A stretch of DNA of 64,000 bases. Source: an uncultured Prevotellaceae bacterium (GTDB lineage: Bacteria; Bacteroidota; Bacteroidia; Bacteroidales; Bacteroidaceae). The stretch lies in the NCBI GenBank assembly GCA_947167515.1, contig CAMVIM010000017.1:1-64000 (forward strand). Direction: 5' to 3'. The position numbers and the translations under genes were made by a program. Below the pieces are notes generated by a model. It was not told the origin of the DNA, made no database searches, and saw only the letters and a program-made list of their open reading frames with translations. Positions 1 through 64,000 of the stretch are shown piece after piece. Each line of letters begins with the position of its first letter. Position 1 is the first letter of the stretch.

Positions 1-5
1 GAGTG

Positions 6-36
6 CAAAGGTACGCACTTTTTGAATACCGGCAAA
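6..36 (-). promoter_or_regulatory. Bacteroidetes-type promoter for a gene left of the window
   Basis: On the minus strand a TTTG box (33-36) lies exactly 19 bases before TACCTTTG (6-13), a full match to the Bacteroidetes -33/-7 pattern. Transcription would run out of the left edge, so the gene it serves is not visible. Confidence 0.7.
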
Positions 37-76
37 ATATTTCAGAAGGTTTTTTGCAGAAAAATTCATTTTTCCA

Positions 77-1771
77 TTAAAACAAGACTTTTCGAGTCCT
101 TTTTTCACCATTAGAGAAGGTTTTGACCTCCAGAACAACACCTTTCGGGGCATTTTTCAGCGGACGTCCCATCATGTCGTAATACTGATGCGAGACCACT
201 TCCCCCATAGTCGAGTCCTCGTCATCTACACATATATTATATATAGGGACTGTCCCGTCATGCACATCAGCCACTCCGTCATGCACTTTCACGTACACCC
301 GATTCTTTCCCGCTCCACCTACCACGTTAGGGAACAGCCACTCGTCCGAGTTCTTCGGGCGGAAAATCACACTAAGCACATATTCTCCATCAGGCGTATT
401 CGACGGGATGTTAAAAATGACCATCGTTTGAGTCAGACCCTTCATTGATGGTATCGAGTGCGATGTCTCATTCTTTGTCAAGTTCGCAAGCATATTACCT
501 TCAACATCAAAGAGTCCCACCCCAAAGAACCACGTCTGAGCACTCCGTGAGCGGTTATAGATTTCCTTCACATTTATCAGTCTGTCTTTATTCAGCGTCA
601 CAGATTTTGACAACGAAAAACTTGAAGCCATGAACGGTATCACCGGAGCATGCACACGATCCGTACCCGTATAATCCGGCTCTATTCCCACAATCATGGC
701 TTGAGCATCCGTGAAGCTCATCGCCGGTGTAGCATCCAAAATGGCAATGTCATAGAAAGCATCGAAGTCACCGCCCCACCCCCAGTTCACATGCACAAAA
801 CCGTTCGAGTCATAACCATCAATGATAAACTCATGTCCGCCAGACTTCGACAATCCACTATACAATATTGGACGTCCTGCATCCAGTTCCGCCTTCCAGA
901 TGGCATTCCATTCCTGCTGTGTGGCAAAACAATCACGATAAAGAATCTGAATGGTTGAAGCTTTATAACCAAAGTTCTCGTACATAGACTGAATTGCATA
1001 GTCATCATAAGTGCCACTTTCTTCGGCGCCATACTCCATGCGTGAGGACACACCGCAATCATAACACAGTTTCGCCACCGCCTCAGCAGCTTCAGCATCC
1101 GCCTTCAGTTCCGCTGTCGTGTTCAGCATGACCTTCCACTGATAAGTACTCTGCGAAAAATCCACCACCTGCAACTCCTTCACCGTAGATGGCGTATAAG
1201 AAACCTTTCCCGTACCATGCAAAGGCCATTCGTGGTACTTCATGATTTGCGCCATCGCCAATGCCACGCACCCCACCATGCTCCTCTTGCCCTCATCTAG
1301 CGGACAAAGAGCATTATAAGGATTCCCTTGCGACCATTGCGTCTTACACAACGGTTCCACCACTGGCACCGCCGCATCTACCCTTTGCGACATAGTTACC
1401 ACCTCCTCGCCATTCCGCACTGCCTCCACCATCGAGGCGTAAGTATCAAGAAAACCTGATAAGGCAGGATGAATCTCCCCCTCCGAAGGAAAAGATGTTT
1501 GGTCAGAATACGCCACAAGCTCTGGCAGGGCATCGTCGCCACTGACAATGACGAAACCCGCCCCCTCTTCACGAACAAATACATAATAAGCAGGCTCAGC
1601 TGCGTCCGCTGCACGACGTGTTTCACCTGTTTGCACCATTGCGACGGAATGCACATCCGTCCCTCCCAGCACCTTCAGCGCCGTTGCTTTTGCCCGTTTC
1701 ACATCCACGGGATTGGCCTCAGCCACAAGTACCAGCATCAACAAGCATAAAAAAATCCATCCACGTTTCAT
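77..1771 (-). CDS. Secreted C10-family cysteine protease (streptopain/interpain-like)
   Basis: A secreted papain-fold protease of 564 residues. A signal peptide (MKRGWIFLCLLMLVLVAEA) is followed by a Spi-type inhibitory prodomain (about residues 20-135) and the peptidase C10 domain. The catalytic cysteine is C168 in MVGCVALAMAQIMKYH and the catalytic histidine is H313 in GGHEFIIDGY, followed by the typical HVNWGWGG. The last 35 residues (YYDMMGRPL...KGVVLEV...RKVLF) resemble a T9SS type A sorting tail, so the enzyme is probably exported and anchored or released at the surface. An in-frame TTG lies 15 bases upstream, but the ATG at 1771 gives a clean signal peptide and is preferred. It is the last gene of the SusC/SusD operon, 134 bases after the lipoprotein gene. 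It probably cuts host or dietary protein to peptides for the SusCD importer; the substrate is inferred. Confidence 0.9.
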   Translation of the reverse strand: MKRGWIFLCLLMLVLVAEANPVDVKRAKATALKVLGGTDVHSVAMVQTGETRRAADAAEPAYYVFVREEGAGFVIVSGDDALPELVAYSDQTSFPSEGEIHPALSGFLDTYASMVEAVRNGEEVVTMSQRVDAAVPVVEPLCKTQWSQGNPYNALCPLDEGKRSMVGCVALAMAQIMKYHEWPLHGTGKVSYTPSTVKELQVVDFSQSTYQWKVMLNTTAELKADAEAAEAVAKLCYDCGVSSRMEYGAEESGTYDDYAIQSMYENFGYKASTIQILYRDCFATQQEWNAIWKAELDAGRPILYSGLSKSGGHEFIIDGYDSNGFVHVNWGWGGDFDAFYDIAILDATPAMSFTDAQAMIVGIEPDYTGTDRVHAPVIPFMASSFSLSKSVTLNKDRLINVKEIYNRSRSAQTWFFGVGLFDVEGNMLANLTKNETSHSIPSMKGLTQTMVIFNIPSNTPDGEYVLSVIFRPKNSDEWLFPNVVGGAGKNRVYVKVHDGVADVHDGTVPIYNICVDDEDSTMGEVVSHQYYDMMGRPLKNAPKGVVLEVKTFSNGEKRTRKVLF

Positions 1772-1845
1772 CTTTTTCAACAACAAAAGAGTTCCATTTC
1801 CAACAATATTTCACGCCTCTACAAGGAGACGCACCATGATAAGAG

Positions 1846-1877
1846 ATGCATAGTTCCCTCGCAAGAGAACTATGCAT
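1846..1877 (-). other. Hairpin between lipoprotein and C10 protease genes
   Basis: ATGCATAGTTC and GAACTATGCAT form a perfect 11-bp stem around a 10-base loop. No T-run follows on the minus strand, so it is not a classical terminator. It could be an attenuator or an mRNA-stabilising or processing hairpin that sets the protease level relative to the upstream genes. Confidence 0.5.
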
Positions 1878-1905
1878 ACTCAATTGATTGTGACTCAAGC
1901 CTCTG

Positions 1906-2739
1906 TTATTGCTTCAGCAGCTCAATACCATCAAAATACAGTTCCCAGAACCCATCATCTGCAGAAGGGCCAAATGGGTTTCTGATGACCAATCTCTGAC
2001 CATAGTCCAGCACATCAATGTAGATGTCATCATAGTCATCACCATCTTCCAATCCTTCCAGACCTGTTATGTACACATCTTCATAACCCATTTTCTGGCC
2101 CATTGGAATGGTTATCACCATATTCTCCCAGTCCATCGTACCTTCAAAGACATTATAGCCAGCGTCAGCATCCATTCCGTTCTCAAAGAAATAAGGGTCA
2201 AGATTCTTGATGGTGACTTTCGTTTCATCATCTGGATCAAATTCCAAAGAAAATTCGCACGTGTACGAAACATCCTCGTCAAACACGGAAACAGCCGAAC
2301 CCTTATAGACACCCCCGTCCAGTAGTTCTGGTCCCATCGTGACTTCCGGGGTTTCAATCTTCAGCACTTCCGAGAAGGCCATTCGGTTATCCTTGCTGAC
2401 AATGTATGCCTGAATATAATAAGTGGATTCGGGCATGAGTCGTTTGGCTACAGCGGTAAAGTCTTCCTCCACGTCATCGGCATCCCAATATACGGCATCA
2501 GCCATATCTTCGGTTTCCGACACGCGAAGACCCACTTCCAACAGTTTCGACGCATCGCTCAATGTACCATTCATAGTGACCGACAAGCCATCAGTTTCCG
2601 TCGATGTCACGGAAATGGTAGGCAGTGTGCCCATCGAGAAAGATGAATCCACATCGGCCTTGTCATCCATGGTTGAGTTACAGCCCATCAGTGCCAGCGC
2701 ACTCACCATGAGTGAAAGAATTATCTGATTCTTTTTCAT
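1906..2739 (-). CDS. Outer-membrane lipoprotein in the SusC/SusD operon
   Basis: A 277-residue lipoprotein: MKKNQIILSLMVSALALMGC ends in a clear lipobox (LMGC, Cys20). Residues about 40-130 look like a fibronectin III/Ig-type beta domain (VGLRVSETEDMADAVYW...YYIQAYIVSKDN). The second half is acidic and beta-rich, with many D/E/G. It lies 16 bases after susD, the position usually held by SusE/SusF-type surface glycan-binding lipoproteins, so a surface ligand-binding role is inferred. I do not recognise a named family. Given the neighbouring protease the ligand may be a peptide rather than a glycan. Confidence 0.7.
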   Translation of the reverse strand: MKKNQIILSLMVSALALMGCNSTMDDKADVDSSFSMGTLPTISVTSTETDGLSVTMNGTLSDASKLLEVGLRVSETEDMADAVYWDADDVEEDFTAVAKRLMPESTYYIQAYIVSKDNRMAFSEVLKIETPEVTMGPELLDGGVYKGSAVSVFDEDVSYTCEFSLEFDPDDETKVTIKNLDPYFFENGMDADAGYNVFEGTMDWENMVITIPMGQKMGYEDVYITGLEGLEDGDDYDDIYIDVLDYGQRLVIRNPFGPSADDGFWELYFDGIELLKQ

Positions 2740-2755
2740 ATTCTTATCCTACGTT

Positions 2756-4267
2756 TTAGTCGTTTTGATCTTTGTTTGAAATATGAGTGTTCTCTTGGAT
2801 TTCAGCATCTGGAATCTGATAAGTCCACGCTGGATCTTGCGGTTCCAAATCGAAAGTGTATGCGCCTGCCATATGGTTCGTACCCTCATAGTTACGCACA
2901 AAGCCCCTGTTCGTACGCTTGAGGTCGAAGAAGGCAAAGCCCTCGCCCCACAGTTCGATGCGGCGTTGCAGAAGGATGTCATTCAAAGTGACACTTTTCT
3001 TTTCCCATGAAGGCTGGCGATTGGCCATGAGTTCACCCAGCACGGTGGCGGCCTTAGCTTTATCGCCCTGACGCACCAGTGCCTCCGCCTCAATCAGGTA
3101 CATCTCGGCAGCACGCATATACACATAGTCCTCCGTGAGTTCACCGTCAGAACCAAACTTCAGGTTCGCATAGGGCAATTGGGCAGCCGCAGTCGGCTGG
3201 CTTTCGTCACCGTCAGGACCGTTAAAGAGCGTCTTGCGCTCATCGTCATCTGGAATCTGGCTATAGAGCATAGCGTCAATGCAACGAGGAGCAAAGCCAA
3301 GACCAGCATATCCAGACTCCAGATTAGAAACATGCGAGAAGAATGAAGCGTACAAAGTGGTTGTTTCAGCATTATGCTCAAAGCCCCACATCCATTCCGC
3401 ATTCTTGATGTCCAAGAATCCATCATGCAATGCATCGAGCGACATAGGTTTGTAGCCCTGACGCGCCGTATTAGCCGCACTGGCAGCCTTATCCCATTGC
3501 TGAGTAAGCAGGTAATAACGAGCCAAGAGACCATTAGCCACATTCGCATCAATATTATTTTTCGAGGGACGTGCATAGTCTGCATCCGTCAGATATTCCA
3601 CGGCATCCGTCAAGTCTTTCTCGATGAATGCCAACACGTCCTTCACGGTGTTTCTGCCTTTAGCCTCATCCATTTCCGCCGCAGTTTTTCCATCGGCTGC
3701 AGTATAGATGATTGGCACACCAGCACGGTCTTCGGCAATGCGTCCGTCAGCATTGACAGGATTCTGGAAAAGCTGAATCAGCATCAGGTATGCCAAGCCT
3801 CTCACTGCCTTTGCCTGTCCAGCCACCACCTTTTCGGAGGCGGTCTGAGGGCCATTGGGATAAAGGCTAATCAACGTATTAGCCCTATCCACCATTCCAT
3901 AAAGGATTGTCCAGTGAGACAGTGGGCGACGCCAAGGCGACATACGGTTATCCATTTGATAATCATAGTTAAACCAGTGAATATTGGACATCAGCATGTC
4001 GCTGCTGTTGAGGTCAGCCACATGTAAAATGGACATATAGCCCCATGTGTCATCTATTCCTTCTTCAGGACCGAAATCCAGAGGATCATAGTTCACCATC
4101 CATGACCAAATTCCATTCAGGAATGCAGTGGGGTCTTCGGCAGCGATTGCACCCACTTCATCCTGTCCGAGGTATCTCTTATAGTCCGTGTCGAGGAAAT
4201 CGCCACCACAGCTCGACAAAGCGAGTACGGTAGCCAATCCTGCCACAATATTTTTAATAGCTTTCAT
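2756..4267 (-). CDS. SusD/RagB-family surface nutrient-binding lipoprotein
   Basis: A 503-residue SusD-family lipoprotein with a lipobox (ALSSC, Cys20) and the usual start GGDFLDTDYKRYLGQDEV. TPR-like helices run through the middle. Typical late motifs are present, such as YVYMRAAEMYLIEAEALVRQGD and ILLQRRIELWGEGFAFFDLKR. It should form the lid of the SusC transporter encoded 32 bases upstream. SusD-like proteins bind glycans or, in the RagB branch, peptides; the protease in this operon favours the latter here (inference). Confidence 0.93.
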   Translation of the reverse strand: MKAIKNIVAGLATVLALSSCGGDFLDTDYKRYLGQDEVGAIAAEDPTAFLNGIWSWMVNYDPLDFGPEEGIDDTWGYMSILHVADLNSSDMLMSNIHWFNYDYQMDNRMSPWRRPLSHWTILYGMVDRANTLISLYPNGPQTASEKVVAGQAKAVRGLAYLMLIQLFQNPVNADGRIAEDRAGVPIIYTAADGKTAAEMDEAKGRNTVKDVLAFIEKDLTDAVEYLTDADYARPSKNNIDANVANGLLARYYLLTQQWDKAASAANTARQGYKPMSLDALHDGFLDIKNAEWMWGFEHNAETTTLYASFFSHVSNLESGYAGLGFAPRCIDAMLYSQIPDDDERKTLFNGPDGDESQPTAAAQLPYANLKFGSDGELTEDYVYMRAAEMYLIEAEALVRQGDKAKAATVLGELMANRQPSWEKKSVTLNDILLQRRIELWGEGFAFFDLKRTNRGFVRNYEGTNHMAGAYTFDLEPQDPAWTYQIPDAEIQENTHISNKDQND

Positions 4268-4299
4268 TTGTGATTCAAATATTTAGAGTTAACTGTATT

Positions 4300-7200
4300 T
4301 TAGAAAGAGAGATTGATACCAAATGAGTAGGAGCTCAAAGCGGCATAGCCAAAACCTGTTTTGCCACCGAAAGCTGTGGTGCCGTCATTCATGCGAGGGT
4401 CAAAGCCCTTACGCTTGGAGCGGAGCCAGATGTTGTCACCCGAGAAATAGACGCGCAATTTTTCGATGCCAGCACCTGCCAACAGCGTTTTGGGGAAGGT
4501 GTAGCCAAACGTGATGTTGCGCAGACTGAAGTAACTGGCTTTTGTCAAGAAGAAATCACTCGCAGCATAGATGCTGTAATTGTCATTGTCTTCATACATC
4601 AGTTTCGGGATTCCCGTTTCGGTGTTGGCAGGAGTCCAACGCTTGAACATATCCTTGTGGAAATTGCCACCCTTCGAGCCCGGAGTCATGAGTGTAGCAT
4701 AATTGCTATCCATCATCCATCCTCCCAACTGGAAAGCCGTCTGGATTGAAAGGTCAAAGCCCCTCCATTCCACCGATGTGGAAAGACCGCCCACAAACTT
4801 GGGGAATGGGTTCTTGCCGATACGACGCTGCGTAGTCTCGCCTACGGAGTTGACAATATAGCGTGCTTCCTTGCCGTCGTAGTTCAGATATTTACCCTTT
4901 TCGTCTTCTGGCAAGGCATCCCAATCTTCCTGGTCCATTTCTTCGTAGGCATAATACTGCACCATACCGGTTTCCTTATCCACACCAGCATATTCATAGA
5001 GATACCAGTCATAGAGCGAGCCACCTTTGCTGCGCCAATAGTCGCCAGCCCTGTAACCTCCAGGGAAGAGATTCGGATCACTCTTCGATGCGGGCAGTTT
5101 GGTCAGCTTGTTCTTGTAGTGCATGCCGTTGAGGGAGACATTCCACTTGAAGTCGGGTGTCTTGAAGATGTCGGCACTGATAGTAAATTCAATACCCGTG
5201 TTACGCATGTCCATCTCGTTGCGATAGATGCCGTTCGGAGTTCCCTCCGAGGGAGCCAAGGGTGCATAGTAGAGCATGTCGCGTGTTTCTTTCACGAAGA
5301 AGTCGAAGTCCACCGAGAAGCGATTGAGGAAACTGGTCTCGAAGCCGAGGTTGAAGTTGCGGCTCTTTTCCCATGTGAGGTCAACATTACCTCTGTTGAC
5401 CTTTGTGAAAGCAGCCTCTCCACCCACACGGTCCACGCGGTAGAGGTCGAGGTAGTTGTGATAATAACCCACATTGTCGTTACCCTGCGTACCGTAGCTG
5501 GCCTTGAGCTTCAGGTCATCGATGGCCGTAATTTCCTTCATCCAAGGCTCTTCCTTGATGCGCCATGCAGCACCGACAGCCCAGAAGGTACCCCATCGGT
5601 GACTGTCGGCAAAGCGCGAGCTACCGTCACGACGAAGGCTGGCGGTGAAGTAGTAGCGGTCGAGGTAGTTGTATTCGCCCTTGGCAAACACACCCTCCAG
5701 TGCATACTCCGAAGAATAGCTGGTCAAGTCCTGATACTTTGTGGCAGTGGAAAATTCCGAGTTGTTGGGATCCACGAAACCAGTCATGTGTCCATACAAC
5801 GTGCGTGAGTTATCCTTTTTGCTTTCATGACCCAGCAACACATGGATACCGTGGTCGCCATAGGTCTGGTTCCAGTCAATCAGTTGGTTGGCATTCAGTG
5901 CCTGATAGCGATCAGACTCCTTGTAGCCACGTCCGCCGAAAGAAGCGGCATCGCCACCGATGGGTGTCATGAAATCGTTATAGTGCGAGTTGAAAAGGTC
6001 GTATGCGATGTTGGCCGTCACCTTGAAGCCATAGGGCAGCTTCACTTCGATGTAGCCACGAGAGGAGAAATTGTCGTTCAGAATCTGGTGTTCGCCCGCT
6101 TCGGCTGTAGCGTATGGGTTCTGCTCGGAAGCGTAAGGACGCAGATATTCTGTACCGAAGTCATAGACGCCGCCCGACGAGTTGAGCGCACGGTTACCAT
6201 CTTCATCGTAGAAATAGATGGGGTAGATGGGAGCAATGTTCTGCGAGAACATGAAGAGGTTGGAGTAGTTGCTGCCCTCATCATCATTATACAATTTCTG
6301 GTCAGTGCGCACATAAGAGATGTTACCGCCCACCTTGATCCAGTCGTTGATTTTCTGGTCCACTTTCACACGACCCGTGAAACGGTCGAAACCTGAACCT
6401 ACCACATAGCCCTTATCGCTCAGATAGCCAAACGAGGCATAAGCTTGTGTGTCCTCATTACCGCCCGAAATGGCCACGTTGTACTCCTGGCGCAGTTTTG
6501 ACTTGAAAGGATTCTTTCTCCAGCTGTCACCCCACTTCGTGCTCTTGGCGTTAGGGTTCAACCTGCCGTCTATACCCACGATGGCGTCATCTGGCACATC
6601 CTTGTACTTATTGTAACCCACAATATTGATAAGGTTTTGAGAAGCCATCTGATTGGCGCTCGCAACATTCATGTTATTCAGCAAAGTGTTACGATAGGAC
6701 TCCCACATCATCTCGTACCATTCACCATCGTTGGTGATGATGTCGTAGTTGCCCACGCCACGGGTGTTCCAACCCAGACGTGCATTGAAATCGATGCGCG
6801 CCTTGCCGCGACCGCCCCCTTTGGTGGTAATCATGATGACACCGTTAGCACCACGCGCACCATACATAGAGTTGGCAGCGGCATCTTTCAGCACGGTGAG
6901 GGTGGCTATGTCTTGTGGGTTGATAGAGTTCAACTCACCTTCGTAAGGCACGCCATCCACGACAATAAGGGGGTCTTGGCTGGACGAAATCGAACCAATA
7001 CCGCGGATGATGATGGAGGCACCTGAACCAGGCGTGTTGGTGGAAGAGGAGAGCTGGACACCTGCCACAGAACCTTCGAGGGCGCGCTCCACGCTGGACA
7101 CCTGCACCTGCTCAATCTTCTCGCCGCTCACCGTGGTGGCAGCACCTGTGAACGAGTGGCGGGACTGAGTACCGTATGCCACCACAATCTGCTCGTTGAG

Positions 7201-7503
7201 GGCACGTGACTCCGGGTCGAGGAATATTTTCATCACGGACTTGACCGGCACTTCCTTCGTCACCATGCCAATGTATGAAACAACGAGGGTCTTACCTCCT
7301 GCAGGCACATTCGATAGTGAGAAACGGCCGTTGACATCGGTGGCTGCACCTATGCCTCCTGCATCTTTCACCACTACAGAAGCACCAATCACGGGTTCAC
7401 CCGTTTCGCTGTCAAGGACTACACCTGTCACAGCTTGCTGGGCGAACATCGCGCTCACAGCCATCAGACTGAGAACGACGAATGACAATAATCTTTTCTT
7501 CAT
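4300..7503 (-). CDS. SusC/RagA-family TonB-dependent outer-membrane transporter
   Basis: A 1067-residue TonB-linked importer. A signal peptide ends MAVSAMFAQ. It is followed by a CarboxypepD_reg-like domain (TGVVLDSETGEPVIGASVVV), a TonB-box/plug region (YGTQSRHSFTGAATTV; SVERALEGSVAGVQL; GSGASIIIRGIGS; VLKDAAANSMYGARGANG) and a beta-barrel ending in a C-terminal aromatic residue (SYSFGINLSF). These are hallmark SusC motifs. First gene of a minus-strand operon with SusD, a lipoprotein and a C10 protease. It has its own promoter at 7644-7674, giving a leader of about 135 bases. Confidence 0.95.
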   Translation of the reverse strand: MKKRLLSFVVLSLMAVSAMFAQQAVTGVVLDSETGEPVIGASVVVKDAGGIGAATDVNGRFSLSNVPAGGKTLVVSYIGMVTKEVPVKSVMKIFLDPESRALNEQIVVAYGTQSRHSFTGAATTVSGEKIEQVQVSSVERALEGSVAGVQLSSSTNTPGSGASIIIRGIGSISSSQDPLIVVDGVPYEGELNSINPQDIATLTVLKDAAANSMYGARGANGVIMITTKGGGRGKARIDFNARLGWNTRGVGNYDIITNDGEWYEMMWESYRNTLLNNMNVASANQMASQNLINIVGYNKYKDVPDDAIVGIDGRLNPNAKSTKWGDSWRKNPFKSKLRQEYNVAISGGNEDTQAYASFGYLSDKGYVVGSGFDRFTGRVKVDQKINDWIKVGGNISYVRTDQKLYNDDEGSNYSNLFMFSQNIAPIYPIYFYDEDGNRALNSSGGVYDFGTEYLRPYASEQNPYATAEAGEHQILNDNFSSRGYIEVKLPYGFKVTANIAYDLFNSHYNDFMTPIGGDAASFGGRGYKESDRYQALNANQLIDWNQTYGDHGIHVLLGHESKKDNSRTLYGHMTGFVDPNNSEFSTATKYQDLTSYSSEYALEGVFAKGEYNYLDRYYFTASLRRDGSSRFADSHRWGTFWAVGAAWRIKEEPWMKEITAIDDLKLKASYGTQGNDNVGYYHNYLDLYRVDRVGGEAAFTKVNRGNVDLTWEKSRNFNLGFETSFLNRFSVDFDFFVKETRDMLYYAPLAPSEGTPNGIYRNEMDMRNTGIEFTISADIFKTPDFKWNVSLNGMHYKNKLTKLPASKSDPNLFPGGYRAGDYWRSKGGSLYDWYLYEYAGVDKETGMVQYYAYEEMDQEDWDALPEDEKGKYLNYDGKEARYIVNSVGETTQRRIGKNPFPKFVGGLSTSVEWRGFDLSIQTAFQLGGWMMDSNYATLMTPGSKGGNFHKDMFKRWTPANTETGIPKLMYEDNDNYSIYAASDFFLTKASYFSLRNITFGYTFPKTLLAGAGIEKLRVYFSGDNIWLRSKRKGFDPRMNDGTTAFGGKTGFGYAALSSYSFGINLSF

Positions 7504-7643
7504 GCTACGTTTTTATAAATGAGTGTTATTAATATCTTAGTTGTGCTTTTCAGCATCTTCTCTGTTTCTTGATTGAGGATTTAGCACACAAACAAAAGGT
7601 GCAACAAGCACCCTCTTTGCATACATTTTTCCCGAATCGGTTG

Positions 7644-7674
7644 CAAAGATAACACTTTTTAATAAAAAACGCAA
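7644..7674 (-). promoter_or_regulatory. Promoter of the SusC/SusD/C10 operon
   Basis: On the minus strand TATCTTTG (7644-7651) is preceded by TTGC (7671-7674) with a 19-base spacer. It matches the -7 consensus fully and the -33 consensus approximately. Predicted start of transcription is near 7637. Between here and the araC-type gene at 7989 the only other structure I see is the repeat at 7823-7913. Confidence 0.7.
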
Positions 7675-7822
7675 CTTTTTGAACATTTTTCACTTTTTAG
7701 CCATAAATAAAGGTAAAGACCATGTACAAACATCACAAAAACCATGACCGTAAATGAATGGGAGGGGAGAAAAATGGAACAGCGTTGACAATGAAAAGAA
7801 TACGAGCAATCTGTCATAAAGA

Positions 7823-7913
7823 CAACGCCGTTGCATATTCAATTTGTACGACGTACCATTTGTAATTTGCACGGCGCACCATTTGCATATTGAACGACGT
7901 TGCATCTGCGGGG
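7823..7913. repeat. Intergenic repeat of 23-bp units, copy 1
   Basis: A 28-base lead (starting CAACGCCGTTGC, ending TTTGTACG) is followed by two 23-base units (7851-7873, 7874-7896) and a partial third unit starting ACGTTGCAT. The units share the form nCGnACCATTTGnA..TTGnACG, whose ends are partly complementary. A second copy with the same architecture and an identical 28-base lead lies at 54401-54493. Confidence 0.75.
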
Positions 7914-7972
7914 GATTGCCCGTTGCAACCACTTTTTTTTCGACAAATCTTCTTTTTTAGGGCGAAAAGCAG

Positions 7973-7980
7973 TAACTTTG
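7973..7980 (+). promoter_or_regulatory. -7 box immediately before the AraC-type gene
   Basis: TAACTTTG ends only 8 bases before the ATG at 7989. With the usual 6-8 base distance from -7 box to transcript start, the mRNA would be leaderless or nearly so. No good -33 TTTG is seen, which is compatible with regulated expression. Confidence 0.5.
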
Positions 7981-7988
7981 TGGCCGAA

Positions 7989-8330
7989 ATGGAGGGGCAA
8001 GACAATTATAAGGAATGGATTGACAGCATCCTCATACAGGGAAAGGGATACTGCGACCCGACATTCTCTGCCACACGCTTGGCTGAGATGCTCGGCTTGT
8101 CACCATTTCAGCTGTCACGAATCCTCAAGGCCGAATACGGCATGAGTTATTCGGAACTGGTACACTTATACCGCATACACGATGCCATGCGCCACCTGCG
8201 TAACAAGCGGTTCGCCCCCTACTCCATCGATGACATCGGCGCGATGGTCGGTTTCAACAACCGGCAATCGTTCTTTTCGGCTTTCAAGAAGGTGGCGGGT
8301 TCCACACCCGAAAAGTTCCGACAAACTTGA
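7989..8330 (+). CDS. Short AraC-family DNA-binding protein
   Basis: A stand-alone double helix-turn-helix of 113 residues with no ligand-binding N-terminal domain. It reads FSATRLAEMLGLSPFQLSRILKAEYGMSYSELVHLYRI (first HTH) and YSIDDIGAMVGFNNRQSFFSAFKKVAGSTPEKFRQ (second HTH, the classic AraC signature). The frame is open further upstream, but translation from 7890 would read through the promoter, so the ATG at 7989 is chosen. It lies between the divergent SusC operon and the dipeptidyl-peptidase gene and is the obvious candidate regulator for either. The family usually activates; the inducer is unknown. Confidence 0.85.
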   Translation: MEGQDNYKEWIDSILIQGKGYCDPTFSATRLAEMLGLSPFQLSRILKAEYGMSYSELVHLYRIHDAMRHLRNKRFAPYSIDDIGAMVGFNNRQSFFSAFKKVAGSTPEKFRQT

Positions 8331-8376
8331 CCGCCCCTCTCAACACCACTATTCGCCATTCAACTTTTTACACATT

Positions 8377-8430
8377 ATTTATATAATGAAGACAACATTC
8401 AAAATTTATATAATGAAGACAACATTCAAA
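8377..8430 (+). repeat. Perfect 27-bp tandem duplication over the start of the M49 gene
   Basis: Two identical 27-base copies (8377-8403 and 8404-8430) each carry the same translation start context and the codons for MKTTFK. The duplication is in frame (9 codons), so the gene has two equivalent start sites, at 8386 and 8413. Confidence 0.9.
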
Positions 8431-10443
8431 ATCATGATGATTTCAGCACTGATGGCTGTGGGCACCACTGATGCCAACGCACAGCGAAAGAGCCGTTCTT
8501 CGGCTTCATCTGCCAAGAAGGAGCAGAAATTCGAGTACACAAACGAGCGTTTTGCCGACTTGCAGATGCTCCGCTACAAGGTGGAAGGCTTTGAGCAATT
8601 GACCCTGAAACAGAAGACCTTCATCTACTACCTGCAAGAGGCAGCTCTGTGGGGACGCGACATCCTGTTCGACCAGAACGGGAAATACAACCTGCGCATC
8701 CGCAAGATGCTGGAGGATGCGTATGTGAACTACCAGGGCGACCGCAACAGCGAGAACTTCAAGGCGCTGGAAGTGTATCTGAAGCGCGTATGGTTCAGCA
8801 ATGGCATTCATCACCACTATGGTTGCGAGAAATTCGTGCCAGGCTTCAATCGTCGCTGGCTGCAAGATGCTGCTGTTTGTTCCGATGAAATCGCCAATGT
8901 CATCTTCAACCCCAACGTGATGCAGAAGCGTGTGAATCTGACAGAAGGACAGGACTTGGTGAAGACAAGCGCAAGCAATTACTACGAGGGAGTGACACAG
9001 GCAGAAGCGGAGGAATTTTATGGCAAGCAGAAGGCGGAAGGCGACTCGCTGCACCCTGTGATGTATGGCATGAATTCACGCCTTGTAAAGACAAAAAAAG
9101 GCGAAATCATCGAGAAAAAGTGGACAACCGAGGGCTTGTATGGTGCCGCCCTCAAGAAGATTGTGGAGAACCTGAAACTGGCTCGCCCATACGCCGAGGA
9201 CGAACAACAGCAGAAGGTGATTGACCTGCTGGTGTCTTACTATGAAACGGGCGACCTGAACACCTTCGACCAGTACTCCATCGCTTGGGTGGAGAACACG
9301 GAACCGCTGGTTGACTTCGTGAACGGTTTCATCGAGTGTTATGGCGACCCATTAGGTCTGAAATGTTCGTGGGAGAGCATCGTGAACTTCAAGGATTTGG
9401 AGGCCACGAAGCGTACCGAATTGCTGAGCCAGAACGCACAATGGTTTGAGGATCATTCTCCTGTGGCTCCCGAATTTAAGAAGGAGAAGGTGAAGGGCAT
9501 CTCTGCCAAAGTCATCAAGGCCGCCATCTTGGCTGGCGACCTCTATCCCTCCACTGCCATCGGCATCAACCTGCCCAACAGCGACTGGGTTCGTGCCGAG
9601 CATGGTTCGAAATCGGTGACCATCGGCAACCTGACCGATGCCTACAACAAGGCAGCAAAAGGCAGTGGCATGTTGCAGGAGTTCGCCTACGGACCCGATG
9701 AAATCGCCCTTGTGGAGAAATATGGCGACCTGACCGACGACCTCCACACCGACCTGCACGAATGTCTGGGTCACGGAAGCGGCAAGCTTCTGGAAGGTGT
9801 GGACGGCGACAGCCTGAAGGCTTACGGCAGCACCATCGAGGAGGCACGTGCCGATCTCTTCGCGCTCTACTATCTGGCCGACCCGAAACTGGTGGAGTTG
9901 GGACTGGTGCCGAGCGCCGAGGCATACAAGGCAAGCTATATCGCCCAGATGCAGAATGGGTTGCTGACTCAGCTGGTGCGCATCAATCTGGGCAATAACA
10001 TCGAAGAGGCACACATGCGCAACCGTGCCCTCATCGCACGTTGGGCTTTGGAGCATGGCAAGAAGGACAACGTGATGGAACTGGTGAAGCGCGACGGCAA
10101 GACGTATGTGAAAATCAACGACTACGAGAAGTTACGTGGTCTTTTCGGCGAATTGCTGGCTGAGATTCAGCGCGTGAAATCGACGGGCGACTTCAAGGGT
10201 GCGCAGGCTTTGGTGGAGACATACGGCGTGAAGATTGACCCCGAACTGCACAAGGAGATTCTCGACCGTTACACGAAACTCAATATTGCTCCCTACAAAG
10301 GTTTCATCAATCCTGTTTATACGGCTGTGCGCGATGCACAGGGCAACATCACAGATGTCACCATCTCTTACACAGAAGGGTATGCCGAGCAAATGCTGCG
10401 CTACAGTAAAGACTACAGCGTGTTACCTTTAGTGAATGACTAA
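8386..10443 (+). CDS. Secreted dipeptidyl-peptidase III-like metallopeptidase (M49)
   Basis: A zinc exopeptidase releasing dipeptides. It carries the M49 HExxGH-type motif HECLGH (His458 counted from the ATG at 8386) and the downstream glutamate motif EEARADLFALYYL. From the second start (8413) the N-terminus MKTTFKIMMISALMAVGTTDANAQ is a proper signal peptide, which suggests export to the periplasm. From the first start nine residues are added in front of it. Length (676-685 residues) fits bacterial M49 enzymes. It begins 55 bases after the AraC-type gene in the same direction. With the C10 protease and SusCD it makes a plausible peptide degradation chain (inference). Confidence 0.9.
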   Translation: MKTTFKIYIMKTTFKIMMISALMAVGTTDANAQRKSRSSASSAKKEQKFEYTNERFADLQMLRYKVEGFEQLTLKQKTFIYYLQEAALWGRDILFDQNGKYNLRIRKMLEDAYVNYQGDRNSENFKALEVYLKRVWFSNGIHHHYGCEKFVPGFNRRWLQDAAVCSDEIANVIFNPNVMQKRVNLTEGQDLVKTSASNYYEGVTQAEAEEFYGKQKAEGDSLHPVMYGMNSRLVKTKKGEIIEKKWTTEGLYGAALKKIVENLKLARPYAEDEQQQKVIDLLVSYYETGDLNTFDQYSIAWVENTEPLVDFVNGFIECYGDPLGLKCSWESIVNFKDLEATKRTELLSQNAQWFEDHSPVAPEFKKEKVKGISAKVIKAAILAGDLYPSTAIGINLPNSDWVRAEHGSKSVTIGNLTDAYNKAAKGSGMLQEFAYGPDEIALVEKYGDLTDDLHTDLHECLGHGSGKLLEGVDGDSLKAYGSTIEEARADLFALYYLADPKLVELGLVPSAEAYKASYIAQMQNGLLTQLVRINLGNNIEEAHMRNRALIARWALEHGKKDNVMELVKRDGKTYVKINDYEKLRGLFGELLAEIQRVKSTGDFKGAQALVETYGVKIDPELHKEILDRYTKLNIAPYKGFINPVYTAVRDAQGNITDVTISYTEGYAEQMLRYSKDYSVLPLVND

Positions 10444-10451
10444 AGACCAGT

Positions 10452-11054
10452 ATGGTACAAGACATTATCAACGACATCAAGAAGGAGTTGCGGGCCAGCA
10501 TGAACGGGGTGGCTTCGGCTCATGCGAGGCAGACGGAAGACTACCGCGTGAACTGGGGCGTCGAATTGCCGAGAATAGAGAATATTGCCGATGAAATCGT
10601 CCAAAATGAGGCTGTGCTCCAAGAGGTGGAGGGAAAGAGAGAACTGGCACAGGCATTGTGGAACGAAAGCGTGAGGGAGTGTAAAATTCTGGCCTGCATG
10701 CTGATGCCCACAGAGGCATTTGCCGAGGAGGTGTGCGACATTTGGGCAGAGAGTATTCGCACCGATGAAATCGCCACTTTGTTCTGCCTCTACTTGATGC
10801 CGCGTCTGCCGTATGCCAGCGTGAAGGCCTACCAATGGATGGCAAGCGAGGAACGGATGCTACAGAATTGTGGCTTCTTGACCCTCATCCATCTGATGCG
10901 GAAGTATGAACTGAACGAGGATGCCGAGACGGAGTTTTTGAACCAGGCTGGAGCAAATTTGGAGAACAGATATGCCATAAAGGCGTTGCAGATTTATGCC
11001 TCCCTGAATGAAGATAACGCTCGGAAAGTCAAAAAAGTTGCTGATTATTTGTGA
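10452..11054 (+). CDS. AlkD-like HEAT-repeat DNA alkylation repair protein
   Basis: A 200-residue all-helical cytoplasmic protein resembling the short AlkD-type DNA glycosylases of Bacteroidetes, which excise alkylated purines through a HEAT-repeat scaffold. Visible features are the N-terminal IINDIKKELRASMNG, the segment YRVNWGVELPRIENIADEI and later helical repeats (NESVRECKILACMLM..., ASVKAYQWMASEERMLQNCGFLTLIHLM). It starts 8 bases after the M49 gene stop, so they are probably co-transcribed. Its last codons contain the -33 box of the next gene. Family assignment is by resemblance; activity is not certain. Confidence 0.75.
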   Translation: MVQDIINDIKKELRASMNGVASAHARQTEDYRVNWGVELPRIENIADEIVQNEAVLQEVEGKRELAQALWNESVRECKILACMLMPTEAFAEEVCDIWAESIRTDEIATLFCLYLMPRLPYASVKAYQWMASEERMLQNCGFLTLIHLMRKYELNEDAETEFLNQAGANLENRYAIKALQIYASLNEDNARKVKKVADYL

Positions 11055-11079
11055 CACCCAGAGAAAAGCAGTAAATTTG
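11048..11079 (+). promoter_or_regulatory. Promoter of the Fur-family gene
   Basis: TTTG (11048-11051), a 20-base spacer and TAAATTTG (11072-11079) fit the Bacteroidetes consensus. The ATG follows 21 bases later. The -33 box overlaps the end of the AlkD-like gene. Confidence 0.7.
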
Positions 11080-11100
11080 TAGCCGTATTGTGTTCGTCTC

Positions 11101-11676
11101 ATGAAAAAAGCAACGACAGGCACCTCTTCTGAAGCGGAAACGCCACGCGACATTCTCACCCGCTACATGCAGCAGCAGGAGATGAGAAAGACGCCTGAAC
11201 GGTACGCCATTCTGGACGTGGTGATGCAGATGAAAGGACACAACAGTGCCGACCAGATTCTGGCTATGATGCCTGAGAGTTTCCACGTGAGCCGTGGCAC
11301 TATGTACAGCACATTGGCACTGTTGGTGGAGTGTGGTCTGCTGTTCAATCACCAGATGGAGGGTGCCACATTGTATGAAAGTGCCTACCGGGTGCCCAAC
11401 CACCACCACTACATCTGCACTGGATGCCACAAGATATGGGACTTGAAGGACTCATCGCTGGAGGAAGTGGCATCGAAAGTAAGGACACCGAAGTTCAAGA
11501 AACTGAGAAGCAGCACCTATATTTATGGACTCTGCAATATCTGTCAGGCAAAGCTGGCACGACTGAAGAAAAAGATGGAGAAGGAGAAGGAAGCCAACAT
11601 GACGAGGGAAGAAAAGCGGTTTGCAAGAATCAATGAGGAACTGGCGAAAGCGGCGGAGTGGTTTAAGCAGGGCTAG
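11101..11676 (+). CDS. Fur-family metal- or peroxide-responsive regulator
   Basis: A 191-residue Fur-family repressor. The winged helix covers about residues 20-95 (RKTPERYAILDVVMQMKGHNSADQI; VSRGTMYSTLALLVECGLL). A metal site follows (HHHYICTGCHKIWDL), and a CxxC pair (CNIC) would bind structural zinc. The C-terminal 40 residues are unusually long, charged and helical (KKKMEKEKEANMTREEKRFARINEELAKAAEW). Whether it senses iron, zinc or peroxide cannot be told. It has its own promoter, and purA follows after 85 bases of repetitive DNA. Confidence 0.9.
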   Translation: MKKATTGTSSEAETPRDILTRYMQQQEMRKTPERYAILDVVMQMKGHNSADQILAMMPESFHVSRGTMYSTLALLVECGLLFNHQMEGATLYESAYRVPNHHHYICTGCHKIWDLKDSSLEEVASKVRTPKFKKLRSSTYIYGLCNICQAKLARLKKKMEKEKEANMTREEKRFARINEELAKAAEWFKQG

Positions 11677-11740
11677 AAAGACTCGTATAGCTAGCTAGAT
11701 TGGCCAGAAAGACTAGAAAGGCGAGAAAGCTCAGAAAAAA
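11672..11740 (+). repeat. Degenerate 9-bp tandem repeat between fur-type gene and purA
   Basis: Units of the form nnAGAAAGn recur with a 9-base step (CTAGAAAGA, CCAGAAAGA, CTAGAAAGG, CGAGAAAGC, TCAGAAAAA), interrupted by a GCTAGCTAG stretch. The stop codon of the Fur-family gene is inside the first unit. No -7 box is seen, so purA may be transcribed by read-through. Confidence 0.55.
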
Positions 11741-11761
11741 TAACTAAAAACCAATATAACA

Positions 11762-13030
11762 ATGAAAGTAGATGTACTGTTAGGTCTTCAGTGGGGAGAC
11801 GAAGGTAAAGGTAAGGTGGTGGACGTGTTGACACCACGCTATGATGTAGTAGCCCGTTTCCAAGGAGGCCCTAACGCTGGACACACCCTCGAATTTGAGG
11901 GAGAAAAGTATGTGCTCCGCTCGATTCCATCGGGCATTTTCCAGGGTGATAAGGTAAACATTATCGGTAACGGCGTGGTACTGGCTCCCGACCTCTTCAT
12001 GGACGAAGCGAAAGACCTTGAGAAGAGCGGCCACAACCTGAAGAACCGCCTCCACATCTCGAAGAAGGCGCACCTCATCATGCCCACTCACCGTCTGCTC
12101 GATGCGGCTTACGAGGCAGCCAAGGGCAAGAACAAGGTGGGCACTACGGGCAAGGGCATCGGCCCCACCTACACCGACAAGACGAGCCGTAACGGCCTGC
12201 GTGTGGGCGACATCCTCGATGGATTCGCCGAAAAGTATGCTGCCCACAAGGCTCGCCACGAGGAAATACTGAAGAGCCTCAACTATACCGACTACGACAT
12301 CACCGAGGTGGAGAAGAAATGGATGGAAGGCATTGAATACATCAAGCAGTTCCAACTGGTGGATTCGGAGCATGAAATCAACAACCTGCTGAAACAAGGC
12401 AAGTCGGTTCTCTGCGAGGGTGCCCAAGGCACTATGCTCGACATCGACTTTGGCTCCTATCCCTTCGTCACTTCGTCCAACACCATCTGTGCCGGTGCCT
12501 GCATCGGTCTGGGTGTGGGACCTAACAAGATTGGTGATGTGTTCGGTATCATCAAGGCTTACTGCACTCGCGTGGGTGCGGGTCCATTCCCCACGGAATT
12601 GTTCGATGAAACCGGCCAAAAGATGCGCGACATCGGCCATGAATATGGTGCCGTGACGGGTCGCGAACGCCGTTGTGGCTGGATTGACCTTGTGGCCCTG
12701 AAGTATGCTATCATGGTGAGCGGCGTGACAAAACTCATCATGATGAAGAGCGATGTGCTCGATGACTTCGACACCATCAAGGCTTGCACCGCCTACAAAC
12801 TGAAGGATGGCAGCGTCATCGACTACTTCCCCTACGACATCAGCGACGGTCTCATCGAGCCTGTCTATACCGAACTGCCTGGCTGGAAGACCGACCTCAC
12901 CAAGATGACCTCTGAGGCTGAGTTCCCCAAGGCGTTCTCCGACTACATCGCTTTCCTGGAGAAAGAACTGGAGACACCCATCACCATCGTCAGCGTAGGT
13001 CCCGACCGCGAACAGACGATTGAGCGATAA
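11762..13030 (+). CDS. purA: Adenylosuccinate synthetase
   Basis: Joins IMP and aspartate at the cost of GTP in the first committed step of AMP synthesis (cytoplasm). At 422 residues it has the family length. The N-terminus GLQWGDEGKGK is the diagnostic P-loop-like motif. GTTGKGIGPTYTDK, EGAQGTMLDIDFGSYPFVTSS and GRERRCGWIDLVALKYA are further conserved blocks. It is complete. Confidence 0.98.
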   Translation: MKVDVLLGLQWGDEGKGKVVDVLTPRYDVVARFQGGPNAGHTLEFEGEKYVLRSIPSGIFQGDKVNIIGNGVVLAPDLFMDEAKDLEKSGHNLKNRLHISKKAHLIMPTHRLLDAAYEAAKGKNKVGTTGKGIGPTYTDKTSRNGLRVGDILDGFAEKYAAHKARHEEILKSLNYTDYDITEVEKKWMEGIEYIKQFQLVDSEHEINNLLKQGKSVLCEGAQGTMLDIDFGSYPFVTSSNTICAGACIGLGVGPNKIGDVFGIIKAYCTRVGAGPFPTELFDETGQKMRDIGHEYGAVTGRERRCGWIDLVALKYAIMVSGVTKLIMMKSDVLDDFDTIKACTAYKLKDGSVIDYFPYDISDGLIEPVYTELPGWKTDLTKMTSEAEFPKAFSDYIAFLEKELETPITIVSVGPDREQTIER

Positions 13031-13096
13031 GAACACATCTGCCACTCCGAAAGACTAAAAACCGCGATTTCATCGAAAGAAAACCGCTTTTTCAGC

Positions 13097-14257
13097 ATGA
13101 GACGAACCGTCTTATCCTTCATACTGCTCATCATACTGACGACCTGCTGCACTCACAGAGGACGTCAGTATGATGCTGTTTTGGCGGACATTGACAGTCT
13201 GACGGAGGTGGAGGCCGACAGCGCGAGAAAGCGGCTGGCAGCCCTGAAACCACAGATGGAGGGGGTGAAGGAGAGCACCAGGGCCTACTACGACCTGCTC
13301 TGCGTGAAGGCTGCGGACAAGGCGAAGGTGAAGCACACGTCGGACTCGCTCATCTGCGAGGTGGCTCGCTATTATGAAGCACATCCGAAGAGCGGCCACC
13401 TGCCCGAAGCCTACTACTACGTGGGACGTGCCAACTCCGACATGCAGAACGGAGAGAAAGCCCTGATTTACTTTCAGAAAGCCTTGCTCGAAGACAGCAT
13501 CCACGTGACCACACGGTTGAGGAGCCGAGTCTTTGCGCAGATGGGCTATATCTACCTGAGAAACGGGCTGTTGGAGGATGCCATCAACATGCAGCAACTG
13601 GCTCATTTCTACTGTGAGCAGATAGGCGACACGCTGGGCATGCGATACAGCGCGGAAGACATCGAAACCATCAGGGCCATGAGCAAAGACCTTCCCGTCA
13701 GCGAGTATTCGAAGAATGAGATGCGGGCGAAGGTGCAACGGCTCAACACACTGGTGAAGAACCAGATACTCAGCAGTGAGAACAGCAAATTGCAATCGGA
13801 GAATGAGGAGAAAGAGCATCTGGTGTGGGTCATAGCCCTCTCCGCCGTGGTGGTGGCAGCGGCACTGGTGGCTCTGCTGCTGACACTTCGTCACCGACGG
13901 AAAAAGCAGGACGTTCCTATAGCCCAACGGTTCTACGACAAGGACGTGGACCACCTGCTGACTACACATATATATAATAATAAGGTCTTGAAGACCGCCG
14001 ACTGGCAAGTCATCGAGGAGCGTCTGTTGGCATCGTTCCCCACTTTCCGCGACCGCCTCTATTCCCTCTACAATCTCTCCGAGACGGAATACCACATCTG
14101 TCTGCTCATCAAGGCAGAAGTTTCTCCCTCCAACATGGCCAAACTGATGGCAACAGGCAACAGCACCATCTCGCAGAACCGTCTCCGCATGCAGCAAAAA
14201 GTGTTCAACGGAGAAGGAACAGCGAAAGATTGGGACAAGTTCATCCATTCTTTGTAA
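13097..14257 (+). CDS. Membrane-anchored TPR protein with cytoplasmic LuxR-like HTH
   Basis: A 386-residue protein combining a sensor-like outside part with a DNA-binding inside part. The N-terminus is a signal sequence with a possible lipobox (LILTTC). TPR-type helices follow (about residues 85-185: YYYVGRANSDMQNGEKALIYFQKALLED; AQMGYIYLRNGLLEDAI). A coiled stretch precedes one membrane segment (about 242-262, VWVIALSAVVVAAALVALLL) and a basic stop (RHRRKK). The end (about 328-370, LSETEYHICLLIKAEVSPSNMAKLM) is a LuxR-type HTH. This build is common in Bacteroidetes but poorly characterised. It may regulate the secreted DUF4419/DUF4488 genes that follow. Confidence 0.75.
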   Translation: MRRTVLSFILLIILTTCCTHRGRQYDAVLADIDSLTEVEADSARKRLAALKPQMEGVKESTRAYYDLLCVKAADKAKVKHTSDSLICEVARYYEAHPKSGHLPEAYYYVGRANSDMQNGEKALIYFQKALLEDSIHVTTRLRSRVFAQMGYIYLRNGLLEDAINMQQLAHFYCEQIGDTLGMRYSAEDIETIRAMSKDLPVSEYSKNEMRAKVQRLNTLVKNQILSSENSKLQSENEEKEHLVWVIALSAVVVAAALVALLLTLRHRRKKQDVPIAQRFYDKDVDHLLTTHIYNNKVLKTADWQVIEERLLASFPTFRDRLYSLYNLSETEYHICLLIKAEVSPSNMAKLMATGNSTISQNRLRMQQKVFNGEGTAKDWDKFIHSL

Positions 14258-14287
14258 ACCGAAGACTTTTAGGCGTTTGCAATAGCC

Positions 14288-14347
14288 TTGTGAATTTTTT
14301 GTGAACTATTTTCAGCAGCAGAAACGAATTGTGAACTTTTTGTGAAA
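14288..14347 (+). promoter_or_regulatory. Pair of 19-bp direct repeats upstream of the DUF4419 gene
   Basis: TTGTGAATTTTTTGTGAAC (14288-14306) and TTGTGAACTTTTTGTGAAA (14329-14347) differ at two positions and start 41 bases apart, about four helical turns. Each is itself a doubled TTGTGAA half-site. They lie just upstream of the promoter at 14355-14386, where an activator would bind. Confidence 0.55.
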
Positions 14348-14354
14348 CAGCATT

Positions 14355-14386
14355 CTTGGTGTTCCAGATGGAATGTCATACCTTTG
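14355..14386 (+). promoter_or_regulatory. Promoter of the DUF4419 gene
   Basis: TACCTTTG (14379-14386) with CTTG (14355-14358) 20 bases upstream. This places the transcript start near 14393 and supports the ATG at 14424 over the earlier in-frame codon at 14373. Confidence 0.6.
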
Positions 14387-14423
14387 CAGCAAGAAAAAAA
14401 CATTTCACGAAAAAGTTAGCATC

Positions 14424-15575
14424 ATGAAAAGACTCAAAGTGCTCTTTCTGCTTGCGCTGAGCATCACCGTTTCTTATGCTCAAAACAGCAATGTGATAGC
14501 CCATTCCGAAGGGAGCATCACGTTTGTAGTGGACGAGAAACTTCCCGCCCCTCAACGACACTTCCGCACATACAGCGGAGACAAAGTGGCCGCATACATT
14601 CTTAAAGACGAAGGGATTCCTCAGGAGAAGTGGAAGATTGTGGCTGGCAGTTTCATGGCTGACTCGCTCATTGCCATGGAGAAAGACATCTTCTTCCAGT
14701 GCATGCTGCAAGCCTATGCCGACCACCGCCCCGTCTGCATCTCGCCCGACATGGTGTGGATGCTCATCGGCCAAGGATTCTCCCGCTACGTGAATGCCCA
14801 TGCTGAGGAGATGCGCGAGTTGTTCGTCTCTCACACCGGGCAGTTGGAACTGCAAGTCGAGTCTTCGTCTGATTCCTTGTCAAACGAGACCGACTGGGAA
14901 CGTCTGCTCGACGGCTTTGCCGCACAAATCGACGCACACACCAAGGGGAACATCGCCACCACCCTCATGGCCGACTTCTCAACGACCACCCCTGCCGAAC
15001 GCCTTGCGTCAGAGATTACGCTGATGGAGAGCATGAAGGCTTATTTCAAGTATATGGAGATTTTCGCCTCATGCGGCATCCCCACAGTCACGCTGAAAGG
15101 AACGCCTCAAGACTGGCAGCGTGTGCTTGACAAGACAAGACAGTTGGAGCGATATGATGCCTTGAGGAAATGGACACAAAGCCTTGAACCCATCTTGCAG
15201 GAGTTCATCAACGCCGCCGAAGGCCAACCCAACCAGAAGTTTTGGCAAGGCATGGTGAAGAAACACCGTGTGAAACAACTCGAAGGAGGTAGGTGTGGTG
15301 GCCCGTCCACGCTACTGGACGGCTGGATGCTGAAACTCTTTCCCGACAAGGAAGGCAAAACCCCAAACAAGGTATCGAAAAATAGCCACATGCCTACGGA
15401 ACGTGTACGTGTCGGCTTTAAGCGCAGAATTGTTGACCCCATACAGCGGGCAACCATCAGCGAAACCGACATGGAACTTGTGGCAGGCTTCGTCGGTGTG
15501 GAGATGGATTCCGCCACTGGAGCCATGACTCCCAAGATAGGCTGGATGGTGCGCTTTGCCGACAATCCCGAATGA
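14424..15575 (+). CDS. Secreted DUF4419-domain protein
   Basis: A 383-residue protein with signal peptide MKRLKVLFLLALSITVSYAQ. The rest matches the DUF4419 pattern: a conserved block around CISPDMVWMLIGQGFSRYVNAHAEEMRE, FASCGIPTVTLKGTPQDWQRVLDK and a C-terminal GFVGVEMDSATGAMTPKIGWMV. The domain occurs in bacteria and fungi and has no established function. The start at 14424 is chosen because the open frame before it contains the promoter. It is followed by two more secreted proteins in the same direction (gaps 55 and 13 bases), probably one operon. Confidence 0.75.
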   Translation: MKRLKVLFLLALSITVSYAQNSNVIAHSEGSITFVVDEKLPAPQRHFRTYSGDKVAAYILKDEGIPQEKWKIVAGSFMADSLIAMEKDIFFQCMLQAYADHRPVCISPDMVWMLIGQGFSRYVNAHAEEMRELFVSHTGQLELQVESSSDSLSNETDWERLLDGFAAQIDAHTKGNIATTLMADFSTTTPAERLASEITLMESMKAYFKYMEIFASCGIPTVTLKGTPQDWQRVLDKTRQLERYDALRKWTQSLEPILQEFINAAEGQPNQKFWQGMVKKHRVKQLEGGRCGGPSTLLDGWMLKLFPDKEGKTPNKVSKNSHMPTERVRVGFKRRIVDPIQRATISETDMELVAGFVGVEMDSATGAMTPKIGWMVRFADNPE

Positions 15576-15630
15576 GTTCCGTGTTTCCGATGTATTCATT
15601 TATTTTCACACTCATAAAAATATTCACACA

Positions 15631-16473
15631 ATGAAAACAACCTTTACCCATCTCATGGCCACAGTAGCCATTGCCATTGCGCCTACACTCTGCATGGCAC
15701 AGACCGAAAACCCACGCGGTGTGTACAAACTCACATCGCTCATCGACAAGCATGGCGTCACCATCCAAGCACCGTTCGACCAGTACAAGATATGCACGGA
15801 CAGCGTCACGCTGATGTTCTCTGTGAACGGCAACCACTTCATGCTGGCCAAGAACGACTCCCAAGTGTTCAACTACACAGGCGAAGAACCCGATGCCCAC
15901 AACGCCACCGCTACCCGCATCTTCGACAGCAACGCCGAACACTTCACGCTGAAATGGTGGAGCACCTATCCCAACCACCTCTACTTCCCCAAGAACGACT
16001 GGTGCACCGAGTTCTACGAATCAGGCAAACACTCCGACAACGCCCAAAAGATTCTCGATGCCCTCATGTCGCCCAATGCTTCCCACCCCCAAAACCCCTT
16101 CATCGGCACATGGCGATTCCTCGGCATGATGGACGAACTGCGAGATGTGAAGAAGCAACTGAACGCACTCCGTAAGGATGCCGCCAGAGGCATGAACATC
16201 GGGCATTTCATCTTCACCCCCACACGTGCCATCACCTACAGCAATGGCAGCAGAGGCGGTTCCACCGAATTTATCGCCTATAATGGCAAGAAGAAAATCA
16301 TGATGGGTTCTGGACAGCGATTCCACAAACACAACATCATCTGGCTCTCCAAAGAGTGTTTCGCCATGGAAGTCCACCTCGACGGCTACCGCACCGACTA
16401 CCAAATCTGGGAACGCATACCCGACTCCACACCCCTCTTCAACCGCATCGCCAGCCAGTATGTAGTACACTAA
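15631..16473 (+). CDS. Secreted DUF4488-type protein
   Basis: A 280-residue exported protein with signal peptide ending PTLCMAQ. Two lipocalin-like beta units are visible. The first is PRGVYKLTSLIDKHG...YKICTDSVTLMFSV; the second is NPFIGTWRFLGMMDEL...GHFIFTPTRAITY, a typical DUF4488 block. Function is unknown. It sits between the DUF4419 protein and another secreted protein of unknown family. Confidence 0.65.
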   Translation: MKTTFTHLMATVAIAIAPTLCMAQTENPRGVYKLTSLIDKHGVTIQAPFDQYKICTDSVTLMFSVNGNHFMLAKNDSQVFNYTGEEPDAHNATATRIFDSNAEHFTLKWWSTYPNHLYFPKNDWCTEFYESGKHSDNAQKILDALMSPNASHPQNPFIGTWRFLGMMDELRDVKKQLNALRKDAARGMNIGHFIFTPTRAITYSNGSRGGSTEFIAYNGKKKIMMGSGQRFHKHNIIWLSKECFAMEVHLDGYRTDYQIWERIPDSTPLFNRIASQYVVH

Positions 16474-16486
16474 AAAAAACAGCCCC

Positions 16487-17320
16487 ATGAAAAAAGCACT
16501 CACCCTCATGCTGCTGACGCTCATCGCCACCAGCACCTTTGCCCAACCACGCAAAATCATGAGAACTGACCGACTGCTCACTGCCTCAGGCTTGCCTCAT
16601 TACAGGAAGGGGAAAGACATCAAAACCCCCTTCATCGAGGCATTCCGATATGGAATGGACAAAGAAGCCAAACGTTGGTGGACAGGGTATTATGAACCAA
16701 ACGTATCCGGTGCAAAAACTGCCGAAAAAGCACGAAAGAAGAGAGAGAAGGCGTACAATGCCTACGAGGAGAAGCGGGACAAGATGACCGACAAGTATCC
16801 CTGTTATCGTCACCTCTTCATCGCAAGACCCTCTTTTGCTCCCTCATTCGGTTTCTCCTATAGTCCTAAAGACACAGCGTTAGTCTATCTGGAGCAACGT
16901 TGGGATGGAAGCAAGAAAAAAGGCAAGAAGGTGACGTTCCACACCCACAAGATGAAGGTGTCCGAAGCCATCTATGACTCCATCCAATGCCTGCACAAAC
17001 TGGCGGTCTATACATCAGCCCAGTTCGACGCCGACTACGAGATGCTCGACGGAACGAGATTCCACTTCATCTGGCACGCCTTTGATGGCGACAAATATGC
17101 CATCAGTTCCGACAACGGCTCAGGCACCTGCAAGCGGTTACAGAAGACCTTCGAAACCATCTGCACGGCATTGAAGGATGATGACCCCGACCTGCTCCAA
17201 TCGCTCATGCCCACCATCCACGAACTCCTCGTCCACTATCGCACCCTCCTTCTGCCCGATGTGCCAATAGATGACTGGGATTTGGATGCAGCAGCCAGAC
17301 ACCGAAAAAAACAAAAATAA
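16487..17320 (+). CDS. Secreted protein of unknown family
   Basis: A 277-residue protein with a clear signal peptide (MKKALTLMLLTLIATSTFAQ). The mature part is basic, with a lysine/arginine-rich helix (AEKARKKREKAYNAYEEKRDKM), a middle beta section and an acidic C-terminal helix ending in a KKQK tail. Conserved-looking points are YPCYRHLF and GTRFHFIWHAFDGDKYAISS. I do not recognise a family. It follows the DUF4488 gene by 13 bases, so co-expression is likely. Confidence 0.6.
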   Translation: MKKALTLMLLTLIATSTFAQPRKIMRTDRLLTASGLPHYRKGKDIKTPFIEAFRYGMDKEAKRWWTGYYEPNVSGAKTAEKARKKREKAYNAYEEKRDKMTDKYPCYRHLFIARPSFAPSFGFSYSPKDTALVYLEQRWDGSKKKGKKVTFHTHKMKVSEAIYDSIQCLHKLAVYTSAQFDADYEMLDGTRFHFIWHAFDGDKYAISSDNGSGTCKRLQKTFETICTALKDDDPDLLQSLMPTIHELLVHYRTLLLPDVPIDDWDLDAAARHRKKQK

Positions 17321-17337
17321 TAGCCTGACGACAATCT

Positions 17338-17435
17338 AAAAATTCATGAATAATTCGTGGTTAATTCATGGTCATTCGTGTTTTATCTTTAACATCAATT
17401 TCCATGAATTAGCCACGAATTACTCATGAATTTTT
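17338..17435. repeat. Long palindromic intergenic repeat (AATTCGTGG family), copy 1
   Basis: Two 34-base arms (17338-17371 and 17402-17435) pair with two mismatches around a 30-base loop. Arms contain ATTCATGA and AATTCGTGG. It lies between converging genes; its right arm runs into the stop codon of the M20 gene, and it may end transcription from both sides. Copy 2 is at 20294-20390. Confidence 0.8.
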
Positions 17436-18651
17436 ATTTTAGCGAGGAGAGCAACTTCACATACAGCGAGATGGCATCGTCTATCTCGCTGATTTTTATG
17501 TATTCGTCTGCCGTGTGGGAGCGAGCCGAATCGCCTGGACCCAGTTTCAGCGAAGGGAAACGCATCAAGGCTTGGTCGCTCAACGTGGGAGAGCCAAATG
17601 GTTTCAAGCCTTCTTTAATGCAAGCCTGCACAAAGGGATGCGACTCGTCTATCTTTGAGGAAGACAGACGGAAAGAACGGGCTTTCAACTCCGAAGTGAG
17701 ATGCTCCTGGAAGAAAGCAAAGATTTCCTCATTCGTGTAGCACTCATTGCTGCGCACATCGATGGTGAAGGTGCAGGTGTCGGGAATGACATTATGCTGA
17801 GTGCCGGCATTCACGATGGTGACCGTGTTCTTCACAGGGCCCAACAAGTCCGTCTGCTTGGGAAACTGCCACTCCGAGAGCCACTGGATGTCCTTCATGG
17901 CATGATAGATGGCGTTGTCGCCCTCATTCCGCGCCGCGTGACCAGCCTTGCCATGCGCCGTGGCATCAATCACCATCAGCCCCTTCTCCGCAATGGCAGG
18001 TTGCATGCCCGTAGGCTCGCCCACGATGGCAAAGTCAATCTTCGGCAAGAGGGGCAACACACTCTCGATGCCGTTCTTGCCTGAGACCTCCTCTTCGCAA
18101 GAAGCCAGAAAGACGATAGAAGACCCCCTCTGTCCTGCGGACATCTCCCCCGTAATGGGGAGACCATCCGGCTTGTTTCCCAATGACAAACATCCCGCAT
18201 GGACTTCCTCCCCATTACGGGGGAGGGTTGGGGAGAGGGTCTGGATGAACGCCTGCAGCAGTGCTACCAGACCGCCGCCACAATCATTGCTGCCAAGACC
18301 ATATAGCCTATCGCCCTCCACCGTAGGCGTGAAAGGGTCGCGTTGCCAACCAGCCACAGGTTTCACCGTGTCAATATGGGCATTGAGCAAGATGGTAGGC
18401 CCCCTCCCAACCTTCCCCAAAGGGGAGGAGAGCCGTCCGGATGGGTCTTCCCCCCTTGGGGGGATAAGAGGGGGGCTGGCACACCACACATTGTTGCCGT
18501 GTCGCTGAGGGTTCAGCCCCTTCTTCTTCATATACGCCTCCAGCACATCGGCCGCAGCCCCCTCGTCGCGGCTCACGCTGGGCGTGGCAATCAGCCTTTT
18601 CAGCAGTTCCACCGCCTCTTTTGTCTGTTCCGAGCAGTTCTTTTCCATCAT
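17434..18651 (-). CDS. argE: M20-family deacetylase (ArgE-type) with two in-frame repeat insertions
   Basis: A cytoplasmic zinc deacetylase/peptidase of the ArgE/DapE/M20 family, here most like Bacteroidetes acetylornithine deacetylase of arginine synthesis. Metal and catalytic motifs are intact: NAHIDTVKP, GLGSNDCGGG, ASCEEEVSGKNGIES, VGEPTGMQPAIAEKG, GHAARNEGDNAIY, AGTQHNVIPDTCTF. At 405 residues it is some 50 longer than I expect for this family. The excess falls in two proline/glycine-rich stretches, PPLIPPRGEDPSGRLSSPLG and LPRNGEEVHAG...DGLPITGEMSAG. They are encoded by palindromic GC-rich repeats (18399-18476, 18121-18242) that keep the reading frame. It has its own promoter, divergent from the ECF sigma gene. 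The substrate is inferred. Confidence 0.85.
   Translation of the reverse strand: MMEKNCSEQTKEAVELLKRLIATPSVSRDEGAAADVLEAYMKKKGLNPQRHGNNVWCASPPLIPPRGEDPSGRLSSPLGKVGRGPTILLNAHIDTVKPVAGWQRDPFTPTVEGDRLYGLGSNDCGGGLVALLQAFIQTLSPTLPRNGEEVHAGCLSLGNKPDGLPITGEMSAGQRGSSIVFLASCEEEVSGKNGIESVLPLLPKIDFAIVGEPTGMQPAIAEKGLMVIDATAHGKAGHAARNEGDNAIYHAMKDIQWLSEWQFPKQTDLLGPVKNTVTIVNAGTQHNVIPDTCTFTIDVRSNECYTNEEIFAFFQEHLTSELKARSFRLSSSKIDESHPFVQACIKEGLKPFGSPTLSDQALMRFPSLKLGPGDSARSHTADEYIKISEIDDAISLYVKLLSSLK
18121..18242. repeat. Palindromic GC-rich repeat inserted in the M20 gene (element B)
   Basis: Ends are near-perfect inverted repeats (AGACCCCCTC and GAGAGGGTCT). Inside, CTCCCCCGTAATGGGGAG (18145-18162) and its exact reverse complement (18208-18225) form an 18-bp stem. 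It is read through in frame by the M20 gene and adds about 40 residues between the segments LLQAF and IVFLASCEEE. Features resemble a non-autonomous palindromic mobile element. Confidence 0.75.
18399..18476. repeat. Palindromic GC-rich repeat inserted in the M20 gene (element A)
   Basis: A 78-base (26-codon) element with inverted ends GCCCCCTC and GAGGGGGGC. It has internal hairpins (CTTCCCCAAAGGGGAG; CCCCCCTTGGGGGG) and a near-palindromic centre CCGTCCGGATGG. It lies between codons for NNVWC and PTILLNAHID. The same central 12-mer occurs in the intergenic repeat at 42332-42404. Confidence 0.75.
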
Positions 18652-18670
18652 TTCCTTCTCTTTTTGGGGA

Positions 18671-18701
18671 CAAAGTTAGGTTTTTTCTTTTACTTTGCAA
18701 A
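18671..18701 (-). promoter_or_regulatory. Promoter of the M20 deacetylase gene
   Basis: Minus strand: TTTG (18698-18701), 19-base spacer, TAACTTTG (18671-18678), a full consensus match. The ATG is 20 bases on. Confidence 0.75.
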
Positions 18702-18785
18702 AAAAATCGGCCTCAGGGGTATTTGATTTCCCGTTTCGTGTGTCTTACTGGCAGAGAAAGGCAAAAAAGCCTGCATCGCAAACTT

Positions 18786-19280
18786 ATGATTTACGACAAA
18801 ACCACATTCGAGCAACTCTACAAGAGCAACTACCGACAGATGTATCGGTTCGCCTTCTCCCTGCTGGAGGAAGCGGAGGATGCCCGTGATGCCGTGAGCC
18901 ACGTCTTCACCCAGATGTGGCACACACAACCTCAACTGCAGGAGGACTGCATCACGGGCTACCTCATGGCAGCGGTACGAAACCACTGCCTCAACACCCT
19001 GCGGACCCGTCGCCAGAACGCTGCTGTCGAAGCCGAACTGAAAGCCGAGCAATCAAGACAGGAGGCACAGGAACACCAAGAACTGCTGGACGAACTGGCA
19101 CGAGTCATCGACGAACACCTGACAGAGCAGGACAAGCGCATCCTCGCTCTCCACTACGACCAAGAAATGACCTATTCGGAGACGGCCCAGACACTGGGCA
19201 TCAGCCCTTCAGCCGTCAACAAGCACATTTCTCATTCACTCTCCAAAATCCGTTCCATCTTCAAAACCGCAAACTCATGA
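18786..19280 (+). CDS. ECF-type RNA polymerase sigma factor
   Basis: A 164-residue extracytoplasmic-function sigma factor. Region 2 is FEQLYKSNYRQMYRFAFSLLEEAEDARDAVSHVFTQMW. Region 4 has the HTH MTYSETAQTLGISPSAVNKHISHSLSKIRSIF. The frame is open before 18786, but the ATG there starts the conserved part. Its stop overlaps the start of the next gene in ATGA, indicating translational coupling to the membrane partner, as with sigma/anti-sigma pairs. Confidence 0.9.
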   Translation: MIYDKTTFEQLYKSNYRQMYRFAFSLLEEAEDARDAVSHVFTQMWHTQPQLQEDCITGYLMAAVRNHCLNTLRTRRQNAAVEAELKAEQSRQEAQEHQELLDELARVIDEHLTEQDKRILALHYDQEMTYSETAQTLGISPSAVNKHISHSLSKIRSIFKTANS

Positions 19281-20287
19281 AAACCGAAGAAATAGACAAA
19301 AGAATAGGAATGCCCGACATCAACGCTGAATGGGCAAAGTTTGAGAAAGAAGTGATGGGTGCAGCGCAACTGACCCCCAAGCACACTTTCTTCAAAAGTT
19401 TCACCACCAAAGCCGCCGCCATTGCCGGCATCGTTTTCCTGCTCAGTTGCGCCGCCATCGCCTCGGCTGTCATCGCCATCAAGAACAACGACAGTCAGCC
19501 ACAGGCGGAGAAGTTTGAGTACAAGCCACTGGTGGAAGTCATCCAACGGAAGCACAAGGGAAAAGAGACCCCCTACTACCTCGTCCACTACTGCGAGGGC
19601 GTGTGGATTCAGCCCGTGGATGAAAAGGGGTATATTGACGAACTGATTTACCAGATAGCCTTCCCCGTTGACCGAACCACCATGCAACTGGACGGCAAGC
19701 CTTTCACCCAGAAAAACCTGCCACGCATGCGCAACAACCATTTGAAGAAGATAGAGATGAAGCGGCAGGGCGACAAACTGGTGGCCAACCTCATCACCCA
19801 GTTCTCAGGAGGCATCCCATCGGACGTGACAGGCAATGCGCCACGCACCCAGACCCTTTTCCTCTTCCCCAACGGCATGCTGGGCATCATCGACAAGAAG
19901 GCAAAGGCGGGCGACTGGCAGCACTACAGCATCACCGACTGGGACGAGACCCCATGGGGCTGGAGTGTCCGCAAGGAGATGGAACGCGGCTGCCACCGTC
20001 TCGGCTACAAAGCCTACATCTATGCCAGCACCGAAACGCCACAGAAGTACATCGACCGCGCCGTCCGCATGATGGACGAGATGGGCATCAAGGACTACGA
20101 ACTGGTCAAAGACCTTCCCATCCAGCATTGGACCGACCAGCAATATCGTGAATGGGCACAGCAGCAGAAACAGAAGCATCCGCAGTACGACTGGCGATGG
20201 CTGTTCGACCAACTGCCCGAAAGCCTCGACGGCACTGACCTGCACGACAAGTGGCACATCGTGAAAGAGGTCTATGGCGTGAAATAA
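19277..20287 (+). CDS. Single-pass membrane protein coupled to the ECF sigma factor (candidate anti-sigma)
   Basis: 336 residues: a short cytoplasmic N-terminus (MKTEEIDKRIGMPDINAEWAKFEKEV), one membrane segment (about 46-68, AAAIAGIVFLLSCAAIASAVIAI) and a long periplasmic part. The position and the N-terminal cytoplasmic tail before one membrane span fit a Bacteroidetes anti-sigma factor, but no named anti-sigma domain is evident. The periplasmic part contains PLVEVIQRKHKGKETPYYLVH and an acidic/aromatic C-terminus and is unrecognised; it could be the sensor. An earlier in-frame ATG at 18917 lies inside the sigma gene in another frame and is not used. Confidence 0.75.
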   Translation: MKTEEIDKRIGMPDINAEWAKFEKEVMGAAQLTPKHTFFKSFTTKAAAIAGIVFLLSCAAIASAVIAIKNNDSQPQAEKFEYKPLVEVIQRKHKGKETPYYLVHYCEGVWIQPVDEKGYIDELIYQIAFPVDRTTMQLDGKPFTQKNLPRMRNNHLKKIEMKRQGDKLVANLITQFSGGIPSDVTGNAPRTQTLFLFPNGMLGIIDKKAKAGDWQHYSITDWDETPWGWSVRKEMERGCHRLGYKAYIYASTETPQKYIDRAVRMMDEMGIKDYELVKDLPIQHWTDQQYREWAQQQKQKHPQYDWRWLFDQLPESLDGTDLHDKWHIVKEVYGVK

Positions 20288-20293
20288 ACAAAA

Positions 20294-20390
20294 ATAATTC
20301 ATGAATAATTCGTGGTTAATTCGTGATAATTTATGTCCAAAATAAAACACGAATTTCCATCAATTAACCACGAATTATTCATCAATTTTC
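20294..20390. repeat. Long palindromic intergenic repeat (AATTCGTGG family), copy 2
   Basis: Same family as 17338-17435. ATGAATAATTCGTGGTTAAT in the left arm pairs exactly with the right arm (20361-20382) across a loop of about 40 bases. It lies 7 bases after the membrane-protein stop and before the GLPGLI gene, so it may partly end transcription. Confidence 0.75.
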
Positions 20391-20411
20391 ATCTTTAATA
20401 CATTCAGCAAC

Positions 20412-21266
20412 ATGAAAAGACTTTTTCTGTCCCTGCTCACAGGGATAGCAGCCCTCTGTGGCTCTGCTCAGACGAAAGACAGCGTGGACGTTTCACAGTT
20501 CACCGTCGTGTATGACTATGCCTGCAAGACCCGCATGGGCAAGACGGGCGAAAACATCACCGACACCATGCGGCTGGCGGTGCAGGTGGGCACGAAGTTG
20601 AACCGCATGATGGAGTATTACTGGTACGACTACTTCATCCATCGCCACCGCAAGGAGGATGTGCTGCACGGCATGTGGTCGCACTGTGTGAACATGATGC
20701 CAGAGTGCATCTACACGAACTATCCCGAGGGGAAACTGACCACCCGCGAAGGCGTGGTGCCGAAACCCTACGAGACCACCCAACCGATGAACACCATCCA
20801 GTGGCAACTCAGCGCAGACACCGCCACCATCGCCACCTATCCCTGCAAGAAGGCGGTGGGAGAGTTTGGCGGCAGGACATGGACGGTCTTCTACACCGAC
20901 GAAGTGCCCTCCACCGCCGGCCCGTGGAAACTGCATGGCTGTCCGGGCTTGATTGTCCGTGCCGACGACAGCGAAGGCATCCACCATTTTGAACTGAACG
21001 CACTCATCAACGAGCAGTTGGCCATCCGCTACGAGCCTAAGCCCAATTATGTGCGCATGGACAATGCCAAGTTCATCAAGTTTCGCAACGGACTCTTCTG
21101 CAATCCGCGCTACGTGCAAGACCCACACTATTGGCTCTCGGCTGGCGACAACATTCAGGTGCAGTCCTACATGTGGGGACCCACCGACTGGGTGGAATAC
21201 TACAACGGCATCTATTCGCCCCACAAGGACAATGTGCGCTACTACCAGCCGTTAGAGCTGAAGTAA
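20412..21266 (+). CDS. GLPGLI-family secreted protein
   Basis: A 284-residue exported protein (signal peptide MKRLFLSLLTGIAALCGSAQ). It carries the family signature GPWKLHGCPGLIVRADD (here HGCPGLI for the usual GLPGLI). The family is restricted to Bacteroidetes and has no known activity. As is common, the next gene encodes an outer-membrane barrel, here 354 bases away across a repeat-rich gap. Confidence 0.85.
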   Translation: MKRLFLSLLTGIAALCGSAQTKDSVDVSQFTVVYDYACKTRMGKTGENITDTMRLAVQVGTKLNRMMEYYWYDYFIHRHRKEDVLHGMWSHCVNMMPECIYTNYPEGKLTTREGVVPKPYETTQPMNTIQWQLSADTATIATYPCKKAVGEFGGRTWTVFYTDEVPSTAGPWKLHGCPGLIVRADDSEGIHHFELNALINEQLAIRYEPKPNYVRMDNAKFIKFRNGLFCNPRYVQDPHYWLSAGDNIQVQSYMWGPTDWVEYYNGIYSPHKDNVRYYQPLELK

Positions 21267-21267
21267 A

Positions 21268-21357
21268 GCCCCCCAGCCCCCGAAGGGTGAGGGCATCCGC
21301 GACGATTTTTCCTTAACGACACAGACAATGTTCCCTTTTCCCTCTTGGGGGGCGGAA
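21268..21357. repeat. Palindromic C/G-run intergenic repeat (element C)
   Basis: Starts GCCCCCCAGCCCCCGAAGGG and ends CCCTCTTGGGGGGCGG, giving inverted ends like elements A and B of the M20 gene. Its middle contains CGATTTTTCCTTAACG, a motif also found behind glyS. Confidence 0.55.
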
Positions 21358-21377
21358 GGCTCCTCCACAGCCTCTAA

Positions 21378-21444
21378 ACCGACGTCGTCGACATCGGTTC
21401 ACCGACATCGACGACATCGGTCGACCGATGTCGACGACGTCGAT
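21378..21444. repeat. Three-segment GTC/GAC palindromic repeat
   Basis: Three 21-base segments (21378-21398, 21401-21421, 21424-21444), each starting ACCGA, are separated by 2 bases. The first and third are reverse complements at 20 of 21 positions. The middle one is a near match to the first. The DNA is built from GAC/GTC/ATC triplets and would fold into a strong stem. The rest of the 21267-21620 gap shows no gene. Confidence 0.8.
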
Positions 21445-21620
21445 TCGGAGGATGTGAGTGTACCCTAAAGGGATATACAAGCATGTCCCATGAGAGACAA
21501 CGAAACTACTTCATAAGAGATCTAGTAATTAAAGATTTGTTAAAACAATGGTATACCACTGAAGCCGCCACTTGTGAAAGCCGCAGGCTTCTCCTTCTTC
21601 ACCCTCAAAAACATCCACGC

Positions 21621-24167
21621 ATGAAAACATTCCTTCTCATTCTATCTCTCCTCTTACCCACTGCGACTGCCTTTCCCCAGACACTCGAAGTGACAGGCAC
21701 CGTGAAGAATCCGCAAGGGCAACCCGTCGCCGACGTAATTGTCAAAGCAGAACAAAAAGGGCATCCACGATCTTTCACCACCACTAACCGACAGGGACAA
21801 TACACGCTCCGTTTCGATTGGAAAGAGGGAGCGGTGCTGACCTTCTCACACGTGTCCTACGAACGGGAAGAAACCTCCCTGCAAGGCGGTAAGACGAAAC
21901 AGACTTGTGACATGGTGCTTGTCCCCCGTACCATCGCCCTGCGCGAAGTGAAAGTCAAAGCTCCACCCCTGCACCTAGTGGGCGACACCCTTTCCTACAA
22001 CCTCGCTTCCTTCCTCGGCAAAGGCGACGTGACCCTGGAGGATGGGCTGAAACGCTTGCCAGGCATCGAGGTGTCTGGCACAGGAGCCATCCGCTACATG
22101 GGTCGCCCCATCAGTAAGTTCTACATTGAAGGGCTCGACATGCTGGGTGGCAAATACAATCTCGCCACCAAAAACATCCCTGCCGAATATACCAGCCAAG
22201 TGCAGGTGCTGCGCCATCACAACGAGAAAAAGATAGATGCCAACGAGGAGAGTGCCAATGTCGCCCTCAACATCAAACTGACCAAGAAGGCGAAGTTCAA
22301 GCCCTTTGGCGAACCCATCTTCGGGGTGGGCTGGATGGAGGAGAAGCCACTCTATGCAGCAGGGGTGACAGGCATGATGTTTACCGACAACTTCCAAACC
22401 ATTGCCTCCGCCAAATACAGCAACCACGGTGATTTCGGCTCCTACGACATGATTGATCATTTTGGCAACAACACCGTCTCCACCCTCGCCATGAACAAAC
22501 TGCCCAAGTGGAGCGGAGGACAGCCACCTGTGGGTGAATACCTCTACCAGACCAACGGTTATGGCAGCCTCAACGGCATCCTCAAACTCGACACCATCCG
22601 TCAAGTGCGTGCCAACATCGACTATACCTACGAAGAGAACCATAACAGCTATTCCACTCAGACCCTCTATTTAGGGGAGGGACTGAACACCTCCGTTCAC
22701 GAAACTACCCAACCCTGGACACGCATCCATCGTCCCCACATTGAATTGAAATACGAGGAAAACGCCGCCAACCACTACTTCTGCGACAATCTCCACGTGA
22801 AAGCACAATTTGAGGAGAATAAGTGTCCAGTACTTACATCATCCACCCTTCATCAACAGCACCGCGACGCCACGGCCATCAACATCGTCAACAACCTCCA
22901 AGCCAAAGTGCGCATCGGCAAGCAGAAATGGAGTCTCAACTCCAACGTGCAGCTACAGCGTTCGCCCAGTGTCGTGCTCACAATGGACGACCTCACCGAA
23001 CGTGCCCAAAGCACAACCCTCCTCACCTCCCACACCACCTCTTATCAGTGGAAAATCAACCCACAATGGTGCATCAACATCCCATTTGACTTCAAGGCTA
23101 ACTATCAGTTTATCGATGCACGGCAACGCGTCAGCGGCTGGAAAGTCGTCCCTTCTTTCTACCCCAACACTGAGTGGCGTTCACCTAACCGACGTATCTA
23201 CATCGGCATGGGAACCACCATACGATGTTTACATCTGGACTACACCAACTACGATTATTCACTTTTTCATGTCAATCCCTTCACGATGTTCCGCTACACC
23301 TTCAGCGGAGAGTCCGAGCTGCATCTTAACAGCCAGTTCACCACCTCCGTAGGCGACATCCTCGACCTCCTCACCACACCCGTCCACACCTCCTACCGAA
23401 GCATCTCGGCAGCATCGGGCAGCATCGGCAAGCAACAGAAGTGGACAACCGACCTTAACTACAAATTTCAGATACCCTACAGCTACTTCACCATCGTCGC
23501 CAACGCTTCATGGAGCCAAGGCAAACGTAACACCTTATCTGCCCAAACTGTTGATGGCACGGATGTAGCGACCTCCTCCCTACTCCGCGACAGCCATTTC
23601 CGCTATGCCTCTGCCGATCTCAGCATCTCCAAGTCCTACATCCCCATCCACACCAAACTCATCTTCAAATCCTCTGGCTATTGGGGCAGCAACGAATCCG
23701 TTTCCCAAACCACTTTCGTCACGACCTACAACTACGGCTATACCCTCAGCGGAGAAGCCACCTACAACCCCTTCGCGTGGATGCAACTAACAGGCGAAGG
23801 TCGCTACTCCAAAGGCTACACGCGCCGCCTCGACACCACCGATGCCATCAATGCCGTCACCACCATCGGCTATCTTGCCATCTATCCCATCGAGAACCTC
23901 GAAATCAAAGGTAATCTCCACTTCATCCATCAGCAACTCGCAATACATCAATACAAGGATGCCGCTATCCTCGGTGCCACCGCCCAATACAAGACCAAAC
24001 GTGCCGTGTGGAAACTCACTCTCCAAAATCTCCTCAACACCCGTCACTACACCTACACCACCTTCTCCGCTACCGACCGCTACACCTACGATTGCCATCT
24101 ACTTGGTCGCACAGTGATGCTCACTTGCAAACTGCACTTGGTGAGGGGGCGCAATAAAAACGACTAA
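21621..24167 (+). CDS. Outer-membrane TonB-receptor-like barrel paired with GLPGLI
   Basis: An 848-residue outer-membrane protein. A signal peptide (LLLPTATAFPQ) precedes a carboxypeptidase-regulatory-like domain (VTGTVKNPQGQPVADVIVKA) and a plug-like domain (DTLSYNLASFLGKGDVTLEDGLKRLPGIEVSGTG split by conserved glycines; YIEGLDMLGGKYNL). A long beta-barrel follows. This build is the usual partner of GLPGLI proteins. The ATG at 21621 is chosen because it begins the signal peptide; the frame is open back to 21483. Transport substrate unknown. Confidence 0.85.
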   Translation: MKTFLLILSLLLPTATAFPQTLEVTGTVKNPQGQPVADVIVKAEQKGHPRSFTTTNRQGQYTLRFDWKEGAVLTFSHVSYEREETSLQGGKTKQTCDMVLVPRTIALREVKVKAPPLHLVGDTLSYNLASFLGKGDVTLEDGLKRLPGIEVSGTGAIRYMGRPISKFYIEGLDMLGGKYNLATKNIPAEYTSQVQVLRHHNEKKIDANEESANVALNIKLTKKAKFKPFGEPIFGVGWMEEKPLYAAGVTGMMFTDNFQTIASAKYSNHGDFGSYDMIDHFGNNTVSTLAMNKLPKWSGGQPPVGEYLYQTNGYGSLNGILKLDTIRQVRANIDYTYEENHNSYSTQTLYLGEGLNTSVHETTQPWTRIHRPHIELKYEENAANHYFCDNLHVKAQFEENKCPVLTSSTLHQQHRDATAINIVNNLQAKVRIGKQKWSLNSNVQLQRSPSVVLTMDDLTERAQSTTLLTSHTTSYQWKINPQWCINIPFDFKANYQFIDARQRVSGWKVVPSFYPNTEWRSPNRRIYIGMGTTIRCLHLDYTNYDYSLFHVNPFTMFRYTFSGESELHLNSQFTTSVGDILDLLTTPVHTSYRSISAASGSIGKQQKWTTDLNYKFQIPYSYFTIVANASWSQGKRNTLSAQTVDGTDVATSSLLRDSHFRYASADLSISKSYIPIHTKLIFKSSGYWGSNESVSQTTFVTTYNYGYTLSGEATYNPFAWMQLTGEGRYSKGYTRRLDTTDAINAVTTIGYLAIYPIENLEIKGNLHFIHQQLAIHQYKDAAILGATAQYKTKRAVWKLTLQNLLNTRHYTYTTFSATDRYTYDCHLLGRTVMLTCKLHLVRGRNKND

Positions 24168-24213
24168 CCATGAAAAAAATAAGAAATCTTTATGCACATA
24201 GTGATGCTTTTCG

Positions 24214-24221
24214 TAACTTTG
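24214..24221 (+). promoter_or_regulatory. -7 box of the M60-like peptidase gene
   Basis: TAACTTTG, 21 bases before the ATG at 24243. The -33 region (TATG at 24191-24194) is only a partial match. Confidence 0.6.
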
Positions 24222-24242
24222 CCGAAAAAAGAAAAGAAGAAC

Positions 24243-26336
24243 ATGAACAAGAAAGTCTGCTTCACCATCCTCCTCGCCCTCGGCACCATGATGGCCAGCG
24301 CACAGGAGACGCTCTGGCTGCAATGCAACGAAAGCCTGCCGACCCCTACACGCATCATGCCTGTGCGCCAGTCGGACAACAACCATCAGAACGATGGCGC
24401 CGTGCAACATTCCGTCGACTTTACGGTGGACAGAAACTTCTCCACCAACTATCACTCGGCCTATTACCCCGAGCATATCAAGGTGACACCAGAGACACCT
24501 GCAGAACTCATCTACGACTTTGAAGACGTGGAGCGAATTGACGATTTGGAGTATGTACCTCGGCAGGATGGAAGTCTGAACGGCACCGTCAGTGAGGCCG
24601 AAATCTATGTAAAGACGGCTGCAGACAGCGACTACCGTCTATATCAGCACTGCCAATGGCCACTCAACATGGACACGAAGTGCGTTCATTTCGAGGGGGG
24701 CCTGATTCAGCCTGTGAGCATCAAAGTGCGTGTGCTGAACGGGTATGGTGCCCTTGCCTCATGTGCGGAGATGGCGTTTTTGAAGATGGGAAAGGAGTTG
24801 ACGAACACCGATGTCTTTGCCGATGACCTCTGCACGAGACTGAAGCCAGGGACAACACGGGCAGACATTGAGCGCATCCAGCAGCCTGTCATACGGCAGT
24901 TGGCGACGGAGTTGTTGGAGGGCACTTATGTGACAGATTACCGCGTAGCCTCCTACGATTGTTACGACTCGCCTCAGTGGTTGGCCGAGCAATGGAAGAC
25001 GCCAGGCAAATGCTATGACCAGTTGCAGGGTGTGACAGGCATCGTCGTGGAACCAGGAAAGCATCTGGTGATGGTGGACGGTCTGCCTGAGGGGATGAGC
25101 GCCACACTGAAGGTGGTGGCGTGGTACACAGGACTGACGGGTCGCAGCTTCGACGGCGGCAATCCAGAAATCAAGACGTATGACCTGAAGAACGGCTCAA
25201 ACATCATCGACCACGACAGCCGATGGGCAGGACTGGCCTACATCGCCTACTTCAACGATGAGGGAAAGGCATCCAAGTGTCCACCCATCCGCGTCCATTT
25301 TGTGGGCGGCACCGTGAATGGCTACCTGACACCCGACCAAACCAACGAACAAATGCACCAAATGACCGCTGCGGCACCGTCGCGTTTCATCGATGTGGTC
25401 AGCCGCAAGGTGCATGCCGTCTGGACTTCGGCAGGCATGCATGAGTTCTGCAAGGCTGACGACGGCAAGTCGCCTGGCTATCGACAGTACATGAACATTC
25501 TCGACACACTGATCACATGGGAGCAGCGCGTGGTGGGCTTCGAGAAATATGGGCATGTGCCTAAGAACCGCACTTTGCTCTATGTCAACTTCACCTACGG
25601 CGCAGCTTTCCAGGGAGGTCTCGGCATCAGTTCACACGTGGACAACGAACGCGGACTGCTCAACTGCCAGGGCCTGCTCTACAACGACTCTGAGTCGGTT
25701 TGGGGACTGGGACACGAATGGGGTCACCAGCACCAACTGAAGCCCTACTTCTGCTGGGGAGGGACAAACGAGGTGACCAACAATCTGGCCGCCTACTACG
25801 TGCTGATGCATCTGGGCTATCGTTACGAACAGCTGCACTGGGGCAAGCGTGAAGGACTGGAGAAAGGGGTGAAACACTACATCGAAAGCGAGACCGACGA
25901 CTGCATTCTGGAATCGTCCGACCTCTTCGAGCGTCTCTGCCCCTTTGTGAAGCTTTGCAACTACTTTATGAACGAAGGGGGCAAGCCCGACTTCTTGCCC
26001 GACCTCTACGAGACCCTGCGCCATTCGCAGGTGACACCCGACTCCACCAACGTCATTCCCTATGTGTTCAACTTCATCCGTACGGCCTCCACCCTCAGCG
26101 GCTACAACCTCACGCCCTACTTCGAGCGCTTCGGTTTCCTGCGAGTGAAGGCGTTTGAGATTGACGATTACGGAAAGTACACCTACCACCTCACACAGGA
26201 GCGACTCGACGCCTTCCGCCGCGACATGAACACCCTGGAGCGAAAGAAGAAACTGAAGCCGATGCCTGCCGACATGGTGGAACGCATCGCCCACACACCC
26301 GACATCGAGTACGAGCATCCCCATTTTGAAAATTAA
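24243..26336 (+). CDS. Secreted M60-like (mucinase-type) zinc metallopeptidase
   Basis: A 697-residue exported protein (signal peptide MNKKVCFTILLALGTMMASAQ). An N-terminal discoidin/F5-8C-like binding domain (about 50-185: AYYPEHIKVTPETPAELIYDF, RIDDLEYVPRQDG) is followed by the M60-like domain. That domain has the zinc motif HEWGHQHQ (His491, Glu492, His495) and the downstream glutamate in GGTNEVTNNLAAYY. Members of this family in gut Bacteroidetes cut O-glycosylated mucins, so a host or plant glycoprotein substrate is likely. The ATG at 24243 matches the promoter position. A weak intrinsic terminator follows. Confidence 0.88.
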   Translation: MNKKVCFTILLALGTMMASAQETLWLQCNESLPTPTRIMPVRQSDNNHQNDGAVQHSVDFTVDRNFSTNYHSAYYPEHIKVTPETPAELIYDFEDVERIDDLEYVPRQDGSLNGTVSEAEIYVKTAADSDYRLYQHCQWPLNMDTKCVHFEGGLIQPVSIKVRVLNGYGALASCAEMAFLKMGKELTNTDVFADDLCTRLKPGTTRADIERIQQPVIRQLATELLEGTYVTDYRVASYDCYDSPQWLAEQWKTPGKCYDQLQGVTGIVVEPGKHLVMVDGLPEGMSATLKVVAWYTGLTGRSFDGGNPEIKTYDLKNGSNIIDHDSRWAGLAYIAYFNDEGKASKCPPIRVHFVGGTVNGYLTPDQTNEQMHQMTAAAPSRFIDVVSRKVHAVWTSAGMHEFCKADDGKSPGYRQYMNILDTLITWEQRVVGFEKYGHVPKNRTLLYVNFTYGAAFQGGLGISSHVDNERGLLNCQGLLYNDSESVWGLGHEWGHQHQLKPYFCWGGTNEVTNNLAAYYVLMHLGYRYEQLHWGKREGLEKGVKHYIESETDDCILESSDLFERLCPFVKLCNYFMNEGGKPDFLPDLYETLRHSQVTPDSTNVIPYVFNFIRTASTLSGYNLTPYFERFGFLRVKAFEIDDYGKYTYHLTQERLDAFRRDMNTLERKKKLKPMPADMVERIAHTPDIEYEHPHFEN

Positions 26337-26350
26337 GGAAAAGAGAACCC

Positions 26351-26378
26351 AAAAGACGCCTAACGGGTAGGTCTTTTT
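26351..26378 (+). terminator. Intrinsic terminator after the M60-like gene
   Basis: AAAAGACGCCT and AGGTCTTTTT pair with a two-base bulge around AACGGGT, followed by a T-run. Confidence 0.6.
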
Positions 26379-26432
26379 CATCCATTTACATTATTTCACC
26401 CTCAAAATCACGGCTTTTCGGGAAGAAAATCG

Positions 26433-26440
26433 TACCTTTG
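26433..26440 (+). promoter_or_regulatory. -7 box of glyS
   Basis: TACCTTTG, 27 bases before the ATG. No clean -33 TTTG; TTTT at 26415-26418. Confidence 0.6.
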
Positions 26441-26467
26441 CACGACGAAAACTAAAAAAACAACATA

Positions 26468-28021
26468 ATGGCACAGCAAGAAGACATTTTCAAGAAAGTG
26501 GTGAGCCACTGCAAGGAGTATGGGTTTGTGTTCCCAAGCTCTGAGATTTACGATGGATTGGGCGCCGTGTATGACTATGGTCAGAACGGTGTGGAGTTGA
26601 AGAACAACATCAAGCAGTATTGGTGGCAGTATATGGTGCTGCTGCACGAGAACATCGTGGGCATCGATTCGGCCATCTTCATGCACCCAACGATTTGGAA
26701 GGCTTCGGGTCACGTGGATGCGTTCAACGACCCGCTCATCGACAACCGCGACTCGAAGAAGCGTTATCGCGCGGATGTGCTCATCGAGGACCAAATTGCG
26801 AAGTATGACGAGAAGATTGAGAAGGAAGTAGCCAAGGCCCGCAAGCGTTTTGGCGACGCTTTCGACGAGGCTCAGTATCGTGCCACGTCGGCCCGTGTGC
26901 TGGAGGAGCAGGCTAAGCGTGATGCTCTGCACGAGCGTTATCAGCAGGTGATGAACGCTGAGGGCGGCATCGACCTGGAGGGCCTGAAGCAGATTATCCT
27001 TGACGAGGGTATCGTCTGCCCCATTAGCGGCACAAGAAACTGGACGGATGTGCGCCAGTTCAACTTGATGTTCAAGACGGAGATGGGTGCTGCTGCCGAG
27101 GGTGCATCGACCATCTATCTGCGTCCTGAGACGGCTCAGGGTATCTTCGTAAACTATCTGAACGTGCAGAAGACAGGCCGCATGAAGATTCCGTTTGGCA
27201 TTGCCCAGATTGGCAAGGCGTTCCGCAATGAGATTGTGGCGCGTCAGTTCATCTTCCGCATGAGGGAGTTTGAGCAGATGGAGATGCAGTTCTTCGTGAA
27301 GCCCGGCACTGAACTCCAGTGGTTTGAGGAGTGGAAAAAGCGTCGCATGGCTTGGCATCAGGCGCTGGGCTTCGGTGCGGAGAACTACCGCTTCCACGAC
27401 CACGACAAGTTGGCTCACTATGCCAATGCGGCCACCGACATTGAGTTCAAGATGCCATTCGGTTTCAAGGAGGTGGAGGGCATCCACTCGCGCACAAACT
27501 TCGACCTTTCTCAGCATGCCAAGTACAGCGGCAAGAAGATTGAGTATTTCGACCCCGAGGACAACACTTCATACACGCCATACGTGATTGAGACCTCTAT
27601 TGGTGTCGATCGTATGTTCCTCTCGGTGATGTGTCACAGTTACTGCGAGGAGAAACTGGAAGGTGGCGACACCCGCGTGGTGCTGCGTCTGCCTGCTGCT
27701 CTGGCTCCTGTGAAGCTGGCGGTGTTCCCACTCACCAAGAAGGACGGGCTGCCTGAGAAGGCTCGCGAAATTATCGATGGCCTCAAGTTCCACTTCAACT
27801 GCAAGTATGAGGAGAAGGATCAGATTGGCAAGCGTTACCGTCGTCAGGATGCCATCGGCACACCTTTCTGTGTGACGGTGGATAACCAGACATTGGAGGA
27901 TAACACTGTGACCCTGCGCTATCGCGACACGATGAAGCAGGAGCGTGTCAACATCAACGACCTGCGTGGCATCATCGAAGACCAAGTGACCATCACCAGT
28001 CTCTTAAAGAACTTGAAGTAG
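26468..28021 (+). CDS. glyS: Glycyl-tRNA synthetase (dimeric, eukaryote-like type)
   Basis: Charges tRNA-Gly in the cytoplasm. At 517 residues it is the single-chain class II type, not the alpha2beta2 form. Conserved blocks: FVFPSSEIYDGLGAVYDYG, LRPETAQGIFVNY, PFGIAQIGKAFRNEI, RMREFEQMEMQFFV and the C-terminal anticodon-binding domain (LAPVKLAVFPLTKKDGLPEKA). An internal charged helix (KYDEKIEKEVAKARKRFGDAF) is typical of the Bacteroidetes enzyme. Complete, own promoter, terminator just behind the stop. Confidence 0.97.
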   Translation: MAQQEDIFKKVVSHCKEYGFVFPSSEIYDGLGAVYDYGQNGVELKNNIKQYWWQYMVLLHENIVGIDSAIFMHPTIWKASGHVDAFNDPLIDNRDSKKRYRADVLIEDQIAKYDEKIEKEVAKARKRFGDAFDEAQYRATSARVLEEQAKRDALHERYQQVMNAEGGIDLEGLKQIILDEGIVCPISGTRNWTDVRQFNLMFKTEMGAAAEGASTIYLRPETAQGIFVNYLNVQKTGRMKIPFGIAQIGKAFRNEIVARQFIFRMREFEQMEMQFFVKPGTELQWFEEWKKRRMAWHQALGFGAENYRFHDHDKLAHYANAATDIEFKMPFGFKEVEGIHSRTNFDLSQHAKYSGKKIEYFDPEDNTSYTPYVIETSIGVDRMFLSVMCHSYCEEKLEGGDTRVVLRLPAALAPVKLAVFPLTKKDGLPEKAREIIDGLKFHFNCKYEEKDQIGKRYRRQDAIGTPFCVTVDNQTLEDNTVTLRYRDTMKQERVNINDLRGIIEDQVTITSLLKNLK

Positions 28022-28024
28022 CCA

Positions 28025-28047
28025 GCCCACGCGCTGGGCGATTTTTC
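28025..28047 (+). terminator. Terminator of glyS (repeated sequence)
   Basis: GCCCA-CGCGC-TGGGC hairpin followed by GATTTTTCC, 3 bases after the stop. Nearly the same sequence stands behind the antiporter gene at 32213-32234. Confidence 0.65.
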
Positions 28048-28099
28048 CTTACGGAATAGTTCTTGCACTAGGAGATTTTTCCATACGAACAGATTACAA

Positions 28100-28717
28100 A
28101 TGAAGAAATTATTTCATATCCTACCCTTATTCGCCACCCTCATCTTTCTTGCGTCGTGCAACGAGAAGAATGAGGCAGGCGAGTATGACAACTGGCAGGC
28201 ACGGAATCAGCACTATGTTGACTCCATCGCGGTCTTGGCTGCTCGTGGCACCGACGGCTGGACAAGAATCGCCTCTTACAAACTGGTGGAGAAGGAGGGG
28301 ACAAGCCTGACGAACAACAGCTACATCTATGTGCAGAAGTTGGAGAATGGCGAGGGCGAGCGAATGCCTGAGTTTAACGACAGTGTGCGCGCACACTACC
28401 TCGGACGACTCATCCCGTCAGCCTCCCACGAACAGGGCACCGTCTTTGGCAGAAGCTACAAGACATACGCCCTCAACGAGGCGACGGACGTGCCAGCACT
28501 CCTGCCTGCTGCGGGAAACAACGTGGTTGGCATGACCACCGCATTCATGCACATGGTGGAAGGTGACCGATGGAAGGTGGTCATCCCCTATTCGTTGGGA
28601 TATGGCACAAGCACCTACTCCACAGCAAACATTCCTGGCTACTCTGCCCTCATCTTCGACGTGAAGCTCGCGCGTATCTATAGATATAAGATAGACACCA
28701 ACACCACGTGGCATTAG
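28100..28717 (+). CDS. FKBP-type peptidyl-prolyl isomerase lipoprotein
   Basis: A 205-residue lipoprotein with lipobox LASC (Cys20). The C-terminal half carries the FKBP fold pattern (DSVRAHYLGRLI; VVGMTTAFMHMVEGDRWKVVIPYSLGYG; IPGYSALIFDVKLARI). It probably helps fold proteins at the periplasmic face of the envelope. The N-terminal 70 residues are specific to Bacteroidetes members. A gap of 78 bases and a terminator separate it from glyS. Confidence 0.85.
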   Translation: MKKLFHILPLFATLIFLASCNEKNEAGEYDNWQARNQHYVDSIAVLAARGTDGWTRIASYKLVEKEGTSLTNNSYIYVQKLENGEGERMPEFNDSVRAHYLGRLIPSASHEQGTVFGRSYKTYALNEATDVPALLPAAGNNVVGMTTAFMHMVEGDRWKVVIPYSLGYGTSTYSTANIPGYSALIFDVKLARIYRYKIDTNTTWH

Positions 28718-28728
28718 AATGAAGTGAA

Positions 28729-28829
28729 AAAGGAAAAGTGAAAAGTGAAAAATTTGCTACCGCAACGTGTTGGTCTAACTAACGACTTTCCGTTGCGGTA
28801 GCAAATTTTTCACTTTTCACTTTTCCTTT
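28729..28829. repeat. 39-bp perfect inverted repeat between FKBP gene and asd (GTGAAA family)
   Basis: Arms 28729-28767 and 28791-28829 are perfect reverse complements around a 23-base loop. Arms hold AAAAGTGAAAAGTGAAAA and TTTGCTACCGCAACG. It lies between converging genes and should work as a two-way terminator. Related repeats at 29903-29983 and 42332-42404. Confidence 0.9.
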
Positions 28830-28834
28830 CTTTC

Positions 28835-29845
28835 CTACTTTACGTTCCCCACCTTGATGAGGTACTCTGCAATCTGCACAGCGTTCAGGGCTGCACCCTT
28901 CTTGATTTGGTCGCCTGAGAGCCAGAAGGTGAGACCGTTCTCGTTGGCCAAGTCCTTGCGCACACGGCCTACATAGACATCGTCCTTGCCTGCTGTGAAG
29001 AGCGGCATGGGGTATTTCTGGTGGGCCGGGTCGTCGATGAGTGTCACGCCAGGGGCTGCTGCGATGGCTTTCTGTGCCTCTTCCACCGAGATGGGTTTCT
29101 CTGTCTCCACCCACACGGCCTCGGAGTGGGCGCGGAGCGACGAGATGCGCACACACATGGCCGAGCATTTTGCATCGGTGTGCATGATTTTGCGCGTTTC
29201 GTTAAACATCTTCATTTCCTCTTTCGTGTAGCCATTGTCCTGGAACACATCAATTTGAGGAATCACGTTATATGCTAACTGATAAGCGAACTTGTTCACC
29301 GTAGGCTCCTTGCCTTCCGCCAATTCCTTGTACTGCTGCTGCAGTTCGGCCATGGCGGCAGCACCTGCGCCCGAGGCACTCTGATAACTGGCTACGTGGA
29401 TGCGCTCTATGTGGCTGAGTTTTTCGATAGGCTGCAGCACCACAACCATCATGATGGTTGTGCAGTTAGGGTTGGCAATGATGCCACGAGGACGGTTCAG
29501 CGCATCCTCGGCATTGCACTCTGGCACCACCAAAGGCACATCGTCGTCCATGCGGAATGCGCTGGAGTTGTCAATCATCACGGCACCGAACTTGGTGATG
29601 TCCTCAGCAAACTCCTTCGATGTGCCTGCACCAGCCGATGTAAAGGCGATGTCAACGCCCTTGAAGTCGTCGCCATGTTTGAGCAACTGCACCTCATATT
29701 CCTTGCCACGGAAGGTGTATTTTCGGCCCGCACTGCGGGTAGAGCCGAAGAGCACAAGTTCGTCAATTGGGAAATTTCTCTCATCAAGAACACGAAGGAA
29801 TTCCTGTCCTACAGCGCCGCTGGCGCCGACGATTGCTACTTTCAT
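28835..29845 (-). CDS. asd: Aspartate-semialdehyde dehydrogenase
   Basis: Reduces aspartyl phosphate to aspartate semialdehyde on the route to lysine, threonine, methionine and peptidoglycan diaminopimelate. 336 residues, complete. NADP-binding [10 protein letters not shown] at the N-terminus, catalytic cysteine in [12 protein letters not shown], the active-site region [15 protein letters not shown] and [23 protein letters not shown] near the end are all present. Confidence 0.97.
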
Positions 29846-29884
29846 CTTATTACCTTATTAAATGATTTTCTTAAAAAAACGCTG

Positions 29885-29915
29885 CAAAGGTACGGAAAAA
29901 TCGTGAAAAGTGAAA
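29885..29915 (-). promoter_or_regulatory. Promoter of asd
   Basis: Minus strand TACCTTTG (29885-29892) with TTTC (29912-29915) at 19 bases. The upstream box is formed by the GTGAAA repeat at 29903-29983. Confidence 0.6.
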
Positions 29916-29983
29916 AGTGAAAAGTAAAAAAACTGTGTTACCGACAATCCGAAAGGTTAGTAATTTAGATTTTTCACTTTTCA
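29903..29983. repeat. GTGAAA-family inverted repeat between asd and the antiporter gene
   Basis: Left arm GTGAAAAGTGAAAAGTGAAA pairs with the right arm TTTTTCACTTTTC; inner TTACC and GGTTA segments also pair. Imperfect relative of the repeat at 28729-28829, here between divergent genes. Confidence 0.65.
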
Positions 29984-29997
29984 AGCGCGCTTGAAAA
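29978..29997. promoter_or_regulatory. 20-bp perfect palindrome upstream of the antiporter gene
   Basis: TTTTCAAGCGCGCTTGAAAA is a perfect palindrome 41 bases before the -7 box at 30039. It could be an operator for a dimeric regulator, or the end of the adjacent repeat. Confidence 0.45.
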
Positions 29998-30038
29998 ACA
30001 TTTTCCACTTTTTGGGGTCACTTTTCACTTAAAAACAC

Positions 30039-30046
30039 TACCTTTG
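30039..30046 (+). promoter_or_regulatory. -7 box of the CPA2 antiporter gene
   Basis: TACCTTTG ends 14 bases before the inferred TTG start at 30061, so the transcript would have a very short leader. A TTTG at 30011-30014 is 24 bases upstream, longer than usual. Confidence 0.55.
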
Positions 30047-30060
30047 CAAAAATTTTCATT

Positions 30061-32202
30061 TTGGACGTAATCACCTCATACCTGCCCATCACCGACCCTA
30101 CATGGATATTCCTCCTTGTACTCTGCGTGATTTTGTTTGCCCCGATGATTTTCAGCAAACTGCACATTCCACACCTCATTGGAATGATTTTAGCAGGTGT
30201 ACTCATCGGTGAGCACGGATTCAACATCTTGTCGCGAGATGCCTCGTTCGAACTGTTTGGCAAGGTGGGCATATACTTCATCATGTTTCTGGCAGGTCTG
30301 GAAATGGACTTGCAAAACCTGAAGCAAAACCGAGTCAAGGGGTTCGCCTTCGGAGTCATCACCACCATCATCCCTTTCGTGTTGGGCTTTGTGGCAGGAT
30401 ATTACTTCCTCGACTACAACTTGTTAGCTTCCCTCCTGCTGGCCTGCATCTTCGCTTCGCACACCTTGGTGTCCTACCCCATTGTGGGACGTTACGGTTT
30501 AAGCAACGCCCCCTCCGTCACCATTTCGATAGCTGCCACCATGGTGGCACTGCTCTCCGCCCTGCTCTTCATTGCAGGCATCTCCGGCACCATCAAAGGC
30601 ACGGGCGATTTCTGGTTCTGGGCTTTCTTTGCCGCCAAGTTCCTCATCTACATCTTCGGAATGTTCTTCCTCCTGCCCCGACTCATCCGCTTCTTCTTCC
30701 GCCGATATAGCGAACCCGTCATCCAGTTCACCTTCACCCTTGCCATCGTGTTCCTGTCGGCTGCCACAGCCGAACTCTGCGGGCTCGAAGGCATCTTCGG
30801 CGCATTTCTGTCGGGCTTGGTGCTCAACCGATTCGTGCCCAACACCTCACCGCTGATGAACCGTATCGAGTTTATCGGCAACGCACTCTTCATACCCTAC
30901 TTCCTGATTGGCGTGGGCATGTTGGTCAACGTGGCTCCCATGTTCCGTGAAGGCAAGGCCGCCATCGTGGTTGCCATCATGGTCATTGCCGGTACACTCT
31001 CCAAGTACATCGCCGCCATCATCAGCCGCAAACTCTTTCGTATGACAGCCAACGAGGGACTGATGATGTTCGGCCTCACCGAAGCCCATGCTGCCGGTGC
31101 TCTGGCAATGGTGATGGTGGGCGTGAACCTCGAGGTGTCCCCTGGAGTGCCTCTCATGAACGGTGCCGTGCTCGACGGTGTGGTCATGATGATACTCATC
31201 TCCTGCATCATCTCCTCCCTCGCCACCGACCAAGCCGCCAAACGGCTCAAGGTGGAGAGCGAAGGGGCACAGAAGACCCAGCGGCGAGACAGCACCGCCC
31301 TCGACGACGAGAAAATCCTCATCCCCGTCAACGAACCCAGCAACATCCGCACCCTCATGTCCACAGCCTTCATGATGCGCAACCGCAAACTGAACCGAGG
31401 ACTCATCTGCCTGAACATCATCAACGATGCCGACCTGAACGAGCAGACACAGGCACACAGCCGCAAGTGTCTGGACATGGCCACCCAACTGGCCTCAGCC
31501 GCCGACGTGCCGGTGCAGACCCAGACCCGTCTGGCCGTCAACTTCGTCACCGCCACCGTCCATGCCCTGCGCGAGAACGATGCCAGCGAAATCCTCATCG
31601 GGCTGCACTGCAAGCGCAACAAGGGCGACTCTTTCCTTGGCACCTTTGCCCAAGGACTCCTCGAGAGCATGTCGCGCCAACTCATCATCGTCAGCATGAA
31701 CATCCCTGCCAACACCATCCGCAAGATTGTGGTGGCTGTGCCGGAGAAGGCCGAGTATGAGAAAGGTTTCTACCGATGGATTAACCGCATGGCGCGCATG
31801 GCCGAAGACCTCGGCTGCCAGATTCAGTTCCACGCCCCCGAAAGGACCAGCAGCCTCATCCTCCGCTACATGCACGAACGCCACAAGAGTGTACGCGACA
31901 GCTATGAATCCCTCGACTCATGGCGCGACTTCCCCACTCTGAAAGACGAACTCAATGCCGACCACTTGCTGGTGGTTGTCACAGCCCGTACTGGCAGTAT
32001 CTCCTACCAACACGCTTTCGCCAAGCTCCCCTACCAACTGCAGCACGACTTTGCCGCCAACAGTCTCATGCTCATCTACCCAGACCAGCAGGAGCAAAGC
32101 GGCGAACTCTATGCCTTCACCGACCCGCACCACAACAGCACACGCACTGGCAGCACCCGCATCGGCAGCTGGCTGAGCAAATGGATAGGAGAAATCGGCT
32201 AA
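30061..32202 (+). CDS. CPA2-family cation:proton antiporter with C-terminal stress-protein-like domains
   Basis: 713 residues. The first ~390 form a 12-13 span Na+(K+)/H+ exchanger of the CPA2 family (HIPHLIGMILAGVLIGEHG; FLAGLEMDLQNLKQNR; AELCGLEGIFGAFLSGLVLN; EAHAAGALAMVMVGV). The cytoplasmic remainder (about 410-700) looks like two universal-stress-protein-type units. No ATG stands before the first membrane span; the next one, at 30145, would cut into it. The TTG at 30061 is therefore the likely start (inference). Role: pH and cation balance in the inner membrane. Followed by a hairpin like that behind glyS. Confidence 0.88.
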   Translation: MDVITSYLPITDPTWIFLLVLCVILFAPMIFSKLHIPHLIGMILAGVLIGEHGFNILSRDASFELFGKVGIYFIMFLAGLEMDLQNLKQNRVKGFAFGVITTIIPFVLGFVAGYYFLDYNLLASLLLACIFASHTLVSYPIVGRYGLSNAPSVTISIAATMVALLSALLFIAGISGTIKGTGDFWFWAFFAAKFLIYIFGMFFLLPRLIRFFFRRYSEPVIQFTFTLAIVFLSAATAELCGLEGIFGAFLSGLVLNRFVPNTSPLMNRIEFIGNALFIPYFLIGVGMLVNVAPMFREGKAAIVVAIMVIAGTLSKYIAAIISRKLFRMTANEGLMMFGLTEAHAAGALAMVMVGVNLEVSPGVPLMNGAVLDGVVMMILISCIISSLATDQAAKRLKVESEGAQKTQRRDSTALDDEKILIPVNEPSNIRTLMSTAFMMRNRKLNRGLICLNIINDADLNEQTQAHSRKCLDMATQLASAADVPVQTQTRLAVNFVTATVHALRENDASEILIGLHCKRNKGDSFLGTFAQGLLESMSRQLIIVSMNIPANTIRKIVVAVPEKAEYEKGFYRWINRMARMAEDLGCQIQFHAPERTSSLILRYMHERHKSVRDSYESLDSWRDFPTLKDELNADHLLVVVTARTGSISYQHAFAKLPYQLQHDFAANSLMLIYPDQQEQSGELYAFTDPHHNSTRTGSTRIGSWLSKWIGEIG

Positions 32203-32212
32203 CCAGCCACAA

Positions 32213-32234
32213 GCCCACGCGCTGGACGATTTCT
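32213..32234 (+). terminator. Terminator-like hairpin after the antiporter gene
   Basis: GCCCA-CGCGC-TGGAC followed by GATTTCTCC; differs at two positions from the glyS terminator at 28025. The T-run is broken, so termination may be partial. Confidence 0.5.
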
Positions 32235-32280
32235 CCCCCAACAAAACCCACTCACCCCATAAAACCCATCCCCCCCAAAA

Positions 32281-33081
32281 ATGATTACACTCCAAAATAT
32301 CACCAAATCCTTCGGCACCCTGCAAGTGCTCAAAGGTATCGACCTCCACATCGGCAAAGGCGAGGTCGTCAGCATCGTTGGCCCCTCTGGAGCAGGCAAG
32401 ACCACACTCCTGCAAATCATGGGCACCCTCGACACACCCGACACTGGTTCCGTCGTGATTGATGGCATTGATGTGACCCGACTGAAAGACAAAGAGATGG
32501 CTCGTTTCCGCAACCAGCACCTCGGCTTCGTCTTCCAGTTCCACCAGTTGCTGCCCGAATTCACCGCCCTCGAAAACATCTGCATCCCGGCCCTCATTGC
32601 CGGCAAGAACAAGAAACAGAGCGAAGAGCGTGCTCGTGAACTGCTCAACTACCTCAACCTCAGCGACCGCGCCAGCCACAAGCCTGCCGAACTCTCGGGA
32701 GGCGAGAAACAGCGCGTGGCGGTGGCAAGGGCACTCATCAACAACCCTGCCATCATTCTGGCAGACGAACCCTCTGGCTCGCTCGACTCTCAGCACAAAG
32801 CAGAACTGCACCAGCTCTTCTTCGACCTGCGCGACCAGTTCGGACAGACCTTCGTCATCGTCACCCATGACGAGACTCTCTCGCACATCACCGACAGAAC
32901 TATTCACATTAAAGACGGACTCATTCAGTATGACAACGGACAAGAAACTACAGACAATGGACAACAGACAGCAGACAGCCAATCCACAACAAACAACGGA
33001 CAACCCACAACTGCAGACTGCCAACCAGCCGAAGAACAACCTGAGACTGGGCAAGCGCAACCTACTGAAAGTCTTGCGTGA
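32281..33081 (+). CDS. LolD-type ABC transporter ATPase with a repeat-encoded C-terminal tail
   Basis: ATP-binding subunit of a LolCDE/MacB-type exporter (lipoprotein release to the outer membrane is the usual role). Walker [10 protein letters not shown], signature LSGGEKQR, Walker [12 protein letters not shown] and the switch histidine VTHDE are intact. The conserved domain ends near residue 217 (HIKDGLIQ). The following ~49 residues ([19 protein letters not shown]...) are low complexity and come from a heptanucleotide repeat. The permease partners are not adjacent. The last 125-152 bases overlap the next gene in another frame. Confidence 0.88.
32932..33029 (+). repeat. Degenerate heptanucleotide tandem repeat across the lolD/cvfB junction
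   Basis: Units of the type GACAACn step by 7 bases (GACAACG GACAAGA, then GACAATG GACAACA, then GACAGCA GACAGCC, then shifted AACCCAC AACTGCA). A 7-base period visits all three frames and lacks stops, so both overlapping genes stay open. Confidence 0.75.
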
Positions 33082-33781
33082 GAAAGACCACGGAGTCTAT
33101 CTCGAAGGCGGCGAGATTGGCGACATCCTGCTGCCCAAACGCTATGTTCCCCAAGGCACCAAGGTGGGTGACACCCTCGACGTGTTCCTCTATCTCGACC
33201 AAGACGAACGCCTCATCGCCACCACGGAGCATCCGCTCATCGAGGTAGGCCAGTTCGCCTATCTCGAATGCACATGGACCAACGAATACGGCGCCTATCT
33301 CAACTGGGGCTTGATGAAAGACCTCTTCTGCCCCTTCCGCGAGCAGAAGGTGCGCATGCAGCGCGGCAAACGCTATCAGGTCTATTGCTACATCGATGAC
33401 AAGACCTACCGCATCGTCTGCTCCAGCAAGATTGAGAAGTTCCAAAAGGCCATCAGCGAGAAAAACGGAGGCACACAGCCCTCTACCAGCCGTCGCCAAC
33501 GCCCCAACTATTCCCCCTATCCCGACACCCCACCAGCAGACCGTCGCATCCTCATCGGCGACTTCTCCACCCGTCTGTTTGAACACCTCAAACTCTCCGA
33601 AAAGGGCTTCACCCCCTACCATGACAAATCGCCAGCGGAGGAAATCTACGCCATGTTCGGAGTGAGCAAGAAAGTCTTCAAGCAAGCCGTTGGCGACCTC
33701 TACAAGCGTGACCTCATCATCATTCGCCCCGACGGAATCGAACTGACCGTCAAGGGCAAGACAGCGGACGTTGAAGAGTGA
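32957..33781 (+). CDS. CvfB-type S1 RNA-binding protein
   Basis: About 274 residues. After a repeat-encoded, glutamine/asparagine-rich N-terminus (~24 residues) come S1-like beta domains ([52 protein letters not shown]) and a C-terminal winged helix ([26 protein letters not shown]). This is the YitL/CvfB family, implicated in post-transcriptional control in other bacteria. ATGs at 32930 and 32957 are possible; the conserved part only begins near 33030. It overlaps lolD by 125 bases or more and ends at its own terminator. Confidence 0.82.
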
Positions 33782-33809
33782 GAAAATCGGTGTGAGTCAC
33801 ACCCCCATC

Positions 33810-33859
33810 ATAGGTCTGACTCACACCTATGAAAGGGGTGTGACTCAGACCTATTTTTA
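33810..33859 (+). terminator. Terminator of the cvfB-type gene, within a GTGTGACTCACACC-type repeat
   Basis: An 18-bp stem with one mismatch (33810-33827 with 33837-33854) is followed by TTTTT. The whole stretch from 33789 is made of GGTGTGA/TCACACC repeats and GGTCTGA variants, suggesting it is a dispersed palindromic element serving as terminator. Confidence 0.75.
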
Positions 33860-33896
33860 GGCACTGAAACAAGGTCTTGAAAGACCACAAAAATAA

Positions 33897-33930
33897 GGGG
33901 GACGCGCTGATTCCAGTGCGTCCCCCTTTT
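33897..33930. terminator. Two-way terminator between cvfB-type gene and xylA
   Basis: GGGGGACGCGCTG pairs with CAGTGCGTCCCCC (one G-T pair) around loop ATTC. A T-run follows on the plus strand (CCCCCTTTTG), and on the minus strand TTATTTTTG follows. It lies 23-27 bases behind the xylA stop. Confidence 0.9.
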
Positions 33931-33952
33931 GTGTGGATATTCAACCGTTGGC

Positions 33953-35266
33953 TTATGCGTACATAGCCACGATAGCTTCGTAGAGTTCCTGCTTGCCCGA
34001 AGTCTGCTTGGGCTCGCCGTTCTTCTTGCCATACTCATACACCTGCTCAAGGGTGAGTTTGCCATCTTCGAAGTCCTTACCGATGCCGCTGTCGAAGGAA
34101 GCGTAGCGAGCCTTCTTCATAGCGCAGTAGGGAGACTCTTCGAGCAACTTGGCAGCAGACTCAAGAGCGCGAGCCATAGCGTCCATACCGGCGATGTGAG
34201 CGATGAAGATGTCCTCGAGGTCGGTAGAGTTACGACGAGTCTTAGCGTCGAAGTTTGTACCACCAGTGCCAAGGCCACCGCCACGGATGATTTCCATCCA
34301 AGCCTGAACAAGTTCATACTGGTCAATTGGGAACTGGTCAGTATCCCATCCGTTCTGGTAGTCACCACGGTTAGCGTCGATAGAACCGAGCATGCCAGCA
34401 TCCACAGCGCAAGCGAGTTCATGCTCGAAAGTGTGACCTGCGAGTGTAGCGTGGTTCACCTCAATGTTCACCTTGAAGTCCTTGTCAAGACCATGAGCAC
34501 GGAGGAAGCCGACAACAGTCTCTGTATCGACGTCATACTGGTGCTTAGATGGCTCCATGGGCTTAGGCTCGATGAGGAAAGTGCCCTTGAAGCCCTTGCT
34601 GCGAGCATAGTCGCGGGCCATGGTGAGCATAGTGGCCATGTGCTCTTTCTCACGCTTCTGGTCGGTGTTGAGCAGGCTCATGTAGCCTTCGCGACCGCCC
34701 CAGAATACATAGTTCTCAGCACCCAGTTTGATACCAGCGTCGATAGCGTTCTTAATCTGCACGATAGCACGAGCCACCACGTCGAAGTCTGGGTTAGTGG
34801 AAGCACCGTTCATGTAGCGACCATTGCCGAACACGTTGGCAGTTGACCACAAGAGCTTGATGCCAGTCTCCTTCATCTTCACTGCGAGATAGTCAGTGAT
34901 TTCCTTCAGGTTAGACTCATACTCTTCGATAGAGTTGCCCTCAGATACGAGGTCGATGTCGTGGAAGCAGAAGTAGGGGATGCCCAGTTTCTGCATGATT
35001 TCAAAACCTGCGTCAGCCTTTTGCTTAGCGATGGCCACAGCGTCAGCAGCTTCGTTCCAAGGGAACTTCTTGGTGCCGCCACCGAACTGGTCGCCACCCT
35101 CTGCACAGAGTGTGTGCCACCATGCCATTGCGAAACGCAGCCAATCCTTCATAGGCTTGCCCATGATGACCTTCTCGGCATCATAATAGTGGAAAGCCAT
35201 AGGATTCTTGCTGTCCTTACCTTCAAACTTGATTTTACCAATCTCTGGAAAATACTCTTTAGCCAT
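33953..35266 (-). CDS. xylA: Xylose isomerase
   Basis: Interconverts D-xylose and D-xylulose in the cytoplasm with two divalent metal ions. 437 residues, family length. Motifs: [37 protein letters not shown], metal-site [15 protein letters not shown] and [19 protein letters not shown]. Transcribed alone with a strong terminator. Its promoter has an upstream site shared with the xylan symporter promoter, so it is probably under the same regulator although its kinase partner xylB lies 5.5 kb away. Confidence 0.98.
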
Positions 35267-35315
35267 AATACTTTAAAGTTATTAAGATGTGTGAATAAAA
35301 ATGTGATTTTCGTTG

Positions 35316-35323
35316 CAAAGGTA
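35316..35323 (-). promoter_or_regulatory. -7 box of xylA
   Basis: Minus strand TACCTTTG, 50 bases before the ATG. No TTTG at the -33 position, which fits an activator-dependent promoter (see the site at 35355-35380). Confidence 0.7.
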
Positions 35324-35354
35324 TGACATTCCTTTTGTACACGTTTCCTTTCAC

Positions 35355-35380
35355 GTTACAAAGACTTTCATTCATGTTAC
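35355..35380 (-). promoter_or_regulatory. Putative xylose/xylan regulator site upstream of xylA
   Basis: Plus-strand GTTAC repeats at 35355-35359 and 35376-35380, 21 bases apart (two turns), joined by AAAGACTTTCATTCAT. The site starts 31 bases beyond the -7 box. The same arrangement, with 22 of the first 24 bases identical, is found at 46287-46312. Confidence 0.7.
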
Positions 35381-35405
35381 GTGGAAAAAGAAAGTTTTCC
35401 TTTCT

Positions 35406-36140
35406 TCAGTTGTTCACTTCGTTGGTCAGCGTGAGCGAAAGGACATTGCCCAGCGAATGGATGCGGGAGAAAAGACCGATGAAGTCTGTCTTGTCACGGC
35501 TACGCACCATGAAGTTGACGATGGTAGTGCCCTGCGTGTAGTCATAGCGCAGGAACTCGTCGGAGATATGCACATGATAGGCCTTGAAGCAGTCACGGTA
35601 GGGCTGCAAGTCCTCCACCACGCACTTCACCTTCAGGCGCACAATTTTCAGTTCAGCCCCCTTGAAGAGTCGCTTCTCCGCCACTTCCAGACAGATGAGC
35701 ACACCCACGATGAGGAAGGCAGCGATACATGCCACCAGATACATGCCTGCTCCGACAGCCAGTCCGATACTTGCCGTCATCCACATGCCAGCTGCCGTGG
35801 TGAGTCCACGCACCGACCCCTTCATCTGGATGATGGCACCTGCACCCAAGAAACCGATGCCCGAAATGACTTGTGCGGCAATGCGTCCAGGGTCGCCATT
35901 CTCGGTCATCCCCAGCAGTTCCACAGGGATGTAGATGGACACCAGCATGGCCAAAGTGGCACCCATGCAAATGAGTGCAAACGTGCGCATGCCGGCTATC
36001 TGCCCCTTGTGGCGACGTTCCAACCCGACGATGGCACCCAACACCATACTCAGCAGCAGCTTAAATGACGCTCCGAGAACGGTAACACTTCCACCGTCAA
36101 TTTGTTCCCAAAAGGCATTCATGCCTCCCATATCCTCCAT
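35406..36140 (-). CDS. MgtC/SapB-family membrane protein
   Basis: 244 residues. Four to five membrane spans carry the family signature GAIVGLERRHKGQIAGMRTFALICMG (conserved ERR...GxRT) and GIGFLGAGAIIQ. A soluble C-terminal ACT-like domain of about 90 residues follows (LKIVRLKVKCVVEDLQPY). MgtC proteins affect magnesium homeostasis and membrane ATP synthase in other bacteria; the role here is not shown. Starts 3 bases after the HIT gene stop, so the two are one operon. Confidence 0.9.
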   Translation of the reverse strand: MEDMGGMNAFWEQIDGGSVTVLGASFKLLLSMVLGAIVGLERRHKGQIAGMRTFALICMGATLAMLVSIYIPVELLGMTENGDPGRIAAQVISGIGFLGAGAIIQMKGSVRGLTTAAGMWMTASIGLAVGAGMYLVACIAAFLIVGVLICLEVAEKRLFKGAELKIVRLKVKCVVEDLQPYRDCFKAYHVHISDEFLRYDYTQGTTIVNFMVRSRDKTDFIGLFSRIHSLGNVLSLTLTNEVNN

Positions 36141-36143
36141 CTC

Positions 36144-36569
36144 CTAAAGATATTTTTTTAGTTCAGCAATCATCTCCGCATACTCTGCGTCAGACAGATA
36201 GGTCTTGCCTGGATTCATTTGGAAGGTGCCACCATAGTCGGGACCATCCACATACTTTGGAGCCAGATGGAAGTGCAGATGTGAAAGTTTGTCGCTATAA
36301 GCGCCATAGTTGATTTTCTCAGGGTTGAAAGCCTTCTGCATGGCACGGGTCACACGCACCACATCGGCCATGAAGGCATTACGCTCTTCGTCACTCAGGT
36401 CGTTCAGGTCGTTCACATGTCCGTTGTAGGCCACGAGACAACGACCACGATAGGTCTGCTCCTTGAACAGGAATGCATGCGACACAGAAAGAGGGGCAAT
36501 CTCAATCATCAAATCGTGCAATGTCTGATTGTTCGTGCAGTAAAGGCACTGCTTAGGGTCACTATACAT
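36144..36569 (-). CDS. HIT-family nucleotide hydrolase/transferase
   Basis: 141 residues with the histidine triad HLHFHLAP near residue 100 and the upstream GRCLVAYNGHVNDLNDL block. An N-terminal CLYC could bind a metal. Acts on nucleoside phosphoramidates or dinucleotides in other organisms; substrate here unknown. First gene of a pair with mgtC, with its own promoter. Confidence 0.85.
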   Translation of the reverse strand: MYSDPKQCLYCTNNQTLHDLMIEIAPLSVSHAFLFKEQTYRGRCLVAYNGHVNDLNDLSDEERNAFMADVVRVTRAMQKAFNPEKINYGAYSDKLSHLHFHLAPKYVDGPDYGGTFQMNPGKTYLSDAEYAEMIAELKKYL

Positions 36570-36625
36570 AACTCATAAATAGAATTTAGTTGATTAGAAA
36601 TGATGGAGTTCTCCATTTCAGACAA

Positions 36626-36633
36626 CAAAGTTA
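36626..36633 (-). promoter_or_regulatory. -7 box of the HIT/mgtC operon
   Basis: Minus strand TAACTTTG, 57 bases before the ATG; TTGT at 36653-36656 is a partial -33 match at 19 bases. Confidence 0.6.
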
Positions 36634-36730
36634 GCAAATCAGAGATAAACAAACAATTTTTCCCTCATTTTTCCTTTTTCTCCACAGAAAGTTAAGACAA
36701 TCGCCCCACGATTTGCCCATTGGGCACAAC

Positions 36731-36763
36731 AAAAAGGTGTTGGCTCGATAAGAACCAACACCT
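36731..36763 (-). terminator. Terminator of the xylan/GH2 gene block
   Basis: On the minus strand AGGTGTTGG...CCAACACCT forms a stem with further TC/GA pairing, followed by TTTTTG. It lies 41 bases behind the GH2 stop. Confidence 0.85.
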
Positions 36764-36803
36764 CAACACTATCTTTCTCTCTTGAAAATCTTTTACGAAA
36801 AAG

Positions 36804-40811
<4,008 letters not shown>

Positions 40812-40828
40812 TTAGAACATTCCTGTTG

Positions 40829-42310
40829 TTACTTACCCAGTCGTTCCACCCAAAGCTGGTAGGCAGCCTTGTAGGGAGCGGCATCAGCTTCGGGCTGGAT
40901 GGTAGCCTTATGCTTGAGGGTCTTGAAGGCCTCGTCGCTGTCCTTGTAGATGCCTGCGCCAATGCCCGCTCCATAGGCGGCACCGACAGAGCCATCGGTC
41001 TCGTACAGCTCGATGGTGGCTCCTGTGACAGAAGCAAGCGTCTTGCAGAAGAGCGGATTGAGGAACATGTTAGCATGTCCAGCCTTGATAGTGCTGATTT
41101 CCATACCCATATCCTTCATGATCTGCATACCATAGGCGAACGAGAATGCGATACCTTCGTGGGCAGCGCGGATAAGATGGGCTTTCTTATGGATGTTGAA
41201 GTTGATGCCATGAATGGAAGCCCCCACGTTTTCGTTCTGAAGCACTCGTTCGGCTCCGTTACCAAAGGGAATGACGGTGAGTCCATCAGCCCCCACAGGA
41301 ACGGTCTCAGCGAGGTCATTCATTTCGGGATAGCTCATGCCTTCGGGAGCCACCGTGCGACGCATCCAAGCGTTGAGGATGCCCGTGCCGTTGATACAGA
41401 GAAGTACGCCCAGACGGGTGGCACCACCTTCACCATGATTGACGTGGGCGAAAGTGTTGACACGAGAGAGCTTATCGTAGTTGACCTCACCCAGCACACC
41501 ATAAACCACGCCAGAAGTACCGCCTGTAGCTGCAATCTCGCCTGGTTTCATCACGTTAAGCGACAATGCATTGTTGGGCTGGTCACCGCCACGATAAGAA
41601 ATAGGAGTTCCTACAGGAATGCCGAGTTCATCGGCTATGACCTGACACACGGTAGATTGTACCGAGAAGGTGGGCACGATGTCGGCAATGAGACTTTCGG
41701 GAAAACCGAAGTAGTTCATCACGTCCTTGCTCACTTCGTCCTTCTGGAAGTCCCAGAACATACCTTCGGAAAGTCCCGAAACGGTAGTCTTCTTGTCACC
41801 ACCCGACAACTTCATGGCGATGTAGTCACCTGGAAGCATGATTTTATCAATCTTGGCAAAGAGTTCCGGCTCATTTTCCTTCACCCACGCGAGTTTGGCT
41901 GCGGTGAAGTTGCCAGGGGAGTTGAGCAGATGCTGTAGGCATTTCTCTCCACCGATGGCCTCGAAAGCCTTGTTACCGTATGGAACTGCGCGGCCATCAC
42001 ACCAGATAATGGAGGGGCGGAGAGGAGTGCCTGCCTTATCCACGCAGACAAGGCCATGCATCTGGTAAGAGATGCCAATAGCTTTCACATCTGCCAACGA
42101 GCCTCCAGCCTTGGCAGTGACACGTGCGGTGGCCTGTTTGAGTTCTTCCCACCACATTTCGGGGTCTTGTTCAGCCCATCCTGGCTGCTTGGCCATGATG
42201 GGAGCTTCTGCATCGGGATATTGCGCACTGGCCACAGTCTGGCCCGTCTGTGCATCAACGAGGGCGGCCTTCACGGAGGAAGTGCCTATATCGTAACCTA
42301 AAAGTAACAT
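40829..42310 (-). CDS. xylB: Xylulokinase
   Basis: Phosphorylates D-xylulose with ATP to give xylulose 5-phosphate for the pentose phosphate pathway. 493 residues of the FGGY kinase family: N-terminal phosphate-binding GYDIGTSSVKAALVD, GISYQMHGLVCVD, WCDGRA, GGDQPNNALSLNVMKPGEIAATGGTSG and the C-terminal GGSVGAAYGAGIGAG-like segment (DGSVGAAYGAGIGAG). It sits between GH43 and GH2 in the same direction. The 109 bases before it hold an inverted repeat and no clear promoter. Confidence 0.95.
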   Translation of the reverse strand: MLLLGYDIGTSSVKAALVDAQTGQTVASAQYPDAEAPIMAKQPGWAEQDPEMWWEELKQATARVTAKAGGSLADVKAIGISYQMHGLVCVDKAGTPLRPSIIWCDGRAVPYGNKAFEAIGGEKCLQHLLNSPGNFTAAKLAWVKENEPELFAKIDKIMLPGDYIAMKLSGGDKKTTVSGLSEGMFWDFQKDEVSKDVMNYFGFPESLIADIVPTFSVQSTVCQVIADELGIPVGTPISYRGGDQPNNALSLNVMKPGEIAATGGTSGVVYGVLGEVNYDKLSRVNTFAHVNHGEGGATRLGVLLCINGTGILNAWMRRTVAPEGMSYPEMNDLAETVPVGADGLTVIPFGNGAERVLQNENVGASIHGINFNIHKKAHLIRAAHEGIAFSFAYGMQIMKDMGMEISTIKAGHANMFLNPLFCKTLASVTGATIELYETDGSVGAAYGAGIGAGIYKDSDEAFKTLKHKATIQPEADAAPYKAAYQLWVERLGK

Positions 42311-42331
42311 TGTCTTTTTGAAAGTTAAAAG

Positions 42332-42404
42332 TTAAAAACTAAAAGTGAAAAGTTTAAGTTACTTGCCGTCCGGATGGATGATATTTTTCACCTTTAGTTT
42401 TTAG
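42332..42404. repeat. Inverted repeat between GH43 and xylB (GTGAAA family)
   Basis: TTAAAAACTAAAAGTGAAAA pairs with TTTTTCACCTTTAGTTTTTA at 17 or more positions. The loop holds GCCGTCCGGATGG, the same 13 bases as the centre of element A in the M20 gene. It may lower read-through from the symporter-GH10-GH43 genes to xylB. Confidence 0.7.
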
Positions 42405-42419
42405 TTGTTAGTTTTTATT

Positions 42420-43460
42420 TTACTTATCCAGTCCTTCAATCGTCTGGATGGTGCCATCAGGGTTGTAGTGGAGTTCTGCCACCTTGAGCGAACGGAGCCA
42501 TGTCTTGTCGTTGGATGGCACACAGTCATGGTGGAAGAGATACCACTTGCCCTTATACTCGGCAATGGCATGGTGAGTGGTCCAACCCACTACAGGGGTG
42601 AGGATGACCCCCTGATAGGTGAAGGGACCGTAGGGGTTGTCACCTATGGCATAGCAAAGGAAATGGCTATCTCCTGTGGAATAGGAGAAGTAGTACTTGC
42701 CCTGATACTTATGCATCCACGATGCTTCGAAGAAACGGTGGGGGTCGCTGGCCTTCAGGGGCTGACCGTCCTTGTCAAGGATGATGACACGGCGAGGCGC
42801 CTCAGAGAACTGTAGCACGTCATCGCTCATCTTCACTACAAAACTGGGTAGTGCGGGAGCATCAGGCTGAGCAAAGAGTTCGTCTTTGCGTGTGGGGGCT
42901 GAACCCATGTCAACCAGTCCGTTGTCATCGCCATGCTTGCCAAGCACTGGAGTGAAGCCTGGAGCGAAGGGCTGCCACCATTGGAGCTGTCCCCCCCAAA
43001 GTCCACCGAAGTAGGTATAGATGGAGCCATCGTCATCCTTGAACACGCAGGGATCGATGGAGAACGAACCACGGATAGGCTGTGGCTGAGGAACAAAAGG
43101 ACCTTCGGGCTTGTCGGCCACGGCCACACCCAGGCGGAACACGCCATCGTAACCTTTGGCAGAGAAGATGTAATAGTACTTGCCGTCTTTCTCCACCACA
43201 TCGCTATCCCACAACTGCTTTTCTGCCCAAGGCACATCGTTCACATCGAAGATAACGCCGTGGTCAGTAGCTTGCCCGTTCTCAAGGTCATCAAACGAGA
43301 GAGCGTGGTAGTCCTTCATCTGAAAGTGACCGCCATCGTCATCTTCTTCTGCACCTGCCTCCCAGTCATGGCTGGGGTAAATGAAGAGCTTGCCGTTGAA
43401 CACATGAGCCGCAGGGTCGGCCATGTAGTCTGCCGGAAACAGATATTTCTTTCCTTCCAT
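42420..43460 (-). CDS. GH43-family xylosidase/exoxylanase
   Basis: 346 residues, five-bladed propeller glycoside hydrolase. The general base aspartate is in MADPAAHVFNGK, the pKa-modulating aspartate in FSIDPCVFKDDDG and the acid glutamate in HRFFEASWMHKYQGKYYFSYS. There is no signal peptide, so it acts on imported xylo-oligosaccharides. It lies 44 bases after the GH10 gene. The order symporter-GH10-GH43 is the one I know from the Prevotella xynD-xynA-xynB cluster, where this would be xynB. Confidence 0.9.
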   Translation of the reverse strand: MEGKKYLFPADYMADPAAHVFNGKLFIYPSHDWEAGAEEDDDGGHFQMKDYHALSFDDLENGQATDHGVIFDVNDVPWAEKQLWDSDVVEKDGKYYYIFSAKGYDGVFRLGVAVADKPEGPFVPQPQPIRGSFSIDPCVFKDDDGSIYTYFGGLWGGQLQWWQPFAPGFTPVLGKHGDDNGLVDMGSAPTRKDELFAQPDAPALPSFVVKMSDDVLQFSEAPRRVIILDKDGQPLKASDPHRFFEASWMHKYQGKYYFSYSTGDSHFLCYAIGDNPYGPFTYQGVILTPVVGWTTHHAIAEYKGKWYLFHHDCVPSNDKTWLRSLKVAELHYNPDGTIQTIEGLDK

Positions 43461-43504
43461 AATAGTTTATTAAATAATAAAATGAGATTAATGAATTTCA
43501 CGGG

Positions 43505-44695
43505 TTACTTTTTCCTTGACTTCTTGCTACCCGCAACAGGTGCAGGAGCTGTCAGCTGGATAAGTTTCTGCACCGTTGGCTTAGGTTGGCTCTGGCGGTC
43601 GAAGAGCGTGGCATAATCAGAGCGTCCCTTGATGGGGAAGTCGTTACGCCATGAGTTGGCATCGTTCAGACACCAGAAATTCACACGCAGCACATGCTCC
43701 TTGTTGGCCATGAGCATCTTGAAGAAGTCAATCCAAAACTGGTCGAACTGCTCCTGCTTGTCGGCAGGAAGACCGTTCCTGTAGGGATCCATCATTTCGC
43801 TGTACTTGAAGCGGTCGGACACGTTGGCACCAGAGAATCCGTAAGGATTGGGCAACATGGAAATGTCCAATTCCGTGAACTGCGAAGGCAGGCCAATTGA
43901 GGCGATGGCCTGAATGGTCTGCTCGTACTCTTTCACATAGTCTGTGTCGCCATAGATGAGGTGTCCTTGAAGACCGATGGCGGTGATGGGCAAGCCCTTG
44001 GCAATGAGGGGACGGAAGAAGTTCACCACACCTTCCACCTTCTGTGCCTTGTTCATGGAATAGTCGTTGTAATACAGTTCCACAGTGGGGTCAGCCTCAT
44101 GGGCATACTGGAATGCCAAAGGGATGAAGTCTTCGCCCAGAATCTCGTAGAACTTACTGCGGCGCAAAGTGCCGTCATCGTTGAAGGCCTCGTTCACCAC
44201 ATCCCAACCTTCCACCTTACCTTTATAGTGGCCTAAAATGGTGAAAATGTGGTCTTTCATGCGTTTCTTGAGCACTTCTGCCGACACCTGCTTGCCCTCG
44301 TCATCGACGAAGAACCACGGAGCACACTGGGAATGCCAGATGAGGCAATGCCCCACCACATGCTGACCATTGGCCAAGGCTTTCTCCACCAGCTGGTCGC
44401 CTAAGGTGAAGTCATACAAACCTTCCTGAGGATGAATTACCTCACATTTCATGCAGTTCTCTGGCACCACCCAACCGAAATGCTGGGCAATGGCCTGATA
44501 GTGCGAAGTCTGGTCGGCACTCACACCTCCTGAATAGCTGAGATTGCTGCCTACAGCCTCTTCCGCCTTCACTTCCCACTGATTGACACTCACACCCATT
44601 CGCCAGTAGTCGCGATAGGCTTCCTGAAGCGACTGAGCATGGACTGTGCCCACAAGGACAGCCATCAAAGCTAACAGATTGAACTTCATCCTCAT
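43505..44695 (-). CDS. GH10 endo-1,4-beta-xylanase
   Basis: 396 residues, signal peptide (LLALMAVLVGTVHAQ) then a single GH10 TIM barrel. Acid/base glutamate in WDVVNEAFNDDG and nucleophile glutamate in SQFTELDISMLP. Other family marks are GHCLIWHSQCAPWF and a C-terminal WCLNDANSWRNDFP. Cuts the xylan backbone, probably in the periplasm, since there is no lipobox or T9SS tail. The last ~20 residues are basic (KKSRKK). Corresponds to xynA in the Prevotella xylan cluster. Confidence 0.95.
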   Translation of the reverse strand: MRMKFNLLALMAVLVGTVHAQSLQEAYRDYWRMGVSVNQWEVKAEEAVGSNLSYSGGVSADQTSHYQAIAQHFGWVVPENCMKCEVIHPQEGLYDFTLGDQLVEKALANGQHVVGHCLIWHSQCAPWFFVDDEGKQVSAEVLKKRMKDHIFTILGHYKGKVEGWDVVNEAFNDDGTLRRSKFYEILGEDFIPLAFQYAHEADPTVELYYNDYSMNKAQKVEGVVNFFRPLIAKGLPITAIGLQGHLIYGDTDYVKEYEQTIQAIASIGLPSQFTELDISMLPNPYGFSGANVSDRFKYSEMMDPYRNGLPADKQEQFDQFWIDFFKMLMANKEHVLRVNFWCLNDANSWRNDFPIKGRSDYATLFDRQSQPKPTVQKLIQLTAPAPVAGSKKSRKK

Positions 44696-44746
44696 TTGCT
44701 TATCCGTATTGATTACTTTTCCGATTGATTACTTTTTCCTTATCAA

Positions 44747-46171
44747 TTATTTATCCTTGTTACGGGCTTCGATGGCCTGATTGATTTTGTCTATCTTCTC
44801 ATCGGTCAGTTCATAGCGAGAGATGATGAAGATGGCCAGCAACAACAGGATGGCAGGAATGACACAAACAAGCCAAAGGATGCCCTCCTCGGCCATCGGA
44901 GTCTGCTCGATGGAATCCTTGTTGTAGGCCACATAGGCAAGCACCGCTCCTGGCACCACGCCGCCAAGTGCCATACCAGCCTTGTAGAAGATGCCCGTAA
45001 GTGCGTTGACAATACCGGCAATGCGCTTACCACTGGTATATTCGCCATAAGAGATGACTTCAGGCACCAATGCCCACATATAGCCCGTAGCCACAATCAC
45101 ACCCGTCGATTTCACGAACTGGGCAATGTAGATGAGTGTCATGCTTGGAGCATCCATCTTAGCCACAAAATAAAGGAACATCATGCCGGCAATGGCAATG
45201 CCCAAGAATACATAGAACATATTCTTCTTGCCGATAGCGCGCTTGATGGCTGGCACCAGCGGCATGAAGATGAAGGAGGGGATAGAGCCAAGGCCCATGA
45301 AGATGGCCAGTTGCTCAGCCGAACCACGCAGATTGCTGGTGACGAAATAGGAACCAGCCGCATTGCCCACCGACATCATGGCAAAGGCCGTGATGAAGAA
45401 GAAGGCGATGACGCGTAGCGGGCCGTTGTCCTTGAACTCGTTCCACAGGTCACTCACTTTCACGTTGGCAGTTTCTTTCTCGTCCATCACCACACGCTCC
45501 CGGCACTGGGTGAAGCAGAAGAACAGCAACAGCAGGCCCACTCCTGCATAGATGCACATGGTGGTGAACCACGCATCGGGGTCTTTCGGCAAGGAGTTGG
45601 AGTCATCGGCCATCGCTGGCGCCAAAAATGCCACCAGCAGGGGAAGACCCGAACCAACGGCCAAGCCACCCACGTTGGCCATGAACATACGCACCGAGGT
45701 GAGAATGGTGATTTCGTTGGTGTCGCGCGTCAACGAGGAGTTGAGTGCGCCGTATGGCACGTTGACCAACGTGTAGAGCATGGAAAGACCCACATAAGTG
45801 ACGTAGGCATAGACAAGTTTCGTGGTATAGCCTCCATCGAAGAAGCCGTTCCAGAAACACAGGATGGCCAATCCCGTGAGGGGCACACCAGCCAGAACAA
45901 GATAGGCGCGATACTTACCCAAAGCAGGCGTATGCTTATCCACATAAGTACCCACTAGCGGATCCCATAGCACATCGACCAAACGAACGATGAGGAACAT
46001 GAGCGCAGCATCACCTGCGTCCAGTCCGTAGATGTCAGTGTAGAAAAACAGAAGATACATGCATATCGTCTGATAAATCAGGTTCTGAGCCAAATCGCCC
46101 GAACCGAAGCCGATGCGTTGCAACCAGCTGAGTTTGTAGAAGCCTTTCGCTTCACGATTTGTTGATGCCAT
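44747..46171 (-). CDS. GPH-family sugar:cation symporter (MFS) of the xylan operon
   Basis: 474 residues and 12 membrane spans of the MelB/XynD-type glycoside-pentoside-hexuronide symporters: FGSGDLAQNLIYQTICMYLLFFYTDIYG, RLVDVLWDPLVGTYVDKHTP and GKYRAYLVLAGVPL are the typical N-terminal motifs. Likely imports xylose or xylo-oligosaccharides across the inner membrane. First gene of the xylan block, with a promoter carrying the conserved upstream site at 46287. Confidence 0.92.
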   Translation of the reverse strand: MASTNREAKGFYKLSWLQRIGFGSGDLAQNLIYQTICMYLLFFYTDIYGLDAGDAALMFLIVRLVDVLWDPLVGTYVDKHTPALGKYRAYLVLAGVPLTGLAILCFWNGFFDGGYTTKLVYAYVTYVGLSMLYTLVNVPYGALNSSLTRDTNEITILTSVRMFMANVGGLAVGSGLPLLVAFLAPAMADDSNSLPKDPDAWFTTMCIYAGVGLLLLFFCFTQCRERVVMDEKETANVKVSDLWNEFKDNGPLRVIAFFFITAFAMMSVGNAAGSYFVTSNLRGSAEQLAIFMGLGSIPSFIFMPLVPAIKRAIGKKNMFYVFLGIAIAGMMFLYFVAKMDAPSMTLIYIAQFVKSTGVIVATGYMWALVPEVISYGEYTSGKRIAGIVNALTGIFYKAGMALGGVVPGAVLAYVAYNKDSIEQTPMAEEGILWLVCVIPAILLLLAIFIISRYELTDEKIDKINQAIEARNKDK

Positions 46172-46247
46172 TGATATTTTGATTTTTTGTTAGCAAAAGA
46201 AGACACCCTTCCGTTTGTCATGCCATGCAAAAAGGGCGTTTCGACTG

Positions 46248-46255
46248 CAAAGTTA
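46248..46255 (-). promoter_or_regulatory. -7 box of the xylan operon
   Basis: Minus strand TAACTTTG, 77 bases before the symporter ATG. No -33 TTTG, as at xylA. Confidence 0.7.
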
Positions 46256-46286
46256 TCTCTTTTCCGGGAAAGTGGCTTGTCCGTTT

Positions 46287-46312
46287 GTTACAAAGATTTT
46301 CATTCTTGTTTC
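46287..46312 (-). promoter_or_regulatory. Putative xylose/xylan regulator site upstream of the symporter
   Basis: Plus-strand GTTAC (46287-46291) and GTTTC (46308-46312), 21 bases apart, joined by AAAGATTTTCATTCTT. Starts 31 bases beyond the -7 box, exactly as at xylA. Apart from this site and the hairpin at 46412 nothing else is seen in 46172-46478. Confidence 0.7.
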
Positions 46313-46411
46313 AGAAATGGAGAGGTATTTTTTCTTCTTTTGCAGACATGAAACATCGGGAAAGAGGAAAACGAAACTTTTCCCATTTGCTATCGCCCAG
46401 TGCATAACAAT

Positions 46412-46451
46412 CGCGTTCGTCGACTGCGGTGAAACGCAGTCGACGAACGCG
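46412..46451. terminator. Perfect 17-bp hairpin behind the TonB-like gene
   Basis: CGCGTTCGTCGACTGCG and its exact complement flank the loop GTGAAA, 27 bases after the TonB-like stop. There is no T-run on either side, so intrinsic termination is doubtful. The GTCGAC core recalls the repeat at 21378-21444. Confidence 0.55.
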
Positions 46452-46478
46452 GTCAAGAGGTCGTGGGGAAATGCCCCA

Positions 46479-46952
46479 TCAGTTTTCCTTGCCAAAACTG
46501 ACTGTCACCTTGGCAGGCTTGTCGGCAGGCTGCCCATTCGTGTATCCTGGACGCCAGCGTGGCATACCCGTCACGATGTTGAAAGCCGCCGTGTCGAGCG
46601 TCGAACCAGCAGACTGGGTCACCTCGGCATTGTAGATGTTGCCCTTCTTGTCAACCATAAAGCTGACCACAACATCACCCTTGCCGCTCACACCCGAATG
46701 GAGCAGTTTCTTCTTCAGATAGGCCTGCAGGAACACTTCGCCACCAGGGAAAGAGGGGTCAGTATCACCCTGCACATTCGACGGTTCAGTCTTGGCCACA
46801 CTGTCGGCCACAGCACTCACCTGAGCGACTGCAGTATTGCGCGCCCCGAAACCTCTCGAACGCAGTTCTTCCATCTTTTCATTCACTTGGGCATTGGCTG
46901 CCAATGTCACGATGCTCATCAGGAGCACCAGCCACATTCTTCCATGTTTCAT
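46479..46952 (-). CDS. Periplasmic protein with a TonB C-terminal-like domain
   Basis: 157 residues: a signal peptide (LMSIVTLAANAQ), a short linker and a TonB C-terminal fold (FPGGEVFLQAYLKKKLLHSGVSGKGDVVVSFMVDKKGNIYNAEV; PRWRPGYTNGQP). It lacks the N-terminal membrane helix and proline-rich spacer of true TonB, so it is a soluble or secreted relative of unknown role. Divergent from the YpfJ-type gene. Confidence 0.82.
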   Translation of the reverse strand: MKHGRMWLVLLMSIVTLAANAQVNEKMEELRSRGFGARNTAVAQVSAVADSVAKTEPSNVQGDTDPSFPGGEVFLQAYLKKKLLHSGVSGKGDVVVSFMVDKKGNIYNAEVTQSAGSTLDTAAFNIVTGMPRWRPGYTNGQPADKPAKVTVSFGKEN

Positions 46953-47003
46953 AAGTCTTATCTCCTTTTATAAAAAACACCTTTTTTGTCACAATTGACG
47001 CGG

Positions 47004-47034
47004 CAAAGTTAACCACTTTCACCTGATTCAGCAA
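47004..47034 (-). promoter_or_regulatory. Promoter of the TonB-like gene
   Basis: Minus strand TAACTTTG (47004-47011) with TTGC (47031-47034) at 19 bases, the same -33 variant as the SusC promoter. Confidence 0.65.
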
Positions 47035-47085
47035 CTTCAACTACAAAATATTCACACTTTTTATGATAAAGTGGAAATATATTCC

Positions 47086-47093
47086 TAACTTTG
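47086..47093 (+). promoter_or_regulatory. -7 box of the YpfJ-type gene
   Basis: TAACTTTG, 38 bases before the ATG at 47132; no clear -33 box. Confidence 0.6.
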
Positions 47094-47131
47094 CATACTA
47101 CTTTTACTCTAAAGACTAAAAAACAACGATT

Positions 47132-48025
47132 ATGAAACTTGACGGACGAAGAGAAAGTTCCAACGTGGACGACCGCCGAGGTGGCGGAGGCTTCAAACTC
47201 GGTGGCAAGGGTGGACTTGGTATCGGTGCAGCCATCATCATTGGTTTAATCACCTATTTCATGACAGGCGACCTGAACCAGGCATTCCAAGTGGCCAGCA
47301 GTTCTGGCGACGTGACCAGTGTCATTGCGGGACAAGGCTCAAGCGGTGGTGGCGACTACCAGCCTACAGCCGAAGAGAAAGAGCTGGAGTCCTTTGCAAG
47401 GAAAGTGCTGGCCTCCACCGAAGATGTGTGGACTGCCGAATTTCAGAAACTGGGCAAGACCTACGAGCCACCCACACTGGTGTTCTTCAATGGTTCCGTA
47501 CAATCGGGATGTGGCGGTGCTTCAGCCAGCGTAGGCCCCTTCTACTGCTCTGCCGACCAGTGCGTCTATATCGACCTTTCGTTCTTCACCACCATGAAGT
47601 CATCGCTCGGTGCCGATGGCGACTTTGCCTACGCCTACGTCCTGGCTCATGAGGTAGGTCATCACGTGCAGCACCTGCTGGGCAACCTCGGCCGTGCTCA
47701 CAGCCAGATGTCCCAACTCTCCGAGAGCGAAGCCAACAAGGTGAGTGTGCAGATAGAATTGCAGGCCGATTGCTATGCCGGCATCTGGGCCTACCACGAG
47801 CAGCAAATGTTCGGTTCGCTCGAAGAGGGCGACCTCGAAGAAGCCATCAGCACCGCACAAGTCATCGGCGACGACTACCTGCAGAAGAAAGCCCAAGGCT
47901 ACACCGTGCCAGAGTCGTTCAACCACGGCACCAGCCAACAGCGCATGAAGTGGTTCAAGCGCGGCTTCACCACAGGCGACCTCTCGCAGGGCAATACTTT
48001 TGCCTATCGTTATGAAGATTTATAG
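47132..48025 (+). CDS. YpfJ-type membrane-bound zinc metallopeptidase
   Basis: 297 residues of the neutral zinc metallopeptidase family (PF04228 type). A charged N-terminus with DDRRGGGG, a membrane segment (about 29-45, GLGIGAAIIIGLITYFM), a linker, then the catalytic HEVGHHVQHLLG with QIELQADCYAGIWA and CGGASASVGPFYCSADQCVYIDLSFF. The family is widespread with little functional data. Complete; own promoter. Confidence 0.92.
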   Translation: MKLDGRRESSNVDDRRGGGGFKLGGKGGLGIGAAIIIGLITYFMTGDLNQAFQVASSSGDVTSVIAGQGSSGGGDYQPTAEEKELESFARKVLASTEDVWTAEFQKLGKTYEPPTLVFFNGSVQSGCGGASASVGPFYCSADQCVYIDLSFFTTMKSSLGADGDFAYAYVLAHEVGHHVQHLLGNLGRAHSQMSQLSESEANKVSVQIELQADCYAGIWAYHEQQMFGSLEEGDLEEAISTAQVIGDDYLQKKAQGYTVPESFNHGTSQQRMKWFKRGFTTGDLSQGNTFAYRYEDL

Positions 48026-48093
48026 TTTCTATAGTAGTCCCTATAAAAGTTCCACCAAAGAAAACAACTAATTCCAATAAAAACAAAAAAACA

Positions 48094-48801
48094 ATGGCAA
48101 ACTACAATTTAGAAGTTTCCTCAACCATCTCAACAGGTTGGGAATATGCGAAAAAGTATGGCCTTTTGGTCGCAGTAATCTACCTCGTTGTCAGCGTGGT
48201 GTCTGGGGGCTTGTCGAACATACTCGGCGCCAGCGTCAGTCCCGACGTTTACACTCAGATGGGTGAGGCTATGGGACGTGGCGACTGGGGTGAAGTGGCT
48301 CGATATGCACAGACGGTCAATGGTGGCTTCGGCTCTTCCGTTGCTTCATTCTTGGGTTCACTGGTGAGCATCATCGTCAGTGTAGCACTCTACAACCTTG
48401 CCCTTGGACTGATGAGCGGTCGCTTCACCGAAGTGACTTTCGATGCCTTTAAACTGCCAGCTCAGACCTATCTGAAGGTGGTGGCTGTGGAGCTGATTGC
48501 AGGCATCGCTCTGGCCATCTCCCTCTTCTTCTGTATCATCCCCTTCTTCTTCTTGGCTCCGCGCCTCATTTTGGCTCCAGTCTATCAGGTGGAGAATCCA
48601 GAAGCGGGGGTGATTGATAGCATCAAGGCGGCATGGAACATGACTTCAGACAACACCATTCCAATGCTGTTGTTGGGTCTTGCCATGGCGGGCATCCTCT
48701 TCGTCGGCTTCTGCTGTTGCTGTGTCGGTGTCTATTTCGCCGAAGCCATCGAGCTTTTCGTCCTTATCGCTGCCTACAACCAGCTGAAGAACAACCTTTA
48801 A
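48094..48801 (+). CDS. Multi-pass membrane protein, glycerophosphoryl/DUF975-like
   Basis: 235 residues with about four to five membrane helices (LLVAVIYLVVSVVSGG; FLGSLVSIIVSVALYNLALGLM; VVAVELIAGIALAISLFFCIIPFFFLA; MLLLGLAMAGILFVGFCCCCVGVYF). The pattern helix-YQVENPEAGVIDSIKAAWNMT-helix matches DUF975-like membrane proteins. A run of four cysteines (FCCCCV) in the last helix is unusual. Function unknown. Confidence 0.65.
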   Translation: MANYNLEVSSTISTGWEYAKKYGLLVAVIYLVVSVVSGGLSNILGASVSPDVYTQMGEAMGRGDWGEVARYAQTVNGGFGSSVASFLGSLVSIIVSVALYNLALGLMSGRFTEVTFDAFKLPAQTYLKVVAVELIAGIALAISLFFCIIPFFFLAPRLILAPVYQVENPEAGVIDSIKAAWNMTSDNTIPMLLLGLAMAGILFVGFCCCCVGVYFAEAIELFVLIAAYNQLKNNL

Positions 48802-48823
48802 TAAGAAACAAATGCCGAGGAAC

Positions 48824-50653
48824 ATGGAGAAGAAGAACAATCTATACACACGCCTTCTCATCGCCGTCATCATGATGGCGATGGGAAGCGCAGGTTGGGC
48901 TGGGACAAGGACTGATGTACTCACACCTACTGCTATCGGTTCTTATAGCTCTTATACATCATGGTCTGGCAAGACCTTTGAATCCACAGCAGTTTATGCG
49001 GGAATGACCAATGGGTCTTTGTATATAAGCATAAGGCAGACCAACAATAATTCTGGCATTGTCACCACCACATCGGGAGGAAATGCAAGAAAAGTCACCG
49101 TGAGTTGGGGAAATATGGAAACGGATAAAGAGCGAGTTATTAACATTTATGGGAAAAATTCCAAGTATTCAACTCCTACCGACCTCTTCTCCACCACAAA
49201 ATCCACTCAAGGAACACTCTTGGGAACTCTAAAATATGGCACATCCACGTCACTGACTATTAGTGGCGATTACGCATTTATCGGCATCCGAGTGGGAGGA
49301 GAGTACACTGTAAATCTTTCTCAAATCTCCATCGAATGGGAAAAGAGCACCTATATCGACACTCCCACCAAGACGCTCACCACAACCACATTCCCCCAAA
49401 ATTCCTACACCTTGCTATGGGGAGATTCTTTCGATGCACCCACAGCCACTGTGACTGCCAATGATGACCCCGTCAGCAGCCCTGCTGTCACGTATGAAAG
49501 CAGCGACCAAAGCATCGCCACGGTAAATGCCTCGACAGGCGAAGTGGAACCCCGAGCTGCCGGTGTTGTCACCATCACCGCCACATACGCAGGGAACGAT
49601 ACTTATCAGGAGAGTTCCGCGTCTTACACGCTCAACATACAAGAATCTCTCACCTCCACATGGACTGCCGCTTCACTTGGCTACACCGAAAACACAAACG
49701 TGGAGACGGTAACGAACGAAGGAGACCTCATCTGCATCACCTTTGCACAAGGAAATGGAGATAAACAACCTGCTTATGTCCTCTCTTCTTCAGCAATAGA
49801 AAATAAAACCATCAAGTTTGAACGATACAACGAACTTTCTCTTGCGGCCAAGGAAGGCTATGCCATCAGCGGCATCACCATCCATTATCAAAGTGGAAGC
49901 CACACCTTCACCCCCTCCATCGGTTCTTATAGCGTGGCATCGAGCACCAACGACTGGATTGGCACATGGACAGGCTGCTCTCCCCACGTCACCCTCACCA
50001 ACACCTCTGGCATCCGTCTCTTCATCAGCAGCATCACTGCCTCCTACATCAAACTGGCTGAAGCAGGCACCGTCACCGTGACCGACGCAGGGGCAGCCAC
50101 CTATTGTCCTACGGGCGGCCAGCCCGTCGTGGTGGGCGATGGCACCCTCACCCAAATCATCACAGGAGTCAAAGACGGTGTAGTGACCGAAGAGAACATC
50201 CCCATTGTGCCCACTGGCACCGGCGTGATGCTCCACGGAGAAGGCACCTACAAGTGCTACACCAACACTCGCCTCTCCACACCAGCCATCACCACCAACT
50301 ATCTCGTGGGAGTGACCTCTGCAGGCTACGTTCCCGTCGATTCCTATGCCCTGCAATACCAAGATAAAGATGGTCTCGGATTCTACCCTGTGGAGACGGA
50401 GAACTACACCCCCATCAGTGCAGGCAAGGCCTACCTGACCCTTCCCAAGGAACATCAGGCCAACTTGCGCCCCCTCTTCTTCACCCAAGACGATGCCGAC
50501 CGTAGCGCCACAGGACTCCAACCCACACGCTTTGACAGCCACTCCGCAACCACTTTCTACAATCTCAATGGTCTGCCGTTGAAAGCTCCTCAGAAAGGCA
50601 TCAGCATCATGCGCAGGGCCGACGGCACCATTCGCAAAGTGGTGACACCATAA
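48824..50653 (+). CDS. Secreted Big-domain protein with T9SS-like tail
   Basis: 609 residues from this ATG (an ATG at 48812 would add four). Signal peptide MEKKNNLYTRLLIAVIMMAMGSAGWA. Two beta-rich choice-of-anchor-like domains (about 25-175 and 275-410) flank a bacterial Ig-like Big_2 domain (about 185-270, SSPAVTYESSDQSIATVNASTGEV). The end has the same kind of domain as the 1649-residue protein (YLTLP...NLRPLFF), then a tail (TFYNLNGLPLK...KGISIMRR). A probable surface or released protein of unknown ligand. It begins 22 bases after the membrane protein. Confidence 0.75.
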   Translation: MEKKNNLYTRLLIAVIMMAMGSAGWAGTRTDVLTPTAIGSYSSYTSWSGKTFESTAVYAGMTNGSLYISIRQTNNNSGIVTTTSGGNARKVTVSWGNMETDKERVINIYGKNSKYSTPTDLFSTTKSTQGTLLGTLKYGTSTSLTISGDYAFIGIRVGGEYTVNLSQISIEWEKSTYIDTPTKTLTTTTFPQNSYTLLWGDSFDAPTATVTANDDPVSSPAVTYESSDQSIATVNASTGEVEPRAAGVVTITATYAGNDTYQESSASYTLNIQESLTSTWTAASLGYTENTNVETVTNEGDLICITFAQGNGDKQPAYVLSSSAIENKTIKFERYNELSLAAKEGYAISGITIHYQSGSHTFTPSIGSYSVASSTNDWIGTWTGCSPHVTLTNTSGIRLFISSITASYIKLAEAGTVTVTDAGAATYCPTGGQPVVVGDGTLTQIITGVKDGVVTEENIPIVPTGTGVMLHGEGTYKCYTNTRLSTPAITTNYLVGVTSAGYVPVDSYALQYQDKDGLGFYPVETENYTPISAGKAYLTLPKEHQANLRPLFFTQDDADRSATGLQPTRFDSHSATTFYNLNGLPLKAPQKGISIMRRADGTIRKVVTP

Positions 50654-50676
50654 CCTTTCCCCATTCATCACACCTC

Positions 50677-51630
50677 ATGACCGTATCTGAACTCATCAAT
50701 AAGACCGACCGCACCGCCTTCTCCTTCGAAGTGCTGCCACCCCTCAAAGGAACTGGCACAGCAGCCCTTTTCAGCACCATCGACACGCTGAAAGAGTTCC
50801 AGCCCGAATATATCAACATCACCACCCACCGTAGCGAATACATCTACGTGGAACAGCCCGATGGCACCTACATCCGTCAGTTTGTGCGCCGCCGCCCCGG
50901 CACCATCGCCGTGGCCAGCGCCATCATGCAGCGCTATGGCATCAAGGTCGTGCCCCACGTCGTGGTGAGCGGCATGACCAAGGAAGACATCGAGTACATG
51001 CTCCTCGACCTCCAGTTCCTCGGCATCAAGGACATCCTCGTGCTACGTGGCGACAAGGCCAAGGACGAAGCCCGCTTCCAGCCCACGAAGGACGGCTATG
51101 CCCATGCCACCGAACTCATCGAGCAGGTCAACCGCTTCAACCAAGGCTACTTCATCGATGGCACCCCCATCAAAAGCCCTGGCACCCCCTTCTCATTCGG
51201 CGTGGCAGCCTATCCTGAGAAGCACGAAGAAGCCCCCAACCTCGATTTCGACCTTCAGATACTCCGCCAGAAGCAAGACCTCGGTGCCGACTATGCCGTC
51301 ACCCAAATCTTCTACGACAACCAGAAATACTTCCAGTTCGTAGAACGTGCCCGTCAGGCAGGCATCACCATCCCCATCATTCCAGGCATCAAGCCCATGG
51401 CCAAACTCAGCCAGTTCAGCGTCCTGCCCAAGACCTTCCACCTCGACCTTCCCGAAGCCCTCTCCCACGAGATGGAACGCTGCACCACCGATGCCCAAAT
51501 CAAGCAACTCGGCATCGAGTGGGGCATTGCCCAATGCCGCGAACTCATGGCCCACCACGTGCCCAGCCTCCACTTCTACACCATGGGAGCCACCGACAGC
51601 ATCCGCCAAATAGCCGAGAAAATCTACTAG
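50677..51630 (+). CDS. metF: 5,10-Methylenetetrahydrofolate reductase
   Basis: FAD enzyme making 5-methyl-THF for methionine synthesis. 317 residues, family length. Motifs: FSFEVLPPLKG at the N-terminus (catalytic Glu), PHVVVSGMTKEDIEYMLLDLQFLGIKDILVLRGD, FSFGVAAYPEKHEEAPN, GADYAVTQIFYD and IPIIPGIKPM. Starts 23 bases after the Big-domain gene and precedes holB by 23 bases. Confidence 0.97.
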   Translation: MTVSELINKTDRTAFSFEVLPPLKGTGTAALFSTIDTLKEFQPEYINITTHRSEYIYVEQPDGTYIRQFVRRRPGTIAVASAIMQRYGIKVVPHVVVSGMTKEDIEYMLLDLQFLGIKDILVLRGDKAKDEARFQPTKDGYAHATELIEQVNRFNQGYFIDGTPIKSPGTPFSFGVAAYPEKHEEAPNLDFDLQILRQKQDLGADYAVTQIFYDNQKYFQFVERARQAGITIPIIPGIKPMAKLSQFSVLPKTFHLDLPEALSHEMERCTTDAQIKQLGIEWGIAQCRELMAHHVPSLHFYTMGATDSIRQIAEKIY

Positions 51631-51653
51631 AACTCCTGGGAAATCCTTAAAAA

Positions 51654-52745
51654 ATGACCTTCGACCAAATCATAGGACAGACCGCCATCAAGCAGCACCT
51701 GCTCAGCGAACACCAGCAGGGACGCATCCCCCATGCCCTCATGCTTCACGGTCCCGAAGGTAACGGCGCACTCCCCCTCGCACTGGCCTACGCCCAGCTC
51801 CTGCTCGGCAACAGCCCCATGGCTGAAAAGCTCCAGCACCCCGACCTCCACTTCGCCTTCCCCATCTACAAGAAGGTGAGCGGCAAGGACTCCTACTGCG
51901 ACGACTTCCTGAGTCCCTGGCGCGAACTCCTTCTCACCAAGCCCTACTTCGGCATGCCCGAATGGATGGACATGGCAGGAGCCGACAACCAGCAACTCGT
52001 CATCTATGCCAACGAGAGCGACGCCATCCTGCGCAAGCTCAGCCTCAAAGCCAGTCAAGGAGGCTACAAAGTCATGATCATCTGGCTGCCCGAGAAGATG
52101 AACACCGAGTGCGCCAACAAACTCCTCAAACTCCTCGAAGAGCCACCCGCACAGACCGTCTTCCTCCTTGTCAGCGAACAGCCCGACCGAGTGCTGCAGA
52201 CCATCCGCAGCCGCACACAGATGATGGCAGTGCCCCCACTCTCCGAGACCGACATCGAGCAAACCCTCATCGACCGCTACGCCGTCCTTCCAGCCGAAGC
52301 ACACCGCATCGCCCGCTCCTGCGAAGGCAACATGGCACAAGCCCTCCGCACCATCACCTCTGGCAGTGACAACGACTACTACTTCGAACTCTTCGTCGAA
52401 CTCATGCGCCTCGCCTATGCGCGGAAGGTCAAAGAGATGAAGCTCTGGAGCGAACGCGTTGCCGGCATGGGGCGCGAACGTATTAAGGCCTTCCTCGACT
52501 ACAGCCAGCGCATGATACGCGAAAACTTCATCTACAACTTCCAGCGCCACGACCAGCTCAACTATATGACCGAGGCTGAAACCCAGTTCGCCGTCCGCTT
52601 CGCCCCCTTCATCAACGAGCGCAACGTCATCGGCATCATGGACGAACTCTCCCTCGCCCAACGCGACATCGGCCAGAACACCAACGCCAAAATCGTCCTC
52701 TTCGACTTCGCCCTCAAAATGATAGTCCTCATCAAAAACCGATAA
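51654..52745 (+). CDS. holB: DNA polymerase III delta-prime-type clamp loader subunit
   Basis: 363 residues of the AAA+ clamp loader family. IIGQTAIKQHLLSEHQQGRIPHALMLHGPEGNG carries a Walker A-like site that lacks the lysine, as is usual for delta-prime. KMNTECANKLLKLLEEPPAQTVFLLVSEQPDRVLQTIRSR is the classic sensor/SRC-like block (here TIRSRTQ). Loads the sliding clamp in the cytoplasm. Followed by ricT after 15 bases. Confidence 0.93.
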   Translation: MTFDQIIGQTAIKQHLLSEHQQGRIPHALMLHGPEGNGALPLALAYAQLLLGNSPMAEKLQHPDLHFAFPIYKKVSGKDSYCDDFLSPWRELLLTKPYFGMPEWMDMAGADNQQLVIYANESDAILRKLSLKASQGGYKVMIIWLPEKMNTECANKLLKLLEEPPAQTVFLLVSEQPDRVLQTIRSRTQMMAVPPLSETDIEQTLIDRYAVLPAEAHRIARSCEGNMAQALRTITSGSDNDYYFELFVELMRLAYARKVKEMKLWSERVAGMGRERIKAFLDYSQRMIRENFIYNFQRHDQLNYMTEAETQFAVRFAPFINERNVIGIMDELSLAQRDIGQNTNAKIVLFDFALKMIVLIKNR

Positions 52746-52760
52746 TAAAAAACAACCAAT

Positions 52761-53891
52761 ATGACAGAATTCAAATGCGGAAACTGCACAGGCAACATCA
52801 GCCATCAAGGCTGCAGCCGCCACGCAGATAAACTCAACACCTACGACTGGATGGCAGACCTGCCCGACAACGCCGAAGCCTGCAACATCGTCGAAGTACA
52901 GTTCAAGCCGCCACGCAAAGGCTACTACATCAACGCCAATAACCTCCCCCTCGAAAAAGGCGACATCGTAGCCGTCGAGGCCAGCCCTGGCCACGACATC
53001 GGCACCGTCACCATGACCGGACGACTCGTGCCCCTCCAAGTGAAGAAAGCCAACCTCAAGCCCGGCACCGAACTCAAGAAAATCTACCGCAAGGCACGGC
53101 AAGCCGACCTCGACAAGTTCGAAGAAGCCAAGAAGCGCGAACATGAGACCATGATAGAGAGCCGCCAGATAGCCCTCCACCTCGGTCTGCAAATGAAAAT
53201 AGGCGACGTAGAATACCAAGGCGACGGCAACAAGGCCATCTTCTATTACATTGCCGACCAGCGCGTCGATTTCCGCGAACTCATCAAAGTGCTTGCCGAC
53301 CGTTTCCATGTGCGCATCGAAATGAAGCAAATCGGTGCCCGTCAGGAAGCCGGACGCATCGGAGGCATCGGCCCCTGCGGACGCGAACTCTGCTGCGCCA
53401 CCTGGATGACCAACTTCACCAGCGTCAGCACCGCCGCCGCCCGCTTTCAGGACCTCTCACTCAACCCACAGAAACTCGCCGGACAATGCGCCAAACTCAA
53501 GTGCTGCATGAACTACGAAGTGGATCAGTACATGGAATCCCTCAAGCGACTCCCCTCGCGCGAAATCACCCTCCACACCCAAGACAGCGAATACTTCTTC
53601 TTTAAGGCCGACATCCTCGCCCATCGCATCACCTATTCCACCGACAAGAAAATCCTTGTCGGCGAACAGACCATCAGCGCCCACCGCGCCTTCGAAGTCA
53701 TACAGATGAACCGCAACGGACAGAAGCCCGCCTCCCTGACCGAGGAAAGCAACGCACCCGAACCCGTTTCGCGCGACATCCTCAGCCAAGACAACATCAA
53801 CCGCTTCGACAGTGCCAACAAGAAACGCAAGAAGAAGAAAGCCAAGAAGCCCAACGGCAACGGAACACCCAACCCACAGAAACAGCTATGA
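52761..53891 (+). CDS. ricT: RicT/PSP1-domain protein
   Basis: 376 residues. PSP1 domain with N-terminal CGNCTGNISHQGC and the cysteine clusters GPCGRELCCATW and QCAKLKCCMNYE, which in Bacillus RicT help hold Fe-S clusters in the RicAFT (Y) complex. The C-terminus is a lysine-rich tail (KKRKKKKAKKPNGNG). The gene order holB-ricT-gldH is typical of Bacteroidales. Its stop overlaps the gldH start in ATGA. Confidence 0.93.
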   Translation: MTEFKCGNCTGNISHQGCSRHADKLNTYDWMADLPDNAEACNIVEVQFKPPRKGYYINANNLPLEKGDIVAVEASPGHDIGTVTMTGRLVPLQVKKANLKPGTELKKIYRKARQADLDKFEEAKKREHETMIESRQIALHLGLQMKIGDVEYQGDGNKAIFYYIADQRVDFRELIKVLADRFHVRIEMKQIGARQEAGRIGGIGPCGRELCCATWMTNFTSVSTAAARFQDLSLNPQKLAGQCAKLKCCMNYEVDQYMESLKRLPSREITLHTQDSEYFFFKADILAHRITYSTDKKILVGEQTISAHRAFEVIQMNRNGQKPASLTEESNAPEPVSRDILSQDNINRFDSANKKRKKKKAKKPNGNGTPNPQKQL

Positions 53892-54376
53892 CTCACCGTC
53901 ACAACGCCATCCCATTTCCCCTCCATACCTCCCTTTTCTTTCCCCTCACCCTCCTCATCGTCCTGACCTTCCTCACGGCCTGTCAGAACCCACCCTACCA
54001 CGCAGAGTATCGCGACCTGCCCCACCACCAGTGGGACAGTCGCGACACCCTCGCCTTCACCCTCCCCACACCCGCCTCCGACACCACCCTCACCCTCACC
54101 CTCGCCCTTCGCACCACCAACGCCATCACCACACGCGCCATCACCACACGACTCCACATCCAGCGCGACGGCAGACCCCTCTCCACCATCCCCCTCACCA
54201 TCCCCCTCTACGACGACCAGCAGCACCCCCTCGGCACAGGATTCCCCATCATCGAGAACCACGCCACCCTCCCCCTCACCCTCCAAGCCAACCACCGCTA
54301 CACTCTCCTGCTCACCCACCACACCCGTCTCAATCCCCTTCCCCACATTCACTCCATCGGTGTTCTCCTCGAATGA
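53888..54376 (+). CDS. gldH: GldH-type gliding-motility lipoprotein
   Basis: 162 residues with lipobox LTAC (near residue 32) preceded by an unusually long N-terminus. The mature start YHAEYRDLPHHQWDSRDTLAFTLP is the GldH pattern. The protein is strikingly rich in threonine, leucine and histidine, from C-rich codons. GldH belongs to the gliding/T9SS accessory set in Bacteroidetes, also in non-motile species. Translationally coupled to ricT. Confidence 0.82.
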   Translation: MTHRHNAIPFPLHTSLFFPLTLLIVLTFLTACQNPPYHAEYRDLPHHQWDSRDTLAFTLPTPASDTTLTLTLALRTTNAITTRAITTRLHIQRDGRPLSTIPLTIPLYDDQQHPLGTGFPIIENHATLPLTLQANHRYTLLLTHHTRLNPLPHIHSIGVLLE

Positions 54377-54400
54377 ACACCCCCATTTCCACCCTACGTG

Positions 54401-54493
54401 CAACGCCGTTGCATATTCAATTTGTACGCCACACCATATACAATTAGTACGACGTACCTATTGCAATGTGTACGACGTTCCATTTCCACCCCC
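54401..54493. repeat. Intergenic repeat of 23-bp units, copy 2
   Basis: 28-base lead identical to 7823-7850, then 23-base units at 54429-54451 and 54452-54474 and a partial unit starting ACGTTCCATTT. Between here and the -7 box at 54619 the DNA is AT-rich with no further feature that I see. Confidence 0.75.
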
Positions 54494-54618
54494 ACCTCCT
54501 GCCATTTCTGCCTTCAATTTCATACATTTTTTGACTTTCTCTGTTAAAAATACTTAAATATCGCTCTTTTTCTCTATCTTCCCCACCTCCACCCTTAAAA
54601 TAATAAAATAAATAATGT

Positions 54619-54626
54619 ATCTTTGC
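54619..54626 (+). promoter_or_regulatory. -7 box of the small ORF/GNAT pair
   Basis: TATCTTTG; predicted transcript start near 54633, which excludes an earlier in-frame start and supports the ATG at 54678 behind an AAGGACAAG-type ribosome site. No -33 TTTG. Confidence 0.6.
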
Positions 54627-54677
54627 CATGAAATATGGAGAAAGAAAAAAGTGCATAGTGAAACGAAAGGACAAGAT

Positions 54678-54839
54678 ATGGCAACAGCAATAAGACCCAT
54701 CCCGACACTCCACGGTGTTGAAGCGAGAGACTTTGAGGCCGAGGCACAAAAAGTGGAGATGCATCCAGGCACACTGAAAATGAGCCCGGATGCCGTTGGT
54801 GCATACGATAAGATGTTGAAAGAAGCCAGATTACGATGA
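54678..54839 (+). CDS. Small antitoxin-like protein preceding a GNAT enzyme
   Basis: 53 residues (MATAIRPIPTLHGVEARDFEAEA...YDKMLKEARLR), charged and mostly helical after a short extended start. No HTH is obvious. Its stop overlaps the acetyltransferase start (ATGA), and the pair has its own promoter. This is the layout of GNAT-type toxin-antitoxin modules, in which the small upstream protein neutralises the enzyme. That role is inferred from organisation only. Confidence 0.65.
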   Translation: MATAIRPIPTLHGVEARDFEAEAQKVEMHPGTLKMSPDAVGAYDKMLKEARLR

Positions 54840-55435
54840 CTGCGGAAGAATTTGAAAGGCTGTACTTCATAGACGAGCTTGCTCCCAATAGTTTTATTGA
54901 TTCGGAACCCTTCACTTGTGGGGTGGACGATTTAGATGAGTTTTTCACGAAAGATTCCTTTTTGAATCAGAACAAACTGTTGGGTAAAACATACCTATTT
55001 CGTTCGAAAGAGACCCCGACAACCATTGTTGCGGCCATCACCTTGTCAAATGACAGCATCCGTCTTAACAACAAGATAAAGAGTGAAGACGTTACGGTGT
55101 TTTTAGATGACACGGAACTATCAGAAAAGAGATTGAAACGGTATCCAGGGGTGCTGATAGGTCGTTTGGCCATTAACATACAATATGCTGGACAGGGAAT
55201 AGGAACTGAAGTGATGAATTTTGTCAAGTACTGGTTTCGGAATGGCAACAAAACAGGCTGTAGATTCCTGATTGTGGATGCGCTCAATACGCCAAGCACA
55301 CTGCGCTACTACGAGAAGAACGGATTCCGATACCTTATCAGTGACGAACGGTCAGAGGCAAAATACATGGAGATAGGAATGGGACGGTTGCCTCTTCACA
55401 CACGTCTAATGTACTTTGACTTGCTACACTTGTAG
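54836..55435 (+). CDS. GNAT-family N-acetyltransferase
   Basis: 199 residues. Acetyl-CoA-binding core LIGRLAINIQYAGQGIGTEVMNFVKYWF (Q-x-x-G-x-G) followed by CRFLIVDALNTPSTLRYYEKNGFRYL. The N-terminal half (FTCGVDDLDEFFTKDSFLNQNKLLGKTYLF) resembles that of GNAT toxins such as TacT/AtaT relatives, which acetylate aminoacyl-tRNA, but also that of ordinary acetyltransferases. Codon use is more A/T-rich than the genes on the left, which could mean recent acquisition. Confidence 0.8.
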   Translation: MTAEEFERLYFIDELAPNSFIDSEPFTCGVDDLDEFFTKDSFLNQNKLLGKTYLFRSKETPTTIVAAITLSNDSIRLNNKIKSEDVTVFLDDTELSEKRLKRYPGVLIGRLAINIQYAGQGIGTEVMNFVKYWFRNGNKTGCRFLIVDALNTPSTLRYYEKNGFRYLISDERSEAKYMEIGMGRLPLHTRLMYFDLLHL

Positions 55436-55509
55436 CCCCATCAACCCAAAACATTCAACAACAAATTCAACTTTATATAAATTTATTATTAACTTAATTT
55501 ACTAACAAA

Positions 55510-58500
55510 ATGAAACGAAAACTACTTTTGGTGGTATGCGCCCTGATATTGGGGTCTACCATCGGGTTTGCGAAGGAGGACGTGACAAACACGTATCTGA
55601 CAAATGCAAATTTAAGTTCGCTTGACGGTTGGACTATCCTTGAGGGTACGATGGGACATGGTGGCTACCAAGACTGGCAAACCAATGGTGATGTGCCAGT
55701 TATTGAGTTCTACCACTCTTGGGATCCCAATCCAGATCGTGGTGCCATTGGTTCCACCAAGACCTTCAACTTCTCACAGAAAGTTACTTTGCCTGCAGGT
55801 TACTACCGTCTTGCTGTCAATGCGTTCTATCGTGAAGGTGGAAATGGTAATGGAACCAACACGAAAGCCTACATCTATGCTGGCACTAAGCAGCAATATG
55901 TTACAGGTTTCAAGCCGGGAGACCTGAATGGCTATACTGGAAGCAACGATTTGTACAAGGCTGCCAATGCGTTCTCAAAAGGTGCTTTCTCCAACGAATT
56001 CGATTTCCATGTTTCCGAAGAAACTGAAATTGAAATTGGCTTCCATGGTTACATCGACACCTACTGCTCATGGTGTATCCTCGGCCCTGTGACTCTTTGG
56101 GAATACACAGCTGCTGACTACATGGAGGACTATCGTGAAAAGGTGAAACAGGCCGAGCCTCTGCTTTCCCAGAAGATGAATGCAAGCGTACTTCAGGCAT
56201 TGCAAGCTGCCATTGTTGAGGAGTCAACGCTTCTAACGCCCGATGATGTGCAAAATGCCGTATCGAAACTGACTAACGCCATCCTCGATGCAAACAACTC
56301 TATCGCATCTTATTCATCGCTCAAATCTGCAATTGAAGCTTATGATGCCAAGTGCACATTGTTTGACTCATACGGAATAGCTGCTGCTGATGCAGCTGGA
56401 GCTGCTGCAGCCAAGGAAGCTTACACGAATGGTACGGCTACGGATGGTACAGCACAAAAGACTGCACTTGACGCAGCATACACTGCTGGAGTATTAGCCA
56501 CCAAGCAACCAGGTAATGGCATGGACATGACGGTTTATGTCACTAACCCGGATTTCAATGCTGGTAATTATAACGGCTGGACGAGAGATTTCCCATACGG
56601 TGGTAACTGTCAAATCCAGGGAGGTAGTCGCATGGAATATTGGGCAGGAGGTATATCTGCTGAAAACCGTGCATTGGCTTCATTCAACATCTATCAGGAA
56701 CTGACCAACCTGCCTGCAGGTGTCTATACTGTCAGTGCCGATATGTACAACAGTCTCAATAGCGAGGGTGGCAGCTACACCGTCTTCTCACCTACCTGTG
56801 GTGTCTATGGTTCTTCCAGCAACGAGGAAGTTGCATTAGTAACAGAAGATGGAACGACCCTGAATACCTATACAACAGGTGAGGTGCTGGTGTATAGCGG
56901 CCATTTGACTCTTGGCACAAAGAACACTGTCACCCCAATGGCTGCACGCTGGTTTGTATTCGACAACGTGAAGCTGACCTATGTACGCCAACTTACACAG
57001 GAAGAACTTGATGCCAATAAGGTTCCTACAGGCATCACGCTCGACCCGGCATCTTTTGATTTGACTATCTACGGCACTCAAACGATTACAGCAAATATCA
57101 TACCAGGGGATGCCACCGACAAGAGTGTCACTTGGACGACAAGCGACCCGACTGTGGCTACAGTTGACAACGGTGTTGTTACCGCTGTCGGGGTCGGTTC
57201 CGCTACCATCACAGCAAAGGCTAATGGTGCTGAAAATGTCTCAACTACCGCTACGGTTACTGTGACTGACGTGGAACCTGTTGCTGCTCCTGCTTTCTAT
57301 AGCGAACTCGCTGCTGGTGACTTCTACATCGTCAACGCTGCCACAGGCAAGTTCCTCGGTGGTGCCAACAGTTGGGGTACGCAGGCTTCACAGATTGAGC
57401 ATGGACTTCTCTTCACCGTAGCATTGAACAATGGCAAGTACACGCTTGACTCACATACTTTCGAATCAAATGATAAGCATTTCTTCAATGGTACATACAT
57501 TGATGGTGTAAGCACCAGCCTTTCTATTGAATCTAAGGGTGATGGCAAATACAGTATCTCAACAGCTGAAGGTTCTCAGTTTGTCACTGCAAAGCCTGGG
57601 ACGACTGTAGTGGACAATACAGCTGTAAATGCCAATAGTTCACTCGCCCAGTGGTACTTCATCTCAAAGAACGACCGCGACAAGATGCTGGCCGCTGCTA
57701 CTGCTGAAAATCCTGCTGACGCCACCTATTATATTGAGGAGGCCAACTTCAGCCGCAACTGGGGTACGACAGGCAAGAATGTCAGTGCATGGACTGGTGT
57801 CCATGAAAAGGGTGGTGACAATTCCAACATGAACGCCAAGGTAGAGAACACAGCCGCTGATGTTTACCAGACCATCAAGGACATTCCTAACGGTACCTAT
57901 ACATTGAGTGTGCAGGCTGTTTCATCTGGCACGGCCAAGTTCTATGCCAACGATGTAGAACAGGAAATCGAATCAAAAGACGATGTCAACAGCCAGACAA
58001 CAGCTTCCAACGAATTTGGTGCAGGCTACTTTAAGAGATCTCTTACCGTGACCGTGACCAACCGCACTCTGAAGGTCGGCGTGAAGAGCGATGACACCGA
58101 CAAGGTGCTCTATTTCGACAACTTCGAACTCCTCATGACCAACTACATCCCCGTGACAGGTGTGACAGCTGAAATCGACAACGAAGAGTTTGAAGCGGGT
58201 CAGACAGCACAGATCACTGCTGCAACAGTTCCTGCTGCGGCTTCGTTCAATGCACTGACATACACGTCTGGTGATGAATCAATCGCCACTGTGGACGAGA
58301 ATGGCGTTGTGACAGGTGTGGCTGTAGGTTCAACCACCATCACTGTCGCTGCTAATGAAATGGAAGACTTCAGCACAACAGTTGATGTAACCGTGACTTA
58401 CACATCAGCAACAGCTGACGACTATGCCGCTCTGGCCACTGCCATCGAGGCTGCTGAAGCCAAGACTCTCGGTTTCGAGGAGGGCGAGTATGCTCCATAC

Positions 58501-60459
58501 AACAATATTGATGCTGTCACTGCTTTGGACGCAGCAAAGGCAATTGACCCAACCGCACAGAACACTCAGGCTGCTGTACAAACAGCAATAGAGACACTGA
58601 ACGACGCATGGGTTGTAAATACAACCGAAGTGAATGCCATTTGGGATGGTTCCTTCGAGCATGACTACAGCGGACAATCAGGTAATGTACAGCCTATTGG
58701 TTGGTATCGTAACGAAGGTACCTACACAGGTGATGGCTACAATGTGCGCTATGTGAATATTCCTAGTGGTGTAGAGGGCAACACTTCTGGTCATGGTCTG
58801 TTTGGTAAGTTTACCATGATGTACGGTAAGGAAACAGGCTACACACTTCCTCTGAAGGCTGGCTATTATAAATTGACTTATAGCTATGGTGGCTGGAATG
58901 AGCAAGGTGAACGTGTAATTAAACTCTACAACGATGAGAACACTGCAACTGTTGATCCCAGCACTGTGAAAGCCAAGAATAATACTGGTCATACTACGGC
59001 TTCTTCGTGGGCTGCTTACAGCGGTTTGATTTTAGTTCCAGCAGATGGTGACTATGTTCTTTCGTTCTATCGTCAGAACACTACAAGCCAAAATCAGATT
59101 GTCATTACAGACATCAAGCTTTTCCGCGCTACAGAAGATGAAATTTGCGAAACAATCTTGGCAGAGGCATACGCTCTCTATGAGAATACAAAGGTTCCAG
59201 AAGTTAATATCGGTACTGGTGCTTTCCAGTATAATGAGGAAAAGATTAACACCTATAAAAATTACGTTCAAACGTATGCAAACTATGACAAGGAGACACT
59301 GAAGGCCGTTTTGAAGGCACAAGATAAGTGGAATTCGACTTACTTATCTGAGACACTTGATGTTATTAAAGCATTTGTTGCCGACATGCAGACGCTGAAC
59401 GCTCCTGCTGCTGACCAGCTCTTCAACATTGTTGTGGCTACAGAAGGTCATGTTAAGAAAGGCAATGCTGTAATCATCATTCCTGGCGCAACGACTAACA
59501 ACAACCCAACAGGTTATGCTCTGAATGCTAATTTCGCTGCTAATGTCAACCTCTCTCAGGCATTTACCTTCACCAAGGTGGAGGGCAACACCTACACTAT
59601 CAGTGCCAAGCTTGCCGAAGGTACGGTTTATCTGACCAATGGTACGAAGAACGGCAGTGCTGTAGGTTGGAAGAGCCAGCAGATTCAGGCTACGACCAAT
59701 CCTGAGAAGGCTATGGCCTTTAAGATTGCTGCTTCTGCAAATGAGGGCGCATTCAACATCTACAATACGGAGACTAACAGCACTATCGCATGTCAGACCG
59801 GTGGTAATATCTACACGGAGGCAGGTAATGCAGACTTCTGTCTTGCAGAGACCACCATGCCTTCCATCGCCATCAACACGACCGAGGCTGGTTATGGTAC
59901 AATCATGCTTCCTTTCGCTGCTGAGATTCCATCAGGCGTGACGGTTTACTCTTGCGCTGACGTAGATGGCAATACGCTGACGCTCAATCCCGTGGATGCT
60001 ATCGAGGCCAACAAACCTTACATCATCAAAGGTGATTGGAATGAGACACTGACAGGCGATGCTCAGGGTACTGCTCTTACTTACACAGCAGATTACCTCA
60101 CAGGTGTCTATGAAAGCACCGAGGTTCCTGTTGGCTCATACGTGCTTCAGAATCAGGAAGAAGAAGACGGTGTGGCCTTCTATTTAGTGGATGAGGATCC
60201 TACAGCAACAACTGAGAACGCTTCCAACTTCTATATTAAGCCCAACCGTGCATACCTCACCGTTCCTGCTGGTGCTAACGTTCGTGCTCTCTTCTTCCCA
60301 GAAAGTGGCGACGCTACTGGCATCAACGGTCTTGAAGTGCTGACTTCTGGCAGCTACGATGCCATCTATACTGCCGGCGGCGCAAAGGTGAACAGCCTGC
60401 AGAAGGGTCTGAACATCGTGGTGAAGGACGGCAAGTCTTACAAGATTTTCGTGAAGTAA
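55510..60459 (+). CDS. Giant modular secreted protein with Big_2 domains and T9SS-like tail
   Basis: 1649 residues, signal peptide MKRKLLLVVCALILGSTIGFA. Jelly-roll lectin/CBM-like units recur (about 25-200, 345-500, 740-880, 1040-1200; each has a G-W core such as LSSLDGW, NGWTRDF, PIGWYRNEGTY). They are separated by helical FIVAR-like stretches (about 205-320, 975-1035, 1205-1290) and two Big_2 domains (about 506-590 and 879-965; DPTVATVDNGVVTAVGVGSATI and SIATVDENGVVTGVAVGSTTI cores). The C-terminus has a beta domain and tail YTAGGAKVNSLQKGLNIVV. No catalytic motif is visible. Probably binds surface glycans or polymers. Less GC-rich than its neighbours. Confidence 0.85.
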   Translation: MKRKLLLVVCALILGSTIGFAKEDVTNTYLTNANLSSLDGWTILEGTMGHGGYQDWQTNGDVPVIEFYHSWDPNPDRGAIGSTKTFNFSQKVTLPAGYYRLAVNAFYREGGNGNGTNTKAYIYAGTKQQYVTGFKPGDLNGYTGSNDLYKAANAFSKGAFSNEFDFHVSEETEIEIGFHGYIDTYCSWCILGPVTLWEYTAADYMEDYREKVKQAEPLLSQKMNASVLQALQAAIVEESTLLTPDDVQNAVSKLTNAILDANNSIASYSSLKSAIEAYDAKCTLFDSYGIAAADAAGAAAAKEAYTNGTATDGTAQKTALDAAYTAGVLATKQPGNGMDMTVYVTNPDFNAGNYNGWTRDFPYGGNCQIQGGSRMEYWAGGISAENRALASFNIYQELTNLPAGVYTVSADMYNSLNSEGGSYTVFSPTCGVYGSSSNEEVALVTEDGTTLNTYTTGEVLVYSGHLTLGTKNTVTPMAARWFVFDNVKLTYVRQLTQEELDANKVPTGITLDPASFDLTIYGTQTITANIIPGDATDKSVTWTTSDPTVATVDNGVVTAVGVGSATITAKANGAENVSTTATVTVTDVEPVAAPAFYSELAAGDFYIVNAATGKFLGGANSWGTQASQIEHGLLFTVALNNGKYTLDSHTFESNDKHFFNGTYIDGVSTSLSIESKGDGKYSISTAEGSQFVTAKPGTTVVDNTAVNANSSLAQWYFISKNDRDKMLAAATAENPADATYYIEEANFSRNWGTTGKNVSAWTGVHEKGGDNSNMNAKVENTAADVYQTIKDIPNGTYTLSVQAVSSGTAKFYANDVEQEIESKDDVNSQTTASNEFGAGYFKRSLTVTVTNRTLKVGVKSDDTDKVLYFDNFELLMTNYIPVTGVTAEIDNEEFEAGQTAQITAATVPAAASFNALTYTSGDESIATVDENGVVTGVAVGSTTITVAANEMEDFSTTVDVTVTYTSATADDYAALATAIEAAEAKTLGFEEGEYAPYNNIDAVTALDAAKAIDPTAQNTQAAVQTAIETLNDAWVVNTTEVNAIWDGSFEHDYSGQSGNVQPIGWYRNEGTYTGDGYNVRYVNIPSGVEGNTSGHGLFGKFTMMYGKETGYTLPLKAGYYKLTYSYGGWNEQGERVIKLYNDENTATVDPSTVKAKNNTGHTTASSWAAYSGLILVPADGDYVLSFYRQNTTSQNQIVITDIKLFRATEDEICETILAEAYALYENTKVPEVNIGTGAFQYNEEKINTYKNYVQTYANYDKETLKAVLKAQDKWNSTYLSETLDVIKAFVADMQTLNAPAADQLFNIVVATEGHVKKGNAVIIIPGATTNNNPTGYALNANFAANVNLSQAFTFTKVEGNTYTISAKLAEGTVYLTNGTKNGSAVGWKSQQIQATTNPEKAMAFKIAASANEGAFNIYNTETNSTIACQTGGNIYTEAGNADFCLAETTMPSIAINTTEAGYGTIMLPFAAEIPSGVTVYSCADVDGNTLTLNPVDAIEANKPYIIKGDWNETLTGDAQGTALTYTADYLTGVYESTEVPVGSYVLQNQEEEDGVAFYLVDEDPTATTENASNFYIKPNRAYLTVPAGANVRALFFPESGDATGINGLEVLTSGSYDAIYTAGGAKVNSLQKGLNIVVKDGKSYKIFVK

Positions 60460-60488
60460 TTGTTGAACTCTAAAAAAATAGCAAGACA

Positions 60489-60671
60489 ATGAAAAAGACA
60501 TATTTGAAACCAGAAATGACACTATACGGTGTGGCAGTCGTTGAGACATTGTGCCTCAGCATAACTGAAAAGACCGTCAATCGTAATAAAGACGGTCTTA
60601 GCAACGAACGTTTCATCATGGAAGACATGGAGAACGAGGCTGCTGCCGCTGGTGAAGAAGACCTGTGGTAA
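60489..60671 (+). CDS. Small peptide gene behind the giant surface protein
   Basis: 60 residues: MKKTYLKPEMTLYGVAVVET opening, then a Cys-containing LCLSI segment, a polar middle and an acidic end (MEDMENEAAAAGEEDLW). The opening MKK-x-Y-x-K/R-P followed by a hydrophobic stretch and LxxSI recurs, in my recollection, in many short Prevotella/Bacteroides proteins with no assigned role. Starts 29 bases after the surface-protein stop and ends before a strong terminator, so it is co-transcribed. Confidence 0.7.
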   Translation: MKKTYLKPEMTLYGVAVVETLCLSITEKTVNRNKDGLSNERFIMEDMENEAAAAGEEDLW

Positions 60672-60710
60672 ACCCTCGCACCACGAAAAGACTTACATTA
60701 TATATTATAG

Positions 60711-60756
60711 AAAGCGGGAGTCGAGGCCAACACCTCGGCTCCCGCTTTCTTTTTTC
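60711..60756 (+). terminator. Strong intrinsic terminator
   Basis: AAAGCGGGAG-CGAGG pairs with CCTCG-CTCCCGCTTT (one mismatch) around a short loop, then TCTTTTTT. Ends the surface protein/small peptide transcript. Confidence 0.92.
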
Positions 60757-60763
60757 ATAAATG

Positions 60764-60795
60764 TTTGGAGGATATAAAAATTATGTTTATCTTTG
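60764..60795 (+). promoter_or_regulatory. Promoter of the SpoU methyltransferase and HTCS genes
   Basis: TTTG (60764-60767), 20-base spacer, TATCTTTG (60788-60795). The ATG at 60812 follows 16 bases later. Confidence 0.75.
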
Positions 60796-60811
60796 CATAA
60801 TCAAGAGCAAC

Positions 60812-61624
60812 ATGAAGGATGTGATGACGATAACAAGCGGGCAGAACCCACGGGTGAAGGAAGTGGTGATGCTGCAGCAGAAGTCGGCTGAACGAAAGCG
60901 GACAGGTCTGTTTGTGGTGGAAGGAGCGCGGGAACTGATGCACTGCATGGAGGCTGGACTAGAGGTGAAGGAAGTGTATGTGTGTCCTGAGATAGCAGGA
61001 GAGGAGACCGTGGACGAGGTGTGGCGACTGACAGGAGAGGCTGAACGGGTGGAGGTGACACCAGAGGTGTATGAGAAGATGGCATACCGAGGCAGCACGG
61101 AAGGCGTGATAGCGGTGGTGAAGGCACGGAATGTGGGACTGCTGGACTTGCAGCTGAGTGCGGAACCACTGCTGGTGGTGGTGGAACGTGTGGAGAAGCC
61201 GGGCAATCTGGGTGCCATCCTGCGCAGTGCCGATGCGGCAGGAGCCGATGCAGTGGTGGTGTGTGATGCGCTGACCGACCTGTACAACCCGAACCTCATC
61301 CGGAGCGCCATCGGAGCGGTGTTCACGGTGCCTTGCGTGGTGTGCAGCAGTGAGGAATGCATCGCTTTCCTGAAGGAGCGGGGCATCCAGATACTGACGG
61401 CGCAGTTGCAGGACTCGCAGCTGTACTACAACAGCGACATGCGACGAGGCACCGCCATCGTGATGGGCACAGAATCGACAGGACTGACCCCTATGTGGCG
61501 CAAGGCTGCCGATGCCCACATCCGAATCCCGATGCTGGGACGACTGGACTCGCTGAACGTGAGTGTGAGCACCGCCATCCTACTGTTTGAGGCGGTGAGA
61601 CAAAGAATGACTAATAACGATTGA
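60812..61624 (+). CDS. SpoU/TrmH-family RNA 2'-O-methyltransferase
   Basis: 270 residues of the SPOUT superfamily. N-terminal RNA-binding part (ITSGQNPRVKEVVMLQQKSAERKRTGLFVVEGARE) and the knotted SAM-binding domain with VERVEKPGNLGAILRSADAAGADAVVV, the AIVMGTESTGL loop and IPMLGRLDSLNVSVSTAILLFEAVRQR. Methylates a ribose of rRNA or tRNA; the target cannot be told. The ATG at 60812 matches the promoter; an earlier open frame lies within it. One base separates its stop from the next start. Confidence 0.93.
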   Translation: MKDVMTITSGQNPRVKEVVMLQQKSAERKRTGLFVVEGARELMHCMEAGLEVKEVYVCPEIAGEETVDEVWRLTGEAERVEVTPEVYEKMAYRGSTEGVIAVVKARNVGLLDLQLSAEPLLVVVERVEKPGNLGAILRSADAAGADAVVVCDALTDLYNPNLIRSAIGAVFTVPCVVCSSEECIAFLKERGIQILTAQLQDSQLYYNSDMRRGTAIVMGTESTGLTPMWRKAADAHIRIPMLGRLDSLNVSVSTAILLFEAVRQRMTNND

Positions 61625-61625
61625 T

Positions 61626-64000
61626 ATGCGAAAGATTCTTCTAATCGGTTTGATGACCTTCTGGACATGCATGGCAATGGCACAGGAGGAGTATCACATC
61701 AAGGTGTTCGGACAGACGGACGAACTGAAGGTGAGGGGCACGACCTGCATGGCACAAATCAATGGGTTCTTGTGGGTAGGTGCCTCTTCGGGACTGATTG
61801 TGTTTGATGGTCAGCATGCCGCATTATACCCAGTTCCCGACGAGGAAGGACTGGGCAGTTTCTACAGCCGTGTGACTGCCGTTCTGCAGTCGCCCGATGG
61901 AGAAATCTGGGTGGGTACCAGACGAGGAATCTACTCTTTCGACATCACGACGGAACGGCTTCGTCCGTTTAAGGTGACGGGATTGCCGAAGGTGTCAGAT
62001 GTGTCAGTGCTGCAAAGTGACAACAAGGGAAACCTGTGGGGAATTATCAACGGTAAGGTTTATCGCATTGACATAGCGGAAAAGAAGGCGGAGTGCATCA
62101 GTGGCGAACTGATGAGTCCCCGCAGTCTGACCGTGACACGCAACGACATAGTGTGGATAGGTGACAGAGAAGGTACGCTCTACCGCTATGACACGCAGGA
62201 GAAGCGGCTCCGTGCCTACAACATGAAGAAGGGGAATGTGGAGAAGTTTGCCAACATCATCAGCATTGTGGAGATGAAAAATCATGAGCTGGCTTTGGTT
62301 TCCCAGACGGATGGCGTGTGCCTGTTTTCGCCCAATGATTTCTCGTCGAGGATGCTGTTCACGAAAGATGACCAAGGAATTCCGATCTTAGCGCACACAG
62401 CCATCACACCACAAGGGGAAAACCTGTGGGTGGGCACCGAACGCGGCATCGTCATCTACCGCATGAAGGATGGACACATGAGCAGTATCCGACAAACACG
62501 CGACAAAGAGAACTCGCTGTCGGACAACGCTGTCCATTCGCTGATGGCAGACCGGGAGCGAGGCGTGTGGGCTGGCACCTTCTTTGGAGGCATCAACCGC
62601 ATCAGCCTTTCGTCGAAAAACCTGATAGTAACCATGCCTGAAACGGAAAACGTGGATGTGTGCCGCGAAGTGTGTGCCGACAGCCAAGGACGACTGTGGG
62701 TGGGCACCGAGGACGGCGGTCTCTATCAGTTCGACCGTGCCACGAAGACCCTCCGCGAGGCCGAAGTGGACTGGGGCAACGAGACTCCACCCTTCAACGT
62801 GCAGTCGCTGATGGTCAAGGGGGATGAACTGTGGGTGTCGGCCCTCAACGGAGGTGTTTATGTGATTGACAGCCCATCCCTGAAACTGAAGCACCACTAC
62901 ATCTGGACCAACAAGATGGGTACGGGTTTGTTACTCAACGGAGTGAGCCTGTGCCACCAAAAGGGCACCGTCTTCCTCAGCACCAACAGGAACGTCTATG
63001 TCTTTGACGAAAAGGATGAGGCATTCAATCCTCTGCCTGAGATGATGAACACGTATGCCCACCATCTCTTTGCCGACCGTCATGGCAATGTATGGGTAGC
63101 CACACGCGAAAAGGGACTGTGGAAGATTCAAGAGAAGAATGGAAAATGGAAGGCGAGTCGGACACCTTTTGCCTACCAGGGTACAACGACGGTGATGGAG
63201 GATTCGAAAGGACTCTACTGGGTAGGCACTGACAACCACGGAATTTATAGCTACAATGATGAGAAGGGCAAGAGTTTCCAACTGAAAGCATCGGAAGAAC
63301 TGAGCCAACAGTCTGTGAACAATATCGTGGAGGACATGCAGCATAACCTGTGGATCAGCACTTTCAACGGATTGTACAGCTATAACATCGACACAGGTCT
63401 TATCTCCCATCTGACTACAAAAAACGGACTGCTGACCGACTATATGAACTATTCGTCTGGCTATGTGGATTATGAAGGGAGAGTCTATATCGGCACCTAC
63501 AAGGGCTTGGTGTCGTTCATTCCATCTGCTTTTAACCCTGCACACGAGAAGCTAACACCCTACTTCCTCAACCTCTTTGTGAACGGAAAGCATGTGATGC
63601 CCGGTGACAGCACCAAAATATTGCAAAAGACGCTGTTCCTGACAAAGGAGGTGATGCTCAAATATAGTCAAAACACGTTCAGACTCATCTATGCCATTCC
63701 TTCCTATCAAAGCGGACAAATCGTGTGGTTCCGCTACCGACTGAACCCCGACGAGCCATGGGTGATGACCGACAAGATACAAGCTATCAATCTGGTCAAC
63801 CTCTCCCCAGGCAGTTATAAAATAGAACTGCAAGCCAGCTATGACCCCCAAAAATGGGAAGGTGAAACTGCCACCATCAAGGTTGTCGTGACTCCACCGG
63901 CATGGCTCAGCACGGGAGCCATTCTGGGCTATGTACTGGCCATCATCCTCACTGTGATTCTTACCATGACGTTCATCAGAAAGAGAAAAGAAAAAATCAG
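61626..64000 (+). CDS. Hybrid two-component system sensor, N-terminal part (cut by window end)
   Basis: The 791 residues visible have a signal peptide (LIGLMTFWTCMAMAQ) and a two-propeller periplasmic sensor made of repeated blades ending LWVGT..G or similar (NLWVGTERGIVIY, GVWAGTFFGGINRI, RLWVGTEDGGLYQF, NVWVATREKGLWKI, YWVGTDNHGIYSY, NLWISTFNGLYSY). A Y_Y_Y domain follows (IVWFRYRLNPDEPWV; LSPGSYKIELQAS), then a membrane helix (AILGYVLAIILTVILTMTFI) and basic residues at the edge. This is the HTCS build that senses oligosaccharides in Bacteroidetes; the kinase, receiver and AraC parts would lie beyond the window. It starts one base after the SpoU stop. Its target locus is unknown. Confidence 0.88.
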   Translation, partial: MRKILLIGLMTFWTCMAMAQEEYHIKVFGQTDELKVRGTTCMAQINGFLWVGASSGLIVFDGQHAALYPVPDEEGLGSFYSRVTAVLQSPDGEIWVGTRRGIYSFDITTERLRPFKVTGLPKVSDVSVLQSDNKGNLWGIINGKVYRIDIAEKKAECISGELMSPRSLTVTRNDIVWIGDREGTLYRYDTQEKRLRAYNMKKGNVEKFANIISIVEMKNHELALVSQTDGVCLFSPNDFSSRMLFTKDDQGIPILAHTAITPQGENLWVGTERGIVIYRMKDGHMSSIRQTRDKENSLSDNAVHSLMADRERGVWAGTFFGGINRISLSSKNLIVTMPETENVDVCREVCADSQGRLWVGTEDGGLYQFDRATKTLREAEVDWGNETPPFNVQSLMVKGDELWVSALNGGVYVIDSPSLKLKHHYIWTNKMGTGLLLNGVSLCHQKGTVFLSTNRNVYVFDEKDEAFNPLPEMMNTYAHHLFADRHGNVWVATREKGLWKIQEKNGKWKASRTPFAYQGTTTVMEDSKGLYWVGTDNHGIYSYNDEKGKSFQLKASEELSQQSVNNIVEDMQHNLWISTFNGLYSYNIDTGLISHLTTKNGLLTDYMNYSSGYVDYEGRVYIGTYKGLVSFIPSAFNPAHEKLTPYFLNLFVNGKHVMPGDSTKILQKTLFLTKEVMLKYSQNTFRLIYAIPSYQSGQIVWFRYRLNPDEPWVMTDKIQAINLVNLSPGSYKIELQASYDPQKWEGETATIKVVVTPPAWLSTGAILGYVLAIILTVILTMTFIRKRKEKI

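Follow-up and report, generated by a model that had tools for sequence, protein, structure and literature searches.

Palindromic elements dispersed in frame through protein-coding genes of an uncultured Prevotellaceae bacterium and its relatives

Short palindromic repeats carried within protein-coding genes were reportedly described by Ogata et al. from Rickettsia (the Rickettsia palindromic elements, or RPEs; 2000 and 2002) and from Wolbachia (the Wolbachia palindromic elements, or WPEs; 2005). Passages in three papers present RPEs as short palindromic repeats of several families that lie in frame in conserved protein genes (PMC2229807, PMC10969869, PMC3733652), and passages in single papers give their length as 105-146 nt, report a Rickettsia guanylate kinase with an RPE to be translated and active (both PMC2229807), and place nearly half of RPEs within genes (PMC10969869). 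WPEs, in a mention in PMC3733652, are protein-coding palindromic repeats by the title of the work. Among small elements with terminal inverted repeats (MITEs), part of PMC2229807 describes ERIC/RU-1, RU-2, RU-3, the Correia 107-bp element and QMITE as primarily intergenic, several with target duplications and 5'-TA ends, and as occasionally forming in-frame fusions; there, the 107-bp form of Correia, which has open frames, is intragenic and the stop-rich 155-bp form intergenic.

We analysed a 64,000-nt stretch of DNA (the window) from an uncultured Prevotellaceae bacterium, whose genome assembly, G000, holds 3.68 Mb in 74 contigs and is 98.85% complete. Two palindromic elements lie within one gene of the window, as follows:

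17434..18651, minus strand: gene for an M20 family deacetylase (ArgE/DapE-like) of 405 residues, host of two in-frame palindromic inserts
18397..18477, minus strand: element A, an 81-nt palindromic element with ends AGGCCCCC...GGGGGGCT and core CCGTCCGGATGG, read as SPPLIPPRGEDPSGRLSSPLGKVGRGP
18415-18438 and 18439-18462, unstranded: inner arms of element A, 24 nt, 79% complementary, around the core
18433-18444: the core of element A
18121..18242, minus strand: element B, a 122-nt palindromic element with ends AGACCCCC...GAGGGTCT, read as about 40 residues
18145-18162 and 18208-18225, unstranded: arms of a perfect inner inverted repeat of 18 nt in element B

The first-pass annotation had placed two palindromic elements in frame inside an M20 gene, and this is borne out by a single reading frame (17434-18651, minus strand) that stays open through both elements and leaves the gene intact, by their inverted ends (AGGCCCCCTC/GAGGGGGGCT in A, 10-nt repeats in B, each 90%), by their inner stems, and by the dispersed copies described below. 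The limits given for element A, 18399-18476, are better drawn at 18397-18477 by its inverted ends. Element A is 68% GC; Rickettsia, in contrast to the GC-rich elements here, is AT-rich. At 81-122 nt the present elements also differ from RPEs, for which a passage in PMC2229807 gives 105-146 nt.

The host belongs among the M20 deacetylases, with Pfam matches to Peptidase_M20 in two stretches and to M20_dimer. Its closest solved chain is 3ct9, 'Acetylornithine deacetylase', which shows gaps at both inserts; this homologue and the family alignments agree with the prediction that the insertion points are loops. H92, D94, D123, E187/E188, E212 and H379, which we take to be the M20 metal and catalytic positions, are invariant in a 44-row alignment, so that the catalytic motifs remain as first described, and the inserts measure about 27 (A) and 40 (B) residues where 26 and 40 had been estimated.

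Both elements recur in the genome, contrary to the possibility, raised at the outset, that they occur nowhere else. BLASTN finds 25 matches to element A, self included (the second best 91% over query 6-82), and 9 to element B, self included (second best 86%), so the dispersal expected of them was found, but mainly within genes and not in the intergenic places anticipated. A covariance model built from 10 A copies gave 47 hits at E up to 1, a figure that counts both strands and whose weakest hits are partly chance; because this search scored 150 of 1,576 first-look candidates, the numbers of sites given here are minima. In G000 the 12-nt core CCNTCCGGANGG is present 21 times, against once for its reversed control. 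Sorted by hand, the sites comprise 23 of A type (full, half or composite), 6 of B type and 4 of a third palindromic family, C, with the sequence AGACCCTCCCCTCACCCTCCCT..., and A and B are each a dispersed family of palindromic repeats. Two candidates were left out of the count: C24:12689 (L076), which the model hit weakly and whose hairpin is unrelated in sequence, and C25:23855 (L064), a chance match to the core. As in MITEs, the copies have terminal inverted repeats, AGNCCC...GGGNCT or close variants in 21 full copies of A, B and C, a likeness that is partly by construction given that these copies were found by searching for such motifs. The assembly contains two copies of a gene with an A insert for a CHC2 zinc-finger primase-like protein (L011 on contig C28, L012 on contig C13); their flanks differ slightly, and they reflect either duplication or assembly overlap.

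The sites that lie in frame inside long ORFs number 22 of 23 for A, 5 of 6 for B and 1 of 4 for C, where a site is called genic, by hand, if a long ORF crosses the insert, and where C1:22898 (a B copy at whose edge the upstream gene seems to stop) counts as not genic. The share for A thus differs from that of RPEs, nearly half of which are genic according to a passage in PMC10969869. Pfam matches over the cut-off were found for 25 of the 26 host ORFs scanned, a set that includes L017 and L021, overlapping pieces of one gene, and leaves out the second primase-like copy, L011; the exception is an MFS protein that scores below the cut-off. Under common names that we partly presume, the hosts of A, B and C include leucyl-tRNA synthetase, MiaB, RNase HII, RecO, MutY and a DNA topoisomerase. 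Further hosts are CTP synthase, MurF-alanine racemase (two sites), AroE, TrpA, CobJ/CbiC, phosphoglycerate mutase, an iron-sulfur assembly protein (DUF59), the CHC2 primase-like protein (two copies), a PIF1-like helicase, GH95, GH3, GHL10, DPP IV, a kinase/RapZ-C protein, a polysaccharide flippase, a nucleotidyltransferase, the MFS protein, a protein with a carboxypeptidase-regulatory domain, and the M20 enzyme (two sites). For TrpA, a plus-strand ORF across the copy was dropped; it is the minus-strand ORF that carries the Pfam match. In 14 hosts the insert lies within or splits a single Pfam domain match: GH95, RNase HII, CTP synthase, the iron-sulfur assembly protein, DPP IV, TrpA, RecO, GH3, the nucleotidyltransferase, the topoisomerase, phosphoglycerate mutase, MutY (NUDIX), the flippase and the M20 enzyme (element B). 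The insert of CTP synthase falls between query residues aligned to 128 and 127 of 9kao, and that of RNase HII between residues 112 and 117 of 7uwe. Separately, a D-like element at L306 ~1501-1577 (contig C3 of G000) seems, by eye, to encode a hydrophobic stretch and lipobox (IALPLWGLGGLSSC), a possible case of co-option in a lipoprotein signal peptide.

Across 16 genic A segments, 3-6 of the six frames are open (5-6 in 12 of them, 3-4 in the rest), one open frame being forced for any segment lying in an ORF; the intergenic A copy has 3, and of ten other intergenic palindromes, which are 27-48% GC and in several cases share the core, nine have none. Composition explains most of this contrast, since shuffles differ likewise: those of full-length A copies have about 3 open frames, and those of the AT-rich palindromes fewer than 0.5. 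If ORFs cover 93% of the window (a greedy estimate, probably high) and five of the six frames are open, filtering by frame would by itself make 79% of tolerated insertions genic, so that no targeting to genes need be invoked. We observed 21 of 22 (duplicate primase counted once), which departs from this null at P = 0.04, or P = 0.07 if all frames are taken as open, a weak enrichment against a simple null; the striking point is that depletion from genes shows no sign. The frame reading HPDG is used in 14 of 21 copies (P = 0.002), and in 5 of the 8 with all three frames open, which is suggestive only of a preference, the test having a 1/3 null that ignores stops and scoring AroE, perhaps a fifteenth HPDG case, by another motif.

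The window also holds palindromes outside genes:

21267..21362, unstranded: palindrome judged by eye to resemble a further family, D, with a weak R1 match (E 0.05); it starts right after the stop of the gene 20412-21266
42321..42415, unstranded: AT-rich palindrome with 31-nt arms, 81% complementary, and the same 12-nt core at 42366-42377

The second of these is outside recognised genes and has no open frame. The core CCATCCGGATGG or one-base variants of it are found there and in the non-genic palindromes L062, L063 and L065-L070, on arms quite different from those of A. Another AT-rich palindrome, at 17337-17436 of the window, extends over the 3' end of the M20 gene; its 46-nt arms are 87% complementary and none of its frames is open. 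Similar AT-rich palindromes lie outside genes elsewhere in G000. The pairing of genic A with AT-rich palindromes resembles the Correia case, in which the open-frame form is the one in genes. Elements abut stop codons elsewhere too (a B copy at L002, two sites in the relative G003), and the 3' ends of genes may be a second refuge for elements.

In two relatives, G017 and G003, we picked sites not seen before from the listed matches; the two have sites in common with G000 and do not count as independent samples. Nine of the 11 sites in G017 lie in frame in ORFs, the others being one intergenic and one ambiguous (C15:2767), as do 10 of the 12 in G003, where the other two abut a stop codon; in these counts the ArgC sites of both genomes were called genic by hand as apparent N-terminal extensions, and a G003 site beside DUF59 was called intergenic, though the longest ORF from an upstream start runs through it. 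Pfam scans of eight of these ORFs gave seven matches over the cut-off, the eighth being an outer-membrane barrel match below it. The hosts include alanyl-tRNA synthetase, leucyl-tRNA synthetase (two further inserts), aspartokinase-homoserine dehydrogenase, phosphopantetheinyl transferase, a semialdehyde dehydrogenase that is presumably ArgC (one insert being the apparent N-terminal extension), an AAA protein and a dicarboxylate symporter. One leucyl-tRNA synthetase gene of G003 (L303 863-3943, contig C82; 1026 residues) has at least three in-frame palindromic inserts.

Element A has matches in 23 of 45 genomes of the genus, from 0 to 27 per genome, with 10-27 in G000, G002, G003, G005, G011, G013, G014, G017, G026, G063 and G066. 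Among 393 genomes of the order, long matches to A are found in G000 only, and 19 others have end modules of 27-44 nt; element B matches 12 of the 393 and family D 3, G000 included in each and the others short, all of these being lower bounds with at most two candidates scored per genome. None of eight short hits in other genera (L307, L315-L321) is in a convincing gene, the largest spanning ORF being of 174 residues. Full-length element A is thus seen only in this genus among the genomes searched and, from this small sample, the in-gene habit may be special to it. Many of the related records come from the rumen, reticulum or other ruminant gut, which suggests the gut of ruminants as the habitat.

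The comparison of orthologous loops shows how far the inserts differ between species, and it contradicts the prospect that all close homologues would carry the same two segments. For the M20 gene we compared 30 proteins, its own and 29 from relatives of the same genus, among further matched relatives. Most have gaps or other sequence at the two segments, as had been predicted. Loop A holds element A in three (G000, G003, G017), family D in three (G005, G007, G023), and short GC-rich remnants in two (G027, G035); in the other 22 its sequence is short or of another kind. In loop B, B-type sequence is found in three (G000, G003 and, diverged, G035), and repeats of AATGGG/CCCATT type in G001, G006, G015, G023 and G027. 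Across the 51 loci parsed of 80 named GTDB loci, loop A has 12-13 residues in 42, 18-19 in five and 31-34 in four, and the last (L141, L146, L147, L171) resemble G017, G007, G005 and G023 by sequence.

Joined-flank queries for 12 other host sites, of which the primase-like one gave a single weak match, left 11 for comparison, with orthologues in up to seven relatives and 69 sequences, one of them (RecO of G014) containing unreadable bases. At all 11 sites the insert is absent from at least one relative, and its presence, family or length varies at the same loop. Different families occupy one loop in PyrG, MiaB, MurF, CobJ/H and both M20 loops. The AroE loop is filled in G000 only (none of six others). 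In CTP synthase (PyrG), a half and a full A occupy the loop of G000 and of G017; G013 and G026 have B there, and G003 has C next to a B end. The loop is empty in G002, G014 and G035, the empty state of G014 being possibly a deletion scar. In MiaB, B is found in G000 and C in both G003 and G017; G035 has a different insert, and G002, G013 and G026 have none. Element A fills the MurF loop of five species including G000, while G002 has C there, G013 a short D-like remnant and G035 no insert. For CobJ/H, four species including G000 carry A, G013 carries B, G014 carries another insert and G035 none. In G003 the RecO and TrpA loops (L286, L278) hold tandem repeats of another kind (LSTVNSPLSTVNS; CTGTCAACTGTCAACTG), so that these loops also accommodate repeats that are not palindromic.

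Loops with an insert are usually missing some codons that the empty ones have (SPNFDESK in M20, much of the CobJ/H linker), perhaps through later deletion, and thus the description of peptide inserts holds as to frame, but the insertion does not resemble a clean addition (in M20 the residues S-x-x-FD-x-x-K are missing). The M20 tree pairs G017 with the element-free G026 (100/94), yet over its 5' part the G017 gene shares 90% identity with the query, against 66-81% for most of the relatives that matched only there, which points to recombination. With 17 of its 27 inner branches open and bootstrap not settled, the same tree leaves room for a single gain of element A in the M20 gene followed by losses.

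From these results we conclude with considerable confidence that A and B belong to small, non-autonomous palindromic elements whose copies have spread through the genome and persist mainly inside protein-coding genes. The elements are dispersed, are alike at their ends in full copies, keep the frame when inside genes and, in the hosts compared, sit at loops of variable length; their presence and family depend on the species. Because related species carry different elements, or none, at the same spot, they look like mobile DNA. We envisage that a factor acting in trans inserts or copies them, probably at the cost of some target bases; that insertions which shift the frame or add a stop are purged, while those in frame in variable loops are nearly neutral; that elements would also pass between species by homologous recombination of the conserved surrounding gene; and that deletion may remove them, leaving short remnant loops. 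The transcript would be translated straight through, with neither splicing nor bypass, and, judging from the reading frames, the inserts would be read as extra protein loops rich in Pro, Gly and Ser.

We think it rather unlikely, if a serious possibility, that the inserts are not mobile units at all and multiplied only through ectopic recombination, template switching or gene conversion between GC-rich hairpins, as by-products of replication or repair and with no transposase. We reject a Y1 transposase as mobiliser for lack of any PF01797 match in G000 (98.85% complete; controls positive in 5 of 14), and this fits such copying, as does the lack of a consistent target duplication among 21 copies, two of which have a possible one (CTATCA at CobJ/H, CCTG at MutY). 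The missing codons point the same way, as do half, tandem and nested elements, such as the half A beside a full A in PyrG and the C next to a B end in G003, and the CobJ/H insert, which in G003 is 84/84 identical to that of G000 where the flanks are 82% alike and which could reflect repeated insertion or local conversion. Undirected copying, however, would not be expected to give like ends in the full copies of three families, and the copies in unrelated genes have no flanks in common. The lack of a Y1 match also bears on REP/BIME repeats with RAYT: the present elements share with them a palindromic, dispersed and sometimes paired half-unit form, but REPs are extragenic by name, whereas 22 of 23 A-type sites are genic. 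From the MITEs they differ likewise in being mainly genic and in having no consistent duplication.

That the inserts are kept for a function, as an mRNA hairpin tuning translation or stability or as a loop altering enzyme regulation, we regard as improbable. Folding of the mRNA strand places element B far beyond its shuffles (z -7.9), which favours this reading; element A is only modestly beyond (z -1.9), since its GC-rich shuffles fold too, and because it folds only slightly above them the case for an element rests on the copies and not on folding. When insert and coding flanks are compared in 14 filled pairs from six hosts, the insert proves the more conserved in eight, equal in two and less conserved in four. 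Such retention sits poorly with presence, family or length changing at the same loop in all 11 hosts, and with hosts that have no visible common pathway.

It is very improbable that RNA processing, or ribosome bypass at the hairpin, removes the insert and lets the protein keep its normal loop. Although the hairpin of B is strong at the mRNA level and the hosts include highly conserved proteins, the copies are in frame and free of stops in the frame used, which neither splicing nor bypass would require; inserted lengths and boundaries vary, and Rfam gave over the window region only sub-threshold microRNA, CRISPR-repeat and snoRNA hits, which we judged to be chance. A last alternative, that surface loops with GC-rich codons simply vary in length and have been taken for mobile elements, fits the variability of these loops among relatives but is already refuted: stretches of 80 nt that closely resemble one another recur in unrelated genes, in either orientation and read in more than one frame.

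Building on our preferred reading of small elements that spread and persist in genes, we offer a more tentative extension, possible but on balance doubtful: that they are interchangeable palindromic cassettes living in genes, whose like-ended families compete and replace each other in permissive loops, travel with their genes from one species to another, and leave short scars that turn into ordinary loop sequence.

The suggestion that the two elements in one gene are a Bacteroidetes counterpart of RPEs is supported, the likeness being one of behaviour, drawn from descriptions and not from sequence: palindromic repeats of several families lie in frame in conserved genes, and are absent from some orthologues. 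WPEs are, by title, of the same protein-coding palindromic nature, in another phylum. Our search of CC-licensed PMC papers found no earlier account of such elements in Bacteroidales. The present families differ from RPEs in phylum and lifestyle, in genic share, and in exchange between families, with a single loop occupied by one family or another depending on the species.

Rickettsia and Wolbachia are the best-known carriers of in-frame palindromic inserts, and weak selection in intracellular bacteria would be the obvious excuse for them there. Here such inserts occur in a gut Bacteroidales genome of 3.7 Mb, and their hosts include a cell-wall enzyme and a tRNA synthetase as well as CTP synthase and RNase HII. 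Natural controls exist in the relatives whose corresponding loops are empty or hold other families, so that whether repeats create new protein segments, and at what cost, is testable on orthologous enzymes that differ mainly in the loop. If the cassette system were true, it would amount to a continuing natural diversification of loops in core enzymes.
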